The notes beneath the pieces were generated by a model. It was not told the origin of the DNA and searched no databases. It worked only from the letters and a program-made list of their open reading frames with translations. Shown piece by piece: positions 1 to 64,000 of a DNA stretch of 64,000 nt. The stretch spans positions 1 to 64,000 of the forward strand of contig CANIBP010000028.1 of NCBI GenBank assembly GCA_947466075.1, given 5' to 3'. The position numbers were made by a program, and so were the translations under genes. The stretch is from Verrucomicrobiaceae bacterium (lineage in GTDB: Bacteria > Verrucomicrobiota > Verrucomicrobiia > Verrucomicrobiales > Verrucomicrobiaceae). How positions within the stretch are numbered: the first letter of the stretch is position 1; the number at the start of each line of letters is the position of its first letter.

Positions 1-68
1 CGGAGGTGGACCGCGTGACGCAGGAATGGAAGCAAAACGGGCGGCCCAAGGAATGTGGCGAGGCCTAA
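1..68 (+). CDS. 3' end of an unidentified protein (cut by window edge)
   Basis: An open frame runs in from the window edge and stops at TAA 66-68, giving a hydrophilic tail of 21 residues ending KECGEA. Only the C-terminus is present, so no family can be named. It lies on the same strand as the fibronectin-III and collagen-like genes that follow and may belong to the same group. Confidence 0.4.
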   Translation, partial: EVDRVTQEWKQNGRPKECGEA

Positions 69-239
69 ATCACTGGCGGTGAAGCGCGGTCGCTTCTGTG
101 TTGAACTTGGCGCTGCAATGACGCCACCGCCATGTCCTTGAGATTCGACTCCAGCCCACCGCTCCGCATGGACCAAGGGCTGCGATTCGACTCCGGGCCG
201 GTGACGCCTCCCATCCAACCCAAACTGAGGAACCGAACC

Positions 240-866
240 ATGACCAAATTCAAACTGGAACTGAGCAAGAAGACTGTGGCGGAAAAAATGGCGCTTGGCG
301 CGAATCATATCACCGCCATGACGGGGAATGCCAGCTACCCTGCCGCCACCCGCGTGCCCACCGACGCGCAGGTGCAGACCGCCCAGAGCGATCTGGAAAC
401 CGCCGATGCCGAGGTGGACGCGGCGGAAACCACCTGGAAAAACAAGATCGCCAGTCGCGATGCCAAGGAAGCCGCCTGGGATACGGTGATCACCGCCCGG
501 GCGAACAACTGCGAGGCGGTGACGCCGAACGATCTGGTGGCGCTCTCCAGCACCGGCTTCCCCCTGCGGAATCCCGGCACCCCGATGGGCCAGCTTCCCG
601 CCCCCGGTGATTTGCAGGCGGTGGCCAGCGACAACGAAGGACAGATCGACCTGCGCTGCAAAAGCGTGAGCGGTGCGAGCACCTACGAGTGGCAGATGCG
701 CCTGCATGACAATGCCGCCACCTGGCAGGCACTCAAGACGAGCACCACCGTGAAGATCAACGTCCCCAGCCTGACACCCGGTACGGTCTATGCCTTCCGC
801 GTGCGCGCCATCGGCAGCGCCGGTCCCGGCACGTGGAGCGATGAAGCCACGGAACGTGCGCCGTGA
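240..866 (+). CDS. Fibronectin type III domain protein
   Basis: About 208 residues. The N-terminal half (about 1-110) is a predicted helical region rich in Ala, Asp, Glu and Gln. The C-terminal part (about 125-205) reads as one fibronectin-III fold, with a Y-x-W-Q-x-R strand, a Leu-Thr-Pro-Gly-Thr turn, a Y-x-F-R-V-R-A strand and a closing GPGTWSDE segment. I chose ATG 240 because GAGG lies nine bases upstream. The frame is open back to ATG 132, but that start has no ribosome-binding site and would add a short stretch with two LRFDS words. I recognise the general family (helical hairpin plus FN3, in Verrucomicrobia and relatives) but not its function. The collagen-like gene downstream suggests a surface or fibre assembly; that is inference. 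Confidence 0.75.
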   Translation: MTKFKLELSKKTVAEKMALGANHITAMTGNASYPAATRVPTDAQVQTAQSDLETADAEVDAAETTWKNKIASRDAKEAAWDTVITARANNCEAVTPNDLVALSSTGFPLRNPGTPMGQLPAPGDLQAVASDNEGQIDLRCKSVSGASTYEWQMRLHDNAATWQALKTSTTVKINVPSLTPGTVYAFRVRAIGSAGPGTWSDEATERAP

Positions 867-883
867 GGGCTCGCTGCGCGAGC

Positions 884-1008
884 GTTTGCGGTGGTTTGCC
901 GTTGTTGAGGGTGCTTCGCACCGTTGACGGTGGTTTGCCAAGCCATCGCAAACCTGCCTGATCGAGGACGATCCAAACCATCGTCAACAACCGTCAACCA
1001 TTGCAAAC
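884..1008. repeat. Intergenic inverted repeat of iterated words
   Basis: The 172-bp gap between the FN3 and collagen-like genes has no gene. It holds an imperfect inverted repeat: 884-907 matches the reverse complement of 985-1008 at 19 of 24 positions. The arms and loop reuse short words (GTTTGC, GGTGGTTTGCC, GTTGAC). A small palindrome, GATC-gaggac-GATC, sits inside the loop near 960-973. Confidence 0.6.
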
Positions 1009-1038
1009 AACTGCCAACTAGCGCTCCGCGCCATCCCC

Positions 1039-1983
1039 ATGTTCGATCCCACTTATCCACCCACGAATGCCGAGATCGAGTCGGCACCACTGCGCAGTCA
1101 GTTCAACGGACTCAAAGACCTCATTGACGCCGTGCCTGCCGGTCCGCCCGGCCAGAACGGCAGCGATGGAACAAGCGTGAGCGGCGCGATCATGGATGGC
1201 GTGAACACGCTGAATCCCGGTGATGCGGCGCAGGCCAGCGTGAGCTGGGACGGGGCGAATGTGCGGTTCACGTTTGGCATTCCACGCGGGCAGGATGGCG
1301 CAAGCGCCACGCCCATCACCAGCTTCATCGTGGATGGCGTGAGCACTTTGAATCCCGGTGAAGCAGCCACGGTGCAGACCAGCTTTGATGGCGCGAGTGT
1401 GCGGTTCACGTTTGGCATTCCACGCGGGAATGACGGCAGCCAAGGACAGCAGGGCAGCAACGGCAACGATGGTGGCCAAGGGCCGCCGTTCACGAATTTC
1501 ATTGTCGATGGCGTGAACATGTTGAACCCGAGTGATCCTGCATCAGTGAATGTGAATTTCGATGGCAACGCCGTGCGGATGATTTTTAACATTCCGCGTG
1601 GCTTTACCGGCAACGATGGTGGCACGGGTGCGCAAGGCGGTCCGGGGCCACAGGGGCCGCCGTTTGCCAATGCCATCGTGGACAGTGTGACGACGCTGAA
1701 CCCTGGCGACAACGCGACGGTGCAAACCAGCTTTGACGGCAGTTTGGTTCATTTCCAGTTCGCCATTCCACGCGGCTTCCCTGGCAACGACGGTGGCAGT
1801 GGTCCGCAAGGTGCGCCCGGTGAGGTGACCAACATGCAGCTCAACAGCGCGATCAATGGCACCAGTAACAACAGCAATGCCGTGAACACGTTGGTCATGA
1901 CGGTGAGCGATCCACCCACCGTGGGTGAGGTGCAGGCGATTGCCAGCAAGCTGGATGAACTGATCCTGGCGTTAAGGCGATAA
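1039..1983 (+). CDS. Collagen-like protein with four repeated beta modules
   Basis: 314 residues. After an N-terminal segment (1-35, NAEIESAPLRSQF) come four copies of a module of about 40 residues with the pattern [IV]-x-D-x-V-x-T-L-N-P-x-[DE]...F-D-G...V-x-F-x-F-x-I-P-R-G. The modules are joined by Gly-X-Y collagen-like linkers of growing length (for example GPGPQGPP). The tail (about 265-314) is Asn/Ser-rich and then helical, ending LILALRR. No signal peptide or sorting signal is seen. Collagen-like linkers between beta modules are typical of trimeric fibres such as phage-type tail fibres, so a trimer is likely, but no phage structural gene is present. Confidence 0.8.
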   Translation: MFDPTYPPTNAEIESAPLRSQFNGLKDLIDAVPAGPPGQNGSDGTSVSGAIMDGVNTLNPGDAAQASVSWDGANVRFTFGIPRGQDGASATPITSFIVDGVSTLNPGEAATVQTSFDGASVRFTFGIPRGNDGSQGQQGSNGNDGGQGPPFTNFIVDGVNMLNPSDPASVNVNFDGNAVRMIFNIPRGFTGNDGGTGAQGGPGPQGPPFANAIVDSVTTLNPGDNATVQTSFDGSLVHFQFAIPRGFPGNDGGSGPQGAPGEVTNMQLNSAINGTSNNSNAVNTLVMTVSDPPTVGEVQAIASKLDELILALRR

Positions 1984-1986
1984 AGT

Positions 1987-2030
1987 AGTCCGGTTGCTGT
2001 GCAACCGGTGCCGGACTCCAGTTGCACAGC
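1987..2030. other. Structured 3' region with competing hairpins
   Basis: Just after the collagen-like stop codon three stems share the same bases: CCGGTTG/CAACCGG (1990-2008, five-base loop), AGTCCGG paired with CCGGACT as an outer stem, and gctgtgcaac (1997-2006) paired with gttgcacagc (2021-2030). They cannot all form at once. There is no U-tract, so this is not a standard intrinsic terminator; it may stabilise the mRNA end. Confidence 0.4.
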
Positions 2031-2056
2031 CATTGGGCTATTTTGGGCGGCGGTGA

Positions 2057-2133
2057 AGTACGACAGACACTCTTGTCTGTCGGGTGTGTGGCGGGAGCGC
2101 TGGGAGAGGACGGTCAGGAGTGACCGTCGTACT
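2057..2133. repeat. Inverted pair of the dispersed palindromic repeat (copies 1 and 2)
   Basis: Copy 1 (2057-2082) starts AGTACGACAGACACTC and ends TGTCTGTCG, so it is itself a hairpin with the four-base loop CTCT. Copy 2 (2109-2133) is a diverged version in reverse orientation, so the pair can also fold as one long outer stem. It lies between the convergent collagen-like gene and truB. Related copies occur at 18589-18659 and 43467-43492. Confidence 0.65.
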
Positions 2134-2166
2134 GACGGAGATCAATGCGCTGCGGTGGTCTGCGAT

Positions 2167-2895
2167 CTAGGCTCCACGCAGCTTGGACACGTCGTAGAGT
2201 GTCAGCATGGCGGCGAGGACTTCGTCGCGTTTGCCTTGCTTGAGCTGATCAAAGGTGACGTGCTTGCCGGGGAGGAGCTTGAAGTGGCCGGAGCGGGTGC
2301 GGCGGAGGGCGCTCAAATGGGCACCGCAGCCGAGCTTCTGGCCGACATCATGCGCATAGGTGCGGACGTAGAAGCCTTTGCTGCAGACGACGCGGAAATC
2401 CACGCAGGGCGGCTCAAAGCGGGTGATCTCGTAGTCATACACGCGGACGAAGCGCGGCTCGCGCACGACCTCGATGCCTTTGCGGGCCATCTTGTAGAGC
2501 GGGACGCCGTCGATCTTGATGGCAGAGACCATGGGCGGCATCTGGTAGAAGTCTCCGCGCATGGTTTCGAAGGCGGCTTTCACCTGATCCAGAGTGAGGT
2601 CTGCGGGCACGGGCTTTTCCTCGACGGTCTCGCCTTCGGCGTCCTGGGTGTTGGTGGTCTTGCCCAAGGTGAGAGTGCCGACGTATTCTTTGTCCTCGGA
2701 CATGAGGAGATCGGAAAGGCGGGTGCCGTTGCCGAGCACGAGGATGAGCATGCCGGTGGCCATGGGGTCGAGCGTGCCGCAGTGGCCGATCTTCTTCATG
2801 TTTAGACAGCGCCGCGCCACCGCAACCACGTCGTGGGAGGTCATGTCCTGGCCTTTGTCCACCAGGAGGACGCCGCTAATCAATTCGTCTGACAT
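2167..2895 (-). CDS. truB: tRNA pseudouridine(55) synthase TruB
   Basis: Converts U55 of the tRNA T-loop to pseudouridine. The 242-residue product has the TruB family catalytic motif GTLDPMATG with Asp43, the N-terminal GVLLVDK...TSHDVV segment, and the conserved KEYVGTLTLG and KGFYVRTYAHD (family RxYxR/D region) blocks. The length suits the short bacterial form without a clear PUA domain. It is the last gene of nusA-infB-rbfA-nrnA-truB and its start overlaps the upstream phosphoesterase gene by 20 bases, which implies translational coupling. Confidence 0.95.
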   Translation of the reverse strand: MSDELISGVLLVDKGQDMTSHDVVAVARRCLNMKKIGHCGTLDPMATGMLILVLGNGTRLSDLLMSEDKEYVGTLTLGKTTNTQDAEGETVEEKPVPADLTLDQVKAAFETMRGDFYQMPPMVSAIKIDGVPLYKMARKGIEVVREPRFVRVYDYEITRFEPPCVDFRVVCSKGFYVRTYAHDVGQKLGCGAHLSALRRTRSGHFKLLPGKHVTFDQLKQGKRDEVLAAMLTLYDVSKLRGA

Positions 2896-3865
2896 CTTCT
2901 TCGAGTGCTTTCAAAAAAATCTCTGCCGCTGCATCGATGGGGCCGCGCAGGCGCGCGCCAGAAGCCATGCGATGCCCACCGCCACCAAATTGTGCGCATA
3001 CCTTCGACACATCGAGGCGGGCGTCTTTGGAACGCGCACTGACGCGCACCTTGCCATGATCCGTGTCTTCAAAAATGACGCAACTGACCACGGAGTCGAT
3101 CATGCGCAGGGTATCGATCAAGCCTTCCGTGTCGCCGGGATTCATGTTGATCTGGTCCATGAGCTGCCGCGTGAGCTGCCAACTGACGATGCGACCCTCG
3201 GCGCGGAATTGCATCTCATTGAGCATGGCACGAAGGAGCTCCAATCGACGCAGTGGGTAGGATTGATAAACAAGCGTGGCCAGGCGTGCGGTATCGAGTC
3301 CCGCGTCGATCATTTCGGCCACGATGCGATGGGTGCGGGCATTCGTGCTGGAAAACTGGAAGGAGCCGGTGTCTGTGGAGATGGCGATGAAGAGATTTTG
3401 CCGAACCGCATCATCCATCGGCAGACCGTGCTCGCTGAGGATGTTGTAAATGATCTGCCCGGTGGCGGGAGAGGCACTGTCAATGAGGTTCAACTGACCG
3501 TACCGCGGATTGGTGGGGTGGTGATCGATGTTGATGAGCAGCGGTGCCGTATCGAGGAGCGCTTTGCACTTTTCACCGATGCGTTCATGCGTGGCGGTGT
3601 CGAGCGCGATGGCGAGATCGACATTCAATGCCGCTGAACCGGGTTGGATGACCGTGTCGGTGCCGGGCATGAAGGCCAGATTGTTGGGAACACCGTCTTC
3701 GAGCAGAGCGATGACTTCCTTGCCCATGGCCCGCAGACTCAGAACGAGACCGAGCACGGAACCAACCGCATCCCCATCTGGACGGACATGGGCGACAACG
3801 GCGATGCGCTGGGCAGAGCGCATGGCGGCAACGATCTCGGCGGTGGTGGCGTTGGCGGACATCAC
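2876..3865 (-). CDS. nrnA: DHH-family phosphoesterase, NrnA-like oligoribonuclease/pAp phosphatase
   Basis: 329 residues with the DHH-DHHA1 layout. The metal-binding motifs visible are HVRPDGDAVGS (about 26-36), the Asp in IALDT, the DHH signature in INIDHHPTNPRYG, and an Asp in STDTGSF. The C-terminal DHHA1 domain has the GGGGHRMASGARL loop. Members degrade nanoRNA from the 5' end and dephosphorylate pAp; that specificity is inferred from the family. The gene overlaps rbfA by four bases (ATGA) and truB by 20, as is common where this gene sits between rbfA and truB. Confidence 0.9.
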   Translation of the reverse strand: MMSANATTAEIVAAMRSAQRIAVVAHVRPDGDAVGSVLGLVLSLRAMGKEVIALLEDGVPNNLAFMPGTDTVIQPGSAALNVDLAIALDTATHERIGEKCKALLDTAPLLINIDHHPTNPRYGQLNLIDSASPATGQIIYNILSEHGLPMDDAVRQNLFIAISTDTGSFQFSSTNARTHRIVAEMIDAGLDTARLATLVYQSYPLRRLELLRAMLNEMQFRAEGRIVSWQLTRQLMDQINMNPGDTEGLIDTLRMIDSVVSCVIFEDTDHGKVRVSARSKDARLDVSKVCAQFGGGGHRMASGARLRGPIDAAAEIFLKALEEDVRRID

Positions 3866-4257
3866 TCGGCGGAAGGTTTGGCGTCTGCTGCGTCACCTTC
3901 CTCCGGCGGGAGGTCTGGCAGCGGCGGCGGGAGGTTGTCGATGATGTTGAGGAGCGGGACGCCGCGTTCGACAGATTTGTCGAGGCGGAAGAAGAGCTGT
4001 GGGCTGCTGCGCAGCTTGACGCGCTTATAGAGATCGCGCTGGATGAATCCGCGCGCCTTGGTGAGCTTTTCGATGGCCGCATCCTGCTGATGCGGCTTAC
4101 CGATGACACCGACATAGACAAAGCACTGCCGCATGTCCGGCGTGGGGCTAACATCGTGAATGGTCACGAGGCAGTCATTATTGCGGAAGTCTTTCTCCAG
4201 AATCGTGCTGAGCTCACGGCGAATGAGTTCGCGTACTTTTTGGACTCGGAGGGACAT
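3862..4257 (-). CDS. rbfA: 30S ribosome-binding factor RbfA
   Basis: 131 residues. The start (RVQKVRELIRRELSTIL) and the centre (VTIHDVSPTPDMRQCFVYV) match the RbfA KH-like fold that helps mature the 16S rRNA 5' end. The last 25 residues are Pro/Asp/Glu-rich (PPPLPDLPPEEGDA) and look like a disordered tail. It is followed by nrnA with an ATGA overlap and separated from infB by a 94-bp gap that holds a long inverted repeat. Confidence 0.93.
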   Translation of the reverse strand: MSLRVQKVRELIRRELSTILEKDFRNNDCLVTIHDVSPTPDMRQCFVYVGVIGKPHQQDAAIEKLTKARGFIQRDLYKRVKLRSSPQLFFRLDKSVERGVPLLNIIDNLPPPLPDLPPEEGDAADAKPSAE

Positions 4258-4261
4258 GCAG

Positions 4262-4342
4262 AAGTTTCAAGTTACAGGTTTAAAGTTTCAAGCTCAGGTC
4301 AACGGGTCGTGTGCACCACTTGAAACCTGAAACTTGAAACTT
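4262..4342. repeat. Long intercistronic inverted repeat between infB and rbfA
   Basis: Arms 4262-4285 and 4319-4342 are complementary at 22 of 24 positions, with a 33-base loop. Both arms are built from reiterated GTTTCAAG/CTTGAAAC words. There is no U-tract, so it is not an ordinary terminator. It could act as a processing or stability hairpin within the nusA operon. The arrangement resembles the repeat at 44616-44698, though the sequence differs. Confidence 0.7.
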
Positions 4343-4351
4343 GGAACCCGA

Positions 4352-6601
4352 TTAGAGCGTTTGAGCAAATTTTTCGAGTTCGTAGCACTCGATCACGTCA
4401 TTTTCCTCGTAGTCACTGAAGCCGGAGAGCTTGATACCGCACTCCATGCCGTTGCGGACCTCGTTGACCTCATCCTGGAAGCGACGCAACGTTTCAAAGC
4501 CACCGTCATAGACAGCCTGACCGTTACGCAGCACGCGGGCGCGCTGCTTGCGCTGCATGGTGCCATCGGTGACGACGGAACCACCGACGAAGCCTTTGTT
4601 GACCTTGAAGACCTGCTTCACGCGAGCGTGACCGAGCACCTTCTCGCGAGTGAGCGGGTCGAGCAGACCCTGCATGGCTTCTTTGACCTGATCAATGAGT
4701 TCGTAGATGATGGAGTAGAGCTTCACCTGCACGCCTTCACGTTTCGCGGTGGTGAGCGCCTTGTTCTCCACTTTGACATTGAAGCCGATGATGATGGCGT
4801 CGGAGGCACTGGCAAGCAGCACGTCGGACTCATTAATGGAGCCGACCTCCTGATGCAGGATGTCGAGGTTGCACTTGTCGGTCTGGATGTCGGTGAGACA
4901 TTTGGCAACGGCTTCAACGGAACCCTGCACATCGCATTTCAGGACGAGCTTGAGTGCCTTCTTGTTGCTTTCCTCGATGCTGGCAAAGAGATGCTCAAGC
5001 GTGGAACGACGCGGCACATTGAGCTTCTTCTGGCGCAATTCTTCAATGCGCTCTTCGCTAAGCCGTTTGACATCGCGTTCGCTGCTCATGACGACGACTT
5101 CATCGCCGACGTGCGGCATGTCGCTGAAGCCGATGACCTCGCAAGGCATGCCGGGAAGGACTTCCTTGATGGATTCGCCACGATCGTTGATCAGCGCTTT
5201 GACCTTGCCCCAATGCGGGCCGCAGATGAAGGGTTGGCCGACGGTGAGCGAGCCCTGACCAATGATGACGGTGGCGACGGGACCTTTGCCGGCCACCATG
5301 GAGGATTCAATGACGGTGGCACGCGGCGCGGCCTTCGGATCGGCCTTGAGTTCGAGCACCTCGGCCTGGAGGGACATGGTTTCGAGCAAGTTGTCGAGTC
5401 CGAGTCCACTGCGGGCCGAGACTTCCATGCACTCGATCTCGCCACCCCAGTCCACGGGAGCAAGGCCGATGTCCTGCAATTGGCTCTTCACCCGCATGAC
5501 GTTCGCGGTAGGAAGATCACACTTGTTGATAGCAACCATGAGCTGGACACCCGCAGCTTTGGCATGACTGAGCGCTTCTTTCGTCTGCGGCATGATGCCG
5601 TCGTCTGCAGCGATGATGAGAACGACGATGTCGGTGACATTGGCACCACGGGCACGCATGGCAGAGAAAGCGGCGTGACCGGGGGTGTCGATGAAAGTGA
5701 TCGGCTTGCCGTTGTGGAAGATGCAGTAGGCACCGATGTGCTGCGTGATACCGCCAGCTTCACCAGCGGTCACCGTGGTCTTACGCAAGGCGTCAAGCAG
5801 CGAGGTCTTACCGTGATCGACGTGACCCATGAAGGTGATGATCGGAGCGCGCAACTCGCGGGTATCCTTTTCATCAGGCGGCGGTTCGGGGAGCCGATCA
5901 GGCACGTGGATGACTTCATCAGGCTTGTGGACGCCACCGCCTTTCTCACGCTTGTCGCGCTCGAGCTTGAAGCCGTGCTTCTCACAGATTTTCTCGGCGA
6001 TTTCGATATCGATTGCCTTGTCCGCGCTGGCAAAGACTTTGAAGGCAATGAGTTCGGAAATGATCTTGAAGGGCTTGAGGCCCATCTTGTCCGCCAAATC
6101 CTTGACCACGATGGGTGGCTTCAGATGGATGATTTTTTCACCGCTTTCGCCAATCTCAAAGTCGGGCGCAGGCACGTCTGAGGGTGGCGCATGCACGATA
6201 GGGACGATCGGCTTCGGCGGTGGCTCATTGAGCAGCGAAATTGGCGGGAGCGCGTTCTGCTGCGCATTGTCATCTGCCGGGCGGCGGCGGACCTTCGGCT
6301 TATCATCATCCTCAAAGAGATTAAGCGCGGCGGCCTTGCGTTCGTCTAACGTGGGTTTGGCAGGCCCTGGAGGCGCTTCCTCTTTCACTGGTGCCGGCGC
6401 GGCCGGTTTAGCACCCAAATGCGGTAATGCACCAATTACCTTACCCGCTGCTCTACTTCTCGGCTTCTTATCCTCAATCAATGAAAGCACCTTGCTTGTG
6501 GCCGCTTTTTTGGGCTTAGCGCTTTCGGCAGTCACTTCCTCATCGACGACCTCGTCGGTGGAAGGCTTGCTCTTTTTGGCGGATGAGGACTTGCTGGGCA
6601 T
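4352..6601 (-). CDS. infB: Translation initiation factor IF-2
   Basis: The GTPase that brings fMet-tRNA to the 30S subunit. 749 residues. A charged, Pro/Ala/Lys-rich N-terminal region (1-160) is followed by the IF-2 N-domain-like segment (about 165-235) and the G domain with GHVDHGKTS, DTPGHAAF and NKCD. Domains II to IV end at CYELEKFAQTL. It lies 90 bases after nusA on the same strand. A long open frame on the opposite strand is only a shadow of this gene. Confidence 0.97.
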   Translation of the reverse strand: MPSKSSSAKKSKPSTDEVVDEEVTAESAKPKKAATSKVLSLIEDKKPRSRAAGKVIGALPHLGAKPAAPAPVKEEAPPGPAKPTLDERKAAALNLFEDDDKPKVRRRPADDNAQQNALPPISLLNEPPPKPIVPIVHAPPSDVPAPDFEIGESGEKIIHLKPPIVVKDLADKMGLKPFKIISELIAFKVFASADKAIDIEIAEKICEKHGFKLERDKREKGGGVHKPDEVIHVPDRLPEPPPDEKDTRELRAPIITFMGHVDHGKTSLLDALRKTTVTAGEAGGITQHIGAYCIFHNGKPITFIDTPGHAAFSAMRARGANVTDIVVLIIAADDGIMPQTKEALSHAKAAGVQLMVAINKCDLPTANVMRVKSQLQDIGLAPVDWGGEIECMEVSARSGLGLDNLLETMSLQAEVLELKADPKAAPRATVIESSMVAGKGPVATVIIGQGSLTVGQPFICGPHWGKVKALINDRGESIKEVLPGMPCEVIGFSDMPHVGDEVVVMSSERDVKRLSEERIEELRQKKLNVPRRSTLEHLFASIEESNKKALKLVLKCDVQGSVEAVAKCLTDIQTDKCNLDILHQEVGSINESDVLLASASDAIIIGFNVKVENKALTTAKREGVQVKLYSIIYELIDQVKEAMQGLLDPLTREKVLGHARVKQVFKVNKGFVGGSVVTDGTMQRKQRARVLRNGQAVYDGGFETLRRFQDEVNEVRNGMECGIKLSGFSDYEENDVIECYELEKFAQTL

Positions 6602-6691
6602 GAGAGAGTGAGATCTGGCGAGCGGCGTGGGGGGGCGGGCTGGTCGAAGTGTTGGAGGTTGTTTGAAATGGCTTTCATGACGGCACAGGTG

Positions 6692-7954
6692 CTACTCCTT
6701 TGCAGGAGCGGAGGCATGTGCTTTGGCTTTATCGAAAATCTGCTGGGCCAGGTCAGTGTCGCCACCAAGGATTTCCGTGAGGTCACCAACATCAGCGTCG
6801 GCAAAACTACGCAGGTCGGCAAGGCCGCCTTGCGTCAGCAGACGTGCGGTCTCTTCGGTGATGCCCAAGGCATCCACCAAATGATGCACGGCGCTGCCAA
6901 TCTGGCCTTCGAAGACCTCAGTAGCATGCTGATCCTTCTCAATGACCAAATCCATGCCAACCAGACGTGAAGTCAGGCGCGCATTTTGACCGCGACGACC
7001 AATGGCTTTCGACAACTCCTCCTCACTGACCGTGAGGCGTGCTTCCTTCTTCTCGACATTGACGTTGATGGAAAGAACTTTGAGCGGCTTCAAAGCCTCA
7101 CGAATGAACTCAGCGGGATCGGACTTCCAGCGGATGATGTCTACCTTCTCGTTGTTCAACTCGCGCACAATGTTCTTCACCCGCGCACCACGCAGGCCAA
7201 CGCAGGCACCAACGGGGTCCACTTTCTCATCCGCGCTATGCACAGCCACCTTGGTGCGGTAACCTGCCTCACGGGCGATGCTGGCGATCTCAACGGTGCG
7301 GTCACCAATTTCGCTGACTTCAAATTCAAACAGACGACGCACAAAGTTCGGATGCGCACGAGATAGGATGATCTCCGGGCCACGACCGCTGTCTTTTTCC
7401 ACCGCCTTCACATAGAAGCGCATGCGATCGCCTGGAGTGTAGTCCTCGGTGGAGACACGCTCCTTGGAGGTCATTATCCCTTCAAACTTGCCGAGATCGA
7501 CGACGACGTCGGATTTTTCAAAACGACGCACGACACCACTGACGACATCACCGGTACGATCCTTGAACTCGTCATACAGATTTTCCTTCTCCGCCATGCG
7601 CAGACGTTGCAGCATGGTTTGCTTCGCAGTCTGTGCGGCGATGCGGCCCATGTTGTTCGGCGTGACTTCGACTTCGATTTCGTCACCGATCACCGCGTCC
7701 TTTTTAAACCGTTTGGCTGTGGCAAGTGGTAGTTCCTCCCAGCGATTTGATACGGTCTCGACGGCGAGCAACTTGGCGAAGGCCTTGATGGTGCCTTTGT
7801 CAGGATCGATGTCGATGCGCAGTTCACGTGCGGGGCCGATGCTCTTTTTCGAGGCGGCAAGCAGTGCCTGAGAGAGGGCCTCGACCATTTTGGCACGGTC
7901 GATTCCTTTCTCTTTCTCGTAGTAGTCGAAAAGGGCTTTTAGTTCGCTGATCAT
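6692..7954 (-). CDS. nusA: Transcription termination/antitermination factor NusA
   Basis: 420 residues from ATG 7954 (MISELKALFDYYEKEKG, the usual NusA start). An in-frame GTG at 7972 would add six residues but has no ribosome-binding site. The N-terminal RNA-polymerase-binding domain is followed by S1 (about 130-200), KH1 and KH2 (GACVGLRGARVKNI, then EELSKAIGRRGQNARL) and a helical C-terminal region (about 365-415, ITEETARLLTQGGLADL). RimP normally precedes nusA; no rimP is found here, and the gene instead follows a leader with an intrinsic terminator. Confidence 0.95.
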   Translation of the reverse strand: MISELKALFDYYEKEKGIDRAKMVEALSQALLAASKKSIGPARELRIDIDPDKGTIKAFAKLLAVETVSNRWEELPLATAKRFKKDAVIGDEIEVEVTPNNMGRIAAQTAKQTMLQRLRMAEKENLYDEFKDRTGDVVSGVVRRFEKSDVVVDLGKFEGIMTSKERVSTEDYTPGDRMRFYVKAVEKDSGRGPEIILSRAHPNFVRRLFEFEVSEIGDRTVEIASIAREAGYRTKVAVHSADEKVDPVGACVGLRGARVKNIVRELNNEKVDIIRWKSDPAEFIREALKPLKVLSINVNVEKKEARLTVSEEELSKAIGRRGQNARLTSRLVGMDLVIEKDQHATEVFEGQIGSAVHHLVDALGITEETARLLTQGGLADLRSFADADVGDLTEILGGDTDLAQQIFDKAKAHASAPAKE

Positions 7955-7977
7955 AAAAATTCGTGATTTCACCAGAC

Positions 7978-8004
7978 AAAAAAGAGCGGGGATGGCCCCA
8001 CTCT
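7978..8004 (-). terminator. Intrinsic terminator in the nusA leader (attenuator candidate)
   Basis: On the minus strand AGAGTGGGG pairs with CCCCGCTCT (nine base pairs including one T-G wobble, four-base loop) and is followed at once by six T residues. It ends 24 bases before the nusA ATG. No minus-strand gene lies upstream that it could serve, and a good promoter is found 40-65 bases further upstream. It therefore probably controls read-through into nusA-infB. Confidence 0.7.
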
Positions 8005-8042
8005 CGCCCTGAAAACGCTAATTCTGTCCGGGAAGGACGCGG

Positions 8043-8070
8043 ATCATAAAGGCATGCTAGGAATCGGCAA
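8043..8070 (-). promoter_or_regulatory. Candidate sigma70 promoter of the nusA operon
   Basis: On the minus strand TTGCCG (8065-8070) and TATGAT (8043-8048) are separated by 16 bases, close to the housekeeping consensus. Transcription would start near 8036, giving a leader of roughly 80 bases that includes the terminator at 7978-8004. Confidence 0.5.
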
Positions 8071-8150
8071 GCAGAAAAAAGGCTGGAATTCCGTAGTGTC
8101 AGCCCCCGTTTTGAGGCAGCCCCAACCTGCACCGCATCCACCTATCCACC

Positions 8151-9578
8151 ATGCACACTTTTCTATCTGTCATCCTCCTTTCGGCATTCATGCTTCCTCA
8201 GGTGTCATTCGCCGCATCCACACCGAACATTGTCGTCATCTTCATGGATGACATGGGCTATGCCGATGTGGGGTGTTTTGGTGCGCAGGGCTATCAAACA
8301 CCCAACATCGACAAACTCGCCACTGAAGGCCGCAAGTTCACGAATTTTCATGTCGCACAACCGGTGTGCAGCGCCTCACGCACGGCGTTGCTGACGGGTT
8401 GCTATCCAAATCGCCTGGGTATTCACGGTGCGCTCGGACCATCCGCCAAGCATGGCATCAACGCGAATGAGATGACGATTGCCGAACTGGTGAAACAGAA
8501 AGGCTACGCCACAGCCGCCGTCGGTAAATGGCACCTCGGTTCCCTGCCCCAATTCCTGCCCGTGAAGCATGGGTTCGATGAGTATTACGGCATCCCCTAC
8601 TCGAATGACATGTGGCCATTCCACCCGCAGGCAAAGAAGGGTGCTTACCCGAAGCTACCCATGATCGAAAACGATCACGTCGTGGATGAAGAGGTTACCC
8701 CCGAGGATCAAACCCATCTCACCAATGATTACACCGAGCGCGGCGTCCGTTTCATCGAGAAGAATAAGGATAAGCCCTTCTTTCTCTATCTCGCTCACAG
8801 CATGGTGCACGTGCCATTGTTTATGAGCGACAAGTTCAAGGGCAAATCCGGCAAGGGTATCTTCGGCGACGTGATGATGGAGGTGGACTGGTCCGTGGGT
8901 CAGATCATGAATACACTCAAGAAGAACGGCCTGGAGGAAAACACCTGGATCATTTTCAGCAGCGATAACGGACCTTGGCTCAGCTACGGCGATCACGCTG
9001 GCAGCGCAGGGCCGCTACGCGAAGGCAAAGGCACCTGCTGGGAAGGTGGCACTCGTGTCGCAGGCATCATGAAATGGCCCGCAAAGATTCCCGCTGGAAC
9101 TACCACCGACACGATGATGATGACCATCGATGTGCTGCCCACCATCGCCCACGTCATCGACGCGAAACTGCCCAAGCACAAAATCGACGGACTCAACTGC
9201 TGGCCTATCGTCGCCGGTGAAACCGACGCACAGAACCCACACGATTTCTACGCCTTCTACTACGAGAACAATCAACTCCAGGCCATCACCAGCGGCGATG
9301 GCCGTTGGAAGCTGCAACTCCCACACACCTACCGCAGCCTGCCGACGGATATTCCCAAGGCAACCGGTGGCACCCCGGTGAACTACAAAGCCACAAAGAT
9401 CGAACAGGCCGAACTCTACGATCTTTATACCGACATCAGCGAATCCAAGAACCTCGCCGCCCAGAATTCCGATGAAGTCGCCAAACTCCAAAAGCACGCC
9501 GAAGCCATCCGTGCTGAACTTGGCGATAGCTTGATGAAGTTGGAAAAGGGCACTGGCACCCGTGAAGCCGGGAGGTGA
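8151..9578 (+). CDS. Secreted arylsulfatase (formylglycine type)
   Basis: 475 residues with a signal peptide (1-22, ending VSFAAS). The metal site FMDDMGYADVG (Asp33, Asp34) is followed by PVCSASRTALLTG, where Cys73 in C-x-S-x-R is the residue converted to formylglycine (family knowledge). FSSDNGPWL supplies further metal ligands. It resembles family S1 sulfatases that cleave sulfate esters of polysaccharides or small aryl sulfates; the substrate cannot be read. It is divergent from nusA and convergent with the DUF1501 gene. Confidence 0.92.
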   Translation: MHTFLSVILLSAFMLPQVSFAASTPNIVVIFMDDMGYADVGCFGAQGYQTPNIDKLATEGRKFTNFHVAQPVCSASRTALLTGCYPNRLGIHGALGPSAKHGINANEMTIAELVKQKGYATAAVGKWHLGSLPQFLPVKHGFDEYYGIPYSNDMWPFHPQAKKGAYPKLPMIENDHVVDEEVTPEDQTHLTNDYTERGVRFIEKNKDKPFFLYLAHSMVHVPLFMSDKFKGKSGKGIFGDVMMEVDWSVGQIMNTLKKNGLEENTWIIFSSDNGPWLSYGDHAGSAGPLREGKGTCWEGGTRVAGIMKWPAKIPAGTTTDTMMMTIDVLPTIAHVIDAKLPKHKIDGLNCWPIVAGETDAQNPHDFYAFYYENNQLQAITSGDGRWKLQLPHTYRSLPTDIPKATGGTPVNYKATKIEQAELYDLYTDISESKNLAAQNSDEVAKLQKHAEAIRAELGDSLMKLEKGTGTREAGR

Positions 9579-9597
9579 GTTCACCACCCTTGTTCGC

Positions 9598-9632
9598 AAA
9601 AAAACACGCGACGCTGGTGAGGCGTCGCGTGT
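9598..9632 (-). terminator. Intrinsic terminator of the DUF1553-DUF1501 operon
   Basis: An 11-base-pair perfect stem (ACACGCGACGC with its complement, seven-base loop) is followed on the minus strand by seven T residues. It lies 28 bases after the DUF1501 stop codon. Confidence 0.85.
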
Positions 9633-9659
9633 TGATGATTGCAGACTGTTCCCTTTCGC

Positions 9660-10967
9660 TTAGGCGAAGAGATTGGTGATTGGCTGGCCTTTGTCGGCGA
9701 TGGTGAATGGACGCTTGCTGGGGCTGTAAATAACCTGATCGAGCGGCAGACCAAGGGCGTAGGCGATGGAGGCATTGAAGTCCATGATCTTGACCTTGTC
9801 CTCGACGACTTCGCGACCTTCCTTATCGGTTTTGCCATAGGTGAAGCCACCTTTGACGCCACCACCGAACATGACGGCAGAGAAGGCTTTCGGATAATGG
9901 TCACGACCGACATTTTGATTGATGTCCGGTGTGCGTCCGAATTCAGAGGTCAGCACGATGAGCGTGTCTTGTAGCAGGCCGCGATTGTGAAGGTCAGCAA
10001 CGAGTGTGGCGAGGCCTTTGTCGAGGGTTTCGCAACGCTCAGGGACGGCAACGAAGTTTGCATTGTGGGTGTCCCAGCCACCGAGGGAGACTTCAACGAA
10101 GCGGACGCCACGTTCGACGAGGCGACGAGCGAGAAGGCAGCCCTGGCCGAAGGCTTCTTTGCCGTAGGCGGCACGGAGTTCTCCGGGTTCTTCGCTGAGG
10201 TCGAAAGCCTTGAGGTCTTCGGACTTCATCATGGCCATGGCATCATCATACATGTCGGCGTAGGCCTTGACGTTGCGATGCGGGAAGGTTTTGCGGAAAT
10301 CCTTGTCAAGTTCGTCGGCGAGTTTCATGCGGGCCTGGAACTTATCCTCTGGAACACTATTTTTGACGTTCTTGAGGCCGTTTTCAGGATTGCTGACAAA
10401 GAGCGGGGCCTGTGCGGCAGGGAAGAAGCCTGCGCCAGGATGGCGGCTGTCATTGCCGATAAACACAAAGTTCGGAAGGGTGCTGTTGCCACCACCTTGG
10501 AACACATTGAGCCAAGCACCCATGGCGGGGTGACGGATGGTGCCGCGCAACTCATAGCTGGTGTGCATCATGTAGTTACCCTGCTCGTGTGCTCCCTGGG
10601 TGGAGGAAAGCGAGTTGATGACCGTGCCGTGGTGCATCTGCTGGGCTGTGAGTGGCAGGTATTCAGAGATACGGACACCATCAGCGCTGGTCTTGATGGG
10701 CTTGGTTGGTCCTGCCGTCTCGACTCCTACTTTTGGATCCCAAGTGTCCATGTGAGACTGACCACCACCCATGTACAAGTAGATGACATTCTTGGCTGTG
10801 GCAGCCTGCTTGAGCTTTGAGGAGCCCTCAAAGGCAGCGAAGGACTTGCTGGTGAGTGAATTGCCAAGGAGACCGACGCCGAGGAGCGAGGAGGCGGTCT
10901 TGGCAGCGAAGTCGCGTCGGGTGATTTCACCGGAGCGGACGAGTTTGGAGGCGAGTTCTTGCTTCAT
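9660..10967 (-). CDS. DUF1501 family secreted protein
   Basis: 435 residues. The N-terminus carries a twin-arginine-type signal (ITRRDFAAKTASSLLGVGLLG). Motifs typical of DUF1501, a member of the alkaline phosphatase/sulfatase fold group, are visible: YMGGGQSHMDTWDPK, GAHEQGNYMMHTSYE, RFVEVSLGGWDTHNAN and LTSEFGRTP. It lies 33 bases after the DUF1549/DUF1553 gene and forms an operon with it, the usual pairing in Planctomycetes and Verrucomicrobia. The function is unknown; a role in degrading complex carbon is often suggested. Confidence 0.93.
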   Translation of the reverse strand: MKQELASKLVRSGEITRRDFAAKTASSLLGVGLLGNSLTSKSFAAFEGSSKLKQAATAKNVIYLYMGGGQSHMDTWDPKVGVETAGPTKPIKTSADGVRISEYLPLTAQQMHHGTVINSLSSTQGAHEQGNYMMHTSYELRGTIRHPAMGAWLNVFQGGGNSTLPNFVFIGNDSRHPGAGFFPAAQAPLFVSNPENGLKNVKNSVPEDKFQARMKLADELDKDFRKTFPHRNVKAYADMYDDAMAMMKSEDLKAFDLSEEPGELRAAYGKEAFGQGCLLARRLVERGVRFVEVSLGGWDTHNANFVAVPERCETLDKGLATLVADLHNRGLLQDTLIVLTSEFGRTPDINQNVGRDHYPKAFSAVMFGGGVKGGFTYGKTDKEGREVVEDKVKIMDFNASIAYALGLPLDQVIYSPSKRPFTIADKGQPITNLFA

Positions 10968-11000
10968 GGGATGCGTGTTGTTGGTGGTTTTGTGTTTGTC

Positions 11001-13481
11001 TTACTGAATGAAAATAAACTGCTGAGTGTTCAGCAGGGAGAACACAAGGTCTTCCATGCTGCTGAGTCCGCCATCCTGAGCCTTAAGCCAGATTTGTTTT
11101 TCAGCGGTGGTCGGTCTGCGAGAGAGGATGGTTTTGTAAGCTGCTTCTACCTTTTCATCGGGGTATTGGGCCTTGTTCACAGTCAGCATCAACTGGCTAT
11201 AAGGATTGCTGATCTGGGGCAGAAGGCTGCCATTCATCATGGCGAGCGCTTGAGGCACGCTGGCGTCATTATTGGCGTTCTCGATGGTTTCACGGTCACT
11301 TTGACCGAATTCACGCAGATAATGGCCGCGTGGCGCAGGGCTTTCAACTTCGGCTGCGCGCAGGGTTTCGCGGCTGATTCGTTCACGCGAATTGATGTAA
11401 GCCTTGCGCTCTTTTTCACCGGTGATTCCAAAGAACTCTGCCTCTTCTGCGTAAGCCGCACGAAGCTTGTCAGAAACGGCCTGCTTCTCTTCTTTGGAGA
11501 GTTCTTTGCGGTCGTAGCCGGGGATATTTATTTTCTCAGTGCGAGTGCCACTGGACATCATCATCATGTCGCCGCCATTCATCGCTGGTGCCGTGTCGGA
11601 GCCGCCTTTGGTGTTGAGCGCCACTGTCTGAAAAGGTTTACCGGTGACCTTCTCAAACAGCTTCTTCTGCCCTGTGGTGATGACTTCGGCGTAAGTGACG
11701 CGGCGCCCCTCGTTTTGAAGGCGGTTGACTTCACTGCGGATATCTTCGTTTTTCTTCTTCAATTCCTTCACATGGGCGAGAGCTTTCTCTTTTTCTGGGC
11801 CTTCGGGCATCATGTCTGCCTTGTCAGCAGCCTCTTTATATGCCGTGCGTGACGCGAGGTAGAGCTTTTGCTGCGCGTCGGTTTTCTCTCGGTTCTTGCT
11901 GTAAACATCTGCGGCTTTTTTGAGCCCAGTGAGAGCTTCTTCAGGCGATAATGTTTCCACACTGTCCGCAATCTTCTTCGCCTGAAGGATGCGTTGCTCC
12001 ATGGCATCACGATTGGCCTGATTGATCATGTCTGGGCTAGGATTGATGAGAGTAACAAACGAATCCCACATCTGCTCAGCACTCATGCGGCGGAGGAGCG
12101 GTCCGGTGAAGTGATAGACATTGCCTGGGGAATACTCTTCACGCGTTGCTTGTGCTTGATAGGCCTTGGTGTTGTAAAGGACTCGAAGAACAGCCTTCAT
12201 GTCGTAGTTAAGGTCAACGACGAGTTTCTCAATGTGCTTTTCCATCTCGGGAATCATTGGCACGGTGGTGTCCATGAGTTCATCGAGCGGTTCGATCAGA
12301 GCGAGGCCGAAGACACGCTTCCAGAGGCGATTGGCGATCACTGTGGTGAAACGAGGATTCTCGGCGCTGGTCATCCAGCGTGCGTAAGCCTGCAGAGGAG
12401 TCTCTCCAGGTTGGGTGATACACTCATGGCCCATCATGGCACCAGGCTCGACAGCTGACTTGGGCTTGGCATCGCTGTATTGATAGTCGTGGGGCAGTGT
12501 AGGCTTGCGTTCACGACTACTCACGGAGGTGTAGCGCATGGTGTCGCGTACATCCTGCATCGCATCCTGATAGCCACGTTGCTTGCGGCGAAGTTTTTCA
12601 CGAGCGTCGTTACGTTGCTTGGTCACCGTGAGCATCTTTTGTTTATATTCATTCTCTTGCCGTGCGTATTCCTTCTCAGCTGCCAGAACTTGCTCCTTGG
12701 TCATTTTGCCGTTGTTTTTTACCCGCTGCGGACGCTGAGGCTCTTTGAAGGAGGCTTTGATGGTTTCCTCCTGCTCTTTGAGCAAGTCACTCACGCCTGT
12801 CATTGTTCCACCCTTGTAGTCTTGTGTTTCAATGCCGTAGGTGAAGGCGGCCATCTTGAAGAACTGCATCTGGGACCACTTATCAAACGGATGATTGTGG
12901 CACTGCGCGCACTCGATGCGGGTGCCAAGGAAGACACGCACGGTGTTTGCCATGTTGTCGAGCGGCATTCCGCGGTCACGCATGTAGTAGCCGATGGCAC
13001 CATTGTCCCACGCCTTGCCTTGTGCAGCGACCATGTCGCGCACGAAATGATCATACGGCTTATTCGAGCGCAGGCTGGCTTTAATAAACTCAGCGTAAGC
13101 GGCACCCGTGATCGCACCGGTTTGATTACCATTTGAGGTGACCCTCAGCACATCGGCCCAATAGTTAAAGAAGTGCTGCACGTAAGCCTCAGAAGCGAGG
13201 AGCTTGTCGATAAGCTTCGCGCGCTTGTCAGAGTCTTTGGCGGCGAGAAACTCATCTGCCTCACGCGTCGTGGGGATACGGCCTATGACGTCAAGATAGA
13301 TACGGCGCACAAAGGTGTTATCATCTGTCGCTGGATTACCCTGCAGTTTGTTGGTAGCCCAGTCTTTAATGAGAATGGTATCGATCTGCTTCGAAGCAGA
13401 AGACGTGTCTAATTTGCCTGCCGCATGGGCGGAAGAGAGCAAGCAAAACGCTATGAGCGGATAAACGAAGGGGTTCTTCAT
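11001..13481 (-). CDS. DUF1549/DUF1553 secreted protein
   Basis: 826 residues from ATG 13481, which gives a clean signal peptide (MKNPFVYPLIAFCLLSSAHA). ATG 13517 would add 12 residues. The DUF1549 domain (about 30-260) includes FVRRIYLDVIGRIPT and the haem-like or structural CAQCHNHPFDKW motif. A Lys/Glu-rich coiled-coil insert follows (about 240-310). The DUF1553 domain (from about 370) has RFTTVIANRLWKRVFG and the C-terminal NPYSQLMLT...LNTQQFIFIQ block. A second coiled coil lies near 520-590. It is the first gene of the operon with DUF1501. Confidence 0.92.
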   Translation of the reverse strand: MKNPFVYPLIAFCLLSSAHAAGKLDTSSASKQIDTILIKDWATNKLQGNPATDDNTFVRRIYLDVIGRIPTTREADEFLAAKDSDKRAKLIDKLLASEAYVQHFFNYWADVLRVTSNGNQTGAITGAAYAEFIKASLRSNKPYDHFVRDMVAAQGKAWDNGAIGYYMRDRGMPLDNMANTVRVFLGTRIECAQCHNHPFDKWSQMQFFKMAAFTYGIETQDYKGGTMTGVSDLLKEQEETIKASFKEPQRPQRVKNNGKMTKEQVLAAEKEYARQENEYKQKMLTVTKQRNDAREKLRRKQRGYQDAMQDVRDTMRYTSVSSRERKPTLPHDYQYSDAKPKSAVEPGAMMGHECITQPGETPLQAYARWMTSAENPRFTTVIANRLWKRVFGLALIEPLDELMDTTVPMIPEMEKHIEKLVVDLNYDMKAVLRVLYNTKAYQAQATREEYSPGNVYHFTGPLLRRMSAEQMWDSFVTLINPSPDMINQANRDAMEQRILQAKKIADSVETLSPEEALTGLKKAADVYSKNREKTDAQQKLYLASRTAYKEAADKADMMPEGPEKEKALAHVKELKKKNEDIRSEVNRLQNEGRRVTYAEVITTGQKKLFEKVTGKPFQTVALNTKGGSDTAPAMNGGDMMMMSSGTRTEKINIPGYDRKELSKEEKQAVSDKLRAAYAEEAEFFGITGEKERKAYINSRERISRETLRAAEVESPAPRGHYLREFGQSDRETIENANNDASVPQALAMMNGSLLPQISNPYSQLMLTVNKAQYPDEKVEAAYKTILSRRPTTAEKQIWLKAQDGGLSSMEDLVFSLLNTQQFIFIQ

Positions 13482-13589
13482 GAGAGGACAAACGCCGGGG
13501 AAAACAGACTTTTTCATAATCAGAAGAAATTTGTTAAGAATTCTGAGTTTGTCTCAAACGAAACGTTTCCCTTTCCGCATACTCTGAAC

Positions 13590-13615
13590 AAAAAAGCCGC
13601 AGTTTTCGCTGCGGC
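13590..13615 (-). terminator. Intrinsic terminator after the PEP-CTERM gene
   Basis: GCCGCAG and CTGCGGC (13596-13615) form a seven-base-pair stem with a six-base loop, followed by six T residues on the minus strand. It lies 33 bases downstream of the PEP-CTERM stop codon. Confidence 0.85.
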
Positions 13616-13648
13616 ATCTTCATCGGAATTGCAGGCTCTTTAAAAGCA

Positions 13649-14401
13649 TCAGACGCGCATCCTACGGCGCAGCAGCAAGGCCAGGCCAGCTGCCGCGATC
13701 AGGATGGCGCTGCCTGGTTCTGGAATCGGAGCGCACATTCCCTTCAGAGCCACATTGTCGAGCAGCAGAGCATCTCCATTGTTGCCCCATGCATAGAATT
13801 CTATGTGGAACTGTTTGCCGGAAGTATCAATTCCCGTTGGAAGAGGGGTGACATCAATGGGGAAATCGAGCACACGTGAATTCCAGCAGCCAGTGCCATT
13901 CAAAGCGATGGGACCTGACGAGCAGTATTCAATCGAGCCCGCTGGCCCTTCCCAGAAGATGGTGGCTTGAATGGCATCAACGGAGGAATCTCCAGGCCGC
14001 TGCCAATCAAACGAAACCCCTGAAATGTTGACTATGGCATCAGCCCTGACATAAACGTCGTATGACAATGTGCCGGAAACCGAAGAGAAATCTGTTCGTG
14101 CAAAGGAATAGTCATAGGAAGAGTCCCAGCCACCAAAGCTTCGGAATTTACTCCCATCAGGGCCACCATCCTGCAAACTCTGGCAGAGTCGATCCAGCGA
14201 TAGGTCCGTTGCCCAAACACAAGGGGCGCAAAAGGCAGGAGGATTGGTCTCCCAATCACATTTCAGCGTATTGAAATCATAGAGTATCAATACGTCCTCT
14301 AGAGGATCTGCCACCTGCCCCCAAGAGAACACTGGACACACCAACATGAGGACTGCGGCTAGGGCGCGACATTGGGTTTTCATAACGGAAAAAGGATTCA
14401 T
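13649..14401 (-). CDS. PEP-CTERM sorting domain protein
   Basis: 250 residues: an N-terminal signal peptide (about 1-29, ending VFSWGQ), a beta-rich body with several Trp and Cys residues, and a C-terminal PEP-CTERM tail. The tail is PIPEPGSAILI, a hydrophobic helix and RRRMRV, the substrate signal of the EpsH/exosortase system. The body is unlike anything I can name and is probably an envelope or matrix protein. No exosortase gene is in the window. Its GC is lower than that of its neighbours. Confidence 0.85.
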   Translation of the reverse strand: MNPFSVMKTQCRALAAVLMLVCPVFSWGQVADPLEDVLILYDFNTLKCDWETNPPAFCAPCVWATDLSLDRLCQSLQDGGPDGSKFRSFGGWDSSYDYSFARTDFSSVSGTLSYDVYVRADAIVNISGVSFDWQRPGDSSVDAIQATIFWEGPAGSIEYCSSGPIALNGTGCWNSRVLDFPIDVTPLPTGIDTSGKQFHIEFYAWGNNGDALLLDNVALKGMCAPIPEPGSAILIAAAGLALLLRRRMRV

Positions 14402-14636
14402 GCATGCAAAAATGAATTCAGTTATTGCGGAAATTCTTCAGTTTAAATTAATGGGATGATTGTCCGCAACAATGGAGGCACCACAATCATGCACATGTAA
14501 GATTATCCTCATTATATAGAGGCGTTTTTGATAACTAGCAGATACTAAATACGAAGAGAGGGGTGAAGCAGGTTAGTCAGGTCAATTCATCCATTAAGCG
14601 TCACGCCTTGGGATGGTCCCGTGGCTTGATTGTAAC
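14402..14636. other. AT-rich intergenic region
   Basis: 235 bp without an open frame of note. It is AT-rich and must hold the minus-strand promoter of the PEP-CTERM gene, but no single pair of hexamers stands out. No repeat was recognised. Confidence 0.4.
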
Positions 14637-14996
14637 CTAATGAATACCTTTGCGCAGCTTGGGGGCATTGAAATTCACCAACAAGCCTGTGCGAATTAGG
14701 CAGAGCTTGAGCATTGACTCCTTTTGCTGTTCTTTTTGCTTTGTGATGGCTTCTTGTGAGCGGACTTGCAGCAAAAGTGAGTCACCTATGACAAAATCGA
14801 GTTGCGTGGCGGTCTTGACGCGTTTGCCGAGGTAATCAAATTCCAACGGCGCATTCCGTTTGAAATCGAATTCCATTTCCCGTAGCTCGATCGCAAGACA
14901 TTCGACATAGGCATCCTTTGTGAGGCCTGACCCCTACGCACGATGAACGTTCATGCACGCACCAATGACGAGATGCGGAAGATCGACGTCATTCAC
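14637..14996 (-). pseudogene. GxxExxY family protein, interrupted by one in-frame TAG
   Basis: Reading from GTG 14996 the frame gives NDVDLPHLVIGACMNVHRA, then TAG at 14934-14936, then GSGLTKDAYVECLAIELRE and on to GLLVNFNAPKLRKGI. Taken together this is a GxxExxY protein (TIGR04256-like, about 119 residues); family members have a Leu where the TAG stands, one base change away (TTG to TAG). The GTG start overlaps the sulfatase-like stop (GTGA), so the gene was translationally coupled to it. Only the part after ATG 14876 is open. GxxExxY proteins have no settled function. Confidence 0.8.
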
Positions 14997-17188
14997 GGTG
15001 CAGTGACGGGCTGCAGTGCTTCTTCACCAAGGATGCCAAAAATTTCCTGCGTGGTACTTTGTGCGTGAGTGGTGAGCCACTTGTCGAGCGCAGCACCGAG
15101 ACGTGCTTTCACCTCGGGATAAAGTTTCTTCACATCACGCTCGCAATGCGGATCCTCATGCAGATCAAACAAGCGCTCGATCGAGCTCTGCACACCGGGG
15201 GTGCGAATGTATTTGAAGCGTTCCGTACGCACGCAGTGTTCTTTGGTCTTCAGCACGGCGTCTTGGAATTTATCCTTCAGCACGAAATGGAAATCGAAAT
15301 CAGGGTCGATAAAGGTGGTTTCATCCATGGGCGGGATGAAGAGAGGTTCCTCTCCCGGAATAGTGCGGCGAAAGAACAAATAGCTACTTTCGCCAAAGTA
15401 GGCCAGGCCCAGGCTCTTCTTCTCTCCACGCACTAAGGGTGCGAGACTCGTGCCTTCAAAGCGCGACTGCGCTGGAGCACCAACGAGATCAAGCAGCGTG
15501 GGGACGAAGTCGAGCGTGCGCGTGATGTGTGCATGACGCTGCGGTTTGGCGATTCCGGGGATGTGGAAAATTGCGGGCACATGATTCGCCTGATCCCCAC
15601 CATTGAAGGTCGTTCCATGACCAAAGGTGCAGTTTGGTTCAAAGAGATCGTCACCATGATCACCAGTGACAAGGATGATGGTGTCGTCCATCAAACCCTG
15701 CTTCTCGAGTTCCGCGACCACGCGGCCCACGGAGTCATCAAACATGCGCACACAGCCGTCATACAGAGCGGTTATCTGCTCTACTTCTTTGCGTGGTAGT
15801 TTGCTCCACTTCTCATTGATGTCGGTGCCGCCGATGAACTGGTCTACATTCAACGCTAGCTCATGCTTATGCGGGCCGTCATACTTCGGATCGGTCCACA
15901 GCTTTGCGTAGTGCGTCGGAGTCTTATAGGGTAGATGCGTGCAAGAGTAATAACCCATGAGGAGGAACGGCTTCCCATCAGCCTTCCGCTGCTTGAGGCG
16001 ATCGATCACCTGATCCGTAACAACCTCCGGCGTCATGTAGTTAGCGAATGACTTCAGCTTCGGAAACAGCATGTGGCCCACATGATTGTCGAAGAATAGC
16101 GGCAAAATTTGGTGATGCAAAAACACCACCTCGCTCATGTACACACGAAAGTTGTCAAAGTCAGAAACGATGATGTCCTTGAAACCCATCGGCAGTTCGT
16201 TAAACCCGCAAGCACACCAATCGCCGATCACAGCTGTGTCGTATCCCTGTCGCTGTAATTCGGCTCCCAGCGACGACGACTCACGGTTCGCCGTGTCCAC
16301 CATGGCACGATTCGGAAACATGTGCCGCACTCCATGCGTGTGCGGATATTGTGAGGAAAACATGCTTGTTAGCGACTCCAGCGTCGATGCGATCGGGGTC
16401 AGGCAGCGCTCAAAATTCACCCCATGTGCAGCGATGCGATCAATATTCGGCGATGTAAGCCGATGGTAACCGTTGCACGAGAGATGATCTGCTCTCAGCG
16501 AGTCCGACCCCAGAATGACAATGTTCTTGGGTCGTTTGTGTCCAATCGCCATTTCTGCGACATCCGGTGTACGACTCACGCCATAACCACTCACCACTAG
16601 CAGCGCTAGGATGCCCATGACGGCCGCAAAACTGAAAAGCAGAGGTCGCGCTGAACGGGTGAACCAAGCTCTTAGCTCAAAGAGATAGAATCCTGACGCA
16701 GCAACAAGCGCTACCGTTGGGAAAACCTGCACAATCAACGCATGCACCGCGTCCTGCACACCCGTGCCACACACACGACCCAGTGCATCATACCAGCCCA
16801 GCAGATAGCTGTAGTCACCGAAGTACGGCTTCTCAAGCATGAGCTTGAAGATGAAAAACCCATACAGCAGTCCTGCAAAGAGCAGTGTGCGCCAAACCAC
16901 CCCCCAGCGAGCCAGCGGTTGCACCTTCCCCCACAGCCGCACCAGTGGGTAAATCAGGGCTACATACCCTGCCGCCACAAGCAAATACCCCTTCAGCACC
17001 ACCAGATTACTCCACACCAGAAACCACCAGTGATGTTGCACTGCCACCTCCGAGAAGCGATTGTTAAAACCGTATGAACTGCCTGCAAAACTCAAGATCG
17101 CGCTCGCATACCACACCACCAGCGTACCAAACACCGTCTGTGCGACGAGTTTCAGGATGTGCCGACGTTGCAGAGAGGAATAAGGCAT
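14993..17188 (-). CDS. Membrane-anchored sulfatase-like phosphotransferase/hydrolase
   Basis: 731 residues. The N-terminal 200 contain about five membrane helices, as in LtaS/OpgB-type enzymes, followed by an alkaline-phosphatase-fold domain. Metal and active-site motifs are ILGSDSLRADH (Asp229), TPIASTLESLTSMFS and VTGDHGDDLFEP. Aligned on the downstream Tyr-Pro, the nucleophile position is Thr269 rather than Cys/Ser, and the C-x-P-x-R sulfatase motif is absent. It may therefore be a phosphoglycerol or phosphoethanolamine transferase, or a phosphodiesterase, acting at the periplasmic face; this is inference. It is followed by the GxxExxY pseudogene with a GTGA overlap. Confidence 0.85.
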   Translation of the reverse strand: MPYSSLQRRHILKLVAQTVFGTLVVWYASAILSFAGSSYGFNNRFSEVAVQHHWWFLVWSNLVVLKGYLLVAAGYVALIYPLVRLWGKVQPLARWGVVWRTLLFAGLLYGFFIFKLMLEKPYFGDYSYLLGWYDALGRVCGTGVQDAVHALIVQVFPTVALVAASGFYLFELRAWFTRSARPLLFSFAAVMGILALLVVSGYGVSRTPDVAEMAIGHKRPKNIVILGSDSLRADHLSCNGYHRLTSPNIDRIAAHGVNFERCLTPIASTLESLTSMFSSQYPHTHGVRHMFPNRAMVDTANRESSSLGAELQRQGYDTAVIGDWCACGFNELPMGFKDIIVSDFDNFRVYMSEVVFLHHQILPLFFDNHVGHMLFPKLKSFANYMTPEVVTDQVIDRLKQRKADGKPFLLMGYYSCTHLPYKTPTHYAKLWTDPKYDGPHKHELALNVDQFIGGTDINEKWSKLPRKEVEQITALYDGCVRMFDDSVGRVVAELEKQGLMDDTIILVTGDHGDDLFEPNCTFGHGTTFNGGDQANHVPAIFHIPGIAKPQRHAHITRTLDFVPTLLDLVGAPAQSRFEGTSLAPLVRGEKKSLGLAYFGESSYLFFRRTIPGEEPLFIPPMDETTFIDPDFDFHFVLKDKFQDAVLKTKEHCVRTERFKYIRTPGVQSSIERLFDLHEDPHCERDVKKLYPEVKARLGAALDKWLTTHAQSTTQEIFGILGEEALQPVTAP

Positions 17189-17282
17189 GTGGATTGGGAA
17201 AGAGACGAATCACCACTACATACGGCACTCCAGCCATATCTCAATCCCTGAGCAAGCTCAACTCCCCTCCCCCAATCACATC

Positions 17283-17882
17283 TCATGGCGGCAATGTATT
17301 GGGTGCTGGCAGCTTTCCCGGCACGATGTCCACCCGTGCGCCCACCTTGACCCATCGGCATAGGCTGATGATGTCCGCAGAAGCCATCCGCACACAGCCA
17401 TAGGACGCCGGCGTCTTGAGCTTCGATTCCTCCGGTGTGCCGTGGATGTAGATCGCACGCGCCATTGTCCACTCATTGCGTCGTTCCATGCCCTGCAGCC
17501 GCAGGATGCGTGTCACGATTGGATCTCGCCCTGGCGCATCCACCGGTACGATCTCCCCTGTCGGTTGTCTTGCTTTCAGCTTTGCACCGGCTGACAGTCC
17601 CTGCCCCACGATCTCCACGACCTTCAGTTGTCCCAGCGGCGTCTTGTAGGAGCGGGGTTTGTCCCCGGTCCCAAATTTCGAGGTGCTCACCGGATACATT
17701 CGTTTTGGCTGGTCTCGGTCAAACGTCACCATCATCTGCTCTGCCACACTCACCACCAATCTTTGCCCCACGGGCGCCACAGCTTTCCGCACGACCTCGA
17801 TCTTCGGCTTTTCCACGTGTCGGCACGACACCAGTGCCAGCAGTGGCAGCACTAGGCGGAAAAAATTATCCGTCATTCTCAT
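17283..17882 (-). CDS. L,D-transpeptidase (YkuD) lipoprotein
   Basis: 199 residues from ATG 17882; ATG 17915 would give a longer and less credible start. The signal MRMTDNFFRLVLPLLALVSC ends in a lipobox (LVSC). The YkuD domain has the substrate-side block YPVSTSKFGTGDKP...KTPLG and the catalytic IHGTPEES...ASYGCVRM, with His, Ser/Gly and Cys as in the H-x14-17-[ST]-H/Y-G-C-x-R signature. It would make or edit 3-3 peptidoglycan cross-links or attach proteins. It is not clearly in an operon. Confidence 0.9.
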   Translation of the reverse strand: MRMTDNFFRLVLPLLALVSCRHVEKPKIEVVRKAVAPVGQRLVVSVAEQMMVTFDRDQPKRMYPVSTSKFGTGDKPRSYKTPLGQLKVVEIVGQGLSAGAKLKARQPTGEIVPVDAPGRDPIVTRILRLQGMERRNEWTMARAIYIHGTPEESKLKTPASYGCVRMASADIISLCRWVKVGARVDIVPGKLPAPNTLPP

Positions 17883-18037
17883 GTCGCCATCATACCGCAT
17901 CCACGCCGTCGGCAAGTATCTCCCTCATCTCCCTGCCAAAAGCCTCGACCCCATGCGTCAGCGGCAGTAGATTTCATTTCGAGTTGCCTTCACGCCTGCA
18001 CCGTTGCTTGATGCGCCTCCCAAAACCGACTCTTGTC

Positions 18038-18580
18038 ATGAAAAGCCTCCCTTCCCTGCTGCTGTTGCTCTCCGCCCTATTCCTGACGAACTGTGCCAAC
18101 ACCGCCTCCATGAAGGTCACGCCAGTCAAAGGCGGTGAGATGGTGACGATTCCCGCGCATCGCTTGGCCGTCGCGCTGCCGGATGGCTGGAGAATCGCCA
18201 AGACCGCGCCAGCCAACACCTTGCTTTTCGCGGCTACCAACAACGAAAACCAGCGCTTTGTCCTCGCAGGGCCGCTCGGTGCGAATGATCCCGGCTCCAA
18301 GGACGCGCTGGTGGCAAATGCGGTTTATCAGAAAGGCATCCAGCGCACGTTGGCCAAAGGAGGTTTCACCAAGATCGAACGCTCCGGCATGTTCAGTCTG
18401 GCTGGCGCAAACGCCTTCCGCTGCGAGGCCTCCAGCCGCGACAAGTCACAGTCGATCGTGCAGGTGCATCTGCCTCATAACAACCGTGTCTGGGTGCTCT
18501 CCTTCTACTCCACCGGGCAGCACATCTCCAAGGTCTCCGCTGTGCCGAAGATCCTGGGGTCGCTGCAGTTTGCGCCGTGA
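18038..18580 (+). CDS. Hypothetical lipoprotein
   Basis: 180 residues. The signal MKSLPSLLLLLSALFLTNC ends in a lipobox (LTNC). The mature part has short beta-type segments (RLAVALPDGWRI, RFVLAGPL, WVLSFYS) and resembles small proteins of the PsbP/DUF1795 type that monitor or bind at the envelope; I cannot assign it firmly. The frame is open far upstream, but ATG 18038 is the only start that gives a signal peptide. It ends just before an inverted pair of the dispersed repeat. Confidence 0.75.
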   Translation: MKSLPSLLLLLSALFLTNCANTASMKVTPVKGGEMVTIPAHRLAVALPDGWRIAKTAPANTLLFAATNNENQRFVLAGPLGANDPGSKDALVANAVYQKGIQRTLAKGGFTKIERSGMFSLAGANAFRCEASSRDKSQSIVQVHLPHNNRVWVLSFYSTGQHISKVSAVPKILGSLQFAP

Positions 18581-18588
18581 GTCTGAAA

Positions 18589-18659
18589 AGTACGACGGAC
18601 ACTCCTGTCCGTCGATGCATGAGATGACCGACCCGACGGACAAGAGTGTCCGTCGTACT
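18589..18659. repeat. Inverted pair of the dispersed palindromic repeat (copies 3 and 4)
   Basis: Copy 3 (18589-18614) starts AGTACGACGGACACTC and has a nine-base-pair stem. Copy 4 (18634-18659) is the same element in reverse. The two face each other between the convergent lipoprotein gene and thrS. Copy 4 overlaps the thrS stop codon (TAG, 18658-18660). Confidence 0.7.
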
Positions 18660-20619
18660 ACAACCTCCGCTCCTTCAACTCCGCCGTGATCTCCGCGAGG
18701 AAATCCGCGACCGGTTTGACGCCGAGGTCGCCTTTCTTGCTGTGGCGGACGGCGACGGACTGCGCTGCGGCTTCTTTTTCGCCGAGGACGAGCATGTAGG
18801 GAATCTTGTCGAGCTGGGCGTTGCGGATCTTGGCACCGATCTTGTCGGCGTCGTTGTTGAGCGAGACACGCAGGCCTGCGGCTTTGAGCTGGGCGTAGAT
18901 TTCATCGGCAAAGGCATCGACCTTCTCGCTGATGGTGAGGATGCGGACCTGCTCGGGAGCCAGCCAGGTCGGAAAATGACCGGCGAAGTGCTCGATGAGC
19001 ACGCCGCAGAAGCGCTCCATGCTGCCGAAGGGCGCGCGGTGGATCATGACGGGGCGATGCGCTTTGTTGTCGGCGCCGTTGTAGGTCAGGTCGAAGCGCA
19101 CGGGCAGGACGTAATCGACCTGCACGGTGCCGAGCTGCCACTCACGGCCGATGACGTCTTTGATGACGAAGTCGATCTTCGGGCCATAGAACGCGGCTTC
19201 GCCGGGCTCTTCGGTGAACGGCACGCCGAGTGTGGCGGCGGCTTTGCGGCAGGCGTCTTCGGCTTTGTCCCACTGCTCGGGATTGCCGGTGAATTTGCTG
19301 CTGTCAGGATCACGCAAACCAACGCGGACGCGGTAATCCGTCATGCCGAGGGTGCTGAGCACGATCTTCACGAGACTGAGGCAGCCGAGGACTTCGGCGG
19401 CAACTTGCTCCTCGGTGCAGAAGAGATGGGCGTCATCCTGCGTGAAGCCACGGACGCGAGTGAGGCCATTCAACTCACCGCTCTGCTCCCAGCGATACAC
19501 CGTGCCGAACTCGGCAAGGCGCACGGGTAGATCGCGGTAGCTGTGCGGCTGGCTGTCGTAGATCTTGATGTGATGCGGGCAATTCATCGGCTTCAACAGG
19601 AAGCCGTCGAGGAGCTGATCATCCGGCAGCACGCGGTCTTCGGGCACGACTTCCTTGCCAGCACGCTCGTTGAGTTCCTGGCGCATCTTGGCAGACACGG
19701 CACCGAGGCGTTCCATGACTTCGCAGCATCCGCAGCCTTCTTTGATGACCTTCGCGAGATCGTCATTCTCGATGACAGGCGCAAACTGGCTGTCCTTGTA
19801 ATAAGGGAAGTGGCCGCTGGTCTTGTAGAGACCGACTTTGCCGATGTGCGGCGTGAAGACCTGGCTGTAGCCCTGCTTGCGCAGTTCCTCGCTGATGAAA
19901 TTTTGCAGTTCCTGACGCAAGATCGCCCCATTCGGCGTCCACAGGATCAAACCCTGGCCCACGGCTTCGTCGATGTGGAAGAGCTTCAATTCGCGGCCCA
20001 GCTTGCGGTGATCGCGCTTCTTAGCTTCTTCAAGCTGCACAAGATGTTGTTCGAGTTCTTCCTTGGTCGGGAAAGCCGTGCCGTAGAGGCGTTGAAGCTG
20101 CGGCTTTGTTTCGTCACCCATGTAGAAGGACGAACTGACCGACATGAGCTTCACGTTCTTGCACTTGCCGCTGTAACCGACGTGCGGTCCGGCGCAGAGG
20201 TCGATAAACTCGCCGTTCTGGAAGCAGGAGATCTGCTCGCCTTCAGGAATCTTGTCGATGAGGTCGAGTTTGAACACGCTGGGGTTACCTGGGCGCTCCG
20301 TGAGGCCGCCAAGACGACCGCTTTCAGCCATCGCCTTCGCTTCGTCGCGGCTGATGCCCTTCCATTCAAACTTCTGGTTCTCTTTAGATATCTTCTTCAT
20401 CTCCACCTCGATCTTCTCGAAGTCATCCGGCGTGATGCGGTGGTCCGGCAGGTCGAAGTCGTAGTAGAAGCCGTTTTCCACCGGCGGGCCGTAGGCGAAC
20501 TGGGCGTTCGGCCACAGGCGCAGGATGGCAGTGGCCATCACATGGGCACAGGAGTGGCGCAGGCGTTCGATGTCGGACATCTGAGCGCGTTCTTCGAGAG
20601 TTTTTCGTTCGGCGGACAT
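18658..20619 (-). CDS. thrS: Threonyl-tRNA synthetase without TGS domain, with an internal Cys-bearing insert
   Basis: Charges tRNA-Thr. 653 residues. The protein starts almost directly at the editing domain (HxxxH at His22/His26, and LCAGPH with Cys142/His146), so the usual 60-residue TGS domain is missing. The class II core has KPMNCPHH (Cys347, zinc ligand), RVRGFTQDDAHLF (His398) and MIHRAPFGSMERF, followed by the anticodon-binding domain (from about 540). Compared with the E. coli enzyme about 55 extra residues lie between YKDSQFAPVI and the KPMNC motif (about 283-340), including CGCC at 296-299. The start is uncertain; ATG 20580 is the alternative. Confidence 0.95.
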   Translation of the reverse strand: MSAERKTLEERAQMSDIERLRHSCAHVMATAILRLWPNAQFAYGPPVENGFYYDFDLPDHRITPDDFEKIEVEMKKISKENQKFEWKGISRDEAKAMAESGRLGGLTERPGNPSVFKLDLIDKIPEGEQISCFQNGEFIDLCAGPHVGYSGKCKNVKLMSVSSSFYMGDETKPQLQRLYGTAFPTKEELEQHLVQLEEAKKRDHRKLGRELKLFHIDEAVGQGLILWTPNGAILRQELQNFISEELRKQGYSQVFTPHIGKVGLYKTSGHFPYYKDSQFAPVIENDDLAKVIKEGCGCCEVMERLGAVSAKMRQELNERAGKEVVPEDRVLPDDQLLDGFLLKPMNCPHHIKIYDSQPHSYRDLPVRLAEFGTVYRWEQSGELNGLTRVRGFTQDDAHLFCTEEQVAAEVLGCLSLVKIVLSTLGMTDYRVRVGLRDPDSSKFTGNPEQWDKAEDACRKAAATLGVPFTEEPGEAAFYGPKIDFVIKDVIGREWQLGTVQVDYVLPVRFDLTYNGADNKAHRPVMIHRAPFGSMERFCGVLIEHFAGHFPTWLAPEQVRILTISEKVDAFADEIYAQLKAAGLRVSLNNDADKIGAKIRNAQLDKIPYMLVLGEKEAAAQSVAVRHSKKGDLGVKPVADFLAEITAELKERRL

Positions 20620-20719
20620 GGTGGGAGGAAGGGGCGTGTTTAGTGCCGCAGAACACGAGAGACTTCAAGATGGATTCCGCGTGGCATCGTGCCGAATCTC
20701 GCTATGGAGTGGCTGCTCC

Positions 20720-21478
20720 ATGACTAAAGCTCACCCAACCACTGCCGATCCGGGACGCTGGATTCGCGCCGCGCTCGTTCTGTTTCCAGCGGGAACGATC
20801 CTGCTCGGCATCGCTTCCTTTGGCATCTGGCAATGGAAGAAGGATCAAGCGGAGGACCACTCGTTCAAGTATGCGATGGCGCTGCGGCGGACGATCAGCC
20901 TGGAAGGCATCCAGCGGCATGCGGACATTGTGCGTGAGGCGCTGAGCAAGCCAGATCGTGACCTGAGCATCCCCGGTTATCTCGAATCAACGATGGGCGC
21001 GGAGAACATGGGCTACACGGTGCGCAGGAAGCGTTTTAGCGACGACAAGTCAAACATCGACGCCGAACTCAGCGGCAAGCAGAGACCGCGTGAGATCGTA
21101 CTGGCCCTTGTGCTTTACAACGATGACACTGCACGCATGGAAGGCAGCGCTTTGGCCATCGCGGAGACGTTGAGCGTCGCGCATGAACTCACGGGCGAGG
21201 CGGTGCTGCGCACGTTGCGATTTGCGATTGTCCCGGACACGGCGGCAGCCTTGTTGGAGATCAAGGAAGGCATGCGCCGTGATGACGAACGGTTACTGCA
21301 TCTTCTGGTGCTGGGCGGACCGGACGCAGGGGTGATCACTCGTCTGCAAGCCGTGCTTGAAACAACCAAGGCAGGCACACGTGTGATCGAACGTGCGGCC
21401 ACGACAACACCGCAAGCCGCATTCCAGTCGGCCCATGAACTCAAAGCGCTGCTCCTGCACGCAGCGGAACGCCCATGA
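20720..21478 (+). CDS. Membrane-anchored protein with degenerate M28-peptidase-like domain
   Basis: 252 residues from ATG 20720, with one membrane helix at about 15-36 and the rest outside. The segment from REIVLALVLYND to TLRFAIV follows the order of an M28 aminopeptidase core (strand, ND loop, helix, strand), but the Asp/His/Glu zinc ligands are not in place, so it is probably inactive. That relation is tentative. Its stop overlaps the next start (ATGA), so it is coupled to the NAD(P)HX repair gene. Confidence 0.7.
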   Translation: MTKAHPTTADPGRWIRAALVLFPAGTILLGIASFGIWQWKKDQAEDHSFKYAMALRRTISLEGIQRHADIVREALSKPDRDLSIPGYLESTMGAENMGYTVRRKRFSDDKSNIDAELSGKQRPREIVLALVLYNDDTARMEGSALAIAETLSVAHELTGEAVLRTLRFAIVPDTAAALLEIKEGMRRDDERLLHLLVLGGPDAGVITRLQAVLETTKAGTRVIERAATTTPQAAFQSAHELKALLLHAAERP

Positions 21479-22980
21479 TCGTCACCTGCCGCCAGATGCA
21501 GCAATGCGAGGAAGCCGCGTTCGCACGCGGGGTGAGTGCGGCGGCGTTGATGGAAGAAGCGGGGCGCGGAATCGCGAACGTGGTGCGGCAGTTTGCACCG
21601 CAGCTGGGGTCGCTGGTGCTCTTTATCGGCAAGGGCAACAATGCGGGTGATGCGCTCGTCGCAGCACGTGAGCTGGTAATGGATGGCTGGAAGCTGCATG
21701 CACGGCTATGCTGTGCGCCGGAAGCGATGAAGGAACTGCCGCGCAAGCATCTGGCGACACTGCGCAGTCATGTGCGCGTCATCGACGATGCGACGACGTT
21801 TGATTTTGAGCCGGGACCGATTGTGAGTCTCGATGGCCTGCTCGGCATCGGCGCGCAGGGACCGATGAAGCCCGAGTTACAGGCATTGGCACGCGAGATG
21901 AACACGCTGCGCACGCAGAAGCATGCGCTGACCATCGCGATGGACATTCCATCTGGCCTCGATGGCGATCATGGTGATGCCTGTGAAGATGCCGTGGAAG
22001 CCGATGTGACCGCCGTGGTGGCGCAGATCAAGGCAGGATTGCTCGAAGACGGCGCGGATCATTTTGTGGGACGCATCGCACTGGTGCCGCTGCGCGAATT
22101 GTCGAACGCCGAAGGTGATGCGCATGCCGAAGCGCTCACGCCGTTGTTGTTGCGTGCATGGTTGCCACGTCGTGCGAATGACATGCATAAAGGCGAGGCC
22201 GGTCGTGTCGGCATCATCGCCGGATCACCGGGATTCCTCGGTGCGGCGGAACTGGCCTGTCGTGGTGCGTTACGTGCGGGTGCTGGTTTGGTCACACTGC
22301 TGGTGAAGGAGGATGTCTATCCGCTCATCGCTTCCCGGATGCCGGTGGAGGTGATGGTGAAGGCCGTGGATGATTATCGTGACGTGCTCGACTTGAAATT
22401 TGATGCGCTGGCCATCGGTCCTGGGCTGGGCTTTGATCACGAGAAGGAAGTGCTCGAAGTGCTGCGGCAGGCGAAGATGCCGACCATCGTGGATGCGGAT
22501 GCGCTGACGATGATGGCGCAGCATCCTGATGTGTTGGACAAGACCGGCAAACTGCCGCGCCTCATGACACCGCATCCCGGCGAACTGGACCGCCTGCTGC
22601 GCAATTTTCCCGGCTGGCATGGCATGAGCCGCCGTCAAGTCGTCGAAGCGCTCACCGAGAATGCTCCGGGCCGCACACTGCTGCTCAAAGGCGCACGAAC
22701 GGTCATCGCCACACACGCTCAGCCAACATTGTTCAACACCACCGGCCATCCCGGCATGGCCAGCGGCGGCATGGGCGATGTTTTGTCAGGTGTGTGCGCA
22801 GCATTGGCGGCACAACGTGTGCTGTTGCATCAATGCGCGGGTCTCGCGGCATGGTTGTGTGGTCGCGCAGCTGAACGCGTCGTGGTGCAAGAACGCATGG
22901 CACAGGAAGCCGTCTGTGCTGGCGATGTTGCGGCACATCTCGGCGGTGCCCTGCTTGATTTGAAACAAGGCCGCTTCTAA
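21475..22980 (+). CDS. nnr: Bifunctional NAD(P)HX epimerase/dehydratase
   Basis: Repairs hydrated NAD(P)H. 501 residues: an N-terminal YjeF_N epimerase domain (1-about 215, with IGKGNNAGDALVAAREL and the MDIPSGLDGD loop) and a C-terminal ADP/ATP-dependent dehydratase domain of ribokinase type (about 230-495). The latter has AGSPGFLGAAELAC, MTPHPGELDRLL and the GGMGDVLSGV catalytic loop. The length is normal for the fused form. It overlaps the upstream gene by four bases. Confidence 0.95.
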   Translation: MIVTCRQMQQCEEAAFARGVSAAALMEEAGRGIANVVRQFAPQLGSLVLFIGKGNNAGDALVAARELVMDGWKLHARLCCAPEAMKELPRKHLATLRSHVRVIDDATTFDFEPGPIVSLDGLLGIGAQGPMKPELQALAREMNTLRTQKHALTIAMDIPSGLDGDHGDACEDAVEADVTAVVAQIKAGLLEDGADHFVGRIALVPLRELSNAEGDAHAEALTPLLLRAWLPRRANDMHKGEAGRVGIIAGSPGFLGAAELACRGALRAGAGLVTLLVKEDVYPLIASRMPVEVMVKAVDDYRDVLDLKFDALAIGPGLGFDHEKEVLEVLRQAKMPTIVDADALTMMAQHPDVLDKTGKLPRLMTPHPGELDRLLRNFPGWHGMSRRQVVEALTENAPGRTLLLKGARTVIATHAQPTLFNTTGHPGMASGGMGDVLSGVCAALAAQRVLLHQCAGLAAWLCGRAAERVVVQERMAQEAVCAGDVAAHLGGALLDLKQGRF

Positions 22981-22990
22981 AGCTGCGCTC

Positions 22991-23413
22991 ATGGCCGCTC
23001 ACGCTGACAACTTTTCCATCTCGACCCGAGGCAAGGGCACCTACGAGATCACCGAGCGCTGCCAGCAGATCGTGCGCACCAGCGGCATCCGCACCGGCAC
23101 GGCCACGGTGTTTGTGCAGCACACCAGCGCGAGCCTCGTGATCTATGAGAACGCCGATCCATCCGCACGCACCGACCTGCACAGTTTCTTCGATCATCTG
23201 GTGCCGGAAGACACGCCTTACTTCGTCCACACGCATGAAGGCCCGGATGACATGCCGAGTCACCTACGCATGGCGCTGACGCGAACGTCTGAAGTCATTC
23301 CGGTGGTGAATGGCCGCCTCGCGCTCGGCACCTGGCAGGGCATCTTTCTCTTCGAGCACCGCCGTGCGCCGCACACACGCAGCATTGTGGTCAGCGTGGT
23401 GGGAGAGTCTTAG
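22991..23413 (+). CDS. YjbQ/UPF0047 family protein
   Basis: 140 residues. The family signature is clear: FVQHTSASLVIYENADP, HLRMAL, and GTWQGIFLFEHR near the end. Some relatives show weak thiamine-phosphate synthase activity, and the family is named for that; the true role is unsettled. It begins 10 bases after the NAD(P)HX repair gene and is probably the third gene of that operon. Confidence 0.9.
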   Translation: MAAHADNFSISTRGKGTYEITERCQQIVRTSGIRTGTATVFVQHTSASLVIYENADPSARTDLHSFFDHLVPEDTPYFVHTHEGPDDMPSHLRMALTRTSEVIPVVNGRLALGTWQGIFLFEHRRAPHTRSIVVSVVGES

Positions 23414-23425
23414 CGTCTGAACCTG

Positions 23426-23848
23426 CTAAGTCCCCATCGCGATTCCCGAAAAGACGATCATTTCAGCATGCGGTCGAACATTCAAACTCTCCGTCCATAT
23501 CCATTTCGGTGTTGATGGCTTCGCAGTTGACATTCTGAAGCCGAAGAGACGGAACAAAAGGCCAACTTGTTTCTTTGTCGAGACCAGCTGACGAGCGATG
23601 CATAAGTAAGCCGCTCTGGCGCGAACATCTTTGGCATCTCGGCTGCAGAATTCGACAATTGTGTCCTTGGTAACTTCCACACCAGCCTGCTGCAATTCGA
23701 AGATCAAAACACCAGCATCAATCTGAACTTCTATTTGATGTTGAAGCCCCGTTTCGACCAATGTGCCTGCATCCACAGCAACCGGATCGACATCAGCACC
23801 GTCAATCCGCACAAAAGCCCTTAACAGTTCTGTTTGAGGTACGCTCAC
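23426..23848 (-). CDS. Hypothetical protein
   Basis: 140 residues with no signal peptide or membrane helix. It begins with alternating hydrophobic strands and has a helical middle (KDVRARAAYLCIARQLV) and a basic C-terminal half. No family recognised. It starts five bases downstream of the DUF971 gene on the same strand, so the two may be co-transcribed. Confidence 0.55.
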   Translation of the reverse strand: MSVPQTELLRAFVRIDGADVDPVAVDAGTLVETGLQHQIEVQIDAGVLIFELQQAGVEVTKDTIVEFCSRDAKDVRARAAYLCIARQLVSTKKQVGLLFRLFGFRMSTAKPSTPKWIWTESLNVRPHAEMIVFSGIAMGT

Positions 23849-23853
23849 GGTTA

Positions 23854-24141
23854 TTAAAGCGCCTTCAAGTAATCAAACGTGTAGAGACCGGTGTTATGAC
23901 CGTCACTGAAGTCGAACTGGATGGCGTAGCCGCCGACCATGCGCCAGTCCTTCACGGTGACACCGGGGAAGGTCTTCTGGTTGGTGCCACCGATCTTGTT
24001 GCCGAGCAGGTCGCGTTCGCCGGTGTTTTCGGCGCTGGGTGATGCAGCGCGGAGTTTTTCCATGGCGATGAATTGCTCCGTGCCATCGCTCCAGACGAGA
24101 GCGACTTCGGTGCCGATGAGTTCGAGGCGGGTAGGGTTCAT
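23854..24141 (-). CDS. DUF971 domain protein
   Basis: 95 residues from ATG 24141 (MNPTRLELIGTEVALVWSDG). The WSDG turn, the LRAASPSAENTGER segment and the VGGYAIQFDFSDGHNTGLYTFDYL end are the hallmarks of DUF971, the N-terminal domain of gamma-butyrobetaine hydroxylase that also occurs alone near Fe-S cluster genes. It is separated from rpsD by a strong terminator. Confidence 0.88.
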   Translation of the reverse strand: MNPTRLELIGTEVALVWSDGTEQFIAMEKLRAASPSAENTGERDLLGNKIGGTNQKTFPGVTVKDWRMVGGYAIQFDFSDGHNTGLYTFDYLKAL

Positions 24142-24178
24142 GACAAAGTGAAGCGTTAGGAGTAAAATGCTGAAAAGC

Positions 24179-24207
24179 AAAAGGGACGCTGATGTAGCGT
24201 CCCTTTT
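24179..24207. terminator. Intrinsic terminator after rpsD (bidirectional shape)
   Basis: AAAAGGGACGC (24179-24189) and its exact complement (24197-24207) enclose a seven-base loop, with A and T tracts on the two flanks. It ends the minus-strand operon rpmJ-rpsM-rpsK-rpsD 27 bases after the rpsD stop. Confidence 0.88.
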
Positions 24208-24233
24208 GAAGATTGAAGGCTGCTCCTTGAGGA

Positions 24234-24848
24234 TTAGCGAGAGTAGAGTTCGACGACGAGCTGCTCGTTGGCGATCGGGTTGATCTCTTCGCGCACGGGG
24301 ACGCGATTGACCACTCCGCTCATCTTGTCGCGATCAACGGTCATCCAGTCGGAAGCCGGGGTGCCCTGGGTCATTTCGAGGAAACGACCGACGAGCTGCT
24401 GGCTGCGCTGGCTGGTGCTGCGCGCGGCGACGACGTCACCGGGCTTGCACTGGTAGCTGGCGATGTTCACAACCTTGCCGTTCACGGTGATGTGGCGGTG
24501 GCTGACGAGCTGACGAGATGCGAAACGAGTATTGGCGAAGCCCATGCGATACACGACGTTGTCGAGGCGCAATTCGAGCATCTGAAGAAGGTTTTCACCG
24601 GTCACACCTTTGCGACGTTGAGCTTCGGCGAAGAAGCGGCGGAACTGCTTCTCCATGAGGCCGTACTGATAGCGTAGCTTCTGCTTTTCAGCGAGGGCGG
24701 TGCCGTATTCGGAAGTCTTGCGACGGGTGTTACGAGCACCGTGCTGTCCCGGCGGGAAGTTGCGGGTTTCGAGAGCCTTGGAAGGGCCGAAAAGAGCGAC
24801 GCCAAAACGGCGGCAGATTTTTTCGCGGGGACCAGTGTAGCGAGCCAT
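24234..24848 (-). CDS. rpsD: 30S ribosomal protein S4
   Basis: 204 residues. MARYTGPREKICRRFGVALF and ETRNFPPGQHG are the standard N-terminus, and an S4 RNA-binding domain follows (about 95-160). The N-terminal zinc-finger cysteines are absent (only one Cys is in place), so this is the zinc-free form. S4 nucleates 30S assembly and often represses its own operon. Unlike the usual alpha operon, rpoA and rplQ do not follow; a terminator does. Confidence 0.97.
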   Translation of the reverse strand: MARYTGPREKICRRFGVALFGPSKALETRNFPPGQHGARNTRRKTSEYGTALAEKQKLRYQYGLMEKQFRRFFAEAQRRKGVTGENLLQMLELRLDNVVYRMGFANTRFASRQLVSHRHITVNGKVVNIASYQCKPGDVVAARSTSQRSQQLVGRFLEMTQGTPASDWMTVDRDKMSGVVNRVPVREEINPIANEQLVVELYSR

Positions 24849-24877
24849 AGTGTGTGTAGAAAAGGGGCTGAAGAAAA

Positions 24878-25417
24878 TTAGACGCGACGAGCTTTCGGTG
24901 GACGGCAGCCGTTGTGCGGCACTGGGGTCACATCCTTGATGGTGCTGACTTCGACACCGAGGGCCTGCACGGCACGCACGGCGGACTCACGGCCAGAACC
25001 TGGGCCACGAAGGCGAACTTCAGCTTCGCGAAGACCATGTCCCATCGCTTGACGGCAAGCGTCTTGAGCGACGACTTGAGCGGCGTATGCGGTGCCTTTG
25101 CGGGAACCGCGGAAGCCCATCTTACCAGCAGTGGACCAACCGATGACACCGCCAGCGCGATCCGTAATGGTGACGATGGTGTTGTTGAAGGTGGCGTAAA
25201 CGTGAACAATACCGGAAGGGACGTTCTTGGAACCCTTGGCCTTGACGATTTTCTGTTCGGCGGCTTCACCACCGATTTCGAGCCAAACGCTCTGAGAAAC
25301 CTGCTTGTCACCACTGGTGGAGGCGCGCTGATCTGCGGGTGCGGCAGGGGCAGCGGGTGCGGCGGCAGGAGCGGGAGCTGCTGCGGCGGGTGCGATAGGG
25401 GTCGTTTCGTCAGCCAT
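24878..25417 (-). CDS. rpsK: 30S ribosomal protein S11 with Ala/Pro-rich N-terminal extension
   Basis: 179 residues, about 50 longer than usual. Residues 1-30 are almost entirely Ala and Pro after MADETTPIA, and up to about 60 are charged and unrelated to S11. The S11 core then runs from [18 protein letters not shown] to [12 protein letters not shown]. The gene follows rpsM by 27 bases and precedes rpsD by 29. Confidence 0.96.
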
Positions 25418-25444
25418 AGTATAGTGTCTTTGCTTGAATGCGGA

Positions 25445-25819
<375 letters not shown>

Positions 25820-25852
25820 AATGCAGTATTAGATGTGGTGGAAAAAAGTGGA

Positions 25853-25966
25853 TCAACCCTGACGCTGTTTATGGCGTGGGTTTTTACAGACAACACGGAC
25901 AACGCCTTTGCGGCGGATCACGCGGCAAAGTTCGCAGAGGGGTTTAACGGAGGTACGGACGCGCAT
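25853..25966 (-). CDS. rpmJ: 50S ribosomal protein L36
   Basis: 37 residues: [20 protein letters not shown] followed by [17 protein letters not shown], with the C-x2-C...C...H zinc site of L36 (Cys11, Cys14, Cys27, His32). It is the first gene of the ribosomal operon, 33 bases ahead of rpsM. Confidence 0.96.
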
Positions 25967-26002
25967 ACTTGGTGGATAGAAAAGGTGAGTCTGGGGGAAC
26001 TC

Positions 26003-26025
26003 AAAACCCCGCTTTTGCGGCGGGG
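26003..26025 (-). terminator. Terminator-like hairpin in the leader of the ribosomal operon
   Basis: On the minus strand CCCCGC pairs with GCGGGG (seven-base loop), followed by four T residues, 37 bases upstream of rpmJ. No minus-strand gene lies upstream, so it would sit in the rpmJ leader. The short T-tract makes it weaker than the one ahead of nusA. Confidence 0.5.
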
Positions 26026-26157
26026 GGCGTGATGTCTAACACAGACGATATCTCGCGCAAGCTAGAATTTTACAGTTTTACACAAGGATTGTGCCTGCTG
26101 TGAACAGATGCGGAGAGCAGTTGCCGCCGCCGCGTTGAACGGCATCATGCGTCCCTG

Positions 26158-26808
26158 ATGAAAAACGTTCTCTGCTTTGGCGACTCAAACACGTGGGGCT
26201 TCATGCCCGAAAGCATCACCGCCCCCTTCCCCACACGCCACACGCACGACGTGCGCTGGACAGGCATTTTGGCCCTTGAACTCGGCGCTGGCTTCCGTGT
26301 CATTGAAGAAGGTCAAAACGGCCGCACCACCGTGCATGACGATCCTTTTGCCGCCGTCCGCAATGGCAAGTCTGTGCTGCCCGCGATCCTCGAATCGCAC
26401 AAGCCGCTCGATCTGGTGCTGTTGATGCTCGGCACGAATGATCTGAAAAATGTCTTCGGCGTTTCGCCCGGTGAGATTGCCATGGGCGTGAAGGTCTTGG
26501 CGCAAATGATTCTCTCCAGCGATGCGGGCATTGCTGCGAAGCCACCGAAACTGCTCATCATGTGTCCGCCTGTCATCGGTGATCAAGAACACCTGCCGGA
26601 TGTCGCTGCCAAGTTTCCGAATGGGCCAAGCGACAGCCGCAAGCTGCCCAAATACTACGAAGCACTCGCCGCATCACTGGGTTGCGACTATCTCAACACA
26701 CAGACGCTCATCGAACCCGGTAGTGATGGCATTCATTTGGATGCAGCGGCACACACCAAACTCGGCAGCGCTGTGGCAACTGCGGTGAAAGCCATTCTTC
26801 CCTCCTAA
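26158..26808 (+). CDS. SGNH-hydrolase (GDSL-type esterase)
   Basis: 216 residues. Block I is LCFGDSNTWGF (catalytic Ser), block III is MLGTNDLK, and block V is DGIHLDAAAH (Asp and His). There is no signal peptide, so it is cytoplasmic. Members include arylesterases and acyl-CoA thioesterases; the substrate is unknown. It is divergent from the ribosomal operon and three bases ahead of pyrD, so probably co-transcribed with it. Confidence 0.9.
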   Translation: MKNVLCFGDSNTWGFMPESITAPFPTRHTHDVRWTGILALELGAGFRVIEEGQNGRTTVHDDPFAAVRNGKSVLPAILESHKPLDLVLLMLGTNDLKNVFGVSPGEIAMGVKVLAQMILSSDAGIAAKPPKLLIMCPPVIGDQEHLPDVAAKFPNGPSDSRKLPKYYEALAASLGCDYLNTQTLIEPGSDGIHLDAAAHTKLGSAVATAVKAILPS

Positions 26809-26811
26809 TCC

Positions 26812-27834
26812 ATGACCTTGATTGAAAAATTCTATCCAGTGATGAAGCCGTGGCTGTTCCGGCTTGATGCGGAAACGGCGCACACGCTCACTGTGAAGAT
26901 GATGGTCATTGCTCACAAACTGGGCATGCTGAAGAGCGTCGTCACCACGCCACAGCAGCCACGCAACGTCATGGGACTCACCTTTCCCAATGCGCTCGGC
27001 CTTGCCGCCGGCATGGATAAATCCGCCAGCACGGTCGAAGCTTGGAGCGCGATTGGCTTCGGTTCTGTCGAAGTCGGCACGCTCACGCCACGGCCGCAGC
27101 CGGGAAATCCGAAACCGCGTCTCTTTCGTCTGCCTGAGCACGAAGCTCTCATCAATCGCATGGGCTTCAACAACCCCGGCATTCACTCCGCCGTGAAAAA
27201 ACTCCGCCATCGTCGCACGAAGGCCATCGTCGGGGTGAACATCGGCAAAAACTTCGACACGCCGAACGAGAGAGCCGTGGATGACTATCTCATTTGCCTC
27301 AAAGCCGCCTATCCCGTCGCGGATTACATCGCGGTGAACATCTCATCGCCCAACACCAAAGGCTTGCGTGATCTCCAGGCCGAGGGTGCCGTGCGTGAAC
27401 TGATCTCCGCTTTGAAGAAAGAGCAGGTCGCGTTGAAAAAGGAGCATGGCAAGACCGTGCCACTGCTTGTCAAGATCGCCCCTGATCTCAATGACATGCA
27501 GATCGAAGCGCTCGCCCGCGTCTTCAATGAGCAGAACATCGACGGCGTCATCGCCACCAACACCACCATCGACCGTGAAGCTGTTGCCGGTCATGCCTTG
27601 GCCCAAGAAACCGGTGGTTTGAGTGGTGCGCCCGTGCGTGATCGCTCCAATCTCGTGCTGCAAGCCTTCCGCATGCTGTTGAAGGAGCAAATGCCCATCA
27701 TCGGCGTCGGCGGCATCTTGAATGGCAGCGATGCAGTCGAGAAGCTGAAAGCCGGTGCGGCCTTGGTGCAGGTTTACAGCGGCCTCGTCTATCGCGGACC
27801 AGGTTTGGTGCGTGACATTCTCTCCTCGATTTGA
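26812..27834 (+). CDS. pyrD: Dihydroorotate dehydrogenase (quinone), class 2
   Basis: Oxidises dihydroorotate to orotate in pyrimidine synthesis at the inner membrane. 340 residues. It has the N-terminal membrane-associating helices typical of class 2, GLAAGMDKSA, NRMGFNNPG, NIGKNFDT, the catalytic-Ser block AVNISSPNTKGLRDLQ, and FMN-phosphate loops (IGVGGILNGSDAVEKL, VQVYSGLVY). Confidence 0.96.
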   Translation: MTLIEKFYPVMKPWLFRLDAETAHTLTVKMMVIAHKLGMLKSVVTTPQQPRNVMGLTFPNALGLAAGMDKSASTVEAWSAIGFGSVEVGTLTPRPQPGNPKPRLFRLPEHEALINRMGFNNPGIHSAVKKLRHRRTKAIVGVNIGKNFDTPNERAVDDYLICLKAAYPVADYIAVNISSPNTKGLRDLQAEGAVRELISALKKEQVALKKEHGKTVPLLVKIAPDLNDMQIEALARVFNEQNIDGVIATNTTIDREAVAGHALAQETGGLSGAPVRDRSNLVLQAFRMLLKEQMPIIGVGGILNGSDAVEKLKAGAALVQVYSGLVYRGPGLVRDILSSI

Positions 27835-27872
27835 AAATTGATCTTTTCAACAGCCCTGCGAATATCAGCCTC

Positions 27873-28112
27873 ATGGAAACACTCCCCAAAATCTACGACA
27901 AGCAACCCGTCGCCGTTGAACTGCCCGCTGGAGACCACTGGTGGTGTGCCTGCGGCCTGAGTGGTCATCAGCCGAGCTGCGATGGCAGCCACAAAGGCAG
28001 CGGCCTCGGCCCGAAGAAGTTCACCCTGCCCGAGGCGAAGAAGGTCTGGCTCTGCAATTGCAAGCACACCAAGAACCCTCCTTTCTGCGACGGCAGCCAC
28101 AAGACCTTGTAG
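27873..28112 (+). CDS. Two-CDGSH iron-sulfur protein
   Basis: 79 residues from ATG 27873; an in-frame TTG at 27831 is less likely. It has two CDGSH sites: Cys25, Cys27, Cys36, His40 (CACGLSGHQPSCDGSH) and Cys61, Cys63, Cys72, His76 (CNCKHTKNPPFCDGSH). Each should hold a [2Fe-2S] cluster with three Cys and one His ligand, as in the bacterial class of mitoNEET relatives. A cytoplasmic redox or cluster-transfer role is likely. A terminator begins right at its stop codon. Confidence 0.92.
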   Translation: METLPKIYDKQPVAVELPAGDHWWCACGLSGHQPSCDGSHKGSGLGPKKFTLPEAKKVWLCNCKHTKNPPFCDGSHKTL

Positions 28113-28142
28113 GACGGGTGTGGCTTTAGCCCGCCCGTCTTT
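28113..28142 (+). terminator. Intrinsic terminator after the CDGSH gene
   Basis: GACGGG pairs with CCCGTC and an inner GGC with GCC around a TTTA loop, followed by TTTCT. The hairpin starts directly after the stop codon. The remaining 175 bp up to dsbD hold no gene that I can see. Confidence 0.6.
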
Positions 28143-28317
28143 CTGGCGGCACCGAAATCAACGTTCGGCACCAAACGTCGGGCGGTGTTGCGAAGCAGGC
28201 ACGACATGCAAAGAATCTGCTCGACGCAGCACACACCCAACCTACAAGCCTGTGATGGGAATAAGCCTCTCATCCCGTTCTCCCATCCTACGTGATGTCG
28301 AATCCCCCTGACCAACC

Positions 28318-30159
28318 ATGAAGTCATTTCTCCTGCCCCTCTTTGCCCTGCTGGCTGTTCCCGCGTTCAGTCAGAGCATTCCGTTCGACCCAACACTGCT
28401 GGGAGGAGGCGGAGATGGCCCCAAGGCGCTCGTCACCGCGACACTCATCTCTGAAGTCAGCAGCGCAGCTTCCGGCGCGACGTTTCGCGTAGCGGTGAAA
28501 CTTGTGCATGCTCAAGGCGCACACACGTATGGCAAAGTATTGCCGCCGGAAATCATCGGCAAACCCACCAAGCTCATCTGGACGCTGCCCGAGGGCTGGA
28601 AAATGGACGAACTCCCTTGGCCTGCCGTGCATCCGTTCAAAGGAGTCGATGGCTCCCAGAGCGAAGGCTACGACAGCATCGTCTTCTTGCCCGCAAAGAT
28701 CACACCACCAGCCAATGCCACGATTGGCACGAAGGCAGAATTGCAGGTGAAGGTCGATGGACTCGTTTGCGATGACAAAAGCTGCATGCCTTTCAAAGTA
28801 GATGCCAAAGTCAGCATCGCCATCGCGGCCCAAGCGGTGACGGATACCGCGCAGAGCGCCGCGTTTGGCAGCAGTACGGCTACCGAAAAAAAAACGACTG
28901 ACACCGCAGCGGTGACGACCAGCGGAGCCGCAGCACCGCCCACCTTTTTGTTCGTGATGTTCTCCGCCTTCCTAGGCGGTTTGATCCTCAACATCATGCC
29001 CTGCGTGTTTCCCGTGCTCGGCATCAAGATCGTCAGCATCGTGCAGCAGTCCGGAGAAGATCGGAAACAGGTCGTCATGCATGGCTTGATCTACACGCTT
29101 GGCATTCTGCTTTCGTTTTGGGTGCTTGGCGGCCTTGTCGTCGCACTGGGCAAAGGCTGGGGCTTCCAGCTTCAATCTGCTGGCTTCAACTACGCACTCG
29201 CCGCGTTCTTCCTCATCTTTGGCATCAACATGGCCGGCATCTTCGAGATCGGTGCCTCCGCCGTCGGTGTCGGGTCCAATCTACAAATGAAGCACGGCCT
29301 CAGTGGCTCGTTCTTCTCGGGGTTGCTCGCCACGCTCGTCTCCACGCCGTGTTCAGCGCCATTCCTCGGCACCGCGTTGGGTTTCGCCGTCAAATTACCC
29401 GCACCGCAGGCCATGCTGCTGTTCACGTTGATCGGTCTCGGTCTCGCCAGCCCGTTCCTGCTGCTCTCCATCTTCCCCAGCCTCGTATCGGTGCTGCCAC
29501 GGCCCGGCGCATGGATGGAAAGCTTCAAGCAAGGCATGTCCTTCCTCCTCTTCGGCACCGTATTCTTCATGCTGTGGGTGTTGACCGGCATGATCGAAGG
29601 CCTGCCCCTGCTCATCCTCATGCTCAGCCTCGTGCTCGTCGCCTTTGGTTGCTGGGTCTATGGCCGTTGGTCCTTGCCGCACAAACCGGCTCGCACTCGC
29701 CTCATCGCCCTCGTGCTGGCGCTCGCTGCCATCGTCGGCGGATTATATCTCGGCTGGCCGCACGTTGAGAAACAACCCGGCACTGCCGAACACGGCGCAA
29801 AATTTGAGAACGGCCTGCTGTGGGAGCCCTGGTCCGCCGCCAAGGTGCAGGAACTCACGGCCGCCGGGAAGCCCGTGTACATCGACTTCACCGCCAAATG
29901 GTGCTGGACCTGCCAGGTCAACAAACGCGTCTATCCCGATCCCCGCCTTCAGGAACTCTTCAAAAAATACGGCGTCGTCACCCTCAAGGCCGATTACACC
30001 AACGAAGACGACGCCATCAAGCAGGCCTTCACCGCCCTCGGCCGCGGTGCCGTGCCGGTGAACGTGCTCTACATCCCCGGCGTGAAGGAGCCGCTGGTCC
30101 TGCCAGAGATTCTCACCGTGGACAATGTCAGTGAAGCGCTCAAGAAGCTGGATAAGTAA
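28318..30159 (+). CDS. dsbD: Thiol:disulfide interchange protein DsbD
   Basis: Carries electrons from cytoplasmic thioredoxin across the inner membrane to periplasmic partners. 613 residues: a signal peptide (1-19), a periplasmic DsbD-alpha domain (about 30-180, with CDDKSCMPF), an eight-helix membrane domain (about 205-490, with the IMPCVFPVLGIK and STPCSAPFLG cysteine blocks) and a C-terminal thioredoxin-like gamma domain with FTAKWCWTCQVNKR. All three redox Cys pairs are present. Confidence 0.94.
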   Translation: MKSFLLPLFALLAVPAFSQSIPFDPTLLGGGGDGPKALVTATLISEVSSAASGATFRVAVKLVHAQGAHTYGKVLPPEIIGKPTKLIWTLPEGWKMDELPWPAVHPFKGVDGSQSEGYDSIVFLPAKITPPANATIGTKAELQVKVDGLVCDDKSCMPFKVDAKVSIAIAAQAVTDTAQSAAFGSSTATEKKTTDTAAVTTSGAAAPPTFLFVMFSAFLGGLILNIMPCVFPVLGIKIVSIVQQSGEDRKQVVMHGLIYTLGILLSFWVLGGLVVALGKGWGFQLQSAGFNYALAAFFLIFGINMAGIFEIGASAVGVGSNLQMKHGLSGSFFSGLLATLVSTPCSAPFLGTALGFAVKLPAPQAMLLFTLIGLGLASPFLLLSIFPSLVSVLPRPGAWMESFKQGMSFLLFGTVFFMLWVLTGMIEGLPLLILMLSLVLVAFGCWVYGRWSLPHKPARTRLIALVLALAAIVGGLYLGWPHVEKQPGTAEHGAKFENGLLWEPWSAAKVQELTAAGKPVYIDFTAKWCWTCQVNKRVYPDPRLQELFKKYGVVTLKADYTNEDDAIKQAFTALGRGAVPVNVLYIPGVKEPLVLPEILTVDNVSEALKKLDK

Positions 30160-30288
30160 GCTGCAACGGCATAGGATGGTAAACCCACACTCATGAGTGC
30201 CACAACCGGTACGTCTCCGACAAAACCGTTGGCTATAGTGCTGCTAACAAACCTCACGATCTGTTAACCATTCACACTGTTAGGCGTC

Positions 30289-30582
30289 ATGAGCACCGCT
30301 CCCGTTGAGATTCGTCCGTGGCGAGAGTGCCCGTTCACACGAGGCAGACGTTATCGTGTCCGTCAGACATTCGCCGCATTGCGCGACTCTTTCAGCGCTG
30401 GCGAAGTTATGACTATTGACTCAGACGCATGGTCTCGATACGACGGCTTCACCGGCTACGCTTTTCGACAGCCGAGCCGAGATACGCTTCGAGTTTGGGA
30501 CATTGACGACGACGCAGACATTCAGATATGGCAGCAGCTTTTCGAGGAGTTTGCTGATACACCTGCACCCAATGACGCCTAA
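30289..30582 (+). CDS. Small cassette-encoded protein of unknown function
   Basis: 97 residues, soluble and acidic, with several aromatic residues (RPWRECPF, RYDGFTGYAF, LRVWDIDDDAD, WQQLFEEFAD). No catalytic motif or signal peptide is seen, and I cannot name the family with confidence. The start is fixed by the GTTAGGC core three bases upstream, and the stop codon lies inside the attC-like inverse core. Expression must depend on an outside promoter, as is usual for cassettes. Confidence 0.75.
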   Translation: MSTAPVEIRPWRECPFTRGRRYRVRQTFAALRDSFSAGEVMTIDSDAWSRYDGFTGYAFRQPSRDTLRVWDIDDDADIQIWQQLFEEFADTPAPNDA

Positions 30583-30669
30583 CCATGCGCTGCAGCGAAG
30601 CCGGAATGAGCGTCGCGGTTGCAATCGTTGCGTCCCGTGCGTCGGGCCGCTGAGTTCGGGTCGTTAATC
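30577..30669 (+). other. attC-like recombination site
   Basis: It begins with the inverse core GCCTAAC and ends with GTTAATC. Between them the left arm (TGCAGCGAAGCC) and the right arm (GGCCGCTGAG) are complementary with bulges, and the left arm also holds the small palindrome CGCTGCAGCG. Folding of one strand into a bulged hairpin is what integron integrases recognise. Confidence 0.55.
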
Positions 30670-30680
30670 CGATTTTCTTT

Positions 30681-31373
30681 TCAGCGGAGTGCTGGACGCT
30701 CGCCAAAGATGGCGCTGCCGACGCGGACGATGGTGGCACCTTCTTCGATGGCGATCTCGAAATCATGGCTCATACCCATGCTGAGGAGCGGGAGCGGAGC
30801 GCTGCCGAGTTTTTCGAGTTCATCGCGGAGTTCGCGAAGCTGGATGAAGTAGGGACGGCTTTTCGTGGGATCGGGATCGAAGGGCGGAATGCACATGAGG
30901 CCCTGGATTTCGAGACGGCGCAGCGCATACAAGGCTTCGAGGTTGGCGCGCAAGGTTTCGGCGTTGAAGCCGTGCTTGGTGCTTTCGGCAGCTAGATTGA
31001 CCTCGATGAAGACCTTGGAAAACAAACCAAGCTCTGCAGCGATGCGATCCACATCACGGGCGAGGCTCAGAGAGTCGATGCTGTGAATGCAGCGCACCAG
31101 TGGGAGGATTTTGCGCACTTTGTTCGACTGGAGGTGGCCGATGAGGTGCCATTCAACCTTCGCTGGCAGCAGTGGGGCTTTGGCCAGCACCTCCTGCAAT
31201 TTGTTTTCGCCAAAGAGTAACTGCCCCGCATCCAGCGCTTCGCGAATCGACTCGACGGGAAAGGTTTTTGAAACGGCGAGCAGCTCCACGCTGGCGGGAT
31301 CACGCCCGGCCTTGCTGGCGGCGGTGGCGATGCGGTCGCGGATGGCTTGGAGGCGGTCGTGAAGGTCGTTCAT
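30681..31373 (-). CDS. YggS-family PLP homeostasis protein
   Basis: 230 residues from ATG 31373. It is a single-domain TIM barrel with the PLP lysine in ELLAVSKTFP (about Lys36), followed by FGENKLQE, WHLIGHLQSNK, GLMCIPP and SMGMSHDFEIAIEEGATIVRVG. Binds and buffers pyridoxal phosphate in the cytoplasm. It ends 12 bases after the attC-like site of the cassette, on the other strand. Confidence 0.94.
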   Translation of the reverse strand: MNDLHDRLQAIRDRIATAASKAGRDPASVELLAVSKTFPVESIREALDAGQLLFGENKLQEVLAKAPLLPAKVEWHLIGHLQSNKVRKILPLVRCIHSIDSLSLARDVDRIAAELGLFSKVFIEVNLAAESTKHGFNAETLRANLEALYALRRLEIQGLMCIPPFDPDPTKSRPYFIQLRELRDELEKLGSAPLPLLSMGMSHDFEIAIEEGATIVRVGSAIFGERPALR

Positions 31374-31446
31374 GTGTTGACGCAGAGAAAACGGAAGATG
31401 CACGGCATGCGCAACGTATTTTCGCGCTCCACCACTCCATCCACTC

Positions 31447-32766
31447 ATGCAATCACGCCGCCATTTCATCCGCCAGTCCGCCGCCACGCTCTTTGCCGCA
31501 CCTTGGGTCACCACCGGCATGCGTGCCGCATCACCGAACGGCAAGCTGCGTCATGCGGCCTTTGGTGCGGCGGGTATGTCCATGGCAGATATGAGCCAGC
31601 TCACCAATCATCCCATGTGGGAACTTGTCGCCGTATGCGATGTGGATACCCGCAATTTCAAGAAAGCGCAGGAGAAGTGGCCGAACATCAAGGTTTATCA
31701 GGATTGGCGTGAGTTGCTCGAAAAGGAAGCTGCCAACATCGACAGCGTGAACGTCTCCACGCCCGACCACATGCATGGCAGCATCGGCCTGGCCGCCATG
31801 GCGAAGGGCAAGCACGTCTATGGTCAGAAGCCGCTCGCGCACAACCTCTGGGAGTGCCGCCAGATGGTGGAACGCGCCCGCGACAAGGGCGTGATGACGC
31901 AGATGGGCATTCAGGTTTCCTCCGACTTCTCCGAGCGCCTCGCCGTCGAACTCATCCAACTGGGAGTCATCGGCAAGGTGAAGGAAGCCCACACCTTCTC
32001 GAACAAGAAGTGGGGAGATGTGGAGGTGCGCCCGGAGAAGAGCGATCCCATTCCCGAAGGCTTTGATTGGAACAATTGGCTCGGCGTCGCCAGTGAGCTC
32101 AGCTACATCCAGGGCTACGATCATCCCGGCAACTGGCGCAAACGCCGTGACTTCGGCACCGGCACGCTCGGCGACATGGGCTGCCACATGTTCAGCGGCT
32201 GGTTCCGCTCCCTCGGTTTGGCGGCGCCGATTTCCGTCACGTCACGCGGTCCAGCCCCGAACAAGGACAACTGGAACATCAACGCTGTCGTCGAATACAC
32301 TTTCAAAGGCACCCAGTTCACCGTCGGCGAAAGTGTGAAAGTGACGTGGACCGATGGCGACGCTCGTCCGCCTGCCGAAGTCATGGCATTGGCTGGGGAC
32401 GATGTTAAGAAATTCCCCGGCCAGGGCACCATTTACCTCGGCACCGACGGCGTCCTGCTCCATCCGCATGGCTCCACGCCGATGCTCTATCCGCGCGACA
32501 AGTTCACAGGCTACAAGTATCCGAAGCTAGAGCCGCGCAATCACTGGTTCGACTTCATCGACTGCTGCCTCAAGGGCGACAAGAAACCTTCGGCGAACTT
32601 CGATTACGCCGGTCCGCTGACAGAAGCGGTGCTGCTCGGCTGCCTCGCCAGTGCGTTCCCCAATGAAAGCCTCACCTGGGATGCGCCTACCCTCAAGATT
32701 CCGAACAACGCCGCCGCCGACAAGCTGGTGCGCCGCGATTACCGCAAAGGCTGGGAGATTGTGTGA
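31447..32766 (+). CDS. Gfo/Idh/MocA family oxidoreductase with TAT-type signal
   Basis: 439 residues. The start MQSRRHFIRQSAATLF is a twin-arginine-type signal, ending around GMRAAS. A Rossmann domain follows (GAAGMSMADM, AVCDVDTRNFKKA, VNVSTPDHMHGSIGLAAMAKGKHVYGQKP in pieces), then the C-terminal alpha/beta domain. Planctomycetes and Verrucomicrobia have many such exported members, thought to act on sugars; the substrate is unknown. Confidence 0.9.
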   Translation: MQSRRHFIRQSAATLFAAPWVTTGMRAASPNGKLRHAAFGAAGMSMADMSQLTNHPMWELVAVCDVDTRNFKKAQEKWPNIKVYQDWRELLEKEAANIDSVNVSTPDHMHGSIGLAAMAKGKHVYGQKPLAHNLWECRQMVERARDKGVMTQMGIQVSSDFSERLAVELIQLGVIGKVKEAHTFSNKKWGDVEVRPEKSDPIPEGFDWNNWLGVASELSYIQGYDHPGNWRKRRDFGTGTLGDMGCHMFSGWFRSLGLAAPISVTSRGPAPNKDNWNINAVVEYTFKGTQFTVGESVKVTWTDGDARPPAEVMALAGDDVKKFPGQGTIYLGTDGVLLHPHGSTPMLYPRDKFTGYKYPKLEPRNHWFDFIDCCLKGDKKPSANFDYAGPLTEAVLLGCLASAFPNESLTWDAPTLKIPNNAAADKLVRRDYRKGWEIV

Positions 32767-32848
32767 AATGACGAACGGCAGCAGCCGCTTTCACGTCATT
32801 CGTCAAGATTCACCTATCAACTATCGCCTCACGACCCCTTCTTGTATC

Positions 32849-33952
32849 TCATCCAGGAGGGCGAATAATCTTGGTGAATCTCAATAATCTCGCCACGAAG
32901 CTGAAATAATCGCAACTGCGCAAGGTGTCCTTTGCAACCAAGTGTTCAGCGAGTTTCTTTAAATAGACGTAGCCTTGTTGATTCACTACAATCGGAGGCA
33001 GCTCGGACGAATTTGAGCGAAGATCCTGCAAATGTGACTGAAACATCTCCAATGATTCCACGGCATCTTCTGATGCAGTGAATTTTAGTGAGAAACCAAG
33101 CAGAGCGCCATACCACAATTTTTCCTGATACTGGAAGACCCAGCCAATGTTATCAAAAACTTGTTTATCACGGCCTGCATCAAGCACCATTTGGAAGCCA
33201 ATTGACACATCATGCATTGTATTTTCAGATACCAGCCAATCACGAATTTCGGTCTCCAGAAATTCAGGCCGACTCAACAATTGGTGAGCAGCCAGCTTGC
33301 GAATAATCGGATTTGTGTCAGATAATGCAATCTTAAGCTTGGCGATCTCATCACGAGAGAAATCTCTTTTTGAAAAAAGGTTTAAATTACCATTTCTCCA
33401 CGCAATTGCTGCCTCGAAATGCTTCCCCCACTCTTCGGGTAGAGCCAAGGGATTCGAAAACTGCGCTCTCCCTACTTTTCCAGGCGTAATCTGAACAAGC
33501 AATTCCCATTCCTCGGCAAATAAATACATTCCCGCTTCTGTGATCCCAATCAATGCAGGATAACGAGGAGCCTGCATACTGTTAACGACCTGCCATTCCT
33601 CCCAAGCAATTTTTTCTGGCAGCGCCGCAAGAAGTGAATCCCTAGATGCCCATACTTTTTCAATGCTAGCATTTGTCACAGTTGGTCGACCATTCTTGGT
33701 ATTTTCCAGCAGATAGGGGGGGAATGTTTTTCGAGCATTGCGCAGGCGGATCAGCCCGAAATCATTTTTAAATTTGGCCGCAGCAATGCATTGAACAATT
33801 TCCATACCATCTTTAGCGGGGCGGCACATTTTTTGAAACCCCCAGTTTTTAAGTGGCATAGAAAAATTTGAAGAAGCCGCATGCAATGCTGTAACAGGCA
33901 TCGTTCCAACAAGGAGCGAAACGATATAGAGTTTAAAATTACAAATGTTCAT
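32849..33952 (-). CDS. Hypothetical secreted protein, low GC
   Basis: 367 residues from ATG 33952 with a signal peptide (MNICNFKLYIVSLLVGTMPVT...HAAS). The body is helical with many aromatics and has a run that could be HEAT-like (IAKLKIALSDTNPIIRKLAAHQLL, split). No family recognised. Its GC is visibly below that of both neighbours, which suggests acquisition. The start overlaps the stop of the short frame upstream (ATGA). A frame extension to 33988 is less likely. Confidence 0.7.
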   Translation of the reverse strand: MNICNFKLYIVSLLVGTMPVTALHAASSNFSMPLKNWGFQKMCRPAKDGMEIVQCIAAAKFKNDFGLIRLRNARKTFPPYLLENTKNGRPTVTNASIEKVWASRDSLLAALPEKIAWEEWQVVNSMQAPRYPALIGITEAGMYLFAEEWELLVQITPGKVGRAQFSNPLALPEEWGKHFEAAIAWRNGNLNLFSKRDFSRDEIAKLKIALSDTNPIIRKLAAHQLLSRPEFLETEIRDWLVSENTMHDVSIGFQMVLDAGRDKQVFDNIGWVFQYQEKLWYGALLGFSLKFTASEDAVESLEMFQSHLQDLRSNSSELPPIVVNQQGYVYLKKLAEHLVAKDTLRSCDYFSFVARLLRFTKIIRPPG

Positions 33953-34305
33953 GGTGTAATTGTTGTCTTTTGAGGGCCGTCTTTCCAAATATAATTCTCG
34001 GCCTTTGCTCCCAGGCTATTCGCCAATGGTTCGATCACTACAGGCACTCTATTCGGATCACCAGATGTTCCGTGAGTAGGCTTTTGATCCAAAGATGATG
34101 AGCTGTCTGCATGGAAATGCAAGTCTACTTGTTTGATCGGAATGAACACCGGGTTTGGTGGAAGTGCAAGGAAGGGGACAGGCGACGATTCGTGACAGGC
34201 AGCGCTGCTGAAGTGGCGCAGGGTCACAGGATCTCCCGCGTGATGTAGGCCGCTGGGGCTCTTTCCAACTGTTTCTTCTGCATCTGGGTGCTGGGTGCGT
34301 CGCAC
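33949..34305 (-). CDS. Short open frame of unknown function
   Basis: 118 residues, Pro/His/Ser-rich, with no signal, helix or known motif; the last third (ANSLGAKAENYIWKDGP) looks most protein-like. It ends with an ATGA overlap on the next gene, which is the main support. It may be a real coupled gene, the remains of a longer one, or chance. Confidence 0.35.
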   Translation of the reverse strand: MRRTQHPDAEETVGKSPSGLHHAGDPVTLRHFSSAACHESSPVPFLALPPNPVFIPIKQVDLHFHADSSSSLDQKPTHGTSGDPNRVPVVIEPLANSLGAKAENYIWKDGPQKTTITP

Positions 34306-34308
34306 CAG

Positions 34309-36015
34309 TCAATGCCTGTTGTTTGCCTTCACGCCAAACTCCATCGGCGGCGAGCCTGCTTCGAACGCGCCGATGTCCGGTGCCTTGCCTGAGTAACCGT
34401 CGCTGAAGTTGGGGATGATCTCTCCGGCATCAAAGCCAGGGCTGCTCGGATCAAGCGAGTAGTCGCCAGCGGGACGCTTGGGTGCGTAGATGGGCACGCC
34501 TTTGACGGCGTGCGGTTCTTGAGTCCCAGACGACACGACTTTGCCCGAGAGCAGATCGAAGTCGTAATCGTGGGTCGGCACTTTGGAGGCGTCGCGGATG
34601 GAACTGCCGCCGACCTTGCGGATGTGCAGGATGTTGTTGCGCGAGACGACGTTGAGCAACTCCTGGCCACCGGATTGACTGAGGCCTTCGTTGCAGCCCA
34701 TCGTGTCGGGTGCGCCGGGCGGGCCGTCGGGCTGGAGGATGGTGTTGTGGAAGATGTAGGCCCGGCCACCGCCCGTAAGCGGTGCGTGGCCCATCTTGAT
34801 GAAGGGGCCGCCGCCCCATCCTTCATGTCCGAAGCGGCTGCTGCCAGCGACGTTGCGAAAGATGTAGATGGGTCCGACAGATTCGCCGGCGATGGCGATC
34901 TTCACCATCGTGCGGTCGATGTAATTGCCCCAGACACGGACGTTGCAGCCGCCGCCTTCGATCTCCAGGCCGTCGTCCCAGCAGCCTTCGATGTGGTTGC
35001 CGTAAAGGTCGGAATCAGAGCCTGGATAACCGCGCAGACTGGAGTTGTTCTCGCCGCCGAAGATGTCGTTGCAAAAGTGCTGATCATCGGTGGTGAACTC
35101 GTTGTAGCGCAGCACATGATTGCCTTCACAATTGCTGAAGAAGATCGCCTGCGGTCCCATCGGATGATAACGTTCGCCGCCTTCACGGAACTCCTGCCAA
35201 CTGTTCGAATTGGAACGTGGATCATGCATGAGATTGCGCTGGATGATCACGCGCGTCAGCGGCTTGAACTTGGAGAACACCGCCGCATCGTAGTCCACGC
35301 CCCAGCCGTCCTTGGCGATGCGGCCCCAGCCGCTGATGTCGCAGCCCTCGATGACGATGTCGTGCGAACCTTCGCCCAGGACGATGCCATGGATCTTCGG
35401 CGCGCGAATCGTGAAGCCGCGGAGGATCACAAACGAGGCCTTCACTTCCACGCATTGATCCACCGCGTCCGCGCCATCAAGAGTGGCGGTGGTCGCGCTC
35501 GGACGATGCGTGTAGAGCACATAACCTTGAGCGGTGCCCGACTGATCCACGGTCAATGTTTTGCCCTTCATGTCATCGACCTCGATGGTCTTGGAGATGG
35601 GGAATGTTTCGTTCCAAGTGCTCGCCTTCAACTCCGCTGAAGTCCCGCCGCCCATGAGTTCGAGCCGCACGTCGTAGCTCGTGCCGCTGTGCAGTGGCAC
35701 GATGCTGCCACGATACTCGCCGATGCGTTTGTCGAACCACAGCGGCAGGGCCTCGCGCCACGTTGGTTCGCCAGCAGCTCGATAGCGCACCTGGCAAATC
35801 TTGGCTTCCGCGCCATCGGCAGGCGTCCAGTAGAGCCCCATGCTTTCAAAGGTGCAGACGGCTCGTGGTGTCGCCGACTGGGGGGTGCCACTGGTCGGCG
35901 CAATCAATGGCTTGGCGGGCCGCTCTGTGGACGGCGCGGCATTGGCGCACAGCAGCAGGGCGAGAAAGCCAACCGGGGCCAGCCTGCAAACACGAGGGGA
36001 TGGCAATGAATTCAT
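34309..36015 (-). CDS. Secreted right-handed beta-helix protein
   Basis: 568 residues from ATG 36015, with a signal peptide (MNSLPSPRVCRLAPVGFLAL...ANA); ATG 36054 is an alternative. An N-terminal fibronectin-like segment (about 35-125) is followed by a parallel beta-helix with repeated short strands and turns (GFTIRAPKIHGIVLGEGSHD, YNEFTTDDQ, LYGNHIEGCWDDGLEIEGG). Its tail (about 540-560, SPGFDAGEIIPNFSDG...PDIGAFE) is common to secreted beta-helix proteins. Polysaccharide binding or cleavage is likely but not shown. Confidence 0.82.
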   Translation of the reverse strand: MNSLPSPRVCRLAPVGFLALLLCANAAPSTERPAKPLIAPTSGTPQSATPRAVCTFESMGLYWTPADGAEAKICQVRYRAAGEPTWREALPLWFDKRIGEYRGSIVPLHSGTSYDVRLELMGGGTSAELKASTWNETFPISKTIEVDDMKGKTLTVDQSGTAQGYVLYTHRPSATTATLDGADAVDQCVEVKASFVILRGFTIRAPKIHGIVLGEGSHDIVIEGCDISGWGRIAKDGWGVDYDAAVFSKFKPLTRVIIQRNLMHDPRSNSNSWQEFREGGERYHPMGPQAIFFSNCEGNHVLRYNEFTTDDQHFCNDIFGGENNSSLRGYPGSDSDLYGNHIEGCWDDGLEIEGGGCNVRVWGNYIDRTMVKIAIAGESVGPIYIFRNVAGSSRFGHEGWGGGPFIKMGHAPLTGGGRAYIFHNTILQPDGPPGAPDTMGCNEGLSQSGGQELLNVVSRNNILHIRKVGGSSIRDASKVPTHDYDFDLLSGKVVSSGTQEPHAVKGVPIYAPKRPAGDYSLDPSSPGFDAGEIIPNFSDGYSGKAPDIGAFEAGSPPMEFGVKANNRH

Positions 36016-36050
36016 GAGCGTGAACGTGTATGAATGGCGCTGAGTTCGCG

Positions 36051-37250
36051 TCATTCTTCCTCATCGTCGCGAGGCCCATTCACCGAACGCGGCTTCTTCA
36101 CGGAGGAGATGTTGCGGTGGACCCATACGCTTTGGACCATGCCCATGAGGAACAATGTCACGATGACGAAGGTGCCGCCGTAGCTGATGAAGGGCATGGG
36201 CAGACCGATGACGGGGAGCATGACGAGATTCATGCCGGCATTCTGAAGGGTGTGGACGAAGAACATTGCCACCACGCCCACGACAATGAGCCTGCCGAGC
36301 TGATCGCGGGCACAGAAGGCCACAAACACGCCCTGCAGCAGCAGCAGCAGCATGCCGGAGAGCAGTAGGATAGAGCCACGGAAGCCAAACTCCTCGGCGA
36401 CGACACCAAAGATGAAGTCGTTGATGGATTCATGCGGGAAGAAGGTGCGGTGAATGGAGGCTTGATCGGGAACCTTCTTCGATTCCGGCCCCTTGCCTTC
36501 CAAACCGCCGGTGGAAACGGCAATTTGCAGATGCTTCGCCACCCAGCCTTCGTTTTGTAGGTCCACCTTGTCCAATTGGTTGGTGGCCATGTACCAAGTC
36601 GAATTGATACGTGCCTGCTGATATGGTTTGAGCGCGAAGACATAGACCAGCGGCACCACACTGGCGACGCCGAGCAGCAACGTGATGAGATAGCGAAACG
36701 GAATGTTGCCAACGAGCATCATGGACAAAAACACCGGCCCCCAGACGAGACCGGAGCCAAGGTCTTCCTTGATGACGAGCAACGTGGGAACACCCGCGAT
36801 CATGCCTGCTGCGATGATGCGTAGCCATGGCCGACGAAACACGGGCAGCATGCGTGGCAGTTCACCGAAGATGACGGCGAGGATCAAAATGCCCGCCATG
36901 ATGGCGAACTGCGAGGGCTGCACCATCATCCCGCCCACACGAATCCAGGCCTTGTTACCACCGATCTCCACGCCTATGGCCAGCACGGCAATCAAACCAC
37001 CGATGCCCGCGAGATACATGGGAATGCAGGCCCAGCGCACCCATTTATAGTCCAGTAAGGAAGCAGCAAAAAAGAACGGCAGCCCAAGCATTACCCAGCG
37101 GATCTGGTCGCGCCATTTGAGAGCAAACTCCGCCTCTTCCTTGTGCGCGGAGGCATTGAAGATGGCGTACACGCCAAAGACGATGAGCGCGGCCATGTTC
37201 AGCACCAACAGCCAGTTCATGCCGAGAAATTTTTTTAAGAGCGGTGTCAT
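36051..37250 (-). CDS. rodA: RodA/FtsW/SpoVE family peptidoglycan polymerase, probably RodA
   Basis: 399 residues with about ten membrane helices. The SEDS motifs are present: KPYQQARI in the long loop, QASIHRTFFPHESINDFIFGVVAEEFGF (in pieces), and the C-terminal GLPMPFISYGGTF. It polymerises glycan strands for rod-shape growth together with a class B PBP; no PBP gene is nearby. RodA is preferred over FtsW because of overall pattern and length; context does not decide it. Confidence 0.88.
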   Translation of the reverse strand: MTPLLKKFLGMNWLLVLNMAALIVFGVYAIFNASAHKEEAEFALKWRDQIRWVMLGLPFFFAASLLDYKWVRWACIPMYLAGIGGLIAVLAIGVEIGGNKAWIRVGGMMVQPSQFAIMAGILILAVIFGELPRMLPVFRRPWLRIIAAGMIAGVPTLLVIKEDLGSGLVWGPVFLSMMLVGNIPFRYLITLLLGVASVVPLVYVFALKPYQQARINSTWYMATNQLDKVDLQNEGWVAKHLQIAVSTGGLEGKGPESKKVPDQASIHRTFFPHESINDFIFGVVAEEFGFRGSILLLSGMLLLLLQGVFVAFCARDQLGRLIVVGVVAMFFVHTLQNAGMNLVMLPVIGLPMPFISYGGTFVIVTLFLMGMVQSVWVHRNISSVKKPRSVNGPRDDEEE

Positions 37251-37268
37251 GGGACGGAAAAACGTGGA

Positions 37269-38057
37269 TCAATCGAGATGCGGCACTGCATCGAGTAGTT
37301 TGCGGGTGTAATCGTGGCGCGGATGCTCGCAGACCTGATCGGCATCGCCCTGTTCGACGATTTTGCCGTGGTGCATGACAACGATGCGATCGCTCATGTG
37401 ACGCACGATGGCGAGATCGTGGGCGATGAAGAGCAGCGTGAGTTTAAACTCTTCCTGCAAGTCCTTGAGCAGGTTCAAAATCTGCGCCTGCACGCTGACA
37501 TCGAGCGCACTGACCGGCTCGTCGCAGATGAGGAATTTCGGCCGCACTGCCAGCGCACGTGCGATGCCGATGCGCTGCCGCTGCCCGCCGCTAAACTCGT
37601 GCGGGTAGCGTTGCAGTGAATCTTCGGGCAGTCCGACTTTTTTGAGCAAATCGGCGGAGATCTCACAGCGTTCTTCGCGGGTCTTCTCCTTGAAATGGAT
37701 CTGCAACGGTTCACCCAGGATCGACTCGATGGTCATGCGCGGATTCAGCGAACCGATGGGATCCTGAAACACCATCTGCATCTCTTTGCGCAGCGGGCGG
37801 AATTCCTTCTCCGGCAGCGAGAGCACCTCGCGATCGCGATACATGACAGTGCCGCTGGTGACGGGCATGAGTTTGAGCAAAGCACGCGCCACCGTGGACT
37901 TGCCACTGCCGCTTTCACCGACAAGCCCCACCGTGCTGCCCTCCGCGACCTCGAAGCTGACCTTGTCCACGGCCTTGATAACATCGGTGGTACGGCCAAA
38001 CCAACCGCCGCGCACGGGGAAGTGAATTTTGAGGTCTTGAACGCGGAGCAGCGACAT
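37269..38057 (-). CDS. Oligopeptide/dipeptide-type ABC transporter ATP-binding protein
   Basis: 262 residues. Walker A GESGSGKST (about 47-55), the Q-loop MVFQDPIGSLNPRM, signature FSGGQRQRIGIARAL, Walker B FLICDEPVSALD and switch His in LLFIAHDL are all intact. The pattern is that of the OppF/DppF subfamily. No permease, binding protein or second ATPase is in the window, so its partners are elsewhere or it lies at the end of an operon that has been broken up. Confidence 0.9.
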   Translation of the reverse strand: MSLLRVQDLKIHFPVRGGWFGRTTDVIKAVDKVSFEVAEGSTVGLVGESGSGKSTVARALLKLMPVTSGTVMYRDREVLSLPEKEFRPLRKEMQMVFQDPIGSLNPRMTIESILGEPLQIHFKEKTREERCEISADLLKKVGLPEDSLQRYPHEFSGGQRQRIGIARALAVRPKFLICDEPVSALDVSVQAQILNLLKDLQEEFKLTLLFIAHDLAIVRHMSDRIVVMHHGKIVEQGDADQVCEHPRHDYTRKLLDAVPHLD

Positions 38058-38143
38058 GTGGAAGTGTCTATTTTAGCACAGGTGAGGAAACGAGCGAAAG
38101 TTTCATTGCTGGGAAAGCATGAAAGTGTCAGCATCCGTGTCCG

Positions 38144-38956
38144 ATGAACCCGCACTACGAACTTTTGTCCCCGATTGCTGAAGGCGGTCTGGGCACTGTT
38201 TTCAAGGCCTGGGACCGCCAACTTGGCCGCGAAGTCGCCATCAAGCGCATCCGTGCTGATAAAGCAGGCGACGACGGTGCCACGGTCGATGCGTTGATCC
38301 GCGAGGCCAGGCATCAGTCAGCGCTCCAGCACCCGAACATTGTCGCCGTGCATGAATCAGGCGTGGATGATGAAGGCTGCTTCATGGTGATGGAACTGGT
38401 GCACGGCGAGACGCTGGAGGATGCTCTTCAGCGCTCTCCTTTGACCGCCGAGGATTTCGATGCGCTGGTGCGACAGACGCTGGCAGGCATGATAACAGCG
38501 CATGAAGCGGGCATCATCCATCTGGACCTGAAACCGGAAAACATCATGCTCACCCGCCCCGCCGCCGGAGGTATGCTGGTGAAAATTCTCGACTTTGGGC
38601 TGGCAACCTCCATTCAGGAGAATGCCAACCAGCCGACTGCTCTGCACGGTTCGGTGTATTTCATGGCCCCTGAGCAGTTTGAACGGGCCGTAGTCGATGC
38701 GCGCACAGACCTTTATGCGCTGGGCTGCGTTTACTATGATGCCCTCACTCAAAAGGTTCCCTTTGATGGCGAGACAAAACCACAAGTCATCGTGGCCCAC
38801 TTGTATCATCGGGTGGTATCTCTCGCCGCATTACGTCCTGATTTGCCGGAACCGACCGTGCGCTGGGTCGAGTGGCTCATGAGTCGCCAGCCTGCGGATC
38901 GCCCGGTTTCTGCGGCAGCGGCTTTGCATGCTTACGAGACAGGTGTCTGGATTTAA
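38144..38956 (+). CDS. Compact Ser/Thr protein kinase
   Basis: 270 residues, essentially a bare Hanks-type kinase domain. The glycine loop is EGGLGTVF (13-20), the ATP lysine is in AIKRIR (Lys34), the catalytic loop is HLDLKPENIM (Asp128), the metal-binding motif is DFGLA (Asp150), and the activation segment ends MAPEQF. HLD replaces the usual HRD, which marks a non-RD-type kinase. There is no membrane helix or sensor domain. Downstream genes point to the envelope, but the substrate is unknown. Confidence 0.92.
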   Translation: MNPHYELLSPIAEGGLGTVFKAWDRQLGREVAIKRIRADKAGDDGATVDALIREARHQSALQHPNIVAVHESGVDDEGCFMVMELVHGETLEDALQRSPLTAEDFDALVRQTLAGMITAHEAGIIHLDLKPENIMLTRPAAGGMLVKILDFGLATSIQENANQPTALHGSVYFMAPEQFERAVVDARTDLYALGCVYYDALTQKVPFDGETKPQVIVAHLYHRVVSLAALRPDLPEPTVRWVEWLMSRQPADRPVSAAAALHAYETGVWI

Positions 38957-39040
38957 AAGCAGCCACAACCTTGGCGAAAGCTCCTTGCCATCACGCAGCG
39001 TGCCGCCATCATGGCAGACTTGTTTCCCTGACCCACCACG

Positions 39041-39760
39041 ATGCGTGCCATTCTCACCCTATTCTTGTCTGTCTGCACCCTATTCTTGTCTGTCTGCACC
39101 CTGTTCGCGCTCTGCGCCTGCAACATGCTTCAGATGATTGACCCAAATTTTAAAATTCCGATGCCGCATCTGCCCAAGATCAGCCTGCCGGGCAGAAACA
39201 CCGTGGCCAAGCTGATTCCCGGCATGGCCGAAAAGGACAAAGTGGACGCGGACGATCCTGATGTACCGTTCAATTCACGTGGCACACTGGGTTTCGGCCA
39301 TACACTGCGCATCGAAGTCTATGAAGGTGCACGCAATCCAGACCGTATCTACCGCGGCATCACCATGGTGGACAAGGATGGCGTTCTTGCACTTGGTGAG
39401 GCGGGCAGCGCTCGTGTCGGTGGCCAAACTCTTCCGAAAGCGGCAGATGCTATCGCCACGGTGTTTCGTCTGGCTGGCCGCAACACACGCCCCATCACCA
39501 TCCACATCATTTCCGTGGAAAACACCTCGATCATTTCCATCAATGGCGATGTGCGCGATGCTGAATTTATCCCCGTCTTCAAAGAGATGAGTGTACAGCA
39601 TGCCGTGACTGTTACCGGTGGCCGCAAACCAGACTCGACGATGCGTGGCGTGTACATCGCCCGCGAAGGGCAGCGGCACTTCTTCACTTCGCTTGAAGCC
39701 GCAGATGATAAGTGGTCGCCTCAAGCTGGCGACATCATCACGCTCTCCCCCGACATTTAA
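39041..39760 (+). CDS. Lipoprotein with polysaccharide-export-like domain
   Basis: 239 residues. The signal contains an exact duplication (TLFLSVC twice) and ends in LFALCAC, a plausible lipobox. The region about 85-135 (GHTLRIEVYEGARNPD...VDKDGVLALGEAG...KAADAIATVF) follows the Poly_export/Wza pattern, and the following part (about 145-235) is SLBB-like. Outer-membrane polysaccharide export is therefore possible, but no other capsule gene is nearby. Confidence 0.7.
   Translation: MRAILTLFLSVCTLFLSVCTLFALCACNMLQMIDPNFKIPMPHLPKISLPGRNTVAKLIPGMAEKDKVDADDPDVPFNSRGTLGFGHTLRIEVYEGARNPDRIYRGITMVDKDGVLALGEAGSARVGGQTLPKAADAIATVFRLAGRNTRPITIHIISVENTSIISINGDVRDAEFIPVFKEMSVQHAVTVTGGRKPDSTMRGVYIAREGQRHFFTSLEAADDKWSPQAGDIITLSPDI
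39056..39102 (+). repeat. 21-bp tandem duplication in a signal-peptide coding region
   Basis: The unit accctattcttgtctgtctgc occurs in two perfect tandem copies plus five bases of a third (accct). It is in frame and adds seven hydrophobic residues to the signal peptide. Perfect identity suggests a recent slip. Confidence 0.85.
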
Positions 39761-39773
39761 TTTTCCTGACACC

Positions 39774-40250
39774 ATGCTCGAATACACCGGCGGCAATCCC
39801 GCCGCCGCCCAGAATCCACTCAGTTCGCTGTTCAAGACCGTCGCCATCGTGCGCATCGGCACCGGCGTGCTACTGATGACGCGGCATGGATTCAGCGCGG
39901 CAGTTAGCGCATATCATTTCTTTTGGAAAGAAGAGCCATGGGCTTGGGTAACGGCATTTCGTGATGCCGGGATTCCTTACGCTCATTTAGTCGCGCCTTT
40001 TGTCGCTTTAGTCGTCGCCAGTGTAGCACTGAGCTGGATCATCGGCTTCCTCACACGTTTGTTTGCCGTGGTTTTTCTGCCCATCGTCATCACAGCTCTC
40101 GTGCTGCTGCCACATGCCGGACCAGCGCATGTTGAAGCTGTCTGGCTCTACCTTTTCATCACCGTGACGCTGCTCTTATTCGGCTCCGGCGCGGTTTCGA
40201 TTGATCAATTGTTCCGCCTCGGCCAAGGCGGGACGAAAAAACGCCGCTGA
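39774..40250 (+). CDS. DoxX family membrane protein
   Basis: 158 residues from ATG 39774 with four membrane helices. The first begins KTVAIVRIGTGVLLMTRHG and the last is VWLYLFITVTLLLFGSGAVSID, the usual DoxX pattern. Relatives form redox-linked membrane complexes; the role here is open. Its stop overlaps the ruvC start (TGATG). Confidence 0.82.
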   Translation: MLEYTGGNPAAAQNPLSSLFKTVAIVRIGTGVLLMTRHGFSAAVSAYHFFWKEEPWAWVTAFRDAGIPYAHLVAPFVALVVASVALSWIIGFLTRLFAVVFLPIVITALVLLPHAGPAHVEAVWLYLFITVTLLLFGSGAVSIDQLFRLGQGGTKKRR

Positions 40251-40801
40251 TGGCACGCATTGTCCGCCGCAGTGATCCGCCTGCTAACAGCGAGCTCGAG
40301 CGCGTCCTCGCCATCGACCCCGCACTGCGTAAAACCGGTTGGGCCATCGTCGAAAGCGCGGGTGGTGATTTGAAGGCGATTGCGTGGGGTGTCATTCACA
40401 ACAAGCCCGCTTTGCTGCCCTCTGGGTGCCTCGTCGCCATTCGTGAAGGTTTGAATGAGGTGATCAAGCAGCACGCGCCGACGGTTTGCGCCATCGAAGC
40501 CACGATCTTCGTGCAGAGTTACAAGACCGCCATCGTACTCGGCACTGCACGTGGTGCTTGTTTGATCGCTGCCGCAGAACATGGCCTGCCGATCTATGAA
40601 TACGCCCCGCGTGAGATCAAGCAGGCCGCTGTAGGGCGTGGTGCTGCACAGAAGGACCAAGTGGCTTTTATGATCCGTGCTCAGCTTCGATTGCGCGAGA
40701 CTCCCGAAGCCGATGCCGCCGACGCTCTCGCCGCCGCCATCACGCATTTTCAAAACAGCGCTGCCGCCCGCGTCACCGAACGTGAAGCACGGCGGGTGTG
40801 A
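40250..40801 (+). CDS. ruvC: Holliday junction resolvase RuvC
   Basis: 183 residues. The acidic active site can be read: Asp23 in LAIDPALRKTGW, Glu83 in CAIEATIF, and the Asp pair in DAADALAAAITH. The segment KQAAVGRGAAQKDQV is the conserved DNA-binding loop. RuvC resolves four-way junctions after RuvAB branch migration. ruvA and ruvB are not in the window. It is translationally coupled to the DoxX gene. Confidence 0.94.
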   Translation: MARIVRRSDPPANSELERVLAIDPALRKTGWAIVESAGGDLKAIAWGVIHNKPALLPSGCLVAIREGLNEVIKQHAPTVCAIEATIFVQSYKTAIVLGTARGACLIAAAEHGLPIYEYAPREIKQAAVGRGAAQKDQVAFMIRAQLRLRETPEADAADALAAAITHFQNSAAARVTEREARRV

Positions 40802-40807
40802 CTCACT

Positions 40808-41395
40808 TCATGCGCTTTTCTTTTTTGTCTTTGCGCCGTTCACCAGCCGTGTGGCGTGACCGTTCGTGCCGTTGACCTTGAATTTGCCGTTTTTGACGTC
40901 GCGTTCGAGTTTTTCCATCTTACGCAGCAACTTGGGCCACTGCTTTTCTTCAACGATGAAGCCGACGCAACGCTCTGCACCGCAGCAGCATGGATGATCA
41001 TCCCAGGTATCCACATCGAAGCCGTAGTTGTAGGTCAGTTCTTCACCGGCCTTGATTTCACGGATTGAGTAAATCCAGATGCGACCGCGGATGACATACG
41101 CTTCGCAGTTCGGAGCACAGGAGTGATTGATGTAACGCGCTGGATTGCGTCCCTTCGCGCCATCAACATCATGGCGTTGATTCAGCGTGAAGACATAGAC
41201 TGCCGCTCCGCCGGTTTTCTTGGCTTTGTCCACTAGCGCTTCCGCACGTCGCGTGGATTCCGCTTTGGTGATTTTTTCGCCAATGTATTCGATGATGGGA
41301 ACATCATTCGGGATGTCGCAGCGGGCGAAGATGCCGCGGTTGTGAATGGAGGAGGAACGGACGGTCCAGTAGCGTTTAGTGGGGGCCTTGGGCAT
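40808..41395 (-). CDS. SET-domain lysine methyltransferase with post-SET cysteine motif
   Basis: 195 residues from ATG 41395. The SET domain opens with NRGIFARCDIPNDVPIIEYIGE, has the SAM-binding NHSCAPNC (90-97) and GEELTYNYG (117-125), and is followed by CCCGAERC (136-143). That cluster with Cys97 forms the zinc site typical of eukaryotic-type post-SET enzymes. The last 40 residues are Lys/Asn-rich. Bacterial SET proteins of this type modify lysines in cytoplasmic or effector targets; the target here is unknown. Confidence 0.9.
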   Translation of the reverse strand: MPKAPTKRYWTVRSSSIHNRGIFARCDIPNDVPIIEYIGEKITKAESTRRAEALVDKAKKTGGAAVYVFTLNQRHDVDGAKGRNPARYINHSCAPNCEAYVIRGRIWIYSIREIKAGEELTYNYGFDVDTWDDHPCCCGAERCVGFIVEEKQWPKLLRKMEKLERDVKNGKFKVNGTNGHATRLVNGAKTKKKSA

Positions 41396-41571
41396 GGGGG
41401 TGTTGCAGACGACAGAAAAATGGAGCGCATGAAGTGTGCCGGGTGTATCCAATGTCAAGGAACGTCGAGGATTGTTTCCGGGGGACGGCCTCCGGCACCG
41501 AACATCCACTTTCCGGTTGCCGCTGCACGCCGCAGCGCCTTATTGCGCGCCCTTCAACCGCCCCGACCCTC

Positions 41572-43095
41572 ATGCTCGATTTCTTCCGCCACCACCGTGG
41601 TGCCTTCCTCAAGACCCTGACGATTCTCATCGGCCTCTCCATGTTCTATTACGGCGTCTCGCAAACCGCCGGAACCAACGAGAAGCAGGCGCAGATCACT
41701 GATGTTGCTGTTACCGTCTTCGGTAAGGACTATAGCATGGGAGATGTGCAGCGGGCGCAGCGCTCACTCCAGTTCGCGCAATACTACATGCAGGCCTATG
41801 AGTTGCCCTCGATGCTAATGATGCTGTCCTCAGACGGTGGCATGGGCCGCGGTGGTTTGAGTACGCTTACCAATCTCTTTGTGGCACGTCAGCTCATGGA
41901 ACAGCTCGGCATCCGCCCCAGCGATGCTGAGGCCCGTGCAGCCTTGGAAAAACTCCCAGCCTTGCAAAACAACGGCAAATTTGACATCTCCCGCGCCCAG
42001 ATGCTGGAGCAAAACGCTGGATCCATGGGTTTTGAGTCCGCTGACTTGCTCAACATCATGAAGGACACGATGGGCCTGCAGAAGCTTCAGGATCTGATCG
42101 GCAAGAACTATGTCGCTTCGCCGCTTGCTGCTGAAAAGCAGTATGCCAGCAGCCACCACACCATCAAAGGTTCCAAGCTTACCTTCGAAACGGAAGTATT
42201 TAAAAAGGCCGCTGCCGTCACCGACGATGAGATCAAGAAATACTACGAAGAGAAGAAGGAGAGCTACCAGAGCATCGAAAAGCGCGCTGTGAGTTATGTC
42301 CTGTTCGAGAACCCTAAGAATCTCGACAAAAAGCCACTCGAAGAACGCCAGAAGGTGCAGAACCAGCAGATGGAACGCGTGAATGCCTTCAACAAGCTCA
42401 CCACCACAGACAAGAAGACTTTTGCCGAGGCCGTGCTGCAAACCAAGGAGAAGGTCGAAACCGTGCCTGCTTTTGCTGAAAGTGAGCCACCCGCTGCACT
42501 CAAAGCCGAAAACAAGCTGCTCGAATTCATCTTCGCACGCAGCAAGGACGCCAAAGTCGCACCCGAAGCGATCGAAGGCACCAACGGCTGGTATGTTTTT
42601 GATGTCACCAAAATCGAAGAGCCCAAGCAGCAGGAGTTGGCCGAAGTGAAGGACAAGATCAAGGACACGCTGCTTGATCAAAAGGCCGCAGAAGCACGCA
42701 CCAAGGCTGTGAACGACGCCCGCACCGCTTTGACCGCAGGTTTGAAGGCTGGCAAGAAAATCGACGACCTCGTGAAGGAACTAAAGCTCACCCTCACTGT
42801 GCTGCCCGACATTGACATCGCCAACCCACCGCAGGACGTGCCAAACGGCTTCCTCATCGCCCAGACGGCTGCCAAGACCGCCGCCGGTGGCATCTCCAAC
42901 GGCGTGGACTATGACAAAGGCACACTGCTGATCTACGTCAGCGCCAAGGAACTCCGCAAACGCCCTGATGGTGCCGACCTGCGCAAATCCCAGGCTGATT
43001 CCCTCTCCCAGCAAGAGCGCATGAGCCTGTTCCAAGCTTGGTTTAAGAAGAAGCACGACGAAGCCAAGGTCGTCTCCAAGCTCGGCGTCTCCTGA
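41572..43095 (+). CDS. PpiD/SurA-like periplasmic chaperone (peptidyl-prolyl isomerase family)
   Basis: 507 residues from ATG 41572; the frame extends further upstream but without a credible signal. A single membrane anchor (about 10-30, LTILIGLSMFYYGV) is followed by a SurA_N-like helical domain (about 50-215), a coiled-coil linker (KKYYEEKKESYQSIEKRA) and a rotamase-like region (about 250-400). The parvulin core is divergent and I cannot see an intact active site. It probably assists folding of exported proteins at the inner membrane. Confidence 0.8.
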   Translation: MLDFFRHHRGAFLKTLTILIGLSMFYYGVSQTAGTNEKQAQITDVAVTVFGKDYSMGDVQRAQRSLQFAQYYMQAYELPSMLMMLSSDGGMGRGGLSTLTNLFVARQLMEQLGIRPSDAEARAALEKLPALQNNGKFDISRAQMLEQNAGSMGFESADLLNIMKDTMGLQKLQDLIGKNYVASPLAAEKQYASSHHTIKGSKLTFETEVFKKAAAVTDDEIKKYYEEKKESYQSIEKRAVSYVLFENPKNLDKKPLEERQKVQNQQMERVNAFNKLTTTDKKTFAEAVLQTKEKVETVPAFAESEPPAALKAENKLLEFIFARSKDAKVAPEAIEGTNGWYVFDVTKIEEPKQQELAEVKDKIKDTLLDQKAAEARTKAVNDARTALTAGLKAGKKIDDLVKELKLTLTVLPDIDIANPPQDVPNGFLIAQTAAKTAAGGISNGVDYDKGTLLIYVSAKELRKRPDGADLRKSQADSLSQQERMSLFQAWFKKKHDEAKVVSKLGVS

Positions 43096-43126
43096 TCGCC
43101 GCCATACTTCATTTTCCTCGACGCGC

Positions 43127-43468
43127 ATGAGCGACACGCCATCCACCGTCGAAGACTTGTATGATGAAGCCAGCGGCCACGTCGCTCTTGGTGAGCTACC
43201 ACAAGCCATTGCGCTCTACCGCCGCTGCGTCGCGTTGCAGTCCGACCACTTTGAAAGCTGGCACGCGCTCGGCATGGCATTACTGCGCAACGGTGAGATC
43301 AAAGAAGCCATCGGTGCCGGCATGATGGCAACCACGCTTCAGCCCAATGACCTCCTCTCCTGGACCGCTCTCTCGCAGATGTATGTTGCCAACAAACAGA
43401 TCGCCGAAGCCGAAGACGCCAAAGGCAAAGCGCGCATCCTGAGTCTCGGCGGCAAGGTGGTGAAGTAG
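43127..43468 (+). CDS. TPR-repeat protein
   Basis: 113 residues with about three tetratricopeptide repeats (ASGHVALGELPQAIALYRR, WHALGMALLRNGEIKEAI, WTALSQMYVANKQIAEAED). No signal peptide. It lies 31 bases after the PpiD-like gene and probably shares its operon as a scaffold. Its TAG stop falls in a copy of the dispersed repeat. Confidence 0.85.
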   Translation: MSDTPSTVEDLYDEASGHVALGELPQAIALYRRCVALQSDHFESWHALGMALLRNGEIKEAIGAGMMATTLQPNDLLSWTALSQMYVANKQIAEAEDAKGKARILSLGGKVVK

Positions 43469-43492
43469 TAAGACAGACACTCCTGTCTGTCG
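43467..43492 (+). repeat. Dispersed palindromic repeat (copy 5, single)
   Basis: AGTAAGACAGACACTCC followed by TGTCTGTCG, a hairpin with an eight-base-pair stem and a CTCC loop. It differs from the other copies at one position near the left end. It overlaps the last two bases of the TPR stop codon. Confidence 0.7.
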
Positions 43493-43536
43493 GTGTTAGT
43501 GAGTGTTTATGGCCTCTTCATCTGCACCGGCCGCAA

Positions 43537-43728
43537 TTACAAGCCTGCGTCGCCCGGCAAACTGATTCCAGTGCTTTTACCACGCACGAAATGTCGTGCC
43601 TGATGTTCGCTACGGTGGCCGATTGGATCCAGCGTCTCCCATGCCGCATCCATTGCGGCACAGCCCGGCAGGACCAAAGCGGAGACGCTGCAAAAGCAGC
43701 AAGTGATGAAATGGCGGCAACGATTCAC
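43537..43728 (-). CDS. Small lipoprotein
   Basis: 63 residues from a GTG start. The signal ends in a lipobox (SALVLPGC, Cys23), and the mature peptide is only about 40 residues (AAMDAAWETLDPIGHRSEHQ). It begins eight bases after the SMP-30-like gene on the same strand, which supports it. No family recognised. Confidence 0.5.
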   Translation of the reverse strand: MNRCRHFITCCFCSVSALVLPGCAAMDAAWETLDPIGHRSEHQARHFVRGKSTGISLPGDAGL

Positions 43729-43736
43729 GTGAAGGG

Positions 43737-44612
43737 TCAGAAATACCCCTTCACCTTGAGTTTGCGACCATAAATCTTGTCTCCGGCGGCAATGAACAGG
43801 ATGTCGTGGTCTTTACCGGCGAACTCGACGCTGACGACTTTACCCAACGGATCGGGTTTGGCAATGATTCCAGCTAGGCGGCCCGCCGTATCGAAGACCT
43901 GCACGCCGAGTTCGGTAGTCACGAAATAACGCCCGTTCGCCTCCGTGGTCGCACCATCGCCTGAGGCGGTTTCTTTGCCCACGGGCAGCCACATCGTCAT
44001 GTAGGGCGCTCCGCCGGTCAAAGTGCCATCGTCTTCGATGCGCCAGGCCCAGACGTGTTTGCCACCATACTCAGAGACAGCCAGCGTGCGTTCATCCGGC
44101 GAGATCGTGATGCCATTGGGCTTTTGCACATGCCCAGCATCGGCCACGAGGTGTTTCTTGTCCTTGGTGATGAGATGCACGCTCAGCGTCGGGGTCTCGG
44201 TGAAATAGAGGTTCCCCTTCTTGGTGACCACGAGGTCGTTGCACTTCGCGCCAGTCAGCAGCACTTCGACTTCACCCTTCATCGTGATGGCGATGATCCG
44301 CTGCTCCTTGTTGTGGCAGGCATAGAAGCGGCCATCGGGGCCGATTTGCAGGCCGCTGATGCCCGGCAAGTTGTCGAGAAACAGGTCTGTCTTGCCCGTG
44401 GCGACGTCGATCTTGTAGATCCCCTTCCCGGCTTTGACATCGGTGAAGAACAGATTGCCCGCCGCATCGCAGCAAAGGCCGTCGGTGAAAGCGTAGCCAC
44501 TGGCCGCTTCCTTCCACGGCTCACCGTCGATGAGGTAATCGTGCAGCGAGGTGTCTTGAGCGAGGAGTGGGGTGGAAAGGAGGCTGAGGGTGAGGAGGAT
44601 GTATTTCGTCAT
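43737..44612 (-). CDS. Secreted SMP-30/gluconolactonase family protein
   Basis: 291 residues with a signal peptide (1-18). It is a six-bladed beta-propeller with the metal-site regions GLCCDAAGNLFFTD, CNDLVVTKKGNLYFTE and PNGITISPDERTLAVSEYG. Family members hydrolyse sugar lactones; the substrate is not known. It is 92 bases after the esterase gene on the same strand, with a long inverted repeat between them. Confidence 0.9.
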   Translation of the reverse strand: MTKYILLTLSLLSTPLLAQDTSLHDYLIDGEPWKEAASGYAFTDGLCCDAAGNLFFTDVKAGKGIYKIDVATGKTDLFLDNLPGISGLQIGPDGRFYACHNKEQRIIAITMKGEVEVLLTGAKCNDLVVTKKGNLYFTETPTLSVHLITKDKKHLVADAGHVQKPNGITISPDERTLAVSEYGGKHVWAWRIEDDGTLTGGAPYMTMWLPVGKETASGDGATTEANGRYFVTTELGVQVFDTAGRLAGIIAKPDPLGKVVSVEFAGKDHDILFIAAGDKIYGRKLKVKGYF

Positions 44613-44615
44613 AAA

Positions 44616-44698
44616 GTTCGCTGTTCACGGTTCGCTGTTCGCCGTTTCAGCAATCTCGTCCGCGCACAACCGCGAACTGAGAACTGCGAACCGCGAAC
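44616..44698. repeat. Long intercistronic inverted repeat between esterase and SMP-30 genes
   Basis: Arms 44616-44642 and 44672-44698 are complementary at 22 of 27 positions around a 29-base loop. Both arms are made of iterated GTTCGC/GTTCAC words. It has the same shape and position (between two co-directional genes about 90 bp apart) as the one at 4262-4342, but an unrelated sequence. Confidence 0.7.
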
Positions 44699-44704
44699 GG
44701 TTGA

Positions 44705-45574
44705 TCACTTCTTCCACAGCCAGCGCAGCGTGTCTGGCAGCATCGCACCACCGTGCTTGCCGTTGTGCGTGCCTTCGCCGAGGACGAACTGGTAGTCGTA
44801 ACCGGCGAACTTCAGCGCCGCGGCCATGTCCTGATTTGCCAGAGGCCAGTTGCCGAACTGGTTGTCGAGATCGTTCTTGCCGTCTTGCAGGAAGACCTTG
44901 AGCGGCTTCTTGTCCGTCTTGCGGATCAGCGCAGGATAGACATGACCGCCACGGATGTTGGTGAAGCTACCGATGTGGCTGATCACCTTGCGGAAGGCGT
45001 CAGGTCGCTCCCAAGCGACGGTAAAGGCACAGATGCCACCACTGCTGTTGCCGCAGATGCCACGACCTTCGGGATCGGCGGTCAGCTTGTAGCTCTTGGC
45101 GACTTCGGGCAGGATTTCTTCAATGAGGAAGCGGGCATGCAGATCGCCAAGGTCGTCGTATTCAAAACTGCGATTGCTACGCGGCTTCTCCTTTGGGTTC
45201 GTCGTGGGAAACACGCCCGGATTGATGAAGATAGCGATCGTCACCGGCATCTCGCCCTTGGCGATGAGATTGTCGAACACCGTCGGTACGCGGAAGCCAC
45301 CGTCGCCCTTCACAAAACCGCCACCGTCACAAAACACCATCACATTCGCTGGTTGTTCGGCTTTGTATTGGGCCGGAACATAGATCCACCAGTCACGCGT
45401 CGTGCCGGGATAGATCTTCGAGTTCGTCCACGCTGGCATCTGCGTCACCGCCCCGTGTGGCACATCTTCCTTCACCTGGGAATCCGGCCCAAGGACATAC
45501 TGATCATCCCGCGGAGCGGACTGGGCGAGACTGACGAGACACAACGAAACAGCGGCGACGGTAAGAAACTTCAT
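44705..45574 (-). CDS. Secreted esterase (D/Fes family, alpha/beta hydrolase)
   Basis: 289 residues with a signal peptide (1-19, ending AQSAP). The nucleophile is Ser in [13 protein letters not shown], the acid is Asp in [12 protein letters not shown], and His is in [11 protein letters not shown]. The pattern resembles feruloyl-type or enterochelin-type esterases, and the neighbouring SMP-30 and sulfatase genes would fit breakdown of plant or algal polymers; that is inference. Confidence 0.88.
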
Positions 45575-45724
45575 GGGTCGAATCGGAACGAGTGGTGCGT
45601 TCTAGATCTTGCACTCATAAGGAGACACACAAAACCACCTTCATAAAAAACATCATGAAAGCTGCCCTAGAATTCAGAGTGCTACATGCCAAATTTTACG
45701 GCTGAAAAACCATACTAATAAAAT

Positions 45725-46669
45725 ATGACGACGCTGACTTTCGCTGAGTGGGTTGAACATTGGGGAGAGCCGCGTCTCACGGAGAACATTGTCAGCAGCC
45801 AGAAGTCTAACAAAAGACAATGGGAGAAAAGTAAAGACCACAGGTCGCTGCACTCTTTCCCAGCTTGGGAGCTTTGCCTTGGCCCATATTGGCAGGAATC
45901 ATTATCCGAATGGCACTCACGCTGGCAACGTTGCGGCGGTCGGCTTTGCGATGGCCGGATGATCGCCTCAAAATGGGACGGAATTTGGGAGAATCTTAGC
46001 AACACATTCCTCGATGGCTTAGGCCATCCATATCCACCTTATGCCCGTTCGAGCTGCGCATACTGGACTGCCATTGACCAGGACGAGGCAATTGTTACCG
46101 GAGCGATCTCCGAATCAGAGTTCAACAATTACATGGCGCAATTCCCCCACGAGCCGTTAAAAGACAAACATGGCAACCTGATTCCAATAGAACTTATTCA
46201 AGCCGCCTTAACAGAACTTGAAGAGAAGATTTACCAAGATGGTGGTCCTCGACCAGATGCCACTCGAACAGAACGAGTCGCGAATAAAAACAAACACCGT
46301 GAAGAATCGTTTGCCCTCGCTCAAGCTGAATACAAACAGCGGAACCTTGAGAGATCTCGTGAGAGGTCAGAACAAAATGCTGTATTTCGCCTTCTTGAGC
46401 AGGTCGAAGATTCACTACGCGAGGCTCCTTCCATCCATGATACACTCCAATGGGAATGGCTTCGCACCTCTGTTAGCACTCTAACAACCACGGCACACTT
46501 CGAGAATTATCCAAATTGGCGAGCACGAGCATGGGTTGCTTGCGCCGATCTTTATCGGCTCACACCTGATCCAGCAAACGAGCTTTTGTGTCTCGAACAC
46601 GCCCTCACGATCAATAACAAGCTTGCGATTAAACGTCGAATCAAGAAACTCCAAATCCAAGCTGAGTAA
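45725..46669 (+). CDS. Hypothetical protein, low GC
   Basis: 314 residues with no signal peptide. The N-terminal half has many Trp residues (WVEHWGEPRL, WHSRWQRCGGRLCDGRMIASKWD, GLGHPYPPYARSS). The centre is a charged helix (about 185-225, KHREESFALAQAEYKQRNLE). The C-terminal part reads like a helical repeat. No family recognised. The AT-richer coding and lack of operon partners suggest recent acquisition. Confidence 0.7.
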   Translation: MTTLTFAEWVEHWGEPRLTENIVSSQKSNKRQWEKSKDHRSLHSFPAWELCLGPYWQESLSEWHSRWQRCGGRLCDGRMIASKWDGIWENLSNTFLDGLGHPYPPYARSSCAYWTAIDQDEAIVTGAISESEFNNYMAQFPHEPLKDKHGNLIPIELIQAALTELEEKIYQDGGPRPDATRTERVANKNKHREESFALAQAEYKQRNLERSRERSEQNAVFRLLEQVEDSLREAPSIHDTLQWEWLRTSVSTLTTTAHFENYPNWRARAWVACADLYRLTPDPANELLCLEHALTINNKLAIKRRIKKLQIQAE

Positions 46670-46740
46670 GCGCGAGATTACTTCTCCCGGCCAGATCGTA
46701 GTGCTCGATCCTTGTTCAGCTTGTGTATTTAAGTTGCTGA

Positions 46741-48522
46741 CTACGACACCAGCGGTAACAGCTTCCCGAGCAGATCGCTGATCTTCACGCGTTCCTGCTC
46801 GTTGCTGTCGCGATGACGCAGCGTCACCGTATCGAGCAGTTCGGGGCCTTTTTCGCCAAGGGAGTCGAAGTCAATGGTGACGCCGAAGGGCGTGCCGACT
46901 TCGTCCTGGCGGGCGTAGCGGCGGCCGATGGAGGCGGTCTCATCATAGAAGCAGTTCAGGTGCTTCTTCAGCAGCGCATAGACCTCGCGGGCCTTGGCGA
47001 CGATCTCGGGCTTGTTCTTGAGCAGCGGGAAGACACCGACCTTGATCGGGGCGACACGCGGATGCAGGCGCAGGACGGTGATGACTTCCTTCTTGCCCTT
47101 TTCATCGACCTTTTCGGTCTCGCTGAAGGCCTTGGCGATGACGGCGAGCGCCATGCGGTCGAGTCCGGCGGAGGGTTCGATGACGTGCGGGACGTAGCTG
47201 CCTTTGAAGAGACGCTCGAACCACGCACGCACGGCGGCCTCGGGCATCGGCTCGCCCTTGGTCTTGGCGGCTTCGGCGGCGAGGCGTTTTTGGATGAGGG
47301 CCTCCTTCTGCTCGTCGGTGAGCTTGGCGGCGGCGGTTTTGAGTTCTTCGTCGAAGATTTCCTGCGACTTGGTGCTGGCGGTTTGATGCGCGGACAAATC
47401 GAAGTCGCCACGCGCGGCGATGCCTTCCAGCTCCTCGGTGCCGAAGGGGAACTCGCACAGGATGTCCACGCAGGCGCGGGCGTAGTGGGCGAGGTCGGCG
47501 GGCGTCTGCCAGTAGTATTCGAGCACGTCGCCAAGGCCGATGCCTTGGTAGAATTTCGTGCGCTGATCCACCCAGTAACGGTGCCACAGCTCCCAGCCCC
47601 AATTCGGCTGCGGTTCGCTCAAATCGGCACCTTCATGCCATGCTGCGACTTCGCCGCTGATGATCTCGACGGCTTCGTCGGGCTTGATGAAGAACTCGAG
47701 CTCCATCTGCTCGAACTCGCGGCTGCGGAAGGTGAAATTCTTCGGCGTGACCTCGTTGCGGAAGGCCTTGCCGATCTGGCCGATGCCAAACGGCACCTTC
47801 ACGCGGCTGGAGTCGAAGACGTTCTTGAACTGCGCAAAGATGGCCTGCGCCGTTTCCGGGCGCAGGTAGGTCACATCGTCCTCGGTCGCGGTGGGGCCGA
47901 GGTAGGTCTTGAGCATGAGATTGAAGGGACGCGCCTCGCCGAGCATGCCGCCGGTCTCCGGATGGAAATCGACGCTGCCATTCACGGCGTCGATCTTCTC
48001 TTCATTGAGCAATTCGATCTCCTCAGGCTTGCCGGCGGATTCACCCGCGTTCTGTGCGATGAGAGCGCGGATGCGTTTGCGGAAGCTCTCGATGTGCTCG
48101 CCGCTTTTCGTCAAAGCGGTGATCGTGCGATCCCAGCGCCAGCCGGTCGGTGATTGTGCGCCGCTGTATTTGAGCACGGTGCCGGACTGTGGATCGACGT
48201 GGTCAGCACGCACACGCTTGTTCGTCAGCGAGCACTCGCGCATGAGGTCGGCGAAGGTATCGACGTGGCCGCTGGCCTTCCAGATGGCGGGATTCATGAG
48301 GATGCTGGCATCGAGGCCGAGCACGTCCTCGCGTTCGCGGGTCATGGTGTTCCACCAGGCGGTGCGCAGGTTGCGCTTCAGCTCCGCGCCGAGCGGGCCG
48401 TAGTCCCACACGCCGCCGCAGCCGCCGTAGATCTCGCTGCTTTGATAGATGAAGCCGCGGCGCTTGCAGAGGGAGACGATTTTCTCCATTTGCGCTTGGG
48501 ATGCTTTGGGGTCGGAGGACAT
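46741..48522 (-). CDS. glyS: Glycyl-tRNA synthetase (dimeric type)
   Basis: 593 residues from ATG 48522. It has class II motifs: GFIYQSSEIYGGCGGVWDYGPLG, LRPETAQAIFAQFKNV, FGIGQIGKAFRNEVTPKNF (motif 2) and EPSAGLDRMALAVI (motif 3), followed by the anticodon-binding domain (LRLHPRVAPIKVGVFPL). This is the single-chain eukaryote/archaea-like form, not the alpha2beta2 form. A 446-residue frame on the other strand is its shadow. Confidence 0.95.
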   Translation of the reverse strand: MSSDPKASQAQMEKIVSLCKRRGFIYQSSEIYGGCGGVWDYGPLGAELKRNLRTAWWNTMTREREDVLGLDASILMNPAIWKASGHVDTFADLMRECSLTNKRVRADHVDPQSGTVLKYSGAQSPTGWRWDRTITALTKSGEHIESFRKRIRALIAQNAGESAGKPEEIELLNEEKIDAVNGSVDFHPETGGMLGEARPFNLMLKTYLGPTATEDDVTYLRPETAQAIFAQFKNVFDSSRVKVPFGIGQIGKAFRNEVTPKNFTFRSREFEQMELEFFIKPDEAVEIISGEVAAWHEGADLSEPQPNWGWELWHRYWVDQRTKFYQGIGLGDVLEYYWQTPADLAHYARACVDILCEFPFGTEELEGIAARGDFDLSAHQTASTKSQEIFDEELKTAAAKLTDEQKEALIQKRLAAEAAKTKGEPMPEAAVRAWFERLFKGSYVPHVIEPSAGLDRMALAVIAKAFSETEKVDEKGKKEVITVLRLHPRVAPIKVGVFPLLKNKPEIVAKAREVYALLKKHLNCFYDETASIGRRYARQDEVGTPFGVTIDFDSLGEKGPELLDTVTLRHRDSNEQERVKISDLLGKLLPLVS

Positions 48523-48621
48523 GGCTGGTGGATGTAGTGTGTGGGTTGGCCGCATGACTGGATTGCCACCGGCGAGAAGGGGCGCGAAAGGAGCACCAGC
48601 ACGCCCACGGTGCAACGCATT

Positions 48622-49515
48622 TCAAGCCCACAACTTCCCGTCGCGCAGCCACTCCTTCACCAAGGCGCGAAACGCCGCCACGGCGGGGTCTTCGCCTTCC
48701 TTGGCCCACACCATCACCAGCGGGATGGTCTGCTGCGGTTTCAGGGGAATGAGGGCGATGTTTTTGCTCATCGTGCTCTCCGGCACTACGCCGATGCCTG
48801 CACCCGCCTCGACGTATTGCAAAATGGTGCCGATGAGGCTCGGTGTGTGCGCCACGCGTGGTGCGAAACCACCTTCCGCGCAGGCTACATGGATGGCATC
48901 ATGCGAACCCGCACCCTCCCGCCGCGCCAGAATGACCAGCGACTCTCCGGCGAGCTTTTTCCACGGCAACGAGGTCATCTTTGCCCACGCGTGATCCTTC
49001 GGCACAGCAGCGCAGAATTTCTCTTCACGCAGCAGCAGCGTCTGCAAGCCCAGCGCTTCATGCGCGAGGACAGGACGAGTCAAACCGACCGACAAGCGGC
49101 CCTTAGAGACCATTTCCCACACACGTTCCGGCGTGCGTTCTTCAAGGATCACCGTCACACGTGGAAAGCGCTTTTGATATTCCTTCAATAACCGTGACAG
49201 AAACATCCGCGTCGGTGGCCCGATGTAGCCGAGCCGCAACTCGCCCTCCTCGCCACTCGCGGTGCGTTTCACTCGCCGTAGCGATTCTTCGAGCCGTTCC
49301 AGAATCAATCCCGTCTCATGCAGCAGCACCGCGCCTGCGGGTGTCAGCCGTGGAGATCGGCGCTCACGTTCGATCAATTGCGTACCCAGTTCGCGTTCCA
49401 TTTCCTGCACTGCACGGCTTAAGGCAGGCTGCGCGATGCGCAGACGCCGAGCAGCCCGCGAGAAGCTCAGTTCCTCGGCTACGGCTTGAAAATATCGCAG
49501 ATGACGCAGTTCCAT
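48622..49515 (-). CDS. LysR-family transcriptional regulator
   Basis: 297 residues from ATG 49515. The N-terminal winged helix-turn-helix (MELRHLRYFQAVAEELSFSR, then AARRLRIAQPALSRAVQEME) is followed by a periplasmic-binding-protein-like sensor domain. It resembles the BenM/CatM branch. It is divergent from the antiporter gene across 89 bp, the usual layout for a LysR regulator and its target; the inducer is unknown. Confidence 0.92.
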   Translation of the reverse strand: MELRHLRYFQAVAEELSFSRAARRLRIAQPALSRAVQEMERELGTQLIERERRSPRLTPAGAVLLHETGLILERLEESLRRVKRTASGEEGELRLGYIGPPTRMFLSRLLKEYQKRFPRVTVILEERTPERVWEMVSKGRLSVGLTRPVLAHEALGLQTLLLREEKFCAAVPKDHAWAKMTSLPWKKLAGESLVILARREGAGSHDAIHVACAEGGFAPRVAHTPSLIGTILQYVEAGAGIGVVPESTMSKNIALIPLKPQQTIPLVMVWAKEGEDPAVAAFRALVKEWLRDGKLWA

Positions 49516-49604
49516 GATCAGCAACCCTTATACCGAAGCGGCATCGAAGTCATAGCGAAAGTCTATTTCTGTTACCGACCATCTTAGCGCAGTATCGCGA
49601 CCAC

Positions 49605-50879
49605 ATGAACCCCGCCAAGATCGAAGACACACTCAAACTCGTCCTCGTCGGATGGATCGTCATCATCGCCGCCGCGTGGCTGATGGGCCGTCTCTGCCGC
49701 CGCATTGGGCAACCTCCCGCTGTGGGCGAAATTGCGGCAGGCCTGCTCCTTGGTCCCTCCTTCATCGGCCTGTTCGCACCCGAATTTGTTGCCTATATTT
49801 TTCCTGACGAAATCAAAGGCCCGCTCGCCCTGCTCGCCAAAATCGGCCTATTGCTGATGCTGTTTCAAGTCGGCATGGAGTTCGACTTCTCGCATCTGCG
49901 GCAAAAATCGCGGGTGGTCATTGCCTCGTCGCTCATGGGTATCCTCGCACCGCTCGCGGGCGGTCTGGCTATCGCACCATGGCTGCACCGCACCTTTGCA
50001 CCGGAACTGCCCATGTTCGGCTTTCAACTCTTCGTCTGCATCGCTCTTGCCATTTCTGCGCTCCCAATCATGGGCCGCATTCTGCTCGAGATGAAGTTGG
50101 AGCGCACCGCGCTCGGGGCCACGGCCATCAGCGCCGCCGCCATTGATGATGCGATCGGTTGGATCTTCCTCGGTGTAGCCACCGCGATTATCAAACAAGG
50201 AGACAACTTCTCCTGGCTGCCATTTCTCGGCCAAACAGTCCTCATCGTACTCTATTTCGTCGTGTTGATGAAAGTGGTTGGTCCGCTCATCATCAAAGCT
50301 TGGCGCAAACAGTGCGCCGTGCATCAAACCGAGACCTTCACCCCCGGCTTCCTCGCGTTGCTCTTTTGCACGCTCTTCATCTCCGCGCTCATCACCAGCA
50401 AGCTCGGCATCTTTGCCATCTTCGGTGCTTTCGCACTCGGTGTGGCGCTGCATACCGAACCCGCGCTCGTCAAAGCCTGGCGCGAGCGCTTTGCCGATTT
50501 CGTCATCGTTGCCTTGGTGCCCATTTTCTTCACCAACACCGGCCTCAATACCAAGATCGGTTCCTTCGATAACGCCACCGCGTGGTTCGCCTGCGCGCTC
50601 GTATCTGCGGTCGCCATCCTCGGCAAACTCGGCGGCTGCACGCTCGGTGCGCGCTGGGCCGGCTCTAGCTGGCGCGAAGGTTTGTCCATCGGCGCCCTCA
50701 TGAACACTCGTGCGCTCATGGGCCTCATCGCCATCAACGTCGGCAAAGACCTCGGCCTGCTGAATGACAAGCTCTTTACCATGTTCATCATCATGTGCCT
50801 CCTCACCACCGCCACCACCGGCCCCATGCTCCGAGCATGGCTGCCCGATGACTTGAAGAAACTGGTGCCGAAGGAATAA
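49605..50879 (+). CDS. Cation:proton antiporter (CPA2 family)
   Basis: 424 residues with about 12 membrane helices. GQPPAVGEIAAGLLLGPS is the family's start, and the Asp pair in AAAIDDAIGWIFLG is the conserved ion-binding site of CPA2 exchangers. GIFAIFGAFALGVAL and NTRALMGLIAINVG also fit. There is no C-terminal KTN domain. It probably exchanges Na+ or K+ for protons at the inner membrane and may be regulated by the divergent LysR protein. Confidence 0.9.
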   Translation: MNPAKIEDTLKLVLVGWIVIIAAAWLMGRLCRRIGQPPAVGEIAAGLLLGPSFIGLFAPEFVAYIFPDEIKGPLALLAKIGLLLMLFQVGMEFDFSHLRQKSRVVIASSLMGILAPLAGGLAIAPWLHRTFAPELPMFGFQLFVCIALAISALPIMGRILLEMKLERTALGATAISAAAIDDAIGWIFLGVATAIIKQGDNFSWLPFLGQTVLIVLYFVVLMKVVGPLIIKAWRKQCAVHQTETFTPGFLALLFCTLFISALITSKLGIFAIFGAFALGVALHTEPALVKAWRERFADFVIVALVPIFFTNTGLNTKIGSFDNATAWFACALVSAVAILGKLGGCTLGARWAGSSWREGLSIGALMNTRALMGLIAINVGKDLGLLNDKLFTMFIIMCLLTTATTGPMLRAWLPDDLKKLVPKE

Positions 50880-50933
50880 CGAAATCCGAATGACGAACGG
50901 CGAATGGCGGGCCATGGATCATGCCCCATTCGC

Positions 50934-53471
50934 ATGTCCGCTCCGCTTCCGATCTTTGAACTCCGCCAGACCTTCACCGCCGCTCTGCTCGATCCGGCGC
51001 TGCCGAATCTGCTGATCAAAGCGCCCACCGGTTCCGGCAAATCGACGCAGATTCCGCAGTTCGTGCTCGATTCGGGCTTCCTGGCTGAAGGGAAGCGCTG
51101 CATCGTGCTGCAACCACGCCGCATCGCTGCGCGAATGTTGGCGCAACGCGTCGCGCGTGAGCGCAATGCACGTCTCGGTGGCGAGGTGGGTTATCAGGTG
51201 CGTTTTGACAACGTCACCAGTCGTGAGACACGACTCAGCTATGTCACAGAAGGCGTCATGCTGCGCCAGATGCTCGAAGATCCGCTGCTGGAGCGCGTGG
51301 GCTGCATCTGCATCGACGAATTCCATGAGCGGCATCTCGATGGCGATCTCGTGCTCGCCTTCGCGCGGCAGCTTCAGCGCACGCGACGACCCGATTTGAA
51401 GATCATCGTCATGTCCGCCACGCTCGTGCCCGGCCCGCTCGTCGAGTTCATGCAGCCATCGAAGCTGCTCGAATCCGAAGGTCGCACCTTCCCAGTCGAG
51501 GTGCGCTATCAGGCCGCGCTTCAGCTCAAAACAGGCTACCCAGAGCCGATCTGGGACCAAGCAGCACGCGCTTGCGAAGAGTTGGCCAACTCACCCGGCT
51601 TCAGCGGCGACATGCTCGTCTTCATGCCCGGTGGGCACGAAATTCGCAAAACCATCGCTGCCATCCAGGGCCGCAGCTTTGCGCGTGGCCGCCGTGTGGT
51701 GCCTTTGCATGGCGAATTGACGCCACAAGACCAGGACGTCGCCGTCACGCCCGGCGAGCAACCCAAGATCATCGTCAGCACCAACGTCGCTGAAACCTCG
51801 CTCACCATTGAAGGCGTGCGCGCTGTGGTCGATGGCGGCACAGCTCGCACCGCGAACTACGACGCGCGCCGCGGCATCAACACACTCACCGTGCAGAAAA
51901 TCAGCCGCGCTTCCGCTGAGCAGCGTGCCGGTCGTGCAGGACGACTCGGTCCCGGCATCGCCGTGCGCTTGTGGACGCAGCGTGAGCACCTGCTACGACC
52001 TGAAAGCGAGCTGCCGGAAGTGCAGCGTCTTGATTTGAGCGAAGCGCTGCTCGCATTGCGTGTGCTGTCGCGTGAGCCCTTCGATTGGTTTGAAGCGCCG
52101 ACACCGGCATCGATGTCGCGCGCGGAGAATTTGCTGCATGATCTTGGCGCCATCGATTTGAGCGGCCAAATCACCGGCATGGGCCGCCAGATGAGCAAGT
52201 TCCCGCTGCATCCACGTTTTGCACGCATGATGCTCGCCGCAGCCGAGTTGGGTTGTTTGCGTGAGGCTTCGTTATGCGCCGCAGCAGCCCAAGGGCGCGA
52301 TATTTTGCTCGTGGGCAAAAACAACGCCTCACACAAGAACGAGGACTTTTGGGAGCCGGGTGACTTGAGTGAGTTTCAGGCGCTGCTGCGTGCTTTTGCA
52401 CGTGCGGAGGCCATGAACTTCGAGCCGGATGCCTGCGCGCGTTATGGCATTCATGCCATGGCATCGCGTGAAGCAGCGCGTAGTGCGGATCAGTTCATCC
52501 AATTGGCAAAACGCGTGGGATTGAGCATCAACGATGAAGTCGCTGCGCCTCAAGCGCTCGCCAAAACCTTGCTCGCCGCGTTCAGTGATCATCTGGGCGT
52601 CGAAACAAGCCCTGGCAGCCGCATTTACCGGCTCGCAGGCGGTTACACGGGGCATCTCGACAAAGACGCGCACATCAAAGCCCCGCGCTTGCTCGTCGCC
52701 TCAGAGATCGTCGAGGTGCAGGGCAAAGCGCTGACGGTGAAGCTCAACAACGTCACGCTCATCGAGGAAGAATGGCTGCGGGAGATGTTTCCCAGCGATC
52801 TCACCACCGGAAAGCGCGCGCATTACGACAGCGTGAACCGCCGCGTGATGAACATGGAAGAGACGCGCTTCCGCAGTCTCGTGCTCAGCAGCAAGGAACG
52901 TGGTGATCCCGATGAAACCCAAGCCGCCAGCCTTCTTGCCGCTGAAGTCATCGCTGGCCGTTTGGAATTGCCGCTGTGGAACGAAAAAGTGGAGCAGTGG
53001 ATCACGCGTGTGAATTGCCTCTCCAAATGGATGCCCGATCTCGAAATCCCGCCCATCGGCGAAGAAGACCGTCACATCCTCATTGAGCAGCTCTGCCACG
53101 GCTGCACGACGTATCGCGCCTTGAAGGACCGTGAGGTTTTCCCCGCACTGCATCAATGGCTGAGCCACGCCCAGCGCGAGATGCTCGAAAAATTCGCCCC
53201 CGAGCGCTACGCCCTGCGCAACGGCAAGACCGCCCGCATCGTCTATGACGAAAAGCAGCCGCCAAGTGTCAGTGCCGTGCTCCAGCACATGTATGACATC
53301 AACGAGAACCCCAAAGTCGCCGCCGGCCGCATCAGCGTGACGGTGCATCTGCTTTCACCGGCACAACGGCCCATTCAGACGACGGGAGACATCGGACGGT
53401 TTTGGAGGGAAGGCTATCCGGCAGTGAAGGCGCAGCTTCGGGGTAGGTATCCGAAGCATGAGTGGCGGTGA
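50934..53471 (+). CDS. hrpB: DEAH-type ATP-dependent helicase HrpB
   Basis: 845 residues from ATG 50934. RecA1 carries Walker A APTGSGKSTQIPQF, QPRRIAARMLAQRV, CIDEFHERHLDGD (DEFH, as usual for HrpA/HrpB) and SATL. RecA2 has STNVAETSLTIEGV and QRAGRAGRLGPG. HA2 and OB-like regions follow, and the C-terminus (VTVHLLSPAQRPIQTTGDIG...YPKHEW) is the HrpB-type end. It is a nucleic-acid helicase of uncertain role in bacteria. Confidence 0.92.
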   Translation: MSAPLPIFELRQTFTAALLDPALPNLLIKAPTGSGKSTQIPQFVLDSGFLAEGKRCIVLQPRRIAARMLAQRVARERNARLGGEVGYQVRFDNVTSRETRLSYVTEGVMLRQMLEDPLLERVGCICIDEFHERHLDGDLVLAFARQLQRTRRPDLKIIVMSATLVPGPLVEFMQPSKLLESEGRTFPVEVRYQAALQLKTGYPEPIWDQAARACEELANSPGFSGDMLVFMPGGHEIRKTIAAIQGRSFARGRRVVPLHGELTPQDQDVAVTPGEQPKIIVSTNVAETSLTIEGVRAVVDGGTARTANYDARRGINTLTVQKISRASAEQRAGRAGRLGPGIAVRLWTQREHLLRPESELPEVQRLDLSEALLALRVLSREPFDWFEAPTPASMSRAENLLHDLGAIDLSGQITGMGRQMSKFPLHPRFARMMLAAAELGCLREASLCAAAAQGRDILLVGKNNASHKNEDFWEPGDLSEFQALLRAFARAEAMNFEPDACARYGIHAMASREAARSADQFIQLAKRVGLSINDEVAAPQALAKTLLAAFSDHLGVETSPGSRIYRLAGGYTGHLDKDAHIKAPRLLVASEIVEVQGKALTVKLNNVTLIEEEWLREMFPSDLTTGKRAHYDSVNRRVMNMEETRFRSLVLSSKERGDPDETQAASLLAAEVIAGRLELPLWNEKVEQWITRVNCLSKWMPDLEIPPIGEEDRHILIEQLCHGCTTYRALKDREVFPALHQWLSHAQREMLEKFAPERYALRNGKTARIVYDEKQPPSVSAVLQHMYDINENPKVAAGRISVTVHLLSPAQRPIQTTGDIGRFWREGYPAVKAQLRGRYPKHEWR

Positions 53472-53502
53472 ATGTCTTGAGCGGCGATGGTTGCGCCCCA
53501 TG

Positions 53503-55194
53503 TCAGCGCTGCGTGCGCTTGATGGCTTTCTTGAGCCAGTCAAATTCTTCCTTCCATGGCGCAGCATTGCGCATTTCGGCAACGGTCATGGGCAAACGGG
53601 CGCTCCAGTTGCTATCGGCGGCGATGCCGGGAACGTTAAAGCGGTCTTCGAGGCCAAAGAGATCGGTGAGCATGAAGGCGGCGTAGCGGGCGTTGCTGGT
53701 GAGCAAGGCCTCGACCAACGCGCGGCGAATGTGCGTGTCGTATTCAGGCCATTCGTTGTCGGAGAAGCGCAGGCCGGAGAAGTCGGCCAAGGCACGGAGT
53801 TCTTTGGTGGCGAGAGCGCGGTCGGCTTCCTCGGGACTGCGCGAATCGCGACGGCGATGCTCCCAATGCGTCTTCATCGGCTCGTGATCGTGCGTGGCGT
53901 AGGTGGTGAAGGCGCAGTTGTCATACGCGTTGCCCATGACGACGCGGCCATTCTCATCGTCTTCCCAATGGCTGACTTTGAAGCCGGGAATGTCGAGGCT
54001 GAGCAGATGCGGACGCACGTAATCAGGCACGGTGCCGAGGTCCTCGGCAACGACTTCGGTTTTGCCATCAGCGGCATCGAGGATGATGCGCAGGTATTTG
54101 TCGCCATTCGCGCAGTTGGCGGCCTTGTGCTCGGGCGTGTCGTCGTCGTTCTCGATGAAATGCGGCAGGCGACCACCGGTGAGCGCTTTGGCCTCGTCAT
54201 CGCTGAGATAGCAGAACTCAGCATTGCGTGATGGCCGCCACGGGAAGCTGTAGATGCGGTAGAAGCCGAGGACGTGGTCGATGCGGAAGATGTCGAAGAT
54301 CTCGGTGAGCTTCTGCGTGCGCTGCCGCCACCACTGATAGCCACCCTGCTCCATGACATCCCAACGATAATGCGGGATCCCCCAGTTCTGCCCCCAGCGC
54401 TGCACAAAGTAGTCGTCCTTGAAGTAGGTCTCCGGCGGAGCGCCGCCGCACCATTCGAGAACAAACTGCTCGGGCTGGAAAAACACATCTGCGCTGCACC
54501 AGGAGATGCCGAAGGGGATGTCACCCATGAGCTTGATCCCCTTCCCGTTCGCGTAGGCACGCAGTTCGCTCCACTGGCTGAAGCAGAGCCATTGCACATA
54601 GGCATGAAACAAGATGCGATGGTCGATCTCATCGCCTTGCGCATCACGCCACGCACGCGCTTTGGCTGCGGTGTTGAGCTCATCACGCCAGGTCGTCCAA
54701 TCTTCATGTCCGTGCTCATCCATGAGGACTTTGAAGAGACAGAAGTCATCCAACCAACCGGCTTCCTTTTCACAGAAGGTTTCAAACGCTGCCAGGCGCT
54801 GCGGGTGGGACTCAATCTGGCTGAAGGCACGGCGCAACAGCGTGTTTTTCAAACGGCGCACTTTGGGGTAATTCACCGAGCCATGGCGCAGCAGGTCGGC
54901 ACGCAGGATGCCGGTGATGGTGCGGCAGAATTTGTCATCGAGTTCGGGAATGGCGGCAGGCGTCAGCTCGAGTGTGAGGTAATCGAGCGCGACGGAGCTG
55001 ATGGCATTGTAGGGGCTGCTGTCGCTGCCGGTGGCGTTGATGGGCAGGAATTGCACGAAACCGATGCCAGTGTCAGCGGCCCAGTCGATGAGCTGACGCA
55101 CGCCACCGATGTCGCCGATGCCGAGGTCATCGGGGGTGCGAAGGGCGAAGACGGGGATGAGGATGCCAGCGCGGCGTGGCTGAATGGTGGGCAT
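53503..55194 (-). CDS. malQ: 4-alpha-glucanotransferase (amylomaltase)
   Basis: 563 residues, GH77. It transfers alpha-1,4-glucan segments in glycogen/maltodextrin metabolism. Catalytic features visible are DIFRIDHVLGF (nucleophile Asp), VAEDLGTVPDYV (acid/base Glu) and TYATHDHEPMKTHWEHR (transition-state Asp). The N-terminus FALRTPDDLGIGDIGGVRQL is typical. No other glycogen gene lies near it. Confidence 0.95.
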   Translation of the reverse strand: MPTIQPRRAGILIPVFALRTPDDLGIGDIGGVRQLIDWAADTGIGFVQFLPINATGSDSSPYNAISSVALDYLTLELTPAAIPELDDKFCRTITGILRADLLRHGSVNYPKVRRLKNTLLRRAFSQIESHPQRLAAFETFCEKEAGWLDDFCLFKVLMDEHGHEDWTTWRDELNTAAKARAWRDAQGDEIDHRILFHAYVQWLCFSQWSELRAYANGKGIKLMGDIPFGISWCSADVFFQPEQFVLEWCGGAPPETYFKDDYFVQRWGQNWGIPHYRWDVMEQGGYQWWRQRTQKLTEIFDIFRIDHVLGFYRIYSFPWRPSRNAEFCYLSDDEAKALTGGRLPHFIENDDDTPEHKAANCANGDKYLRIILDAADGKTEVVAEDLGTVPDYVRPHLLSLDIPGFKVSHWEDDENGRVVMGNAYDNCAFTTYATHDHEPMKTHWEHRRRDSRSPEEADRALATKELRALADFSGLRFSDNEWPEYDTHIRRALVEALLTSNARYAAFMLTDLFGLEDRFNVPGIAADSNWSARLPMTVAEMRNAAPWKEEFDWLKKAIKRTQR

Positions 55195-55278
55195 GGTGAG
55201 AGGTGTCTAAGCCAGAATGACGAATGTTTGGTGGTTGTCTGGTGCGATTTGGGTAACTTGGCAAGCGTATAGAGCACG

Positions 55279-56535
55279 ATGCGTTCCCGTTCCCTGATCA
55301 TGCTGTTGTTTTTGACGATCTCCGCCGCCCCGGCTGCGGAGACCAAAGCACCACGCGTGATCGACTTCAAAGCCGCACCGCATTCGTATCTCGACTGGAA
55401 GCCGAAGGACCGCTTCGCCGAGTTGCAGGAGAAAGCCCAGAAGGGCGAGGTGAAACTCGACACCACGAACGACAAGGCCTTCCTGACCAGCCTGCTGGAG
55501 GCGCTGAACATTCCTATCACCTCGCAGATCATGGTGTTCTCAGCGAGTTCGCTGCAAAGCGAGATCATCAATCCGCGCAATCCGCGTGCGCTGTACTTCA
55601 ACGAAGACACCTATCTCGGCTGGGTGCCGGGTGGCTTAGTGGAGATCATCGCCGCCGATCCTGAAATGGGGCCGATGTTTTATGTATTCGATCGTCTGCG
55701 TCCCGGCGGTCCGGTGCCGAATGTAACACGCTCCACGAAGTGCATGAACTGCCACGCAGGCAATGCGACACGGCGGCTGCCGGGATTGATCGCGGAGTCG
55801 CTGCTCGTTTCACGCGCAGGATCGAGCCTGGAAACGTTTCGCCGCGATGAGCAGGGCCATCAAATCCCGCTGGAGAATCGTTTTGGCGGCTGGCATCTGA
55901 CCGGCGAACACAACATCACCAACAACCGGGCGAACGTGATGGGCGTCCCAACGAACGGAAAAAACGTGATCACGCCGGTGCCGCCGGGGCAGAACTCAGA
56001 CCTGAGCCTGCACCTGCTCCCAACGAGCGACATTCTGCCGAATCTCGTCAACGAACATCAGATGGGCTTCGAGAACCGTCTGGTCTATGCGATCTACACC
56101 GTGCGCCAGCTCAAGAGCGACAACAAAAACATGCTGGGAGCCGCAGCGAAGGCGGAGATCGAGGAGCGGGCGCAGGAACTGGCGCGCTACATCGTGTTCG
56201 CGGATGAAGCGAAGTTTCCGAGCAAGGGCATGGTCGGCGATCCAGCCTACGTGAGGGATTTTCTGCGTGACCGGAAGCTAACGAAGACGGGTCTCTCACT
56301 GAAGGACTTGGACATGAAGACCCGCATGTTCAAGCACCGCTGCAGCTTCATGCTCTACACCGACACCTGGAAACACGCGCCCAAGGAGCTGAAGGAGCGC
56401 GTCTATTACCACATGGCCCTCTACATGCGCGAGCAGCCTGATGCGCAGCATGCGCACCTCGCGCCGAACGAACGTCTGGCGATCCGCAGCATCCTCAAAG
56501 AGACGATGACGGATCTGCCTGCATGGTGGCGGTGA
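55279..56535 (+). CDS. Secreted protein with one CXXCH haem-binding motif
   Basis: 418 residues with a signal peptide (1-20). It has a single c-type haem motif, CMNCHAG (about 154-160), followed by NATRRLPGLIAESLLVSR and FGGWHLTGEHNITNNRANVMG, which are conserved in a planctomycete/verrucomicrobial group of unknown role that I recognise only loosely. It probably is a periplasmic mono-haem protein. It converges on the nadA 3' remnant with three bases between the two stop codons. Confidence 0.8.
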   Translation: MRSRSLIMLLFLTISAAPAAETKAPRVIDFKAAPHSYLDWKPKDRFAELQEKAQKGEVKLDTTNDKAFLTSLLEALNIPITSQIMVFSASSLQSEIINPRNPRALYFNEDTYLGWVPGGLVEIIAADPEMGPMFYVFDRLRPGGPVPNVTRSTKCMNCHAGNATRRLPGLIAESLLVSRAGSSLETFRRDEQGHQIPLENRFGGWHLTGEHNITNNRANVMGVPTNGKNVITPVPPGQNSDLSLHLLPTSDILPNLVNEHQMGFENRLVYAIYTVRQLKSDNKNMLGAAAKAEIEERAQELARYIVFADEAKFPSKGMVGDPAYVRDFLRDRKLTKTGLSLKDLDMKTRMFKHRCSFMLYTDTWKHAPKELKERVYYHMALYMREQPDAQHAHLAPNERLAIRSILKETMTDLPAWWR

Positions 56536-56538
56536 TGA

Positions 56539-56613
56539 TCACCGGCTTAGTTCCAGCATGCGCAGGATCGGCTTCTCTGCACGCTTGCGCAGGTCTTCAG
56601 GCATCTCGACTTG
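56539..56613 (-). pseudogene. nadA: Displaced 3' end of nadA
   Basis: On the minus strand it reads QVEMPEDLRKRAEKPILRML then ELSR and TGA. This is the same C-terminal peptide as intact nadA (QVVMPEDL...MLELSR) but without the rest of the gene. The five codons after the shared core plus the stop codon all differ between the two copies, yet encode the same residues. It looks like the chromosome's original nadA end, cut off by the insert between the two copies. Confidence 0.85.
56555..56613. repeat. Direct repeat, left (nadA core; attachment-site candidate)
   Basis: It matches 59142-59200 at 58 of 59 positions, including 51 in a row. The one mismatch is T56606 against A59193. It lies inside the nadA 3' remnant and forms the left boundary of the 2.6-kb insert. 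Confidence 0.85.
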
Positions 56614-56617
56614 CATT

Positions 56618-56767
56618 TCAAAGCCAGTCCACAAGCACGGCCTCGACCACATAAAACTCATCTTCCGCCACGCCTGCCGCGACTTCCGTATCATCGATGT
56701 GCATCAGATGAAGGAAGTGACCGCGTGTAGAACCAAGCGTCCTTTTCAAGAGTATTCGGTGAACCAT
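56618..56767 (-). CDS. Possible small protein next to the left repeat
   Basis: A 49-residue frame with ATG 56767 preceded by GAGCGGGG. It starts MVHRILLKRTLGSTR and ends in an acidic, aliphatic tail (AAGVAEDEFYVVEAVLVDWL). It stops just before the nadA remnant. The composition is protein-like, but there is no family match, so it could be chance or the remnant of a larger gene. Confidence 0.3.
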   Translation of the reverse strand: MVHRILLKRTLGSTRGHFLHLMHIDDTEVAAGVAEDEFYVVEAVLVDWL

Positions 56768-56852
56768 CCCCGCTCGTCACGGTACGGGTCTTGGGCACTG
56801 TTCTGGATAGTGGTGCCAATTTTTGACAATCATGACTCCAGAACAATCCTGT

Positions 56853-58100
56853 TCAGGGACTGGTCTCCAAAACACATCGGAATCCTTTGGTATAGTGCCG
56901 TTCCGCAGGAGGCCGTTGTAGTCGGTATGACGAGAGCATGTGTCCCCCATCTTGATTATTTGATCCCCAACACCCACCACGCAGGACTCTTCCTGACGAC
57001 GCTTGATCGAATTTATCCTCGCACCATTCCCATACATTTCCACCCAGGTCATATATGCCTAATTTGTTAGCTTCAAATGACATAACCGGCGAGGTCTTGG
57101 CAAAGCCATCATCGAAACCGCTGATAATCGCAAATCGCTGTAAAATTGTCATTTTCAAGCATGTCTCATCTGCATAGTTGCCTATATTTTTCGGCGGCGG
57201 AAATCTGGTGCCCCATGGAAAAAGATTATTGATTTTGAGGTGTTTTTCCGAAGGAAGCTCGCCGGCATTCTCTTTTTCGCCAATTCCAACCGCGACGCTC
57301 CATTCATGGTCCGTCGGCAGCCTGTATTGACGGCCTTCTTTACGACTAAGCCAATCACAGAAAGCCTTTGCATCATCCCAAGAGACATTAACCACAGGGT
57401 GCTCTTCCTTTTTTGCCGCATCAGCCTCTCCATAATCAGCCGAATCCCATTCAGCAGCGATTCCGCTGGATTGGCTGGCATAACTTCTGTAGTCCTTCAC
57501 ACGTGTCTCATGAATGCACATCGACATTTTTGTTCCAGCCACAGGAACAAATTTCATTCCGAGACTATTTGTATATTGCGCGTCCACAGCCGACGGCGGA
57601 TTCAACAAATTCTCCTGTGCTTTTTTAGCCCCCGCCGCCTCATCCAACCTTCCAGCTTTGGTCAGGATCAAAGCAACAGATTCAAGTTGCTTGTAAAAGG
57701 CTTCTTTCATGGGCCGAATGATTTTGTCTCTATTCAAATCTAATCTGGCCAGAGCAGTTCGATAAGTAGTACGCATCTTCTTCAAGGCGTCAGTTGTTCC
57801 AGCTTCATCCTGATCAGGAACTTTCCGACCGGCTAGAACACGTTCTCTTTCCTGCTTGAGCGCAATAGCTTGTTCCAGTTTCCCTGACTTCTGCGCTGCT
57901 TCTTGCATGGGCAACAATGCAGCTAAGTATTTTTCATTTAAATTTGCGACTGCCAATTGATGAGGCCGCGTGGCTTCCAATTCCACTTTCTCCTGATATG
58001 AGGCCAGCAATGCCTTCAGGTCTGGCGCTTCTTGGGATAGGGCCGAGGAAACAACAATGCTTAGCAAGGCGGCGATTTTGAAGAGAGGCGATCCATTCAT
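56853..58100 (-). CDS. SUMF1/FGE-fold secreted protein without FGE active-site cysteines
   Basis: 415 residues with a signal peptide (1-22) and a coiled-coil region (about 30-165, Glu/Lys/Leu-rich) before a formylglycine-generating-enzyme-like domain (about 177-412). That domain has NSLGMKFVPVAGTKM, PVVNVSWDDAKAFCDWLS, YRLPTDHEWSVA, GNVWEWCED and GFRCV. The Cys pair that copper-dependent FGE needs near the end is missing in the stretch after GGCW (SYRLQRPPAERHY), so it probably is not a sulfatase activator; binding or another role is likelier. GC is lower than in flanking chromosomal genes. Confidence 0.85.
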   Translation of the reverse strand: MNGSPLFKIAALLSIVVSSALSQEAPDLKALLASYQEKVELEATRPHQLAVANLNEKYLAALLPMQEAAQKSGKLEQAIALKQERERVLAGRKVPDQDEAGTTDALKKMRTTYRTALARLDLNRDKIIRPMKEAFYKQLESVALILTKAGRLDEAAGAKKAQENLLNPPSAVDAQYTNSLGMKFVPVAGTKMSMCIHETRVKDYRSYASQSSGIAAEWDSADYGEADAAKKEEHPVVNVSWDDAKAFCDWLSRKEGRQYRLPTDHEWSVAVGIGEKENAGELPSEKHLKINNLFPWGTRFPPPKNIGNYADETCLKMTILQRFAIISGFDDGFAKTSPVMSFEANKLGIYDLGGNVWEWCEDKFDQASSGRVLRGGCWGSNNQDGGHMLSSYRLQRPPAERHYTKGFRCVLETSP

Positions 58101-58114
58101 GACATTCGGATAAT

Positions 58115-58708
58115 TTAATCTATGACTGGTTTTCCAGTGACCGTTGCAGGCAGTTTTGAGGCAACAGCCTCCTTGGTGTCGCTTTCCTCAGCTTTGAGTT
58201 TCCGGCCTTTGGCCGCGACTTCCTGGCGCTTGAGGCAGATTCTATGCATCCAATTGGGCGAAATTGGGTCCAGCTCGTAGTCAACTTCAATGAGGAGGCG
58301 AAGCTCGGCAAAATCCAATTGTGCCTTACCACCAATATCATTCCAGGCGGCTTTGAAGGCTGCCCTTTGCATGTTGGTCTTGATGCCGTCGCACCAAAAC
58401 GCCCACGTCTGGTCACTGATTCGGCCCGCCTCACGAAGAAAGATTTGCCCGTTGGTCAGGTCGAAGTAACGATAAAACTCGTCCTGTGCTCTGGCTTTTT
58501 CCCTTGGCGTCAATTCCTCCGAGAACGGAATGTCGTAAAATACCTTGGTTGGAAATCTGCTGGCGAGTTCACGGTATTCCTTCGCCATAGAGTCCTCGAA
58601 GGTGGTTTGCGCCTGTTTGCGCGTCTGCCATAGCTGGTAAGCGCCAATGCCGATGCCAACAATGGCAGCACAATGAGCTAAGATTTCGAAAAAGTGAAAA
58701 ATGATCAT
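58115..58708 (-). CDS. One-helix membrane protein of unknown function
   Basis: 197 residues from ATG 58708. One membrane helix near the start (about 5-25, ILAHCAAIVGIGIGAYQLW) is followed by a soluble helical domain (about 30-180; QTTFEDSMAKEYRELASRFP, YRYFDLTNGQIFLREAG, TWAFWCDGIK). Its shape resembles DUF4760-type bacterial proteins, but I do not claim that. It lies 14 bases ahead of the FGE-like gene and is probably co-transcribed with it. Confidence 0.7.
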   Translation of the reverse strand: MIIFHFFEILAHCAAIVGIGIGAYQLWQTRKQAQTTFEDSMAKEYRELASRFPTKVFYDIPFSEELTPREKARAQDEFYRYFDLTNGQIFLREAGRISDQTWAFWCDGIKTNMQRAAFKAAWNDIGGKAQLDFAELRLLIEVDYELDPISPNWMHRICLKRQEVAAKGRKLKAEESDTKEAVASKLPATVTGKPVID

Positions 58709-59124
58709 CTGATAGTTTGGGAGCTGATCGTGGTTATTCGGGGGCGGCAAACGAGACAGGGGGGGGGCTGCGCGCCCCTGTCTTTGAAGCTGCCTGACAC
58801 ACCCACCATCATCTCAACGGTGTTACTCCAAACACCACCTGATGATCCCCCACGCGGTAGATGGACCCGTGTAGCGAAAGGCAACATGGAAAATGGTTTT
58901 AACGGGGACGGCGAATTTCGACAAGGGAAATTTTTGAATTCAACGAGCCAACGGCGCGGAAGCTGGTGCGCTACAGGACGTAGGATGGGTGTGTCAACAG
59001 CCCACCCATCTCTCAACGCTCACACAATGGCCCAAGCACACGCCCAAACAGTCGGGTGGTGCTGCAGGAGCAAGTCTTAGGTGATAGCGGCCTACTTGGA
59101 GCAGCATACACAACCTACGATTGC
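58709..59124. other. Non-coding stretch at the right end of the insert
   Basis: About 416 bp with no convincing gene. It has a G-run palindrome (ACAGGGG...CCCCTGT, about 58757-58783) upstream of the one-helix gene, and an imperfect inverted pair GATGGGTGTG...CCCACCCATC (about 58983-59012). It probably holds the minus-strand promoter for the insert genes and could hold recombination or replication sites. Confidence 0.4.
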
Positions 59125-60066
59125 CTAGCGACTCAACTCAAGCATGCGCAGGATCGGCTTCTCTGCACGCTTGCGCAGGTCTTCAGGCATCACGACTTGA
59201 GGCGAGAGATCGCGCAGGCAGTCGTGCAGCTTTTGCAGCGTGTTGAGCTTCATGTATCGGCAGTCGGCGCAGGCGCAGTGACCGGTGGGGCCGGGAATGA
59301 ACTTCTTGCCCGGCACTTCGCGTTCAAGGCGATGCAGCATGCCGCTTTCGGTCACGATGATGAAGGCGCTGGCCGGGCTGTTGCGGCAATAACCGACCAT
59401 CTTCTCGGTGCTGCACACTTCATCGGCCAGCATGCGCACGGCATAGGTGCATTCGGGGTGGGCGACGACTTTGGCATCGGGATGCTCGTCCTTGATCTGC
59501 TGAATGCTGTCGCGGGTGAACTCGACGTGGACGTAACACGCGCCCTTCCACAGATCCATCTTGCGACCCGTGCGTTCCATGACCCATGAGCCGAGGTTCT
59601 GATCCGGCACAAACAGGATCGGGCGGTCCTTCGGAGCGGCTTCGACAATCTTGTCCGCATTGCCGCTGGTGCAGATGCAATCGCTCAGCGCCTTCACATG
59701 GCCACTGCAATTGATGTAGGCGATGACGTAGTAGTTTTTGGCCGCATTCGCCTTCAGGAAGGCCTCAAGCTGCGGTCCGGGGCAGCTTTGCTCCAGCGAG
59801 CAGCCAGCATTCGCGTCTGGCAGCACGACGATCTTGCTGGGATTCACGATCTTGGCCGTCTCCGCCATGAAATGCACGCCGCAGAACACAATCACGTCCG
59901 CTTCGGTCTCTTTGGCCTTGTAGGAGAGGCCGAGAGAATCACCGACAAAGTCCGCTATCTCCTGGATGGCCTTGTCCTGGTAATTGTGGGCCAGAATGAC
60001 GGCGTTGCGCTCCTGTTTCAGGCGTTTGATTTCTTCGATGAGGCTGGGGGCGGCAGTGGCGACCAT
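59125..60066 (-). CDS. nadA: Quinolinate synthase NadA
   Basis: Condenses iminoaspartate with dihydroxyacetone phosphate in NAD synthesis, using a [4Fe-4S] cluster. 313 residues with three pseudo-repeated domains, VIAYINCSGHVKALSDCICTS, VVAHPECTYAVRMLADEVC and GHCACADCRYMKLNTL; the cluster cysteines lie in these blocks. The last 20-odd codons coincide with the right-hand direct repeat, so the present 3' end may have been supplied by the adjacent insert. nadB and nadC are not in the window. Confidence 0.95.
   Translation of the reverse strand: MVATAAPSLIEEIKRLKQERNAVILAHNYQDKAIQEIADFVGDSLGLSYKAKETEADVIVFCGVHFMAETAKIVNPSKIVVLPDANAGCSLEQSCPGPQLEAFLKANAAKNYYVIAYINCSGHVKALSDCICTSGNADKIVEAAPKDRPILFVPDQNLGSWVMERTGRKMDLWKGACYVHVEFTRDSIQQIKDEHPDAKVVAHPECTYAVRMLADEVCSTEKMVGYCRNSPASAFIIVTESGMLHRLEREVPGKKFIPGPTGHCACADCRYMKLNTLQKLHDCLRDLSPQVVMPEDLRKRAEKPILRMLELSR
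59142..59200. repeat. Direct repeat, right (within intact nadA)
   Basis: Partner of 56555-56613 with 58 of 59 identical positions. It covers the codons for QVVMPEDL through LRML of nadA. Confidence 0.85.
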
Positions 60067-60154
60067 GTTGAAGCATTAGAGCAGACCCACTCGGACGCAA
60101 GCAGCAGGCACAATCCTCGTTCGACATTCTGCCTTCATCATTCCAAAGTTCCGC

Positions 60155-60874
60155 GTGACCCAAAAACAGCCCCATCCCCTCCTCGATCTCGCCCTCACTG
60201 TCATTCTGCCGTCCATTGTGCTCGAAAAGCTCGGCACCCCGGAGCGCCTCGGGCCCTTGTGGGCTTTGATCATCGCCCTGCTGCTGCCCTTGGGTTTTGG
60301 CGTGTGGTGCTACACGCAGAAGCGCGGCTTGAACTTCTTCTCCGTGCTCGGCCTCATCGCCGTCATCGTCACCGGCGGTCTCGGCCTGCTGCAACTCAAT
60401 GCCATCTGGTTTGCAGCCAAGGAAGCCATGTTCCCCATCTTTCTCGGCATCGCCTTCCCATTGAGCCATCGCTGGGGCAAACCTCTCATCAACGAGATGC
60501 TGCTCAATCCGCAGGTGATTAACCAACCCGCACTGCATCAAGCGCTCGACACGCCGGAGAAGCACCACAGCTTCGCCGCCCTGCTCAAGCGTGCCTCCTG
60601 GGGCATGGCGGGCACGATGCTGCTCTCTTCCGCTGCCAATTTTGTGCTCGCGCTCTGGTTGCTTGGCGACAAAGCCCCCGGCAGTCAGGAATACATCAAA
60701 GCCATCGGCCGGCTCAACTGGAGCGGCTTCCTGATCATTGGCATTCCACTCATGGGTGTCACGCTGGCATTGCTGCTGTGGCTGCTGCGTTCCATCACCC
60801 GTCTCACCGGCTTGGAACGCGATGATCTGCTCAACCAAGGCACCACCGTGCGAAAGCAGGTGAACAACAGCTAA
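60155..60874 (+). CDS. VC0807-like multi-pass membrane protein
   Basis: 239 residues from GTG 60155 with about six membrane helices. It starts PHPLLDLALTVILPSIVLEK and has GPLWALIIALLLPLGFGVW, LGLLQLNAIWFAAKEAMFP and a C-terminal pair (FLIIGIPLMGVTLALLLWLL). The pattern is that of VC0807-type proteins, whose role is unknown. It is divergent from nadA. Confidence 0.75.
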   Translation: MTQKQPHPLLDLALTVILPSIVLEKLGTPERLGPLWALIIALLLPLGFGVWCYTQKRGLNFFSVLGLIAVIVTGGLGLLQLNAIWFAAKEAMFPIFLGIAFPLSHRWGKPLINEMLLNPQVINQPALHQALDTPEKHHSFAALLKRASWGMAGTMLLSSAANFVLALWLLGDKAPGSQEYIKAIGRLNWSGFLIIGIPLMGVTLALLLWLLRSITRLTGLERDDLLNQGTTVRKQVNNS

Positions 60875-60939
60875 ATCAGCGGGCTAAAAACCGTTTGCCG
60901 AACCGGCACAGGCCATTTATACACTGCCCCCCCGGAATC

Positions 60940-61014
60940 GCGCGATTAGCTCAGTGGTAGAGCATTACCTTGACATGGTAGGGGTCACAGGTTCGAACCC
61001 TGTATCGCGCACCA
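60940..61014 (+). tRNA. tRNA-Val (anticodon GAC)
   Basis: A full cloverleaf can be drawn: acceptor GCGCGAT/ATCGCGC, D-arm GCTC...GAGC with loop AGTGGTA, anticodon stem TTACC/GGTAG with loop TTGACAT (anticodon GAC), and T-arm ACAGG-TTCGAAC-CCTGT. Discriminator A is followed by an encoded CCA. It lies between the membrane protein and the convergent DUF1501 gene. Confidence 0.95.
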
Positions 61015-61041
61015 TCTTCAATCGAAGATCACAATTCCGGC

Positions 61042-62478
61042 TTAGGTGAGAATCTCGCTCACTACCCGAGCCTGCGGGTTTTCCACGAGTGTCATATCAG
61101 TACCGTTACGCTTGTAGCTGAGTTTTTTGGCATCGAGGCCGAAGAGATGGAGCAGCGTGGCATGGTAGTCGTAGTGATTGACGACGTCTTTGACGGCGTG
61201 GTGGCCGAAGTCGTCGGTGGCACCGTGGATGTGACCGGCTTTGAAGCCGCCACCGGCGACCCACATGCTAAAGCCATAAGTGTTGTGGTCGCGACCGACA
61301 GTGGTGCGATCTTTGGTGCCGCTACGGTTCTGAATGACGGGCAGACGACCCATCTCACCACCCCAATGCACAATGGTGGTGTCGAGCAGTCCGCGTTGCT
61401 TCAAATCAATGACGAGGGCGGCGGCGCCTTGATCGACATACAAACAAGCGGCGGGCAGTGCGGTGCGGATGTTCTGATGGTTGTCCCACGTTTGATTGCC
61501 GGTGAAGAGCGAGACGCAGCGCACGCCGCGCTCGACGAGCCGCCGTGCAATCAAGCAGCGCGTGCCAAACTCGGCGGCGGCAGGATTGTCGAGGCCGTAG
61601 AGCTTCTTGGTGGCCGCGCTTTCTTGATCGATGTCGAGCGCTTCCTTGGCGGCGGTCTGCATGCGAGCCGCGAGTTCAAAGCTCTGGATGCGCGCTTCGA
61701 GATCGGCCTCGCCGGGACGGGCTTCGAGGTGCTCTTTGTTCAGACGCTGCACGAAATTGAGGTAGCGGGCCTGCGCATCGCCTTTGAGGCTCAATGGCGC
61801 ATCCAGATTCGGAATGCGCGGCTCTTTGGGGCGAATGACGGTGCCTTGATACAGCGAAGGTAACCAACCGTTGCTCCAATTGTCCACGCCAAGCACCGGC
61901 AGACCGCGTGGATCGGTGAGGGCGACGTAGGCTGGCAGATCCTGATTTTCAGAGCCAAGTCCATACGTGAACCAACTGCCGAGCGTGGGCCTGCCGCCGG
62001 TGACTTGGCCGTTGAGCAAAGCGTAGATCGACTGGCCGTGATTGTTCACGCCGGTGTGCATGGAACGGATGAGCGTGACGTCATCGACGATGCCTGCGAA
62101 ATGCGGCAGCAACTCGCTGACATCCATGCCCGACTGGCCGTATTGCTTGAACTCCCACGGGCTGCCCATGCACTCGCGGCTGGCTCCGGCAGCATCATCG
62201 TATTTCACTTCGCCGGGGAAATCTTTGCCGTCGAGGCGGGTAAGCTCGGGCTTGGGATCAAACAGATCCATGTGGCTCGGCCCGCCCTGCATGAACATCG
62301 AGATCATCGCCTTCGCCTGACCAAAACCGTGCGGTGCTTTCGGTTTGAGATCGAAATGGCGTGCCGTGGCCTGCTCGCTGGTGGCGAGGAGATTCTGCTC
62401 CTTCAACAGCGTCGCCAAAGCGATGCCACCGATGCCGTAGGCGGAACGGTGGAGGATGGAGCGACGGGTGTGGTGCAT
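61042..62478 (-). CDS. DUF1501 family secreted protein (second copy, unpaired)
   Basis: 478 residues with a TAT-like signal (RRSILHRSAYGIGGIALATLL). DUF1501 motifs are MFMQGGPSHMDLFDPKP, LIRSMHTGVNNHGQS, RCVSLFTGNQTWDNHQN, VHWGGEMGRLP and GRDHNTYGFSMWVAGGG. It belongs to a different subgroup from the copy at 9660. No DUF1549/DUF1553 partner lies on either side inside the window, though one is usual. Confidence 0.93.
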   Translation of the reverse strand: MHHTRRSILHRSAYGIGGIALATLLKEQNLLATSEQATARHFDLKPKAPHGFGQAKAMISMFMQGGPSHMDLFDPKPELTRLDGKDFPGEVKYDDAAGASRECMGSPWEFKQYGQSGMDVSELLPHFAGIVDDVTLIRSMHTGVNNHGQSIYALLNGQVTGGRPTLGSWFTYGLGSENQDLPAYVALTDPRGLPVLGVDNWSNGWLPSLYQGTVIRPKEPRIPNLDAPLSLKGDAQARYLNFVQRLNKEHLEARPGEADLEARIQSFELAARMQTAAKEALDIDQESAATKKLYGLDNPAAAEFGTRCLIARRLVERGVRCVSLFTGNQTWDNHQNIRTALPAACLYVDQGAAALVIDLKQRGLLDTTIVHWGGEMGRLPVIQNRSGTKDRTTVGRDHNTYGFSMWVAGGGFKAGHIHGATDDFGHHAVKDVVNHYDYHATLLHLFGLDAKKLSYKRNGTDMTLVENPQARVVSEILT

Positions 62479-62518
62479 GATGCTTTAACCAACGAGCAAA
62501 AAGGTTGCATTCTTCCCG

Positions 62519-63862
62519 CTAAGCCTTCGCCACGCTGCGCACCGTGCCGTTGGCGAGACGAGTGAGCAGTTCATCGCCCTCTTTCACCTCGCTGGCATCC
62601 TTGAGTACTCGCCCATCCGCATTCGTGGTGTAAGAGAAGCCGCGGGCGAGAACGGCGTCAGGCCCAATGTGCTGCATGAGTTCGTGACGCGACTGCACGC
62701 GATCGGAAAGGCGGTCGAGACGATGCATGAGGCCCTGCTGAAGCCGGTGCGCACAGGTTTCCGCCCGATGCACGACCTCGGTGAGTTGCACGCGCGGATG
62801 ATGCGCGGCGAGGACGTGCTGCTTCTGCGTGAGATCATCGGCCCATGCCTGCAACTGCTCGCGCATGGCGTCGCGCAGCCGGGATTCGATCTCGTCGGTG
62901 GTTTGCTCGGCTTGCTGGAGCGAACGATCCGGCGCATGGAGCAGCGGGCCTTTGGCGGTGAGTTTGATGATGTGCTGATGATGATCGAGCAGCGTGCCAA
63001 CGCGGGCCTTCAATGTGCGGGCAATGCTGTCAAAGTGCCGTAGCAACTCGGTGCTGTCGGGCGCGAGGAGTTCGGCGGCGGCGCTGGGCGTGGGCGCTCG
63101 CAGATCAGCCACGAAGTCGGCAATGGTGAAGTCGATCTCGTGCCCGACGGCCGAGATGATCGGAATCGGGCAGGCGGCAATGGCACGGGCGAGCACTTCT
63201 TCATTGAAACACCACAGGTCTTCCAAGCTGCCGCCGCCACGGCCCACGACAATCGTGTCCGGCACGGGCAGGCCGAAATGCGCGGCATCGCCAAGCACTT
63301 CGAGCGCACGTACGATCTCGAGTTCAGCCCCCTGCCCTTGCACCCGCACCGGAAAGACGAGCACCCGCACCCAAGGGGCACGCCGTGTGAGGATGTTCAG
63401 CATGTCCTGGATCGCTGCGCCCGTGGGCGATGTGACCAACGCCACGACACGTGGAAAGCGTGGGATCGGGCGTTTGTTCTCTTCATCAAACAGCCCCTCG
63501 GCATGCAGTTGGCGTTTCAGCGCTTCAAAGCGCTCCTGCAACGAGCCTTTGCCCTTCGCCTGCACCTGTTTGACGACCATCTGATACTGGCCGCGTGCCT
63601 CATAGACACTGATCTCGCCATGCACCTGCACGAGAGCACCGTCTTGCAGGCGTGTGGAGCTACGAGCAGCAGCGCCGCGAAAAAACACGCAGGAGAGTTG
63701 CGCTCCAGCGTCCTTCAGCGTGAAGTATTGATGGCCGGAGGATTGCAGGCGGTGGTTGCTGATCTCGCCCTCGACCCACACGCTGCCGATATGTCCCTCC
63801 AGCACGTCGCGAATCTCGCGCGTGAGCTGGGTGACTGACATGATTTCGGCTTCTTCAGGCAT
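62519..63862 (-). CDS. xseA: Exodeoxyribonuclease VII large subunit
   Basis: 447 residues from ATG 63862; a longer frame to 63964 is unlikely. The OB-fold (SVWVEGEISNHRLQSSGHQYF, split; LKDAGAQLSCVFF) is followed by the catalytic domain (VVALVTSPTGAAIQDMLNIL, VVGRGGGSLEDLWCFNEE, SAVGHEIDFTIADFVADLRA) and a long coiled coil (about 290-400). With XseB it degrades single-stranded DNA. xseB is not visible downstream. Confidence 0.95.
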   Translation of the reverse strand: MPEEAEIMSVTQLTREIRDVLEGHIGSVWVEGEISNHRLQSSGHQYFTLKDAGAQLSCVFFRGAAARSSTRLQDGALVQVHGEISVYEARGQYQMVVKQVQAKGKGSLQERFEALKRQLHAEGLFDEENKRPIPRFPRVVALVTSPTGAAIQDMLNILTRRAPWVRVLVFPVRVQGQGAELEIVRALEVLGDAAHFGLPVPDTIVVGRGGGSLEDLWCFNEEVLARAIAACPIPIISAVGHEIDFTIADFVADLRAPTPSAAAELLAPDSTELLRHFDSIARTLKARVGTLLDHHQHIIKLTAKGPLLHAPDRSLQQAEQTTDEIESRLRDAMREQLQAWADDLTQKQHVLAAHHPRVQLTEVVHRAETCAHRLQQGLMHRLDRLSDRVQSRHELMQHIGPDAVLARGFSYTTNADGRVLKDASEVKEGDELLTRLANGTVRSVAKA

Positions 63863-63906
63863 GGGTGCGTCATTTGCCGCAGATGCAGGCAAAGTCCAGC
63901 CGCAGC

Positions 63907-64000
63907 TCAGAACACCAGATGCCAGATCCAGCCGATTACCCCTGAAGCCACCGACCACCAGCAACGTGCGACTTCGGCAAATCCAAGTCCCGGCGCAGGT
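63907..64000 (-). CDS. 3' end of an unidentified protein (cut by window edge)
   Basis: A minus-strand frame enters from the window edge and ends at TGA 63907-63909. The 30 residues are rich in Trp and hydrophobics (CWWSVASGVIGWIWHLVF) and would suit the C-terminus of a membrane protein. It lies 44 bases upstream of xseA. Too short to identify. Confidence 0.35.
   Translation of the reverse strand, partial: PAPGLGFAEVARCWWSVASGVIGWIWHLVF

Follow-up and report, generated by a model that had tools for sequence, protein, structure and literature searches.

Foreign DNA at the 3′ end of nadA in a Verrucomicrobiaceae genome, between a silently different gene end and an orphan one

The vitamin-synthesis gene nadA, which encodes quinolinate synthase, is present in intact form in the genome of a Verrucomicrobiaceae bacterium, but its last codons arrived with an insert, and its own former end lies stranded on the far side of that insert, beside the next gene. 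We analysed a window of 64,000 nucleotides, part of a 6.4-Mb draft genome in 120 contigs, and compared it with 47 congeneric genomes. With a probability of about 0.55, our reading is that general recombination, without a dedicated element, placed about 2.5 kb of foreign or rearranged DNA at the nadA 3′ end.

Two versions of the nadA end

The last 75 bp of nadA are present twice, as direct repeats on the minus strand with a start-to-start spacing of 2,586 bp. The right copy (59125–59199) closes the intact gene (59125..60066, minus strand; Pfam NadA, 1.7e-115) and consists of a 59-bp core followed by the foreign tail CTTGAGTTGAGTCGCTAG. The left copy (56539–56613) is an orphan gene end with the same core and the tail CTGGAACTAAGCCGGTGA; 5′ of its 75 bp there is no nadA sequence whatsoever. 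The cores agree at 58 of 59 positions, with a longest exact run of 51 nt, as the initial annotation had described apart from a spacing of 2,587 bp. The sole core mismatch is non-silent, GAG (Glu) on the left and GTG (Val) on the right, and all relatives shown have A in the middle of this codon.

The tails are a different matter. Their last 16 nt hold 8 differences, the left tail reading CTG GAA CTA AGC CGG TGA and the right tail CTT GAG TTG AGT CGC TAG, so that all five LELSR codons and the stop are changed, every one of them silently; this feature, too, had been recognized at the outset. The frame of the intact nadA stays open, the target gene being restored by the re-encoded LELSR-stop. That 8 of the 9 differences should fall in the final 16 of the 75 positions has a hypergeometric P of 6e-6, and since an in-frame ELSR-stop would come from a random stretch with a P of about 1e-6, the foreign tail is not a product of chance.

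Empty sites in relatives

In two congeners, G044, which is the sister species, and G034, the nadA end stands directly against a 418-aa gene with an identical 3-bp gap. In the analysed genome this gene (55279..56535, plus strand), convergent with nadA in the empty site, adjoins the orphan nadA end. G044 is a close relative, with 93% nucleotide identity in malQ and 93–95% in the 418-aa gene. Its last nadA codons, CTG GAA CTG AGC CGG TGA, have 1 difference from the left copy and 7 from the right; those of G034, CTG GAG CTT AGC CGG TGA, have 2 and 7, respectively, and the bases downstream of the left tail are likewise of the type found in these two genomes. The arrangement is the empty site that had been predicted, with the 418-aa gene directly convergent with nadA and with the left-hand codons. 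Because the empty sites carry left-type codons, the left copy is the native nadA end, still at its original position, whereas the end of the right copy is foreign, having come with the insert.

These comparisons also bear on the possibility that the nadA end was duplicated in tandem long ago and that the copies were later separated, decayed and diverged in place. This would give two directly oriented copies, but such copies should not show 8 differences in 16 nt next to 1 in 59 nt, in the sister species the 418-aa gene directly adjoins a left-type end, and the insert is not made of nadA-region DNA. Given that both the empty sites and the clustered differences contradict it, we consider this explanation excluded, with hardly any probability left to it, and the earlier argument that a plain duplication is inadequate holds.

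Many congeners have unrelated genes between nadA and the neighbouring gene, for example an HSP70-like gene with its partner or FGE-like genes; the site is thus tolerant of ordinary gene turnover. G010 and G021 carry low-identity FGE-sulfatase-like genes, convergent and immediately after nadA, and in G003 nadA occurs twice, on the short contigs C186 and C172.

Contents of the insert

The insert has two plausible genes, flanked on either side by the truncated remnant of another gene. Its GC content is 46–53%, against about 59% in the flanks, as the initial annotation had observed for the cargo. Starting at nadA, the order is a spacer, a gene 3′ remnant, a 211-aa gene, an FGE-like gene and, on the opposite strand, the 3′ end of a DUF1501 gene. 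The spacer past the foreign nadA stop (58865..59124, about 260 bp) contains a hairpin-forming repeat that also occurs elsewhere in the same genome, with partial matches on contigs C64 and C15; the spacer's overall folding is not unusual. The repeat itself (GGATGGGTGTG...ACAGCCC.CCC.TCTC, 58950–59020) resembles one located just after nadA in G037, in the opposite orientation, and the two look like members of a dispersed repeat family.

Next to the spacer, the segment at 58790..58864 (minus strand) aligns with C61:1328-1400 and with contig C13, and is what remains of the 3′ end of a gene; at the second locus, on C61, this gene extends further upstream. The 211-aa protein (58115..58750, minus strand) has one N-terminal membrane helix and a weak resemblance to DUF4760, and the 415-aa protein (56853..58100, minus strand) has an apparent signal peptide and an FGE-sulfatase-like domain (Pfam FGE-sulfatase, 1.5e-33). 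The far margin is a decayed 3′ remnant of a DUF1501 gene (56618..56725, plus strand), too short for a Pfam match, whose frame GLDHIKLIFRHACRDFRIIDVH aligns with a 22-residue stretch of a gene in the same genome. Of the cargo listed in the initial annotation, the FGE-like gene and the gene for the one-helix protein are present, whereas the possible 49-residue peptide exists as a minus-strand open reading frame but is the antisense of the decayed DUF1501 remnant and was rejected as a gene. A search for a defence role of the cargo gave no PADLOC match.

An assembly chimera in which the 51-bp identical block bridged two strains or loci is conceivable in a draft of so many contigs, and 51 bp is close to the word sizes that assemblers often use. 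The junction of the DUF1501 remnant with the core falls outside that block, however, and needs real reads; the differing tail cannot come from a shared block; and the path from nadA through core, insert and core to the neighbour is self-consistent and equals the integrated form. We regard a chimeric assembly as very improbable.

A second copy of the module near rsmB

A related module lies elsewhere in the genome (G000:C61 1328-4500), placed between rsmB and the gene that comes after rsmB in relatives. It comprises a second copy of the 211-aa gene (C61:1438-2073), then a different FGE-like gene and then a DUF1501 3′ remnant. The two 211-aa copies share 83% amino acid identity with a dN of 0.07 and a dS of 0.47, which suggests purifying selection between them and hence a protein that probably works; the FGE-like proteins of the two modules are just 26% identical. 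The only close relative of the 211-aa protein is this copy in the same genome, and the protein is absent from all other genomes searched in the genus or family. More distant relatives occur on the Natrinema plasmid pJ7-1 (43% identical; L235 3893-4372), between genes of a BREX-5 defence system, and on a Teredinibacter plasmid. Contig C61 begins in a GGAGCCGTG-type tandem repeat, and contig C20 ends in the same repeat.

No duplicated rsmB end was found at the C61 module. At both module copies, the DUF1501 remnant, on the FGE side of the module, abuts the end of a host gene, and its cut points in the two copies lie no more than about ten bases apart. This shared cut point hints at a defined unit boundary and is the best such clue.

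Ancestry of the nadA end and identity of the core

The intact nadA is not uniform in its affinities. The first 672 nt place it as sister to G044 with 100% support, whereas the last 270 nt do not recover this pair. Derived sites common to nadA and G044 number 40 in the first 672 nt versus 1 in the last 270 nt (Fisher P 2e-5), although in the AU test the last 270 nt of nadA alone do not reject the sister relation with G044 (p 0.16). The pattern fits an import of the nadA end from outside the close clade, with the core homogenized then or afterwards, but for the last 270 nt it could also be G044, rather than the analysed genome, that is recombinant.

Pairwise comparison of congeneric nadA ends gave 1,035 pairs, of which 658 have at least 4 differences in the last 18 positions; the minimum number of core differences among these is 2. 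As no pair of the 658 matches in the core, core differences would normally be expected in a complete foreign nadA end, too. The identical core was thus either duplicated from the resident gene or had its identity selected or created by a crossover; an identical core joined to a very different tail would fit a duplicated core or a crossover requiring identity. A search of the genus for the right-hand tail, with up to 3 mismatches allowed, yielded no donor, and none carrying both this tail and the spacer was found.

Search for a dedicated element

The locus has several features of a site-specific element: direct repeats at both borders, a restored target gene, a precise empty site in relatives and a lower GC content than its surroundings. 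It may accordingly be the remnant of an integrative element, or of a non-autonomous one served in trans, that attached at the nadA 3′ end and restored the gene with its own end. The 14 tyrosine-recombinase matches in the genome could act in trans, and one apparent boundary is common to both module copies. Against this, the open reading frames and Pfam matches of the insert include no recombinase gene, which bears out the initial description of the cargo, and contig C28 has no match to tyrosine recombinase PF00589. The recurrence expected at other genomes' nadA ends was not seen, an orphan nadA end being present in 0 of the 47 congeners; no viral contig has such a nadA end, and the insert DNA has no match in phage and plasmid collections. 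The rsmB-side module copy lacks a duplicated end, and the differences between the nadA copies are confined to one side, whereas an attP copy should diverge along its whole length. One congener has an integrase-family gene downstream of nadA, but this gene is syntenic at 86–91% within its subclade, looks like a housekeeping XerC/D gene and was discarded as a candidate. A literature search found no papers on nadA as an integration site, and to our knowledge there is no case of nadA serving as an attachment site. We consider an element remnant unlikely, though it deserves to be taken seriously. From the initial proposal of an element carrying its own nadA end, the insertion, the native left end and the foreign right end stand; the dedicated element is not supported, for want of a recombinase and of recurrence.

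A narrower version of this explanation is a small non-autonomous unit, made up of the membrane and FGE-like proteins with a fixed DUF1501-remnant border, that settles at host gene 3′ ends, is able to carry a silently recoded end of its target gene and is mobilized in trans. We hold this to be improbable. The small non-autonomous island envisaged earlier agrees with the insertion and the empty sites but not with the unduplicated rsmB end at the other module copy, the truncated gene remnants or the lack of recurrence. A new kind of island is possible but not favoured, and nothing points to a working mobile element.

Discussion

General recombination is preferred over an integrase-driven element because the import of a foreign nadA end with homogenization of the core fits the nadA data. 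The gene remnants at the insert margins, the lack of a recombinase, the single occurrence and the tolerant site also speak for it. The right joint shows nadA-end homology, and the left one starts abruptly within nadA, so that homology may have been confined to one joint. We infer the route of transfer and the kind of recombination as follows. Incoming DNA would have brought a divergent nadA end, and homology at that end would have joined it to the resident gene, which would then finish with the silent codons and stop of the donor. The other end of the incoming DNA would have been joined to the resident gene 75 bp short of its end, with no visible nadA homology beyond these 75 bp; alternatively, a circle may have integrated via one crossover inside the 51-bp identical block. 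Either way, the native nadA end would have been stranded as an orphan beside the 418-aa gene, and the membrane and FGE-like proteins, amid truncated gene remnants, would be passengers. Several points weigh against general recombination: the DUF1501 remnant, which with its shared cut point abuts host gene ends at both module copies and hints at a unit; the failure to find a donor with the right-hand tail and spacer; the AU result for the last 270 nt, where G044 could be the recombinant instead; and the fact that no single simple event gives both the upstream import signal and an identical left core without later gene conversion.

Comparable arrangements are known. When phage 21 or e14 integrates at icd, an element-borne 3′ end replaces that of the gene, and the original end is moved to the other side. 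Both carry an integrase and recur at icd, with differences spread along the duplicated stretch. In E. coli, icd is their shared attachment site (PMC12803456). The geometry of gene-end replacement is thus already known, and the nadA locus shares the replaced 3′ end and the displaced native end. Unlike phage 21 and e14, however, the nadA insert lacks a recombinase, is a single case and has its differences all at the end. Mobile open reading frames of fungal mitochondria, such as that at Allomyces atp6, bring in a replacement 3′ end and carry a homing endonuclease. As there, nadA is a hybrid whose 3′ end is foreign, and the native end remains downstream, but no nuclease gene was found in the insert. 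In naturally transformed bacteria, incoming DNA can be anchored by homology on one side and joined without homology on the other. The term homology-facilitated illegitimate recombination is in use for such events (for example, PMC6382021 and PMC8504540). The proposed nadA event would resemble them in having homology on one side and a non-homologous joint on the other, but it differs in having left a short duplication rather than a deletion alone.

The nadA locus provides an unusually clear record of foreign DNA settling harmlessly behind a core metabolic gene: the new end that nadA gains is complete and differs silently from the old one, which persists as a scar. Should a dedicated element be responsible after all, that element would be a passenger without a recombinase and would target the metabolic gene nadA.
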